From: a bacterium
GTDB taxonomy: Bacteria > Calescibacteriota > Calescibacteriia > Calescibacteriales > Calescibacteriaceae
Assembly (NCBI GenBank): GCA_030550715.1
Contig: JAUQOU010000004.1
Span: 55,467-88,551, forward strand
DNA: 33,085 nucleotides
Reading direction: 5' to 3'
Below are positions 1 to 33,085 of the stretch, one piece after another. The translations under genes were made by a program, and so were the position numbers. Position 1 is the first letter of the stretch. Every line of letters begins with the position of its first letter. Below the pieces are notes generated by a model that saw only the letters and a program-made list of their open reading frames with translations, was not told the origin of the DNA and made no database searches.

Positions 1-16
1 TATCTACTAAAAAGAT

Positions 17-262
17 TTACATCACAAATATTGTTATTTCTTGATTATCTACTTGAATTAATCCCTTTTTATCTTTCAGTTCAAATATATTCTCATTCCC
101 ATTTTGTTCTTTTATTTTTATTTTTCCCTTTATTATAGCCATAAGTTTTGCATGCTTTTCAAGTATTTCTGTCTCTCCTACTTCTGTATTTACAAGGAGA
201 GAAACCGCCTCGCCTTCAAATATCTTTTTAGATGGACTTACGATTTTCACTTTCATTCCCAT
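17..262 (-). CDS. atpC: F1Fo ATP synthase epsilon subunit-like protein, beta-sandwich domain only
   Basis: Protein MKVKIVSPSKKIFEGEAVSLLVNTEVGETEILEKHAKLMAIIKGKIKI resembles the AtpC N-terminal domain. At 81 aa it lacks the C-terminal helical domain. Confidence 0.7.
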   Translation of the reverse strand: MGMKVKIVSPSKKIFEGEAVSLLVNTEVGETEILEKHAKLMAIIKGKIKIKEQNGNENIFELKDKKGLIQVDNQEITIFVM

Positions 263-335
263 AACTACTTTTTACTCTTATTTTGCAGTTTTTACTTTTT
301 AAACTTTGATTTTTCTCTGAACTTTTTTGATTTTT

Positions 336-1358
336 TCAGTTTTGTTTGGACTTTTTCATTTCAATTTCTTTCTGTATTCCTGATTTAAGTTTGCCTTGCC
401 TGATAAGTTTTAAAACGTGTCTCCATCCGAATATAAGTGGCATTTTTCTGTCTAATTCTGTTATGTTTATTTCTTCACGAGATTTTTTTGCCTTTCTTTC
501 AAGGTATTCCCTGTATCCCTTGAAGGTTATGAGACCTTTTGGCCATCTCAGAACTCCTTTTCTTGCCGATGATTTCAAAAACTTTACGACTTCTTCATAA
601 GTTGGAATTGTGTCTCCTATAACTGCCCATTCCTTCTGCATAAGGTCCTCTGAAAGATTTATGTCTATTATTACCCCCTCGTTTTCTGAAAGATAATATT
701 CAAAATGCTTTGAGTAAATTTTCAGGTAGAAATCTTTAAATGGTTCGTATAACTTTTCTATTTTTTGCGGGTCTTCAATTCTCACTTCTCCCTTATAAGA
801 CAGCGACAGGACTTCTTTAACAAGTTCCTCAAATTTGAACTTTTCTCTATCTTTCATAAGGGGGATAGTATATGTCAAGCAGAAATACTGTGATTCTACA
901 CAGAGTGATTCAATTTCTCTCCTTGCCTTTTCATTTTTAGCGAATAAAATATGAATTCTCTTTGCGAATCTTCCTATTATGTATATTTCTGTGGGTTCAA
1001 GGATTGATTTTTTCAGGTCTTCAAAAGATATTATGTTTGACTTGGCATATCTTTTTTCTCCGTTCATCTCGACTTCAACAAGATAAACAGAAGGAGGAAG
1101 GATTCTGTTTAGTATTATGTGAATGGGGGATTTATGTACTTTCTCATAGCTATCAACGATCACATAAAAATCATAGAGGGAATCTTTGTTTTCTGGTTCA
1201 AAGAGTTTAGAACCGTAGAATATTACCGCTATGAGTGAGTCGCCGTATCTCTTTTTAAAAAAATCTTCAAAGAGAGGTAAGAATTCATCTTGATAATGCA
1301 GACGAGAGAACTCATAAGATAATATCTCTCTTATCTCTTCTTTTACTCTTCTATCCAC
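336..1358 (-). CDS. Nucleotidyltransferase-fold protein resembling Tam41-type phosphatidate cytidylyltransferase
   Basis: YGSKL...SLYDFYVIVD, then VYLVEVEMNGEKRYAKSNIISFEDL and IYIIGRFAKRIHILF, parallel from memory the Tam41 pattern YGSG..DFIFAVD / VYFN...G..IKYGVIS / LYxAGRLxKPVxIL. GTG start. Confidence 0.55.
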   Translation of the reverse strand: MDRRVKEEIREILSYEFSRLHYQDEFLPLFEDFFKKRYGDSLIAVIFYGSKLFEPENKDSLYDFYVIVDSYEKVHKSPIHIILNRILPPSVYLVEVEMNGEKRYAKSNIISFEDLKKSILEPTEIYIIGRFAKRIHILFAKNEKARREIESLCVESQYFCLTYTIPLMKDREKFKFEELVKEVLSLSYKGEVRIEDPQKIEKLYEPFKDFYLKIYSKHFEYYLSENEGVIIDINLSEDLMQKEWAVIGDTIPTYEEVVKFLKSSARKGVLRWPKGLITFKGYREYLERKAKKSREEINITELDRKMPLIFGWRHVLKLIRQGKLKSGIQKEIEMKKSKQN

Positions 1359-1419
1359 TATTTTATATTAAGCTTTTTTCAATGTAAAAAGGTTTGCAAT
1401 TTTCAGTTTCTTATAGCTT

Positions 1420-2730
1420 TCATATTTCATCTAATGATATGAAGTCAATTTCTTTTTGGGATTTCTCTTCTTTTTCTTCCAAAACTCCTTCGGTTTCAAT
1501 TTCATCAATGATCAGGAAATCCTCCTGTGTTTGAGGGGTAAGGACCTCTGCATACGATTGGCTTTCTTCTCTTATTGATTCTTCCTCTTCAAATTTTTCT
1601 GCTATATCTTCTGCAAATTCGTTTGTGAAAGAGAGGGTTTTTTTCGTTTCGGTTTCTTCTTGTTGTCCCACTAACTTGATTAAATTTTTTACATCAGACA
1701 AAATTTCATCTTTTATCTGATTTGATTTTTTCTCAATTTCATTATCAATCTTTTCGTATAGCATTTTTTCAAGGTTGTTTATTATTTCGGATTTTTTACT
1801 TTCATATATTGATTCTATTGTTTCTGCTACGAGCTTTTCAAGGACACCTTTTATTTTTTCTTCAATGTCTCTGAATTTATTTTTCGCCATCTCGTTTATC
1901 TCATATTCTATTTTTGTTTTTATCTGAAAAGAGACATCTGATGTTATCTTTGAAATTATTTTTTCTATTGGGGGGATTTCCTCTATTTTCTTTCTGAACT
2001 CTGTTGAAGATACTTGTATTTCCTTCACATATTTTTCTGCTTCGTCTTTTATATTTTTTATCTCTCCGAATATTTCTTTTACTACTCCGAGCAGAGCTGA
2101 AAGCTCATCTGCAACAGATAATGTTTTTTGCTCCATCCATCTGAAAGATATATCTTTCTTTTCCTCTTCAGCTCCTTCCTCTGAAAGATCAAAATTTTTC
2201 TCAAACTCTTCTTTTTTCTCCTCTTCTGATACTTCTCTTTTATCTTTTGCTTTCTTTTTTATTTTCTCTTTTTCTTCTTCATATTCGCTTTCGCTTATGC
2301 TTTCCTGAATTACTATCTCTTCCTCCTCAATATCTTTTCTTTCAAATTCTTTCTTGGTTTTTTTGGGTTTTATTTCGCTTTCTATTTCTGATATTATCTG
2401 GAAGAGCTTTCTTGAGTCAACTGGTTTTGTGAGGAACGAGTATATTCCTATCTCTTCTGACATTTCTCTTTCTGGTTTTTCAAGGGCATTTATGAGCATA
2501 ACGATTTTTGAATCCTTATTGTTTTTTCTTATTTTTTTTGCGAGTTCATACCCGTCTTTTTCTCTTTCAAATTTTGTGTCTATTATGAGGATATCAAATT
2601 TTTTTTCAGAGGTTATTTTGAGGGTTTCGTCTATCGAGTTCGCTGTTGCGACGCTATAACCTTCCTCTTCAAGAGCCATCTTTATTATTTTGGTCACATT
2701 TTTATTGTTATCTGCTACAAGAATTTCCAT
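1420..2730 (-). CDS. Response-regulator receiver domain fused to a long charged coiled-coil protein
   Basis: N-terminus MEILVADNNKNVTKIIKMALEEEGYSV...FDILIIDTKF...SFLTKPVDSRKL is a REC domain. The remainder is Glu/Lys-rich and predicted coiled-coil. Confidence 0.75.
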   Translation of the reverse strand: MEILVADNNKNVTKIIKMALEEEGYSVATANSIDETLKITSEKKFDILIIDTKFEREKDGYELAKKIRKNNKDSKIVMLINALEKPEREMSEEIGIYSFLTKPVDSRKLFQIISEIESEIKPKKTKKEFERKDIEEEEIVIQESISESEYEEEKEKIKKKAKDKREVSEEEKKEEFEKNFDLSEEGAEEEKKDISFRWMEQKTLSVADELSALLGVVKEIFGEIKNIKDEAEKYVKEIQVSSTEFRKKIEEIPPIEKIISKITSDVSFQIKTKIEYEINEMAKNKFRDIEEKIKGVLEKLVAETIESIYESKKSEIINNLEKMLYEKIDNEIEKKSNQIKDEILSDVKNLIKLVGQQEETETKKTLSFTNEFAEDIAEKFEEEESIREESQSYAEVLTPQTQEDFLIIDEIETEGVLEEKEEKSQKEIDFISLDEI

Positions 2731-2818
2731 CAGAAAAAATTTTAATGAAACGACAAATTATTTCAACGAAAAATGAAAAATAAAAGATATTGCCGATTTT
2801 GTTTTAAAATTTTTTGAA

Positions 2819-3802
2819 ATGAGGGATTTGGAAGTCGCAACACTTGCTGGTGGGTGTTTCTGGTGCCTTGATGAAATCTTTGACAAAATAGATGGGGTTA
2901 TAAGAACAACAGTTGGATACGCAGGGGGACATAAAGAGAATCCGACATATGAAGAGGTCTGTTCCGGAGAGACAGGACATTTGGAAGCAATTCAGGTTGA
3001 GTTTGAACCATCTGTAATATCATATAAAGAGATTCTCCTTGTTTTCTGGACTTCAATTGATCCAAGAGATTCCGAAGGTCAGTTTGCAGATAGGGGTCCT
3101 CAATATAAAACTGCGATATTTTACCACAACGATTATCAGAAGAAAATTGCCGAAGAGACAAGAGAGTTTATGAAGAAGATTTTCGGAGAAGTTTATACTC
3201 AAATAATACCATTCAAAAACTTCTATCCAGCCGAAGAATACCATCAGGATTACTACAAGAAGCAACCGATAAGATATTGTCTTTATAAATTCTTTTCAGG
3301 CAGGGAAAGTTTTATAAGGAGTGTTTGGGGAGATAAGTTGAATTTCAAGCTCAAAACCCATCAGAAATACAAAAAGCCAGATATTGAGACGCTCAGGAAG
3401 AAACTAACTCCTTTGCAGTTTTATGTGACGCAGCAGAACGGTACTGAAAAGCCATTTGAGAACGAATACTGGAATAATAAAGATGAGGGTATATATGTTG
3501 ATGTTGTTTCAGGAGAACCGCTTTTTTGCTCAAAAGATAAATTTGACTCCGGGACGGGCTGGCCATCTTTTACAAAACCACTTGAACCAGATAACATTGT
3601 CTATAAGGTAGATACATCTTATGGAATGGTGAGAATTGAAGTGAGGAGCAGATGGGGGGATAGTCATCTTGGGCACGTTTTCGACGATGGTCCGGAGCCG
3701 ACCGGTTTGAGATACTGCATAAATTCCGCCGCTTTGAGGTTCATTCCAGTCCATAAATTGAAAGAAGAAGGATACGAGGAGTATGAAAAACTTTTCAGGT
3801 GA
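2819..3802 (+). CDS. msrAB: Bifunctional peptide methionine sulfoxide reductase MsrA/MsrB
   Basis: MsrA motif [11 protein letters not shown]; MsrB motifs [21 protein letters not shown] and [11 protein letters not shown]. Confidence 0.95.
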
Positions 3803-4637
3803 ATATTTCAGAGAGAGCATTTGGGCAGTAGTCGTAACTTTTGGAAGAGATGATTTATTGAAAGAGCTTATTCAAAATTTCTCTGAACAGACACTCAGAC
3901 CAAATAAAGTGTTGATTATAGATAACGGGAACTCAAAACTTTCCTTTGGAGATAAGTTTGATTTTGTGATTTTGAAGAGATTGCCGAGAAATCTCGGGTC
4001 AGCTGGTGGATATTACTTTGGAATATCTCTTGCGGAAAGGTTTGCTGATTTTGTCTTCACCTCAGATAACGATACCTTATATGAAAAAGATGCGATTGAA
4101 AAGCTCTATAACGCTTTTTTTGAACTTTCAAAAAATTTTAATGTCGGAGCTGTAAGATGCGCTTGGGAAAATTTTGAGGGGGAGAGGTTTTGCGAAGTTT
4201 TTTCTTCTGTATGGACAGGTGTTCTTATAAGCTCTCGGGTCTTTAATGTTGTTGGGTTTCCGAAAAGAGATTTTTTTCTTTACGCAGATGATGATGAGTT
4301 TTTCACGAGGATGACGAAATCTGGTTTCAAATTTTTCATGGTCAAGGATGCAAAATATAAGAGAAGACCGCAAGAGCATAAGATAAAAAGAAGATTTTTT
4401 GGCAGGTATATATCTTTTTACGAAGATGATTTCAGAAATTACTACTCTTTGAGGAATGAGGTTTTTCTCGCATTTTATTCTGACCCTCGCAGAATCCCAA
4501 AAGTTATAAGAAGAGCAATCCTTATGCTTTTTTACCTTTCAGATAAAAGGAGTGTTATTTTGGAAGCGTTTTTTCATGGTCTTTTTGGAATTTTGGGAGA
4601 GAACAAAAAATATTCTCCTAATTCAGAGAAAAGTTAG
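3783..4637 (+). CDS. Glycosyltransferase family 2 protein
   Basis: [11 protein letters not shown]..., [24 protein letters not shown] (DxD-like). SD GAGGAG at 3776-3781 lies inside the msrAB 3' end. Confidence 0.85.
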
Positions 4638-5252
4638 TTCCTCGCCTATTACATTTGATATTTTTTGAAGGAAACTTTTTATTTGAATGTATTTTGTATT
4701 GAATGATTCTCTATTGGCTATAAGGTATGTTGAGAATTCCTCCAGAACTTTTATTTCTACGAGTTTGTTTTCTTTGAGCGTTCTCCCTGTTGATACGAGG
4801 TCTGCTATGATATGAGATAATCCAACAAGAGGCGCAATTTCTACTGAACCTTGAAGTTCTACTATTTCATATTCAGGAAAAAATCTTTCAGCGTGCTTTC
4901 TCGTGAGGTTTGGAAATTTTGTCGCTATTACAACTTTCGCCTTTGGTATTTCTGAATTTTCAGGTGCAGCAAAAGAGAATCTGCATCTCCCTATTTTTAA
5001 GTCAAGAAGTTCAAGAACATCGTATTCTTTTTCTCTTATTATATCTTCCCCTACTATTCCAAGGTCTGCTACTCCACTTTCTACCCATACTGGAACATCT
5101 TTCGGCTTGACAAACCAGACCGTTATATCTTTTAGTTTTGCTGATAGCTCTCTTTCTGTGAATTCAATTTTATATCCGCATTTTTCAAGCAGTTCTATCT
5201 CTTCTTCAAATGATTTCCCTTTTGCTATTGCTATTTTGAGTTCACTTTCCAT
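4623..5252 (-). CDS. hisG: ATP phosphoribosyltransferase, short (HisZ-dependent) form
   Basis: 209 aa; IAIAKGKSFEE...VADLGIVGEDII...IGRCRFSFAAP...KVVIATKFPNLTRKHAERF...GSVEIAPLVGLSHIIADLVSTGRTLKEN. Confidence 0.95.
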   Translation of the reverse strand: MESELKIAIAKGKSFEEEIELLEKCGYKIEFTERELSAKLKDITVWFVKPKDVPVWVESGVADLGIVGEDIIREKEYDVLELLDLKIGRCRFSFAAPENSEIPKAKVVIATKFPNLTRKHAERFFPEYEIVELQGSVEIAPLVGLSHIIADLVSTGRTLKENKLVEIKVLEEFSTYLIANRESFNTKYIQIKSFLQKISNVIGEELTFL

Positions 5253-5356
5253 ACCATCAATATATCAGTAGAATTTAAAAGGTTCTTTCGGTGTTTTATA
5301 TTTTTCATCTGGAAAGCCCGAATTTTGAAGTGGATTGAGTTCTAAAATTCTTTGGG

Positions 5357-6055
5357 TTATTCCGCAAGAAAGTCAAAGATAGACACCATATAAACAGGGA
5401 ATAGTTCTGCTGTGAGAATTTTTTCTCCTATTGTGAAATCCTTCCAACCGAATTTTCTGAGAAGTTCTATTTCTTCTTCCGCAAACCCTCCCTCTGGTCC
5501 GACCGCAAAAATCAGATTTTCTGATTTTGAAAAAATTTCTTCAATTATTTCTTTTGTTATTTTTTGAGAGGAGTTCTCCCAGAAAACTATTTTTTCTTGA
5601 AATTCAAGTTCTGCTAAATCCTCAAGCTTTACAAATCTTTCTATTTTCGGGGTCTTTACTCCTGATATTCTTGAATTTTCAAGAGATATTCTTTTTAATC
5701 TGTCTTTTATTTTTTCTTGCTTATCTTTTGTTGGTTTTACCTCGCTCCTTTGTGTTATGAGTATTATTATTTCTTCTACTCCTATAAGAGAGAGGAACTC
5801 AACGATTTTTTCTGTTTTTTCTTTTTTGAGGAGTGGTATTGCGCAGTTTATTTTCACTTTTTTTTCTATCGGTTTTATTATCTCCAATATTTTTGCCTTT
5901 TTGCTCTTTTCATCTATGACTTCTACTATCGCGAAGTTTCCATCAGGAAGAAGAGCCCTTACTTTTTCTCCTTCTTTTATTCTCAGTACATCAAAGTGAT
6001 GTGGATTAAGGAATACGAAATCTCCATCAATCTTTATTCCTCTTATCTTTTTCAT
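5357..6055 (-). CDS. rsmE: 16S rRNA (uracil-1498-N3)-methyltransferase
   Basis: Characteristic RsmE/SPOUT motifs: ITQRSEVKP, ...FAVGPEGGFAEEEIELL, ...LGEKILTAELFPV-like C-terminus. Confidence 0.92.
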   Translation of the reverse strand: MKKIRGIKIDGDFVFLNPHHFDVLRIKEGEKVRALLPDGNFAIVEVIDEKSKKAKILEIIKPIEKKVKINCAIPLLKKEKTEKIVEFLSLIGVEEIIILITQRSEVKPTKDKQEKIKDRLKRISLENSRISGVKTPKIERFVKLEDLAELEFQEKIVFWENSSQKITKEIIEEIFSKSENLIFAVGPEGGFAEEEIELLRKFGWKDFTIGEKILTAELFPVYMVSIFDFLAE

Positions 6056-6149
6056 ATGATGAAGATTTATACAATTTAACTTATGTGTCTTTGCATTTTC
6101 TAATTTATTTTGATCTTTTGAGAAAACTGCAAATCCTTCAGGGTTCCCT

Positions 6150-6851
6150 ATGGCTAAAAAAGAAAATATTTTGGATAGAGATAAGGTAAGGAAAATTCAG
6201 AAAATAGAAAGAATAATACTTTCAAAAAAAGATATGTATCCTGTTCAGGAATTTTTGAACAGGAAAAAAAGTGGTGATATTTTAGATGTTGTTGTAAAAA
6301 CTATTTTATCACAGAACACATCTGATAACCTAAGAGATATAGCTTTTGAGAATCTCAAAAGGAGATTTAAAGATATGAGGGAGATTTTGCGTGCTGACGA
6401 AGCTGAGGTTGTAGAGCTCATAAGAGTGTGTGGGCTACCCCGGGTGAAACTGAAAAGAATAAAATCAGCAATTCAAAGAATAATTGAGAGATTTGAAAAT
6501 CCGGAGGAACTCTGCAAGCTCACGAAGGACTCTGCGTTTTCTTTTCTCACATCAATAGACGGAATAGGTCCAAAAAGCGCGGAGGTGATTTTGGCTTTTG
6601 GATGTGGTTTTGATACATTCCCGGTCGATACTCATGTTTCACGTATAATAAGAAGGTTGGGGATTGCCGATGGCTCACGAGAAAAAATATACCGCATTGT
6701 CTCTCCTCACTTCAAAAACAAAATTTTGTCTCATGTTTTTCTCATTTATCATGGAAGAAATGTGTGTAGGGCGAGAAATCCTCGGTGCGATTTATGTGTT
6801 TTCAGAAGGTATTGCGATTACTTTATGAAAAGCAAAGGCGAAGGTTTTTAA
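6150..6851 (+). CDS. nth: Endonuclease III family DNA glycosylase/AP lyase
   Basis: HhH motif LTSIDGIGPKSAEVIL, catalytic region FPVDTHVSRIIRRLG, and FeS-type cysteines CRARNPRCDLCVFRRYC. Confidence 0.88.
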   Translation: MAKKENILDRDKVRKIQKIERIILSKKDMYPVQEFLNRKKSGDILDVVVKTILSQNTSDNLRDIAFENLKRRFKDMREILRADEAEVVELIRVCGLPRVKLKRIKSAIQRIIERFENPEELCKLTKDSAFSFLTSIDGIGPKSAEVILAFGCGFDTFPVDTHVSRIIRRLGIADGSREKIYRIVSPHFKNKILSHVFLIYHGRNVCRARNPRCDLCVFRRYCDYFMKSKGEGF

Positions 6852-7870
6852 GGTCTCTGATTTTCTCCCGAAATAAAGCTTTTTACTCTGCTCCATACCA
6901 TCTCCTCTGTGATATTTTTGAGGCACGCTATACCTACTTTGCATTCTCTCGCAACTGCTATCTCTCCCTTTGCAAAATTGTAGCAAGGGGAGCAAGGAAG
7001 GAACAAACTTATCACCTCTGAATTCGGGGGAGCAGTATGGTAATGCCTTGTAAATCCATATATCACAAATGTTTTTCTGCCTGATATACCTGCTATATGA
7101 GCAACTGCGGAATCGTTCCCCAAAAAGAAAAAACACCTTTTTGTAAAAGATATGATTTTGTTTATATCAGAACCAAATATGATTTTGACTTTCTCGCTTT
7201 CTATATCTTTTGAAAAATCTGATTTCAGATATTCAAATTCTTGTTTATCTTCTTTTCCGAGAACAAAAACAACTCTTATTCCTTCTTTGAGTATCTTTTT
7301 TGACACTGACGCGAATTTTTGAATATCCCATCTTTTGATCTTGTATTTTGATGTTGGATGGATTACCGCAAAAGGTCCCTTTTCCGAAAACCTTTCTGAT
7401 TCTTCTCTGAAATCTTCTTTTTCTCTGAAATCAAAAGGTATATCTGGATTTATTCCGAGTATCTGCGAGTTCCTTTCAATATAGCTTTTTTTCTCGTGAA
7501 ATGGTATTTTTATCGGAAGTGATTTTGGGGTTAATTTCAGTATTGATATGAACCTTTTTAAGTTGTAGTTTCCATCATCGCAGAAAATTTTTTTGCCGGG
7601 AGAGAGAGTGAGAAGCATATTAATTCTTCTTCCGTTAGGGTATGTTCCATAGACAATTTCCGGGTTGATTTTCCAGAGCTCTTTTGTTATTCTGATTATG
7701 TTTTTTGTATTGCTTTCTTTTTCGTTCCACCATATAATATCAAAATCATAAAGGGTAAAGAGTTCTATATAGTGAGATGAGAGGACGAGTTTTCCTGTGA
7801 ATTTTTGGAATATTGGGAGAAGCATTATCATTTCTCCGAGACCGCCCGATACAGATATAGCGCACTTCAT
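6848..7870 (-). CDS. Glycosyltransferase family 9 (heptosyltransferase-like)
   Basis: FAVIHPTSKYKIKRWD, FFLGNDSAVAHIAGISGRKTFVIYGFT and the C-terminal cysteine cluster CSPCYNF...C...CLKNIT. Confidence 0.85.
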   Translation of the reverse strand: MKCAISVSGGLGEMIMLLPIFQKFTGKLVLSSHYIELFTLYDFDIIWWNEKESNTKNIIRITKELWKINPEIVYGTYPNGRRINMLLTLSPGKKIFCDDGNYNLKRFISILKLTPKSLPIKIPFHEKKSYIERNSQILGINPDIPFDFREKEDFREESERFSEKGPFAVIHPTSKYKIKRWDIQKFASVSKKILKEGIRVVFVLGKEDKQEFEYLKSDFSKDIESEKVKIIFGSDINKIISFTKRCFFFLGNDSAVAHIAGISGRKTFVIYGFTRHYHTAPPNSEVISLFLPCSPCYNFAKGEIAVARECKVGIACLKNITEEMVWSRVKSFISGENQRP

Positions 7871-8580
7871 TTCAGTCCGCCTGAGACATAGATTATATTA
7901 CCTGTTATGAAATCGTTTTTTATTATAAAATCTATTGCTGAAAGCACATCTTCTATACTTCCTTGCTTTTTCAGAGGGAGATTTTCTGATATTTTTTTTA
8001 TGTAGTTTTCGTCTTTTCCTTCGGGGGGTAAAATTGGACCGAGAGCGATACCATTTATTAGTATATGCGGAGCAAATAGGTGAAAAAGTTGGGTCGTTAT
8101 ATACTCTAAAAGATACTTGCCAAGATGATAGGGTATAAAGTTTTTTCTTGACTTTTCGGCATCAAGAACAGTTATAGCTTTTCCTGTTTTCCCTTTTTCT
8201 CTCATAGATTTCCACATCTCGTTTATGATAAGGAAATGGAAAGTGAAATTCACATTTATATTTTTTTCTATATCTTTGTATTTTATTTCTTCGGGATTTA
8301 CTGAGTAAAACGAACTTGCATTGCAAACTACTATATCGGCTTCTCTTGATATTTCAAGAATTTTAGAAAAATCAGAGTTTTCTTTTGAGAAATCGCATTT
8401 TATGATTTCTGCTTTTGCTCCGAGTTTTTCACAATGTTTTTTGAGTTCTCCTGCTTCTGATTCTGATGAGAAAAAGTGAATAAATACATTTGCTTTATTT
8501 TTGGCAAACCACAGGGTAATTTCCTTTCCTATCCTTTTTGCTCCACCTGTTATAAGGACGTTTTTTCCTTCAATTTCCAT
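7867..8580 (-). CDS. Short-chain dehydrogenase/reductase (SDR)
   Basis: N-terminal VLITGGAKRIGKEI Rossmann motif, VCNASSFY, active-site YHLGK. Overlaps the downstream GT9 by 4 bp (ATGA). Confidence 0.9.
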   Translation of the reverse strand: MEIEGKNVLITGGAKRIGKEITLWFAKNKANVFIHFFSSESEAGELKKHCEKLGAKAEIIKCDFSKENSDFSKILEISREADIVVCNASSFYSVNPEEIKYKDIEKNINVNFTFHFLIINEMWKSMREKGKTGKAITVLDAEKSRKNFIPYHLGKYLLEYITTQLFHLFAPHILINGIALGPILPPEGKDENYIKKISENLPLKKQGSIEDVLSAIDFIIKNDFITGNIIYVSGGLK

Positions 8581-8625
8581 GTTTGGAGACCTTCATAAAA
8601 AAGTTAGCCATAAAATCTGTATTGT

Positions 8626-11034
8626 TTAATATTCTTCAAGTTCAGGGTAGAAAGTGAATAGCCCAAGAGAGAAGTCAAATAATCTCAGTGCATCTCCTTT
8701 TTTCCTTATAAGTGGGAGTCCGAAAGACAACCTTATCGGTCCGAACGGAGATATCCATCTTATCTCGATTCCGTAAGAAGCTCTGAAATCTGCTGGGTTT
8801 ATGTTCTGGTATTCTGCGAAGACCTGACCAACATCTGAAAAGAGAACAAGAAATAAACCTATCTGCTTTGATACGGGAAATATGAGCTCAAAGTTTGAGA
8901 TAACTGATTTATTACCTCCGAGAACTATTTGCGATACTGCTCCCGAAGGAGATACATATTGCCTTTTTGGACCGAGTGAAAAATAGTCAAATCCACGGAT
9001 TGAGTAAATTCCTCCGGCGAAGAACCTTTCAGGGTATGGCAAAAATCTTGAAGATGTGAGCCCTCCGCCTAATCCTATTCTTATGTTCGGAGAGAAGACC
9101 AATCCCCATTTGAGTGGGAAGAAGAAAGAAGAAGCTATTCCGCCTTTTACAAAGTACAGATCCCCACCGAAGACCCCGCCTATTTTGCTCCACAAGATTA
9201 TGTTTTTGCCTCGTGTTGGTGCGAATATGTTATCTCTTGTATCGTTTCTTATCTCTGCTCGCAGAAACCTTGAATTGCTTCTGAAAAATCCAGCTCCTAT
9301 ATCATCTTGATAGAACGGAATTCTTCCCCCTGTTCTTCTGTCATATACATCAAGTATTTCCATTCCGGGTGAGAGTACGAATTTTGTTCTTTCTGTCAAG
9401 AAAAGTCCTGTGTTGAACTTTCCTCCGGTTGATATTTTGAGGAAAGGTAGGAAGAAACTCTGGTACCTGAAAAGATTAACCCCCATTATGTAGTCGGTAT
9501 CAAATGCGTGGTCATCTTGGAAGAATAAGTTGAAGAAAGCAAATCCGCCACCTATTGCGAGGTATATCCCAAGGTTTTGCCCTAATCCTCTGAAATTTGA
9601 TATCTGACCTTGAAACAGAAGGAACAGCGATTGGAAGAAATTCCCAAATTGTGGAGAAAATCCACCTCCCAGAGATACCGCTCCAACTCTTCCTTCTTTC
9701 ACTTCAATATCTAAATCAACCTTCCCATCTTGTAAGAATACGGGGTTTATATCAACCTTTTCAAAAAATCCGGTCCTCATAAGTTCTATGTAGCTTTTCA
9801 TTATAGATGTTCGTGAGAATATCTGTCCTTCAAGAAGAGAAAAGTATCTTCTTATAACAAAGTCCCTTGTTCTCGTGTTGCCTTTTATGTTTATCCTTCT
9901 TATGTAAAATATGTTTCCTTTACTTATCTGGTATGTTAGTGATACTTCTCCTTCTTCTTTTCCTTCCTCAATGTTTTTTGATATTAGCGGGTTTACTCTC
10001 ACCTGTGCGAATCCAATATCTTGATATAAACTTGATATCCACTCAATATCTTCAATGACTTTTTTTCTTGAGAAGTACTCTCCTTGTTCTGCTTTTAGAT
10101 TTTGTTTTATCTGGTTTTTTTTAAAGAGCATATCTCCTTCTATATTGATTGATTTTATTTTGTATCTTGGACCTTCTGATACTCTGAAAAATATGAGGGT
10201 TTCTTCTCTTGCTGGGTTGAAAATAACTGCTGGACTTTTTATTTCGGCATCTATAAATCCTGAATCAAGATAAGAGTTTCTGAGGTTATCTTTATCTCCT
10301 TCAAGTAAATTCAGGTCTAACTTTCCTTCTCCTATAATTCTTTTGAGGGTAGAAGTTTCTTTGGTTTGTAGGTATTTTAGATGTTGTTTTTCTTCAATTT
10401 TTTCTGAGCCGGAGAATACTATTTTTTTTACATAATACTTTTCTCCCTCTTTTATTTTCAGTTTGATGTTTGCTCTGTTTTGCGGTAAGTATTCAATCTG
10501 TGGAATAACTTTTGTGAATATGAATCCTTCTTTCTGGTAAGCGTTTATTATATCGTCAATTTGTTTTTTGAGTTTTCTTCTGTCAAGAAAGTCGCCTTTT
10601 TTCATTTTCATTACTTCTTTGAATTTTTCTTCGCTTAGTTCTTTTCTGCCTTCAACTTGAATATCAGATATTATTGGTTTTTCTTTGAGTTTGAATATGA
10701 GAGTTCCTTCTTTGAATTCAGCTTTCACTTCGTCAAAAATTTCAAGGTTGTAGATTCTTTCTATATCTTGTCTTAAAGTTATGGGGTCAAGTTCTTTTCC
10801 TTCTCTGCTTAAAATAACAGACCTTACATACTCTTCGCTCGCTCTCTCTAAACCTTCTATTTTCACCTGATTGATTATATTTTTTCCATGCTCTTTTTCT
10901 TTATCTTCGCTTGTTTCTCTTGCTTCTGATTTCTGAATAAGGGATGGAGAGAAAATATAGTATGTGTTTATGAGAGAAGTTGTGAGTAAAACTATTATGA
11001 TATTTTTTATTTTTGGTTTGAAGATTTTTCCCAT
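8626..11034 (-). CDS. bamA: Outer membrane protein assembly factor BamA (POTRA repeats + Omp85 barrel)
   Basis: Multiple POTRA-like segments (IKGNTRTRDFVIRRYFSLLEGQIFS) and C-terminal barrel ERFFAGGIYSIRGFDYFSLGP...GIEIRWISPFGPIRLSFGLPL. Confidence 0.95.
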   Translation of the reverse strand: MGKIFKPKIKNIIIVLLTTSLINTYYIFSPSLIQKSEARETSEDKEKEHGKNIINQVKIEGLERASEEYVRSVILSREGKELDPITLRQDIERIYNLEIFDEVKAEFKEGTLIFKLKEKPIISDIQVEGRKELSEEKFKEVMKMKKGDFLDRRKLKKQIDDIINAYQKEGFIFTKVIPQIEYLPQNRANIKLKIKEGEKYYVKKIVFSGSEKIEEKQHLKYLQTKETSTLKRIIGEGKLDLNLLEGDKDNLRNSYLDSGFIDAEIKSPAVIFNPAREETLIFFRVSEGPRYKIKSINIEGDMLFKKNQIKQNLKAEQGEYFSRKKVIEDIEWISSLYQDIGFAQVRVNPLISKNIEEGKEEGEVSLTYQISKGNIFYIRRINIKGNTRTRDFVIRRYFSLLEGQIFSRTSIMKSYIELMRTGFFEKVDINPVFLQDGKVDLDIEVKEGRVGAVSLGGGFSPQFGNFFQSLFLLFQGQISNFRGLGQNLGIYLAIGGGFAFFNLFFQDDHAFDTDYIMGVNLFRYQSFFLPFLKISTGGKFNTGLFLTERTKFVLSPGMEILDVYDRRTGGRIPFYQDDIGAGFFRSNSRFLRAEIRNDTRDNIFAPTRGKNIILWSKIGGVFGGDLYFVKGGIASSFFFPLKWGLVFSPNIRIGLGGGLTSSRFLPYPERFFAGGIYSIRGFDYFSLGPKRQYVSPSGAVSQIVLGGNKSVISNFELIFPVSKQIGLFLVLFSDVGQVFAEYQNINPADFRASYGIEIRWISPFGPIRLSFGLPLIRKKGDALRLFDFSLGLFTFYPELEEY

Positions 11035-11833
11035 TAAGTTGAAAATTTATAATTTATGAACTTTGTTATTAACTTGTTTTTTGTGAATTTTTTATGTATT
11101 AAATCAACGCTTTCATCTTTCAGAGGTAAATTTCTGGCATCTGCTTGGATAATGTCTTTTCTAACAGGAACAATATCAAATGCAATAACTTTTCTTCTTT
11201 CTTCTTTGCAAACATCAATTGTTGTTCCTGAACCAGCCATAGGGTCGCATACCAAATCCCCTGGCTCAGTATATCTATACAACAGATTGTAAATTATGAA
11301 AGCGGGCGTAACACCGGGATATTTATTATTCCCTTTTGGAGTATCTCCATAGCTTTGTTTAGGATAATTCCAGAGTGTCGTTGAAAATATTGGAGGTCTG
11401 AACAGTTCATCTTCAAGATTAATGTTATTTGGAAAATTATCTTCTTCAATTTTACCTTCTAACAATAATTTCAGTATTTTTGCACCTTCATCTGATAGAA
11501 TGCTTTTCCAGGATATTTTGAGCTTTTTGAAAATTCTGCTTGCGTTTTTAAGGGTCTTGATTTCCTCATCTGGTTCAACTTCAACATAATATGGATAGCG
11601 CCCGTTGAAAATTGACAAATTTTTATCATACATTCCATCTCCCATTGCCTGAAAAGTTCCATAAAGCACATCTGTATCAAGATTGTAAAGAAAGACAAAA
11701 TCTCCTTTCTTACTGCAAAAACCTTATATGCGTATACTCTATTAGTGGTGAAAATCAGTTTTTCCAGAAATTCATGTTCGTTTTTTTGGGTGCAAGCAAA
11801 GATGAAGCCGTGTCTTTCATTTTTCTCCACCAT
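11034..11833 (-). pseudogene. Frameshifted and 3'-truncated DCD/EVE-like domain plus DNA methyltransferase gene
   Basis: ORF 11471-11833 gives MVEKNERHGFIFACTQKNEHEFLEKLIFTTNRVYAYKVFAVRK. A 1-nt shift at about 11705-11708 joins it to GDFVFLYNLDTDVLYGTFQAMGDG...YPYYVEVE...LWNYPKQSYGDTP...LVCDPMAGSGTTIDVC...RKDIIQADARNLPLKDESVDLI (ORF 11034-11669). The expected DPPY motif after VDLI is missing. Confidence 0.75.
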
Positions 11834-11838
11834 TTTTA

Positions 11839-12924
11839 TTAATTTTTATCAAGTTCTAATATACCGAAGAATTTTTCACCGCAGTTTGCACATTTTCCAT
11901 CTTTTATTCCCACTATATCAGAAGTGAATCCATATCTTCTTATGAGTATTTTGCTACAGCCAGGACAATATGTATGCTCTCCTTCGTTCCCCCATACATT
12001 ACCAACATAAACATATTTTAACTTTTTTTTCGCTATCTCGTACGCTTTTTCAAGAGTTCTGATAGGGGTGGGAGGTCTATCGCTCATCAAAAAGTGAGGA
12101 AAGAATCTTGATATGTGAAATGGTATGTATGGACTTATCTCAGCTACGAAGTCCGTTATCTTTTCGAAATCTGCTTCTGTATCATTCACATCTGTTATGA
12201 CAAGGTATGTTAGCTCAATAAATGGTTTCCCGGTTGATTTGAAGATTTCCCATGTTCTTTTTATTGTGGAAAGAACAGGTTTGAAATGCGCATCACTTAT
12301 TTCTTTGTAGTATTCTTCTTTTGCGAACTTGAAATCTATATTCATAGCGTCAACATACTCACAGAGTTCTTCAAGGGGCTTTGCGCTTATGTATCCGTTT
12401 GTTATCATAACAACTTTCATCTGTGGTTCTAATTCTTTGAGTATTTTTGCAGTGTCTATTATATATTCAAACCATATTGTGGGTTCATTGTAGGTGAAAG
12501 CAACTCCTAAATTCTTTTTTTCTTTGAGTTTTACTGCAAGATAAGCGAGTTTGTCGGGAGTGAGTTCTCTTACGGGTACAACTCCTTCAACAAGCTCCCA
12601 GTTCTGGCAGAACTTACACGAAAAATTGCATCCGACTCCTCCCACGGAGAGAATCTTATATGTTGGAAAGTAGTGGAAGAGTGGTTTTTTCTCTATGGGG
12701 TCAAGGTTTATTGCTCCGATTTTACCGTATGAAGTAGCCCAGAGTTTCCCGCCTCTGTTGACTCTCACAAGACACTTGCCTTCTTCTCCGTCTTTTATTT
12801 CGCATCCTTGGGGGCATAGAAAACACTTTACGGTTAGTCCATCTTCTCTTTTTATGTAGTATTTTGCCTCTTTATTTCCTATGTCTTTTATGGGGAACTC
12901 CTCTTTGTATATTCCAAGCGACAT
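11839..12924 (-). CDS. amrS: AmmeMemoRadiSam-system-type radical SAM enzyme (PflA-like)
   Basis: CFLCPQGCEIKDGEEGKC, radical SAM GVGCNFSCKFCQNWEL, GVAFTYNEPTIWFEY, FHISRFFPHF, C-terminal zinc-like YCPGCSKILIRRYGF...CANCGEKF. Confidence 0.9.
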   Translation of the reverse strand: MSLGIYKEEFPIKDIGNKEAKYYIKREDGLTVKCFLCPQGCEIKDGEEGKCLVRVNRGGKLWATSYGKIGAINLDPIEKKPLFHYFPTYKILSVGGVGCNFSCKFCQNWELVEGVVPVRELTPDKLAYLAVKLKEKKNLGVAFTYNEPTIWFEYIIDTAKILKELEPQMKVVMITNGYISAKPLEELCEYVDAMNIDFKFAKEEYYKEISDAHFKPVLSTIKRTWEIFKSTGKPFIELTYLVITDVNDTEADFEKITDFVAEISPYIPFHISRFFPHFLMSDRPPTPIRTLEKAYEIAKKKLKYVYVGNVWGNEGEHTYCPGCSKILIRRYGFTSDIVGIKDGKCANCGEKFFGILELDKN

Positions 12925-13051
12925 GGCTTCTTGATTTTGATTTCTAACATATAAAGTTAATCATCTTCAATTGAAAGAAATCTTACTAAGGAAACTTTTG
13001 TGATGGTGAAGAAGGAGCATTTTTTGATTTTTGCTTTTCTTTTTGTTTAAT

Positions 13052-13450
13052 TCACTTATTTTCTCTGTTTATTTTTATTTCCGGGGGGTGATATTCTTCG
13101 CTGTGCTTTGCCATTATTTTTTTTGCGACAAAAACCTTATTTTCTTTATCCCAAAATCCCTCAACAATTGCTCCTTTGGCTTTTCCAAATAGGTCTGGTG
13201 GAACTCCTGTGAAAGTGACGCTTATAGAGAACTCTCCGTCTGTCAGCACGAAAAAGTGAATAAGTCCATCTGCTGTGAGAGAAGATACGTAACCTCCGAC
13301 TCTCAGTCTTTTTCCTTCGTATTTTTCAGGATTTGAAAAAAGTTCTTTTGGAGTGATGTAGAACTCCACGCTTTCTTTCATTCCACTTGCTATAAGATAC
13401 GCTGATACAACTCCAACGACCAAAAATGCAAGTGCAAAACTCTTATTCAT
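13052..13450 (-). CDS. ccmE: Cytochrome c maturation protein CcmE (periplasmic heme chaperone)
   Basis: Single N-terminal TM, GKRLRVGGYV, VTFTGVPPDLFGKAKGAIVEG, and KHSEEYHPPE at the heme-binding His position (usual motif HDExY). Confidence 0.88.
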   Translation of the reverse strand: MNKSFALAFLVVGVVSAYLIASGMKESVEFYITPKELFSNPEKYEGKRLRVGGYVSSLTADGLIHFFVLTDGEFSISVTFTGVPPDLFGKAKGAIVEGFWDKENKVFVAKKIMAKHSEEYHPPEIKINRENK

Positions 13451-13574
13451 CCTTAAAAAAATATATAGAATTTACAATCTTCCTCAGATTTTCTGAAACT
13501 TATTTTTTTCTTCATTTTTTAATTTTTGCTACTTTTTATTCCTGTTCATTATTTTTTTCTAATTTAGATATTTT

Positions 13575-14309
13575 ATGTTCAGGGGAGACGGGCGGAAACC
13601 AGACGAGGTAAGGAAAATTTCTGTTGAGATAAACTATATAAAGTGGGCGGAAGGTTCGTGCCTTATTTCTCTTGGCGACACAAGAGTTATCTGCACCGCC
13701 TCTATATTGAACTCTGTCCCTCCTTTTGCAAGAGAAAAAGGAATAGGTTGGATATTTGCCGAATACTCTATGCTTCCCAGGTCTGTTGATACGAGAACTT
13801 CAAGAACTCAGTCGGGAAGGAGCTATGAGCTACAAAGAATAATAGGCAGAGCTCTGAGATCTGTCTGCGACCTTTCACTTTTAGGTGAAAGAACAGTAGC
13901 GATAGATTGTGACGTAATTCAGGCAGATGGTAGCACAAGATGCGCATCTATAATAGGTGGATACATAGCTTTATTTATAGCTCTTTATAAGCTCTGGAAA
14001 GATGGTATTTTTGTCAAATTCCCGATAAGAAGAATGGTCTCTGCTGTATCTTGCGGTATAGTAAAGGGTGAGAGAATGGTTGACCTCACATACGCTGAGG
14101 ACTCAGAAGCCGAATGCGATATAACCGTCGTCTCAACAGATAGAGGAGAAATAATAGAGGTTCAGGGTGGAGTGGAAAACGGCGGTTTTATGACAAGAGA
14201 GGTCTTTGATGAACTCGTTGATATGGGTATTCGGGCATCACACTATGTCTTTTCGGTAGAAAGAGAAGTTCTCTCTCAATTTCTCAAAGATTTGAAATTC
14301 CCAGATTAG
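13575..14309 (+). CDS. rph: Ribonuclease PH
   Basis: GDTRVICTASI, GWIFAEYSMLPRSVDTRTSRTQSGRSYELQRIIGRALRSV, IDCDVIQADGSTRCASIIGGYIAL, EVQGGVENGGFMTREVFDELVDMG. Confidence 0.97.
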   Translation: MFRGDGRKPDEVRKISVEINYIKWAEGSCLISLGDTRVICTASILNSVPPFAREKGIGWIFAEYSMLPRSVDTRTSRTQSGRSYELQRIIGRALRSVCDLSLLGERTVAIDCDVIQADGSTRCASIIGGYIALFIALYKLWKDGIFVKFPIRRMVSAVSCGIVKGERMVDLTYAEDSEAECDITVVSTDRGEIIEVQGGVENGGFMTREVFDELVDMGIRASHYVFSVEREVLSQFLKDLKFPD

Positions 14310-14428
14310 TAATGAAAAAATTTTGCTTTCCTTTGCTGAAAAATCCAAATTAGAAAACTCCGGGTGCGGAGCTGAAAATTTCAACTTCGGGTCTGGAAAA
14401 TCTACAAAATTATAATTTTTAAGAATTT

Positions 14429-15982
14429 ATGCCGGGAAATCAGATGTGGAAGATTCCTCATTTTTACAACATGGGGAAAGATATGCTCTCCGGCAGATAC
14501 GGAGATAAACTCGCTTTTGTTTTTCTTGACTCCGGAAAGAAGCTTGAGGTGAGATATTCTCAACTTCGTGAGTTTTCGCAAAAGCTGGCGGGTTTTTTGA
14601 AGGACAAAATAAAACCGAAAGATAAAGTTGCTGTTGTGTCACGCGTTGTGCCAGAGGTTGTCTTTGTTCATATAGCAACATATCTTGCTGGGGGAATTGT
14701 TATGCCCATATCACACCTTCTTGGAACAGAACTTTTAAAATCAAGAATAAAAAAAGGTCTTCCAAAAATCGTTTTTGCAGACGATGAAAACGAGGAAAAA
14801 GTAAGAGAGGTGCTGAAAGACCTTTGTATTTCGGCTGAGGTTGTAAATATTTTCAAAGTTGAGGAAATTGTGAAACAATCTAAATCTTTCTCTGGGGAGA
14901 GAACTTTTTTTGATGATCCTGCGATACTTCTTTTCACTTCTGGGTCAGAGGGTTCCGCAAAAGGAGTCCTCCATGCTCACAGAATTCTTATCGCAAGAAC
15001 AGAAATATTCTCGTATATGTGTTTCCCTCTTTCTGAAAGAGATTTTATATGGGATATTGCTGATTGGGGATGGATGGCTGGAATGTTCTATGGACCTTAT
15101 CCTGCGATGAGAATGAAAATACCTTTTCTGCTTTTCAGACCAAAAAAATTTGATCCAGAACTTGCTGTAAGGGTGATAAAAGATATGGGGGTTACTACTG
15201 CTTTCTTCCCTCCTTCTGCTTTGAGGCAGATAAGATCAAGCGTTCCTGAAAGAGAGCTTTATGGTTTGCCGATAAGAAAACTCCTGAGCGCTGGGGAGAG
15301 TGCCGGAAAAGAACTTCATGAGTGGGCGAAAGAAGTTTTGAAAATTCCTCTGATTGAGTTTTACAGTCAAACTGAGGCAGGACCAATTCTTGTTAATGCT
15401 CCGAATTTTTTTCCTGTTAAAGATGGTTCTGTTGGCAAGCCACCACCGGGACTGAAAGTTGTTTTGCTTGATGATAATTTTCAAGAAGTGAATGAACCGG
15501 GTAAAGAGGGGGAAATATGTATAACGTCTTTCTCTCCTGTTCTTATGCTTGGTTATCTTGATGAGGGCTTTGGAGATAAACTCTGGAACGGTCTATATAG
15601 AACGGGGGATTTTGCGAAGAGAGATGAAGACGGATACTTTTTCTATCTTGGGAGAAAAGATAATGTTGTAAAGGTTTCAGGATACAGAATATCTCTTGAG
15701 GAGATCGAGAGAGCGGTTTTATCTTTTGATTTTGTTGAGGTTTGCGCTGCGCTTCCGAAAAAAGATGACATAAGGGGAAACGTTATAAAAATATTGGTGA
15801 AGCTGAAGGAAAGGTTTTCTCTGCCGGAAAATGACCTTCAAAGATTAGTTTCAGATAGGGTTTCAAAGCTTATCGGACCTCACATAAGGATAAAAGACGT
15901 TGAAGTTGTTCCGCAAATTCCACTTACTCCTACGGGGAAGATAAATAGGGCTGAACTTAAAAAGCTCGCTGAATCAGATTGA
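14429..15982 (+). CDS. AMP-dependent acyl-CoA synthetase/ligase
   Basis: ANL superfamily motifs LLFTSGSEGSAKGVLHAH, EFYSQTEAG, GLYRTGDFAKRDEDGYFFYLGRKDNVVKVSGYRISLEEIE, LTPTGKINRAELK. Confidence 0.93.
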   Translation: MPGNQMWKIPHFYNMGKDMLSGRYGDKLAFVFLDSGKKLEVRYSQLREFSQKLAGFLKDKIKPKDKVAVVSRVVPEVVFVHIATYLAGGIVMPISHLLGTELLKSRIKKGLPKIVFADDENEEKVREVLKDLCISAEVVNIFKVEEIVKQSKSFSGERTFFDDPAILLFTSGSEGSAKGVLHAHRILIARTEIFSYMCFPLSERDFIWDIADWGWMAGMFYGPYPAMRMKIPFLLFRPKKFDPELAVRVIKDMGVTTAFFPPSALRQIRSSVPERELYGLPIRKLLSAGESAGKELHEWAKEVLKIPLIEFYSQTEAGPILVNAPNFFPVKDGSVGKPPPGLKVVLLDDNFQEVNEPGKEGEICITSFSPVLMLGYLDEGFGDKLWNGLYRTGDFAKRDEDGYFFYLGRKDNVVKVSGYRISLEEIERAVLSFDFVEVCAALPKKDDIRGNVIKILVKLKERFSLPENDLQRLVSDRVSKLIGPHIRIKDVEVVPQIPLTPTGKINRAELKKLAESD

Positions 15983-16047
15983 TAAATCTTTCTTCGGTGA
16001 ATTTATAGATGAGCTTTAAAAACATTTTGTTTTTATAATTTAATTCA

Positions 16048-16500
16048 ATGAGAGCAGTTGTACAGAGAGTTAAGGAAGCAAAAGTGCTCGTGGATGGGAA
16101 AGAGGTAGCAAAAATAGGGTTGGGTTTCCTGATACTTCTCGGCATATCAAAAGACGATAACGAGCAAGATGTTTTATACATGAGCAAAAGGGTTGCGAAT
16201 CTGCGTGTTTTTGAAGATGCCTCAGGCAAGATGAATTTATCTTTAAAAGATGTTGGGGGAGATGCTCTTGTCGTATCTCAATTTACACTTTACGGTGATG
16301 TGAGGTGGGGGAATAGACCATCTTTTGAAGAGTCGGCTCCAAAAAGCGTTGCTGAAAAATTTTTCCTGAGGTTCTGCGAAGTTCTCTCATCTGAACTCGG
16401 AAAAGAAATAAAAAAAGGTGTTTTCGGAGCCATGATGGATGTCCATCTTGTAAACTACGGTCCAGTTACCATTCTCATTGACTCAAAAAGAATATTTTGA
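16048..16500 (+). CDS. dtd: D-aminoacyl-tRNA deacylase
   Basis: MRAVVQRVKEAKVLVDGK, VVSQFTLYGDVRWGNRPSFEESAPK, GVFGAMMDVHLVNYGPVTILID. Confidence 0.97.
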   Translation: MRAVVQRVKEAKVLVDGKEVAKIGLGFLILLGISKDDNEQDVLYMSKRVANLRVFEDASGKMNLSLKDVGGDALVVSQFTLYGDVRWGNRPSFEESAPKSVAEKFFLRFCEVLSSELGKEIKKGVFGAMMDVHLVNYGPVTILIDSKRIF

Positions 16501-16572
16501 AAGTAAAGGGAATTTTTGTTTGGATTTTGCTGTTCTGCTAATTTTTAATTCATTGACCTTAGGTTGTGCAAG

Positions 16573-17811
16573 ATGAACAAAATTCTGATAGTAGGAATAA
16601 ATGAAGATGGAGCCGAAGGGCTTTCTCGCAAGGTCTTCGATGAAATACTGAAAGCAGATATAATAGCAGGTGGAAAAAGGCATCTCAAACTCCTTGAAAA
16701 TGCTATACAGAACAAAGAGAAGATAATTATAGGTGCAGATTTAGATGCGGTTCTGAAAGATATTGAAGAGTTCTTCAAAGCCGGAAAGCGTGTTGTAGTG
16801 CTTAACTCCGGAGACCCTCTTTTTTACGGACTTGCGAGAAGGATTATTGATAGGTTCGGAAAAGATAACTGCGAGGTTATTCCTAACCTGTCTTCTCTGC
16901 AACTCGCATTTGCGAAGATAAAAGAAAGCTGGGAAGATGCAAAACTCCTCAGCATACACTCAAAAGCAAATAAAATCGAGGATTTTATATGGGATATTTT
17001 AGAGAACGAAAAGATATTTTTTCTGACATCTGGAAAAGATGACCCGAAAATTATAGCCGAATTTCTCATAAAAAATGGTATAAAAGTGAAAAAATTTTAT
17101 GTTCTTGAGAATATCGGGGGAGAAAACGAAAGGATTTTAGATATTGCTCCCGAAGAAGCTCAAAATTACGATTTTTCTCCGCTTAATGTAGTGATAATAA
17201 TAAAAGAGAAGAAAGAGAGGGACTTTTTGATAGGCATAAAAGACGAGATTTTTTTGCAGTACAGAGGAGAAGGGATAAGGAGCGGATTGATAACCCGCTC
17301 GGAAGTCAGAGCGATAGCCATCTCTAAAATGAGGTTGACAGAAAACTCTCTTGTGTGGGATATAGGTGGTGGTTCTGGTTCAGTTTCTGTGGAATGTGCT
17401 CTGCTTGCAAGGAAAGGGAAGGTTTTCTCAATAGAAAAAAGGCAAGAACTCATACCAATAATAATAGAGAATGCGAGAAGGTTTGGAGTTTATAATATTG
17501 AGGTCGTTTTTGGAGAAGCTCCTCAAATACTAAAAGATCTACCCGACCCAACGGCGGTTTTTGTAGGCGGTGGAGGAGAAAAAATAGAGGAGATTTTAGA
17601 TGAGTGTCTGAAAAGAAAAAGTTTGAAAAGTATCGTTGCAACTTTCGTTGTGCCTTCACACATTATAAGAGCAAAAAATTTTCTTGAACAGAAAAATTTT
17701 AAGCCGGAGGTGATTTTTCTTGACATCCTTTCCCTTAAAAATTTTGGTGAGAACCTCGAAAGGTTTGAGTCGAAAACAGCTGTCTTTATTTTGAGTTTAT
17801 GGATAAAATAA
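16573..17811 (+). CDS. cobL: Precorrin-6Y/cobalt-precorrin C5,15-methyltransferase, CbiE-CbiT fusion
   Basis: N-terminal CbiE-like (ILIVGINEDGAEGLS, VLNSGDPLFYGLARRI). C-terminal CbiT-like (GLITRSEVRAIAISKMRLTENSLVWDIGGGSGSVSVECALLA). Start placed at ATG 16573 rather than TTG 16564. Confidence 0.9.
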   Translation: MNKILIVGINEDGAEGLSRKVFDEILKADIIAGGKRHLKLLENAIQNKEKIIIGADLDAVLKDIEEFFKAGKRVVVLNSGDPLFYGLARRIIDRFGKDNCEVIPNLSSLQLAFAKIKESWEDAKLLSIHSKANKIEDFIWDILENEKIFFLTSGKDDPKIIAEFLIKNGIKVKKFYVLENIGGENERILDIAPEEAQNYDFSPLNVVIIIKEKKERDFLIGIKDEIFLQYRGEGIRSGLITRSEVRAIAISKMRLTENSLVWDIGGGSGSVSVECALLARKGKVFSIEKRQELIPIIIENARRFGVYNIEVVFGEAPQILKDLPDPTAVFVGGGGEKIEEILDECLKRKSLKSIVATFVVPSHIIRAKNFLEQKNFKPEVIFLDILSLKNFGENLERFESKTAVFILSLWIK

Positions 17812-17896
17812 AAAGCGTCAGAGCAACAACAAAAATTTCCTCAAAAATTATTAATATTATGAACTGAAAGAAATGATAATGGGAGGTGAAAAAGTT

Positions 17897-19114
17897 ATGT
17901 TGAAGGTGGGTATAGTAAAGCAGAGCAGAGTTAGAAGGACTTTTTCGTTTTTATCTTCCTTCTTTTTTGTCTTATCGTTAGTTTTTATTCAAAGTTTCCC
18001 TTCTGCATCAGCTGAAGTTGGGGTTGAGAAAGATAAGATATATATTGGCACAAGTATGCCGTTTTCCGGTCCTGCCGCTTCGTGGGGAATAGTAGGGAAA
18101 GCTATGGAAACATACTTCAAATATGTCAATGAGAAAAAAGGTGGAGTTCACGGGAGAAAGATAGAACTTGTTGCTCGTGATGATGGTTATGTTCCAGCCC
18201 GTATGAGAGCAAACATAGAAGAACTGCACAACAAGGTTTTTGCCTTTGCTGGACTTTTAGGTACCGCGAATGTTTCTGCTAATAGAGACCTCGTTGCTGA
18301 AAAGAAAGTTCCAACTATAATGCCACTTGGAAATGTGAGAATGTGGGTGGGTTATCCTAAGGAAAAAATGAGATACTTTTTTGTTGTCTATACAGATTAC
18401 TATCTTGAAGGTAAGGAGTTTGCTAATTTTGCACTGAACGATTTGAAAAGTCAGAGGATAGCTGTTTTTTATCAGAACGATGACTACGGCGAGAACGGAC
18501 TGAAAGGTGTCAAAGAAGTTGCAAAAGATAAGGTCGTGGCTGAGATCTCTCATGAGCTACAAGATACTGATTTTTCTGTTCATGCGCAGAAAGTGAAGGA
18601 TTCACAGGCAGATACTGTTATAATATACTCGAACCCGCGTCAGGCTGGCTCTTTTGTCAAAAAACTTGCAGAAATCGGAGTGAAACCAAAAATCATTGCT
18701 TCTTTCCCTCTTGCTGACCCAGTTATGATTCAACTTGGCGGAGAGCTCTGGGACGGAGCTTATGTGGGAGGAGTTATAAAACTTCCACAACTTTATCCAG
18801 AATCTAAAAAGATATTTGATGAGATTGTAAAATATAATCCTGATCTTGCTAAGACACCTTTTCTTACACTTTACGGGATTTTGATGGGTATGGTTGTTGA
18901 GGAGGCGCTTTTGAGAGCGGGAAAGGAACCGACAAGAGAAAAGCTTATTCAAGCACTTGAGGGAATGAAAAATTTTGAGACACCTATTGGTTTCCCTATC
19001 ACTTTCGGTAAAGATAGAAGACACGGGGCGAATGTTCTTGCAATATGGAAGGTAAGTAAAGACGGAAAATACGAGGAGATAAAACCGGTCAAATTCCTTG
19101 ACCCGCTCTTTTAG
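17897..19114 (+). CDS. Branched-chain amino acid type ABC transporter substrate-binding protein (LivK-like)
   Basis: Signal-peptide-like N-terminus, then IYIGTSMPFSGPAASWGIVGKAMETYFKYVNEKKGGVHGRKIELVARDDGYVPARMRAN. SD GGGAGGTG at 17881-17888 supports ATG 17897. Confidence 0.92.
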   Translation: MLKVGIVKQSRVRRTFSFLSSFFFVLSLVFIQSFPSASAEVGVEKDKIYIGTSMPFSGPAASWGIVGKAMETYFKYVNEKKGGVHGRKIELVARDDGYVPARMRANIEELHNKVFAFAGLLGTANVSANRDLVAEKKVPTIMPLGNVRMWVGYPKEKMRYFFVVYTDYYLEGKEFANFALNDLKSQRIAVFYQNDDYGENGLKGVKEVAKDKVVAEISHELQDTDFSVHAQKVKDSQADTVIIYSNPRQAGSFVKKLAEIGVKPKIIASFPLADPVMIQLGGELWDGAYVGGVIKLPQLYPESKKIFDEIVKYNPDLAKTPFLTLYGILMGMVVEEALLRAGKEPTREKLIQALEGMKNFETPIGFPITFGKDRRHGANVLAIWKVSKDGKYEEIKPVKFLDPLF

Positions 19115-19184
19115 GAATCAGGGTGAATTTTTTTGTTTTTTGTGAAAATTGCAGAATTTATCATAAAAATTCAAGAACGTTCCT
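19113..19184 (+). promoter_or_regulatory. Two-stem inverted repeat in the rplL leader
   Basis: AGGAA (19113-19117) pairs with TTCCT (19180-19184). TGAATTTTT (19124-19132) pairs with AAAAATTCA (19165-19173). The 6x6 internal loop is symmetric, and the structure ends just before SD AAAGGAGGG. Confidence 0.5.
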
Positions 19185-19201
19185 GAAAGGAGGGAGAAAT
19201 C

Positions 19202-19651
19202 ATGGCTGAGGAAAAGAGTTTGGCAGAAGTTGAAGCAGAGCTTTCAGAAAGAGTCAAGTCAATCATTGAGGGGATAAAATCGTTGAGCGTTATTGAGCTT
19301 GTTCAGCTTGTCAAGGCGCTGGAGAAGGTTTTCGGAATTTCAGGGGTTCCTATTGCTGCTCCCGTTACAGCAGCAGGAGCTGGTCCGGCACCCGCACAGG
19401 CACAAGGAGCTGAGGAGCAAGCGAAGAAAGAAGCAAAATTCAAGGTGGTACTCAAAGACGCAGGTCCGAACAAACTGCAGGTTATAAAAGAGGTAAGGGC
19501 TATTTTACCTAATCTGAACATAAAAGAAGCGAAAGATTTTGTTGAGTCGCTTCCGAAAACGATTAAAGAAGATGCGACAGAAGCGGAAGCAAAAGAAATA
19601 AAAGAGAGGTTTGAGAAGGTGGGAGCGAAAGTTGAAATTACTGCTGTCTGA
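19202..19651 (+). CDS. rplL: 50S ribosomal protein L7/L12
   Basis: LSVIELVQLVKALEKVFGISG, Ala/Gly/Pro hinge, FKVVLKDAGPNKLQVIKEVRAI...IKEAKDFVESLPKTIKED...ERFEKVGAKVEI; strong SD AAAGGAGGGAG. Confidence 0.97.
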   Translation: MAEEKSLAEVEAELSERVKSIIEGIKSLSVIELVQLVKALEKVFGISGVPIAAPVTAAGAGPAPAQAQGAEEQAKKEAKFKVVLKDAGPNKLQVIKEVRAILPNLNIKEAKDFVESLPKTIKEDATEAEAKEIKERFEKVGAKVEITAV

Positions 19652-19748
19652 AAACATAAAATCCAAATTTTTCTGCTTTTTGGCAAAATTTTTCTGAAAA
19701 AATTAATGTTTTAAAGCTTTATTTTACTTCACTTATTTGATTTTTTAC

Positions 19749-19794
19749 ATTTGAAGGAGAAAATTATGGAGATTTGAAGGAGAAAATTATGGAG
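19749..19794 (+). repeat. Perfect 23-bp tandem duplication of the rpoB translation initiation region
   Basis: ATTTGAAGGAGAAAATTATGGAG occurs at 19749-19771 and again at 19772-19794. Each copy holds SD GAAGGAG and ATG GAG. Confidence 0.98.
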
Positions 19795-22700
19795 AAAGAT
19801 AATTTTTCTATTACATCATTGAAGGAATATCCTTATTTTGCTACTGAACTTACAAAAAGGTTTTTTCCAAGAAAATTAGATTTTACTATCTCTATACCTG
19901 AACTTCTCAGAGTTCAAAAAGCGTCTTATGAGAGATTCCTGCAAGAATCAGTTCCGCCGGAGAAAAGAGAAAATGTTGGTATTCACAGGGTTCTTTCTAC
20001 ATTGCAGTTTGAGGTGAAAGGGAAGAGATTAGAGTATGTCGATTATGAGCTCTCTCCACCGAAATACACCCCAGAAGAAGCAAAGGCAAGAGAAATGACA
20101 TATGCATCAATAATGAGAGTGAAGATGCGACTTATCACCTACGAAGATGAGGAGAATAAGAAAATAAAAGATATAAAGGAGGAGTGGGTTTACTTCGGTG
20201 AGATACCACGTATGACCGAAAAATGCTCTTTCATTATAAACGGAACAGAAAAAGTTGTGGTGAGTCAGCTCCACAAATCCCCCGGCGTCTACTTTGAATA
20301 CGATAAATATAAAATAAGAACAACTTCAAAATTTGTCCCCATAGGTAGAATAATCCCCGCCAGAGGACAGTGGATTGATTTTGACTTTGACTTGAAAGAC
20401 ATACTATATGTGAGATTACAAAAAAGAAAAAGGTTAAATGCATGGATATTTTTAAGAGCAATCGGATTTGAACTTGAAGACCTGCTTGAAATATACGAAA
20501 AAGAAGAACTAATTATAAAACCGCAGGACGGAAAATTAAAGATTCTCAAAGAGATAAAACAAGATGTCCTGAGGTATCAGAAGGCATCACAAGATTATCC
20601 CGAACTAAAAATTCAAAAGCACTCAAGATTTGTTCCTTCTTCTATAAGAGAGCTTCTGTCAAGCAAGATTGTTGAAATTATAGATGGTAAGCATTTTCTG
20701 CCTGTTTCAGAAGAGGAATTTTTGGAATCTAAAAGAGATATTTTTGGAACTCGTATCCTTGCAAGAACCTACACAGGAAAAGATGGAAAGGTTTTCAAGG
20801 TTGGACAGGAGATAACTCCAGAAATAATAAGAGAACTTGCCGAAAGCGGGATAGAGAGGGTAGAAACGGTTTGGTACGATGATGTGTTTATATCGGGTTC
20901 AATAGTGAGAACATACAAAGAGATGGAAAGGAGATTTAAAGTTAGGACTGCGGAAGAAGCTGCCGTTGAGTTTTTCAGAAGAACAAGACCGGGCGAACCA
21001 ACAGACCCGAAAGTCGTTCAGGAGTATGTCAAAGCTATGTTCCTTTCCCCTGCAAGATATAACCTTTCAAGAGTTGGAAGAATAAGAATAGCCAAAAGGT
21101 TCGGTTTTGATGAAATTCCTATTGAAATAATCATAGATGAGCATGGAAAGATAAAGAAAAAGATAGTTGATAGAATAACAAAGTTCCAGATCGCAACAGA
21201 AGAGATAGATTTAGGCGATGGGGAAAAGATAAATCCAAAAGAAAGAATAAGAGAACACCATATCCAAAAGCTCAAACAAAAGGGTATAGATTTTATTCCT
21301 ATATCAGACCTTGAACTTTTGGAATATGCGCCAGTTGAAGATATATCTTATGATGGAGATATAATCGTTCCTGCGAGAAAAAACATAAGTAAGGTGGCTT
21401 TGCAGAAACTCAAGGATATTGCCAGACAAAAAGGAGGCATAAGGTTTTCTGCTTATTGGTATCCGGAAGGTTTGACATACCTTGATATATTTGAGACGAT
21501 AAAGTACCTTTTTGAACTCAGAATGGGCAAGCCAGGTAGAACTCTTGATGATGTTGATAACCTTTCAAATAGAAGAGTCAGACCTGTTGGAGAGCTTGTT
21601 GAGATAGAGCTTTTGAGAGGTATTGAGAGGATAAGAAAATCAATAATAGAAAAGCTCCAGCAAGCAGACCCGGAGAGGGCAACCTTGAAAGATATAGTGA
21701 ACTTCAAGCCGGCTGCATCAGCTATAAAAGAGTTCTTCGCTATGGGGCAGCTCGTTCAGTTCCTTGATAATACAAATCCCCTAAGTGAGCTTACTCACAA
21801 AAGAAGGCTTTCAGCTCTTGGAACCGGAGGTCTCAAAAGAGAAACAGCAGGAATAGAGGTAAGAGATGTCCACTCATCTCATTACGGGAAAATATGCCCT
21901 GTTGAAACACCCGAGGGACAGAATGTGGGACTCATAACTTCTCTCGCGATATTTTCAAAAATAGACGAACTTGGATTGATCCAATCTCCATTTCGTAAAG
22001 TTGAGAATGGATATGTGACAGATAAAGTTGAGTATCTTTCCGCTCTTGATGAGGAGAAATATCCTATCGCTCCGTATGGTACAGAAGTTGATAAAGATGG
22101 CAGAATAGTTCCAGATATGGTTCCTTGTAGAGTTGGCTCAGAAATACGCCTTGTCAGAAGAGAAGAGGTGAAGTATATTGATGCTGTTCCTTTCCAGATA
22201 CTCGGAGTTTCTGCTTCTTTGATACCTTTCTTTGAGCATGACGATTCAAACAGAGCTCTTATGGGTTCTAACATGCAGAGGCAGGCGGTTCCGCTTCTTT
22301 TTACTGAACCACCACTTGTAGGGGTTGGTCATGAGAAAGAGGTCGCTAAGAACGCCTTTGCAGTTGTTGTTGCACGCCACTCAGGTATAGTAAAATATGT
22401 TGATACAGAAAGAATAGTCATTGAAATTGACGAACCGGAGCATCCTGAACTAAAAGGAATGGCAGATATATATACTCTTACCAAGTGGTCAAGAACAAAT
22501 CAATCTACTGCGATAAATCAAAGACCACTTGTCCGTCTCGGGCAGAGAGTGAAAAAAGGTGAAATAATTGCGGATGGACATTCTACCGCGGGAGGAGAAC
22601 TCGCTCTTGGAAAAAACGTCCTCGTTGCTATAATGAGCTGGCGAGGATATAACTTTGAGGATTCAATTGTTATATCAGAGCGACTTGTCTACGATGATGT

Positions 22701-24483
22701 CTATACATCAGTTCATATAGAAGAACTCTCTGTTGATGTCAGAGAAACAAGGTATGGTCCAGAAGAACTTTCAAGAGATATTCCCGGGGTTTCTCCCGAA
22801 CTCGTGGCGAACCTTGATGAAGATGGGGTGGTCAGAGTTGGTGCATTTGTCAATCCGGGAGATATTCTTGTTGGCAAACTCACTCCTGTTCCAGAGGTCA
22901 TACTCACTCCCGAGGAGAGATTGATAAAATCTATCTTCGGAAAGACAGTTGAGAATGTTAAAGATTCTTCTCTGCGTTGCCCGCCAGATATAAAAGGAAT
23001 AGTCCTATCTGTTTCGGTACACTACAAAAAAGGAGTTGTCAAAGATGAGAGAATAAAAAGACAGGAAGAAGAGAGAATAAACAAGATAAAAAAAGATATG
23101 CAAGATGCTGTGGAGATTTTGAGAGGGAAACTGTGGAGTAATCTTTCTCCGCACTTTTCTAAAATAAAAATTCTATCTCCTGTAAAGATAGGTAAAGATG
23201 AGTTTTCTGAAAACACTCCTGATTTCAGAGAAGCTCTTATCTCAAAGCTGAAGGAATACAAAGAGGTCTCAAACATGAGAAAGTTTTTTGAATCCCTCAA
23301 AGGAAGTATAGATGACGAATCTATTGAGAATATAAACAGAGTAATATCTGATTTTGAGAAAGAAGAAGAACTGATTAGAAAGATTTTTGAAGAGAAGATA
23401 TCTGAGGTTAGGAAAGGTGAAGAACTTCCTCCGGGAGTTCTCAAAAGGATAAGAATAATGGTAGCGTCAAAGAGGAAGATACAAGTTGGGGATAAGCTTT
23501 CTGGGAGGCACGGGAACAAAGGAGTCGTTTCGGTTATTCTACCGCGGGAAGATATGCCGTTTTTACCAGATGGCACTCCGATAGATATAATTTTGAGCCC
23601 GCTTGGAATACCTTCAAGAATGAATATAGGACAACTCCTTGAGCTTCAGCTCGGATGGGTAGCAAAAGAGCTGGGTAAAAGAATAGCAGAGGCAGTTCAA
23701 GGTCTCCAAGATGAATATATAAGGTCTGCTTCAGAAAGTATAAAGCAGAAGATAAAAGAAATCCTTGCTGATGGTGAAGATAGAACAGGAATAATCTCTC
23801 GATTTTTTGAGTATGTTGATTCTCTATCTCCGGACGAGCTAATGAAATTTGTTCGCGAGGCGGAAAGATTAGGGGTCAGGTTTGCTGTCCCTCCGTTTTG
23901 CGGAGTGAAAGAAGAAGAAATAAAAGAACTTGCGAGAAGGTTGGGAATTCCGGAAACATTTTCGGTAAAATTGCGCGATGGCAGAACAGGAGAGGAATAC
24001 GATCAGCCCGTTGCGGTTGGATATATGTACATTATGAAACTTATTCATATGGTAGAAGATAAAATTCACGCAAGAGCTACGGGACCATATTCTCTGATAA
24101 CCCAGCAACCTCTTGGCGGTAAATCCAGAGGGGGAGGACAGAGGTTTGGTGAGATGGAAGTGTGGGCGCTTGAAGCATACGGTGCTGCATACACTCTGCA
24201 AGAAATGCTGACGGTAAAATCAGACGATATGACCGGAAGAGAGAGAACAGTAAATAATATCATAGAGGGTAAGCCAATTTATGCCCCTTCTATTCCCGAA
24301 TCTTTTCTTGTTCTTATAAAGGAACTTCAGGCGATGGCTTTTGATGTAGAACTATTTACTCAAAGAGAGATTGAAGAAATGATGGGACAGGAAGAGGAAG
24401 GCACAGAAAGTGGAGAAGAGAAAAGAAAAGAACAGAAGATATCACTTCAAATACCAAAAGCGGTTCGTGGTAAAAGAAAATAA
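19789..24483 (+). CDS. rpoB: DNA-directed RNA polymerase subunit beta
   Basis: GQLVQFLDNTNPLSELTHKRRLSALGTGGLKRETAGIEVRDVHSSHYGKICPVETPEGQNVGLI; KLSGRHGNKGVVSVILPREDMPFLPDGTPIDIILSPLGIPSRMNIGQLLE; QPLGGKSRGGGQRFGEMEVWALEAYGAAYTLQEMLTVKSDD. Start placed at ATG 19789 rather than TTG 19774. Confidence 0.99.
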   Translation: MEKDNFSITSLKEYPYFATELTKRFFPRKLDFTISIPELLRVQKASYERFLQESVPPEKRENVGIHRVLSTLQFEVKGKRLEYVDYELSPPKYTPEEAKAREMTYASIMRVKMRLITYEDEENKKIKDIKEEWVYFGEIPRMTEKCSFIINGTEKVVVSQLHKSPGVYFEYDKYKIRTTSKFVPIGRIIPARGQWIDFDFDLKDILYVRLQKRKRLNAWIFLRAIGFELEDLLEIYEKEELIIKPQDGKLKILKEIKQDVLRYQKASQDYPELKIQKHSRFVPSSIRELLSSKIVEIIDGKHFLPVSEEEFLESKRDIFGTRILARTYTGKDGKVFKVGQEITPEIIRELAESGIERVETVWYDDVFISGSIVRTYKEMERRFKVRTAEEAAVEFFRRTRPGEPTDPKVVQEYVKAMFLSPARYNLSRVGRIRIAKRFGFDEIPIEIIIDEHGKIKKKIVDRITKFQIATEEIDLGDGEKINPKERIREHHIQKLKQKGIDFIPISDLELLEYAPVEDISYDGDIIVPARKNISKVALQKLKDIARQKGGIRFSAYWYPEGLTYLDIFETIKYLFELRMGKPGRTLDDVDNLSNRRVRPVGELVEIELLRGIERIRKSIIEKLQQADPERATLKDIVNFKPAASAIKEFFAMGQLVQFLDNTNPLSELTHKRRLSALGTGGLKRETAGIEVRDVHSSHYGKICPVETPEGQNVGLITSLAIFSKIDELGLIQSPFRKVENGYVTDKVEYLSALDEEKYPIAPYGTEVDKDGRIVPDMVPCRVGSEIRLVRREEVKYIDAVPFQILGVSASLIPFFEHDDSNRALMGSNMQRQAVPLLFTEPPLVGVGHEKEVAKNAFAVVVARHSGIVKYVDTERIVIEIDEPEHPELKGMADIYTLTKWSRTNQSTAINQRPLVRLGQRVKKGEIIADGHSTAGGELALGKNVLVAIMSWRGYNFEDSIVISERLVYDDVYTSVHIEELSVDVRETRYGPEELSRDIPGVSPELVANLDEDGVVRVGAFVNPGDILVGKLTPVPEVILTPEERLIKSIFGKTVENVKDSSLRCPPDIKGIVLSVSVHYKKGVVKDERIKRQEEERINKIKKDMQDAVEILRGKLWSNLSPHFSKIKILSPVKIGKDEFSENTPDFREALISKLKEYKEVSNMRKFFESLKGSIDDESIENINRVISDFEKEEELIRKIFEEKISEVRKGEELPPGVLKRIRIMVASKRKIQVGDKLSGRHGNKGVVSVILPREDMPFLPDGTPIDIILSPLGIPSRMNIGQLLELQLGWVAKELGKRIAEAVQGLQDEYIRSASESIKQKIKEILADGEDRTGIISRFFEYVDSLSPDELMKFVREAERLGVRFAVPPFCGVKEEEIKELARRLGIPETFSVKLRDGRTGEEYDQPVAVGYMYIMKLIHMVEDKIHARATGPYSLITQQPLGGKSRGGGQRFGEMEVWALEAYGAAYTLQEMLTVKSDDMTGRERTVNNIIEGKPIYAPSIPESFLVLIKELQAMAFDVELFTQREIEEMMGQEEEGTESGEEKRKEQKISLQIPKAVRGKRK

Positions 24484-24503
24484 GAAAAAGTAAGTATCGG
24501 AGC

Positions 24504-24525
24504 AATTTTCACTTCGGAGAAAATT
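24504..24525 (+). other. rpoB-rpoC intergenic hairpin with C(UUCG)G loop
   Basis: AATTTTC-A-CTTCGG-A-GAAAATT: a 7-bp perfect stem, an A:A mismatch and a cUUCGg tetraloop between the rpoB stop and the rpoC SD. Confidence 0.55.
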
Positions 24526-24550
24526 TTGCGACGGAAGGAGGAGGAAAACG

Positions 24551-27500
24551 ATGGAAGTAGGATACGAATCAAAAATCGGGATAAATGATATAGAAGCAAT
24601 AAGAATATCAATCGCCTCTCCCGAGAAGATAGCTTCTATGGCTCACGGAGAGGTTGAAAGACCAGATACTATAAATTACAGGACTGGAAAACCTGAAAGA
24701 GGTGGGCTTTTCTGCGCAGTTATATTCGGTCCTATAAACGACTGGGAATGTCTTTGCGGAAAATATAAGGGGCAGAGATATAGAGGACACGTTTGTGAAA
24801 GATGCGGAGTTGAGGTCACCTCAAAGCGCGTGAGAAGAGAAAGAATGGGTAAAAAGACACTAGCTTACCCTGTTGTACATGTATGGTTCTTGAAGATTGC
24901 TCCTAATCCTATTCCGACCCTTTTAGATATATCTCAGAGAGAAGTTGAAGAGGTTATATCTTTCAATAGTTGGATAATCGTTGAGCCACCTGAAAAAGCT
25001 TATCAGTTATCAATTTCTCAGGAAGATATAGAGAAGCTTATAAGTCAGCTCAAAGAATACTCGCCCTTGAAAAGAGAGCATGAGTTTTTAAAAAAATATT
25101 CTGCTCACATAGAACAGCTCAAAGGCATAGAGGAAGTCATCAAAGAGATGGCATTGAGAAGAATCCTTATATCTTCTGCCTTTGACAAGGAAATATGTAG
25201 TAAGAAGGATCCAGAAAAGCTTTGCAGTGCAGTTCTCAAAAACCTCAAGAAATTTGAGAAATTCAAGAAAGCGCAGGAGATGATCTCTCTTATGCAAGAA
25301 ATTTTAGATAATTTAAAGGTTATAGATCCCAAAGATAAGGAGGCGAGATTTGAGAGTATAAGACGGCAGATAATTTTATCTGCTATAAGATTTCCTGAGT
25401 ACGCGATTGTTGAAAGAGAGGTTATAGCTCTTCTTGCAAAAAATTGGCCAGAAATCTTCCTGCCGATGACAATACTTGGTGGCATAGGAGGAGATGCTAT
25501 AAAATCATTTGATGAGAAAAATATTGAAGTTGAAAGAGAAAGCTTCGGAAAAGATCAGATTGCTGTTGTATATCATAAAAAAACAACAAAAGGTCCGGTA
25601 AAGCATGATGTTCAAAACATGGTCGTCGGTTCCGGAGCAGAAGTTATAAGATACCTTCTGAAAAAAATAGACCTATCAGTTCTTGAGGAAATAATAAGGA
25701 TAGATATTGAAGAGGAAACGCAGAAGAGAAAAGGCGAGGAAGAGGAGGAAACATCAAGAGTAGTAAAACTTTCAAGAAGATTGAGAATAGTGAAACAGTT
25801 TAAGAACTCAAAAAATAGACCCGAATGGATGGTGCTTGAAGTCCTCCCTATTTTGCCCCCAGAACTCAGACCTATTGTTCAGCTTGAAGGAGGAAGAATA
25901 GCAAGAAGTGACTTGAACGAGTTTTACAGAACAATAATACAAAGAAACAACCGGCTTGTGAAGATGAAAAAGCTGATCGAGCTCGGAATAGGTGTTCCAG
26001 ATGCTGTTATAGAGAACGAAATAAGATTGCTCCAATCTGCTGTTGATTCTCTCATTGACTCATCGAAAACAAGAAGGCAGGTCACATCAAGAACGGGAAG
26101 AACATATCGCTCGCTTGCAGATATAATAAAAGGTAAATACGGTAGGTTCAGACAGAACCTTTTGGGAAAAAGAACAGATTTTTCAGCTCGTTCCGTTATA
26201 GTTGTCGGACCGGACCTGAAACTCCATCAGGTGGGAATTCCCAAAGAGATAGCGCTTGAACTCTTCAAACCATTCATAATATGGTGGCTCATAAAGAAAA
26301 AGGGAATAGTGAGCAGTGTCAAGGAAGCGAGGAAGATTTTTGAGGAAAGAAAATACGCAGCAATGAGCGGGAAGATTGACGACTTCACAAAAGCTATATT
26401 CCTCGCCCTTGAAGATGTTATAAAAGAAAAACTTGTCCTCCTCAACAGGGCTCCAACACTTCACAGAATGAACGTCCAAGCGTTTGAAGTAGTCCTCACA
26501 GAAGGAAAAGCTATAAGATTACATCCTCTTGTTTGCACTGCATACAACGCTGATTTTGATGGAGACCAGATGGGAGTTTTTCTGCCTCTTTCACTCCAGG
26601 CGCAGGTAGAAGCAAGAGTTCTTATGTTATCTACTCATCAGATACTCTCACCCGCACACGGAAACCCAATAGTATATCCTACACAAGATCAGGTGATGGG
26701 AATATTCTGGATGACTATGGATAGGTTAGGAGAGAAAGGTGAAGGAAAAGTGTTTTCATCAGCGCGCGAGGTTTATATCGCATACGAGAACAAAGATGTC
26801 TCTATTCACGCAAGAATAAAGTGTCTTATAACATGCCTGTGTGATGAGCATAAGGGAACTGCTCAACTTTATGAAACAACTCCCGGTAGAGTTATATTCT
26901 ATCAAGATATTTTACCTAAAAAGCTGTGCTTCAATCTTGTAAATAAACCTCTTGGGAAAAAAGAACTTGTAGAACTTGTTGCTCTCTCTCGTGAGATAGC
27001 GGGAGAGAAAGAAACAGTCATTTTCCTTGATAAAATGAAAGATATTGGATTTGAGATGCTGACAAAATCTGGCTTCACTCTTACCCCAGAGCATTTTATA
27101 ATACCAAAAGAGAAAGAGAAGTTGATCGAAGAGGCTGAAAAACTCGTCAAAGAAATAGAAGACAAATATACAAGAAGATTGATAACATGGGGAGAAAGGT
27201 ACAACAGAATTACCCAGATATGGCTTGATTACACAGAAAAAGTTGGACAGCTCGTGAAAGAAAAAATTTCGTGGGAGGAGGTTAAGGTAAATGGAAAAAC
27301 CGAAAAGATACTTTCCAAAAATCCTGTCTTCCTTATGGTTCATTCTGGTTCAAGAGGTTCTTACGAGCAGATAAAACAGCTTGCAGGAATGAGAGGTATT
27401 GTTGCAAAACCAACAGGAGAACTCATAGAGTTCCCAATAAAGCATAACCTCCGGGAAGGTCTTGCTCCGCTTGAATACTTTATTTCAACTCACGGTGGAA

Positions 27501-29356
27501 GAAAAGGACTTGCAGATACAGCTCTGAAAACTGCAAAAGCAGGATATCTAACAAGGAAACTCGTTGATGTCTCACAAGATATCGTTGTGAAAATAGAAGA
27601 TTGCGGAACAAGAAAATCTATAACTATGACCGCTCTTACTCATGGAGGAGAAGTTCTCCGCTCTCTCTCTCAAAGAATTTTCGGTAGAGTCGCAGCAGAA
27701 GATATAATTTCACCAGATACCGGAGAAGTGATAGTAGCAAAGGGAGAATATATCACAAGAGAAAAAGCAAAGCTTATAGAAGAACTCGGAATAGAGTCAG
27801 TTAGAATAAGAAGTGTTCTTGTTTGCGAGGCAGAGGAAGGGGTCTGCCAAAAATGCTATGGATGGGATCTATCATCTCATAAGCCGGTTACATTAGGTGA
27901 AGCAGTGGGAATAATAGCAGCTCAATCAATAGGTGAGCCAGGAACTCAGCTTACAATGAGAACCTTCCACTACGGAGGTATAGCAGCTCTTTCTGAAAGG
28001 GGTGAAGTCATAGCTCACCATGACGGAGAGATAAGGATAATAGGCACAAAATTCATAGAACTTGAAATATCTCAGGAGGAGATGGAAAAGTTTGGCATAA
28101 GCAAGCAGGAGCTAATAGATGGGAAATATGTCCTCAGAGTCATTTCAAGGTCTGGCTTTCTTGATATAGTAGCGCCTGAAAAAGGAAGAACTCTTGAAAA
28201 ATACGAGCTCGTCTACGGAGCTATAATTCTCGCAAGACCAGGAGATAAGGTGAAAAAAGGAAAGAGAGTAGTAGTGTGGAACCCGTATGCTAATTTGATT
28301 CTCACCCACGTTTCAGGAACAGTATCTTTCAGAGACATAATTCCCGGAGTTACAGTGATAGAGAAGAAGGAGGAGACGACAGGAAAGGTTGTAAGAACGA
28401 TTGTTGAGCCGATAGGAGAAGCGGCTGCGAAGCTGAGACCTGCTATCGTCATCAAAACTCAGGAAGGAAAAGAGATAGCTTACTCTCTTCCAGTCAAAGC
28501 GACTATATCTGTTGAGCAAGGACAAAAAGTCAAGGCGGGTGAAGAAATAGCGAGAGTTGAAACTGGTTTTGCAAAGACAAAAGATATAACAACAGGGCTC
28601 CCGAAAGTTGAAGAGTTCTTTGAAGCGAGAAATCCAAAAGACGCAGCTATAATATCTGAAATAACCGGAAGAGTAGAAAAAATTGAGGATATAAGAGGTG
28701 GAAGGAAGAAGGTTATAATAAAATCTGGAAAGATTCAGAGGGAATATATAATACCGAAAAATAGACATGTTATTCAAGTTGTTGGTGATATTGTTAATGC
28801 AGGAGAAGCGATAACCGATGGAACACCTAATCCGAAAAACCTCTTGAAAATCAGGGGACCAGATTATGTTGGACTATTCTTACTCAACGAGATACAAAAG
28901 GTTTATTCATCACAAGGAATAGATATAAACGACAAGCACTTTGAAATAATAATAAGGCAGATGTTGAGAAGGGTTAAGATAAAAAAACCAGGGGATACCG
29001 AGTTCATTCCCGGAGAGATAGTGGATAGATTCATTGTGGAAAAGAAAAATAGGGAGATAAGAGCTAAGGGCGGAAAACCGGCTACATACGAATACACGCT
29101 TTTAGGTATAACAAGAGCATCTCTTTACTCTGATTCGTGGATATCTGCTGCTTCTTTCCAGGAAACTCCAAAAGTTCTCGTCTCATCTGCTCTTGAATCA
29201 AAAATAGATTACCTCAAGGGAATAAAAGAGAACATAATAGTCGGAAAACTTATACCAGCAGGAACTAACTTCTATCTTTATAGAAACACGGGTATAGAAA
29301 CAGAAAGACAGACCATTTCAGAAGAGCTAGTGGAAGAAGAGCTGAAAAGAACATAA
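24551..29356 (+). CDS. rpoC: DNA-directed RNA polymerase subunit beta'
   Basis: Zinc motif [23 protein letters not shown], catalytic NADFDGDQM (26546-26572), bridge/trigger helix region [42 protein letters not shown]. Confidence 0.99.
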
Positions 29357-29430
29357 TATGGAAGGAAATTTTGTGTCAAGTTCAATTAGCAGAAGAAAAT
29401 CGTTCTCACTTCCGAAATAATTAAGATTAT

Positions 29431-30705
29431 ATGCGCAATGTGAATATTGCAATTTTGGGCTGTGGAAATGTCGGAAAATATGTTGTAAAAAACCTGTTTG
29501 AACTCAGGAATTTCATAAAAGAAAAATTCTTCCTTGATATAAATCTCAAAAAAGTCCTTGTGAAAGATAAGCAAAAGGAAAGGATTGTAGATGGATTTAA
29601 AATACCACATCATCTTCTCACAACTCGGTTTTCTGAAATAATTGAATCTTCGCCAGACATAGTAGTGGAACTTATAGGAGACCTTGAGAACTCAAGAACT
29701 TACATTCGGGAGTGTCTTAACAGAGGGATAAAGGTGGTCACAGCCAACAAATTAGTTCTCACTTTTGATGATGAGATTTTTCAAAACCCTAACGTTTTCT
29801 TTGATGCTTCCGTCGGAGGTGGAATACCAATAATAAGAACAATTATAAACTCGGTTCCAGATGATATTTACGAGATAACAGGAATTCTCAACGGGACGAC
29901 TAATTTTATTCTTTCTTCTATGGAGGAAGGCAAAGATTTTCAGGAATCTCTTGAGTTAGCCAAAAAGCTCGGATATGCCGAGCCGGACCCGTCTTTTGAT
30001 ATAAACGGAACCGATGCTGCACAGAAAATCTGCATACTCTCTGCTCTGGTTTTCGGAATAAGAATGAGGCCGAACGAAATTCTCAAAGAAGGCATATCTT
30101 TTATCACAAAACTTGATATAGATTTTGCAAGGGAGTTCGGATATTCAATAAGGTCTATTGCTATTTCAAGGAAAAAAAGATATGAAGGTGAAGAGAAGCT
30201 GGAAGTTGCGGTATATCCCGCACTTATACCTTCTGATTCTCCTCTCGCTCAGGTGAAAGGAAACCTAAACGCCGTGGTTATAAAAGGAAAAAGAATAGGA
30301 GAACTTTTCTTGAAGGGAGAAGGTGCGGGAGGAAATCCAACTTCACTATCTGTAATAGCAGATATAATAGAAGCATCTTTGACTTACAAAGAAAGTAGGA
30401 GAGAATTTTCGCCTCCGAACGATAAAATTGTTCATCACGATATGATGGTCTCTAAATTTTATGTCAGGTTGAGTGTTGTTGATAAACCCGGTGTCCTCGC
30501 AAAAATAGCAGATAGCTTTGGAAAAAACAGCGTCTCAATAGAATCAGTCCTTCAAAAAGGAAGAGGGGGTACAGTGAACGAGCCGGTTCCAATATTCATA
30601 ATAACGCACGAATGCCTGGAGAAAAATATTAAAAGAGCTCTTGAAGAATGCTCAGGTCTCGATGTTGTTCTTCAAGCTCCTTTCTACCTCAGAATATATC
30701 AGTGA
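29431..30705 (+). CDS. hom: Homoserine dehydrogenase with C-terminal ACT domain
   Basis: IAILGCGNVGKYVVKNL, VVTANKLVL, DASVGGGIPIIRTI, ILNGTTNFILSSME, AEPDPSFDINGTDAAQKI; ACT-like VVDKPGVLAKIADSFGKNSVSIESV. Confidence 0.96.
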   Translation: MRNVNIAILGCGNVGKYVVKNLFELRNFIKEKFFLDINLKKVLVKDKQKERIVDGFKIPHHLLTTRFSEIIESSPDIVVELIGDLENSRTYIRECLNRGIKVVTANKLVLTFDDEIFQNPNVFFDASVGGGIPIIRTIINSVPDDIYEITGILNGTTNFILSSMEEGKDFQESLELAKKLGYAEPDPSFDINGTDAAQKICILSALVFGIRMRPNEILKEGISFITKLDIDFAREFGYSIRSIAISRKKRYEGEEKLEVAVYPALIPSDSPLAQVKGNLNAVVIKGKRIGELFLKGEGAGGNPTSLSVIADIIEASLTYKESRREFSPPNDKIVHHDMMVSKFYVRLSVVDKPGVLAKIADSFGKNSVSIESVLQKGRGGTVNEPVPIFIITHECLEKNIKRALEECSGLDVVLQAPFYLRIYQ

Positions 30706-30711
30706 AATTTT

Positions 30712-30801
30712 TTACTTTTACACTATACTCCCCGCCCCATCTCTTAAAAGCAGAAAAGAGACACTCAACAAGCCACCTTTTACTTCTGTTCCTCTCCTTC
30801 A
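30712..30801 (-). mobile_element. Orphan C-terminal fragment of a DDE transposase (relic)
   Basis: The minus-strand reading frame encodes KERNRSKRWLVECLFSAFKRWGGEYSVKVKN. It has the R-(3)-E-(6)-K spacing of IS4/IS5-type DDE transposases (R-WLV-E-CLFSAF-K), with no full ORF upstream. Confidence 0.6.
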
Positions 30802-30822
30802 AAATAATTACGGCACAAATCG

Positions 30823-31749
30823 TTATCTTTCCCTGATGATACATGTTTTCGGAATTTCTTTTGAGAATTCGTATTTTGATTTTTCAATTATCTTTCTTGA
30901 TATTTCCTCAAAAGCGTTTTTCCTCCCGTATCCTGATATGGGTTTTTGTGAGTTGGGCTCAATAAACTTTGTGATTGAAAACATAGATATTTCCCGTATA
31001 TATTTCCCTATTATCGATGCGAGAGCTACTTCCGGAAATTTCTGGTCTGCATCTTTGATGAAGTAAAACCTTTTGATTATCTCACCGTTATTCATTATCT
31101 CATATATGCTTTCTTTTTCACTTTCCATGACGATTTTTAAATTCAACGATTTATCTCTTTCATTCTCAATAGCAAGAGATATTTCTCTCTCATAACTCTT
31201 TTTATATCCTGATTTTCCACATATCACTTCTTCTGCCGATGATTTCAGACCTAACCTCACCATAAAAAACGAGTTTGCTGAAAATTTGCTCCCAAACCTT
31301 TCAATATACTTTGAGAGAATATTAGGACAAACTACCATAAAGATTGCTCTTTTTACCTCGCCAAAGTGGAGACCGGGCAAGTTCAAATCCGTTCCATTTT
31401 GTAAGAGGTCTTCATTTCCTTCTTCTTTTATCCATACCGGAAGAGATATTTTATTGCTGAAACAGATTTTATCGGGACCTATTGGGCATATTCTTTCTAT
31501 TTCGTCTTTTAGCATTGATTTTGAGAAGACATCGCTAATAGTTTTGAAGTTCGTTTTGGAGTATCTGAGGAATATTTTTTCAAGAGTTTTGAAATCCTCT
31601 TGTTTTCTTCTGAAAATTTTCTTGCTGTCTTTTATATTGTGTTGGTTGTTTTTGTCTTTATTGGTTTTTTCTGTTTCTACTCCGGTTATGATGAGCGGAC
31701 CCATTATAGGTCCAAGCCCGTTTTCATCTATTCCTAATCTTTTTATCAT
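30823..31749 (-). CDS. Divergent RNase HII-like (RNase H fold) protein
   Basis: GIDENGLGPIMGPLIITGV...IKDSKKIF near the N-terminus and KDADQKFPEVALASIIGKYIREISM near the C-terminus, matching RNase HII landmarks but highly diverged. Confidence 0.6.
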   Translation of the reverse strand: MIKRLGIDENGLGPIMGPLIITGVETEKTNKDKNNQHNIKDSKKIFRRKQEDFKTLEKIFLRYSKTNFKTISDVFSKSMLKDEIERICPIGPDKICFSNKISLPVWIKEEGNEDLLQNGTDLNLPGLHFGEVKRAIFMVVCPNILSKYIERFGSKFSANSFFMVRLGLKSSAEEVICGKSGYKKSYEREISLAIENERDKSLNLKIVMESEKESIYEIMNNGEIIKRFYFIKDADQKFPEVALASIIGKYIREISMFSITKFIEPNSQKPISGYGRKNAFEEISRKIIEKSKYEFSKEIPKTCIIRER

Positions 31750-31875
31750 TGCAATTTTTTCAAATTAATTAAAAAATTTTTAAATAATAATATATTTTTT
31801 ATAAGTGTAGTATTTTTTGTGATTTGGTAAAATTAAGTATTGTTGAAAGAGAAAATTTTAAGGGGGTGTGAAGAT

Positions 31876-32241
31876 ATGGATGCTGAGAAGAAAGAGAGCA
31901 CGGTCATAACAGAAAAGCATATTCAGGAGCTTGTAGCGAAAATTCAGGAAGCAATAGAGCAGAAGGAAAAAGAAGGAAAAAAAGATAGGTCGGTTAAAGT
32001 TGAGACAGAAAGCGAACTTCTTGTGAGAATAACAAGAAATCCTGAGACGAACCGATTTTTTCTATCAATATCTCCAAAGGGTGGGCACCCAGTGCATAAC
32101 AAAGTTATTTTTGATTCTTCTCAAAAACTCAAGGACTTTGTAAATTCTCTCAAGAACTTCCTGAAGGAGAGAGAAGATATACTTTTAGCGTTGGATACGC
32201 TTAATAAAACATCAAAGAAAGGAGGAGGGGATACTGTCTGA
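31876..32241 (+). CDS. Conserved small hypothetical protein, charged N-terminal helix plus possible beta-rich domain
   Basis: SD GGGGGTG (31862-31868) before ATG 31876; coding-like codon usage; no family recognised with confidence. Confidence 0.7.
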   Translation: MDAEKKESTVITEKHIQELVAKIQEAIEQKEKEGKKDRSVKVETESELLVRITRNPETNRFFLSISPKGGHPVHNKVIFDSSQKLKDFVNSLKNFLKEREDILLALDTLNKTSKKGGGDTV

Positions 32242-32246
32242 ATAAT

Positions 32247-32447
32247 ATGGAAGCAGAAGAGAGAAAGAGTATTATAGACCCTGAGCTACTTGAAATTCTC
32301 GCTTGTCCCAAGTGCAAGGGGGACCTTATACTTGACGAGCAGAGATCGGGGCTGATATGCAAAAGATGCGAGCTGTTCTACAAGATAGAAGATGGAATAC
32401 CTATAATGCTTATTGATGAAGCGATACCTTTGAGCAAACTCAAATAA
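32247..32447 (+). CDS. Trm112 family zinc-ribbon protein (YcaR/UPF0434-like)
   Basis: DPELLEILACPKCKGDLILDEQRSGLICKRCELFYKIEDGIPIMLIDEA is a typical Trm112 domain. Confidence 0.9.
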   Translation: MEAEERKSIIDPELLEILACPKCKGDLILDEQRSGLICKRCELFYKIEDGIPIMLIDEAIPLSKLK

Positions 32448-32481
32448 AAGGGAGATAGCACATATTTATTTCAATTTTTAT

Positions 32482-33085
32482 ATGTTTAGCAAATCAATCT
32501 CTCCTTTTGATAAGATAGCCGAGATAGAAAGGGAATACGGGAGAAAACCGCCTTACTTTGAATGGCTCGGAAGTTTTAAGAAGAAAAGAAGTTTGTTTCC
32601 CGCTATTTTTATAATCTTTGTTCTTTTATTTCTCTCCTCATCTGTTTTTTTATTTTTCTTCTTTTTGAAAGGTAAGAAGTTGGGCTCTCTCTTTTCGATT
32701 CGTGTTGAAAATGTAAAAGAAGAAAAACATGTGGAGGAGAAGAAAGATGTATGTATTATATCTGTTCCTTTTGATTACGAAGTTGCGGATATTTCTGCGA
32801 TGGCTGGCTTGAAAGAACTCAAAGTTCAGATGATACCAAAAACAGAAAGCGAACTGAAATTTTATATAGGCGACTTCGTATCTTTGCAGGATACCGCTTT
32901 TGTTTCCGCAAGGTTGAACGATAAGGGTATTCCGCACGTTGTCAAAAATGTATCTGGAAAGTGGAGAATATACTTTGATTATCAATCTCCTTCGTTAGAT
33001 GTTTATAGAAAAAGGGAGAGTTTGTCAAAGAGCGAGGTTGAGCAGATTGAAAAGTTCGTCTCTTCAAAAATAGGAGAAATAGCGA
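32482..33085 (+). CDS. Membrane-anchored protein with possible SPOR-like C-terminal region (runs off the window)
   Basis: My translation from ATG 32482: MFSKSISPFDKIAEIEREYGRKPPYFEWLGSFKKKRSLFPAIFIIFVLLFLSSSVFLFFFFLKGKK... (one TM), then LKFYIGDFVSLQDTAFVSARLNDKGIPHVVKNVSGKWRIYFDYQ. Open to the window end. Confidence 0.6.
   Translation, partial: MFSKSISPFDKIAEIEREYGRKPPYFEWLGSFKKKRSLFPAIFIIFVLLFLSSSVFLFFFFLKGKKLGSLFSIRVENVKEEKHVEEKKDVCIISVPFDYEVADISAMAGLKELKVQMIPKTESELKFYIGDFVSLQDTAFVSARLNDKGIPHVVKNVSGKWRIYFDYQSPSLDVYRKRESLSKSEVEQIEKFVSSKIGEIA

Follow-up and report, generated by a model that had tools for sequence, protein, structure and literature searches.

The gene between amrS and bamA in the window (the whole stretch of 33,085 nucleotides analysed here) is very probably a pseudogene. 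It would be what is left of the modification gene of a Type II restriction-modification system that was acquired horizontally and in which a DCD-methyltransferase fusion was followed by a BsaWI-like PD-(D/E)XK nuclease. Two overlapping open reading frames (ORFs) lie between the flanking genes on the minus strand, 11471-11833 (120 aa) and 11034-11669 (211 aa); read through over a one-base frame change, they give one protein of 246 residues followed by a 20-residue tail. The parts of the locus, in the direction of reading, are these:

11839..12924 (-): upstream flank, an AmrS-type radical SAM gene (TIGR04337, E 2.2e-88; same neighbour in the sister genome G002)
11708..11833 (-): 42 codons of the first frame, encoding the first part of the DCD domain (MVEKNERHGFIF...VFAVR; PF10539 on the read-through)
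11705..11708 (-): position of the one-base shift (AGAAAGGAG), where 33 of 33 relatives stay in frame
11544..11705 (-): second part of the DCD domain, in the second frame (GDFVFLYNLDTDVLYGTF... to about residue 97; PF10539 on the read-through)
11097..11396 (-): N-terminal part of the methyltransferase core, residues 147-246, PPIFSTTLW...DESVDLI (PF01555 and alignment)
11220..11249 (-): AdoMet-binding motif I, CDPMAGSGTT, an invariant region of the PF01555-type family
11096..11097 (-): deletion junction, at which the catalytic half (from DSPYGDN on) and the nuclease gene are absent (alignment with relatives and comparison with G002)
11034..11096 (-): spacer before bamA, homologous to that of G002; its read-through gives the 20-residue tail
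8626..11034 (-): downstream flank, bamA (TIGR03303, E 8.9e-165; same neighbour in G002)

Domains and breaks of the window copy

The read-through matches PF10539 (Dev_Cell_Death) over residues 9-97 (E 1.9e-12; 47.5 bits against a curated cut-off of 27.8) and PF01555 (N6_N4_Mtase) over residues 152-230 (E 2.9e-13, also above its curated cut-off). A preliminary description had proposed a DCD/EVE-like domain joined to a DNA methyltransferase, placed between amrS and bamA; the Pfam search of the reconstructed fusion finds both domains, the first being DCD and not EVE, and the TIGRFAM matches on the flanks bear out the position. In the actual DNA the DCD domain is divided over two frames, by a one-base shift at about 11705-11708 just as had been described, and the first ORF alone has no Pfam match because the frame change falls inside the domain. 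The methyltransferase part retains the AdoMet motif that had been reported for it. The same description had this part end after DESVDLI, short of a DPPY catalytic motif: the truncation is real, but the motif at that point in the relatives is DSPY (DSPYGDN). Catalytic motif IV, (D/N/S)(P/S)P(Y/F), is absent from the window copy, which by its sequence is a relic of the PF01555-type family, not a working member, and lacks what methyl transfer needs. The tail (HKKFTKNKLITKFINYKFST) ends in a TAA that overlaps the bamA start and had rightly been taken for read-through; it is the bamA spacer, common to the window and G002, and as non-coding DNA lies outside the gene.

A sequencing or assembly error at the frame change would leave a continuous, truncated stump that may bind DNA or AdoMet without catalysis. 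We consider this unlikely. The change sits in a short A-run and is known from one consensus sequence, and the residues before the break are almost perfectly kept, all of which would suit an error. The truncation, however, is independent of the frame change: the sequence that follows is the bamA spacer found also in G002, the junction is interior to an 88.5 kb contig, no partner nuclease was found in the window genome, and the sister genomes also have broken copies. The single-base shift could be an error; the truncation hardly could.

Relatives of the fusion and their nuclease partner

A scan of one genome per species returned 80 loci encoding relatives, 33 of them full DCD-methyltransferase fusions. 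The read-through can be aligned over its full length with these 33 proteins, all of which are in frame across the break, so the match at this locus is not due to chance. In every one of the 33, VDLI/VDMI or an equivalent leads on to DSPYGDN, and most continue for 138-164 residues beyond the truncation point (64 and 106 in L054 and L072, the first of which runs off its contig). The comparison with intact homologues thus went as the preliminary description had anticipated, and the case that it had named as refuting its reading, a homologue family that naturally ends at this point, is not borne out. That the window gene is a DNA-binding or regulatory DCD protein ending here by design is very improbable: the ORFs are open up to the bamA start and motif I is kept, but no relative stops at this point, the DCD domain is split by the frame change, and the tail consists of spacer DNA that does not code. 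A regulated protein produced by programmed ribosomal frameshifting at the A AAG of AGAAAGGAG is barely credible. In its favour, A AAG is a sequence on which bacterial ribosomes can slip, and AAGGAG is similar to a Shine-Dalgarno sequence; against it, the relatives are in a single frame here (33/33) and the product would still be without its catalytic half.

Up to the truncation the window copy keeps 46 of 47 near-invariant columns; after it 21 are lost, DSPYGDN among them. The earlier proposal of a modification enzyme now being lost agrees with this truncated, frame-broken relic; the nuclease partner, the origin of the tail from the bamA spacer and the broken copies in the sister genomes go beyond that description. 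Since nearly all of the near-invariant residues are kept, the inactivation looks recent, and the protein was probably functional until recently. Against L049, the closest relative, the pairwise dN/dS comes to about 0.09 at a dS close to saturation; together with the kept residues this fits recent decay, although the stump could alternatively still be under constraint. A model of the intact L049 protein (pLDDT 79) retrieved only generic methyltransferases in a fold search of the PDB, Trm11 first, with TM-scores of about 0.36 over the query, and so told little more about the protein. In an uncultured bacterium (L097:4989-6148) a DCD-methyltransferase lies in two ORFs, with the break elsewhere than in the window; it is possibly another relic.

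The nuclease partner was identified through a DCD-less methyltransferase of G058 (67% identical core), which adjoins a BsaWI-like nuclease (PF18643, E 1.2e-35). A homologue of this nuclease lies near 27 of 34 DCD loci, that is, the 33 full fusions and L081, whose DCD domain is cut by the start of its contig, and PF18643 was confirmed on representative partner nucleases. When nuclease ORFs longer than 150 residues were counted, the nuclease followed the methyltransferase at 21 of 22 DCD loci and preceded it at 35 of 42 in the DCD-less group; the motif PD...SxK...RER was present in 62 of these 64 ORFs. CCGG-family enzymes read CCGG by an R-(D/E)R motif, and the structure paper on BsaWI gives R169-D170-R171 as its continuous form (PMC4652773). 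These counts mark the fusion as the putative modification partner of a BsaWI-like (CCGG-family) nuclease in a Type II restriction-modification system. Given the RER motif in the partner nucleases, the lost system would most likely have acted on a site with a CCGG core; the methylated position was presumably cytosine N4. In the draft window genome, searched beside the gene and elsewhere, no BsaWI-like nuclease was found. As an observation apart, L114 and L119-L127 (mostly candidate-phyla bacteria) are DCD-less and have a second, SPPY-type methyltransferase before the BsaWI-like nuclease, so that two methyltransferase genes flank one nuclease gene.

Fusions of DCD with a methyltransferase are known from archaea and hyperthermophilic bacteria, where a PD(D/E)XK nuclease gene usually follows, and DCD has been predicted to recognise methylated bases (Bell, Wolf and Koonin 2020, PMC7641849). 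The window carries the same fusion, but broken and with its nuclease lost; moreover, the partner is here identified as BsaWI-like, and BsaWI is absent from the main text of that paper. With BsaWI itself (W/CCGGW; PMC4652773) the nucleases of the relatives share the match to PF18643 and have a continuous R-E-R at the place of R169-D170-R171, with PD...K upstream; the CCGG specificity is putative for the relatives' group, and the window genome has no such nuclease left. The DCD-less DSPY pairs (such as those at L016, L100 and L111) have the same methyltransferase core, about 57-76% identical, and the same nuclease family, and differ in the absence of DCD and in the usual order of the two genes.

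The closest relative, L049, comes from Candidatus Chrysopegis kryptomonas (Kryptonia). Its methyltransferase core is 96% identical to that of the window copy (79% over the read-through), whereas the aspartyl-tRNA synthetases (AspRS) of the two genomes are 53% identical, a difference that points to horizontal transfer between distant lineages. AspRS was used as the yardstick in place of RpoB, for which there was no match in the Kryptonia genome, probably owing to a gap or a masked stretch. A search for carriage on plasmids or phages gave nothing beyond weak matches to methyltransferases, none of which covered more than 56% of the query; one viral-labelled contig has a methyltransferase part that is 60% identical. 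In the tree, the methyltransferases with DCD group in a supported set (38 rows) that encloses three members lacking the domain, so that one capture of DCD and one loss suffice. Capture of DCD accompanies the switch in the order of the methyltransferase and nuclease genes.

Broken copies in the sister genomes

The three genomes of the genus are incomplete drafts (82-87% complete), so that a gene not found in them may lie outside the assembled sequence. In G002, whose AmrS is 96% identical, the gap between amrS and bamA opens with about the first 18 codons of the DCD gene, near-identical at the DNA level. Next come the genes of a second methyltransferase, distinct from the first (304 aa; PF01555, E 2.9e-50), and of an HNH nuclease (215 aa), then fragments of a BsaWI-like nuclease and the same bamA spacer, which shares long identical runs with that of the window. 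The nuclease fragment is most like the nucleases of the DCD loci (76-79% identical, E 4e-19) and matches PF18643 above the cut-off (E 5.6e-11). Apparently, one restriction-modification system was here replaced by another at the amrS-bamA site. The inserted methyltransferase-HNH pair (L044:3611-5123) appears to be intact and is flanked by the remnants of the DCD system.

A third copy, in G001, does not lie at the amrS-bamA site and precedes a ClpB-like gene (named by eye). Here a deletion that took DSPY has put IDVCKEE directly before the methyltransferase's C-terminal part (81% identical to L049), which is in another reading frame, and the nuclease after it is without residues 101-171 (L049 numbering), which are its catalytic core, and is also frame-shifted. 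The amrS contig of G001 ends inside amrS and its bamA contig starts just before bamA, so that the amrS-bamA gap is unreadable in that genome.

What remains in the window and in G002 is complementary. The window is without the nuclease fragment of G002, and G002 is without most of the DCD domain and the half methyltransferase kept in the window, which argues that the two rearrangements were separate and started from an ancestor with the complete system. The losses in the two genomes would then be independent at the level of these rearrangements, and an earlier inactivating mutation shared by both is possible.

Loss of the system

A working methyltransferase would recognise a site with a CCGG core and methylate an exocyclic amino group there, probably that at N4 of cytosine; the host would so be protected from the nuclease carrying the CCGG-family SxK...RER motif. 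DCD may be an added PUA/EVE-like reader, dispensable for basic site recognition because close DCD-less relatives keep the same kind of nuclease. We infer that a single deletion, with one end within the methyltransferase and the other in the spacer beyond the nuclease, removed the catalytic half together with the whole nuclease gene and joined the methyltransferase stump to the bamA spacer. Such a joint loss would be safe, because a nuclease that outlasted its methyltransferase would cut host DNA no longer protected. The one-base frame change in DCD would break the stump as well. The deletion junction has a TAATA microhomology, but in DNA so rich in A and T a match of this length supports no conclusion.

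The window genome was also searched for other sources of the activity. A split gene with its catalytic half elsewhere was not found, there being no close catalytic C-terminal half in the rest of this genome; nor was an intact second copy, the only other strong DCD match being a DCD-AAA+ ATPase, a different protein. The latter is an intact fusion of 430 residues on another contig of the genome (L137:2813-4105; G000:C29, ~39312-40604). It combines PF10539 (E 1.9e-17) with a CDC48/PAN-like AAA+ ATPase, which also resembles the IetA anti-phage ATPases, and lies directly upstream of the type III-B CRISPR genes cmr1 and cmr5; G096 has a fusion 71% identical to it, with no obvious cmr genes just downstream (by eye). 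The window genome has yet another methyltransferase that appears to be broken (L138:2858-4083; G000:C9, ~12.3-13.6 kb), in which a stop separates one ORF, with motif I and a SHPPY catalytic-type motif, from a second ORF that continues it.

It is also conceivable, though we hold it doubtful, that DCD, captured once by the methyltransferase of a BsaWI-like restriction-modification system, reads the system's own mark and steers the enzyme to half-methylated sites, as in a maintenance methyltransferase. If true, DCD would here be a reader of self marks, not of foreign DNA.

The window gene, read as the pseudogene of a lost modification enzyme, is a well-documented but fairly ordinary case of the loss of a restriction-modification system. 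DCD-methyltransferase fusions were already known; new are the identity of the nuclease partner, the genus-wide decay and the replacement at one site. With three genomes of one genus holding three differently broken copies, the genus offers a snapshot of a restriction-modification system dying. Naming the nuclease partner turns a general prediction about DCD into a system whose target can be guessed, and which is testable on intact copies such as L049.
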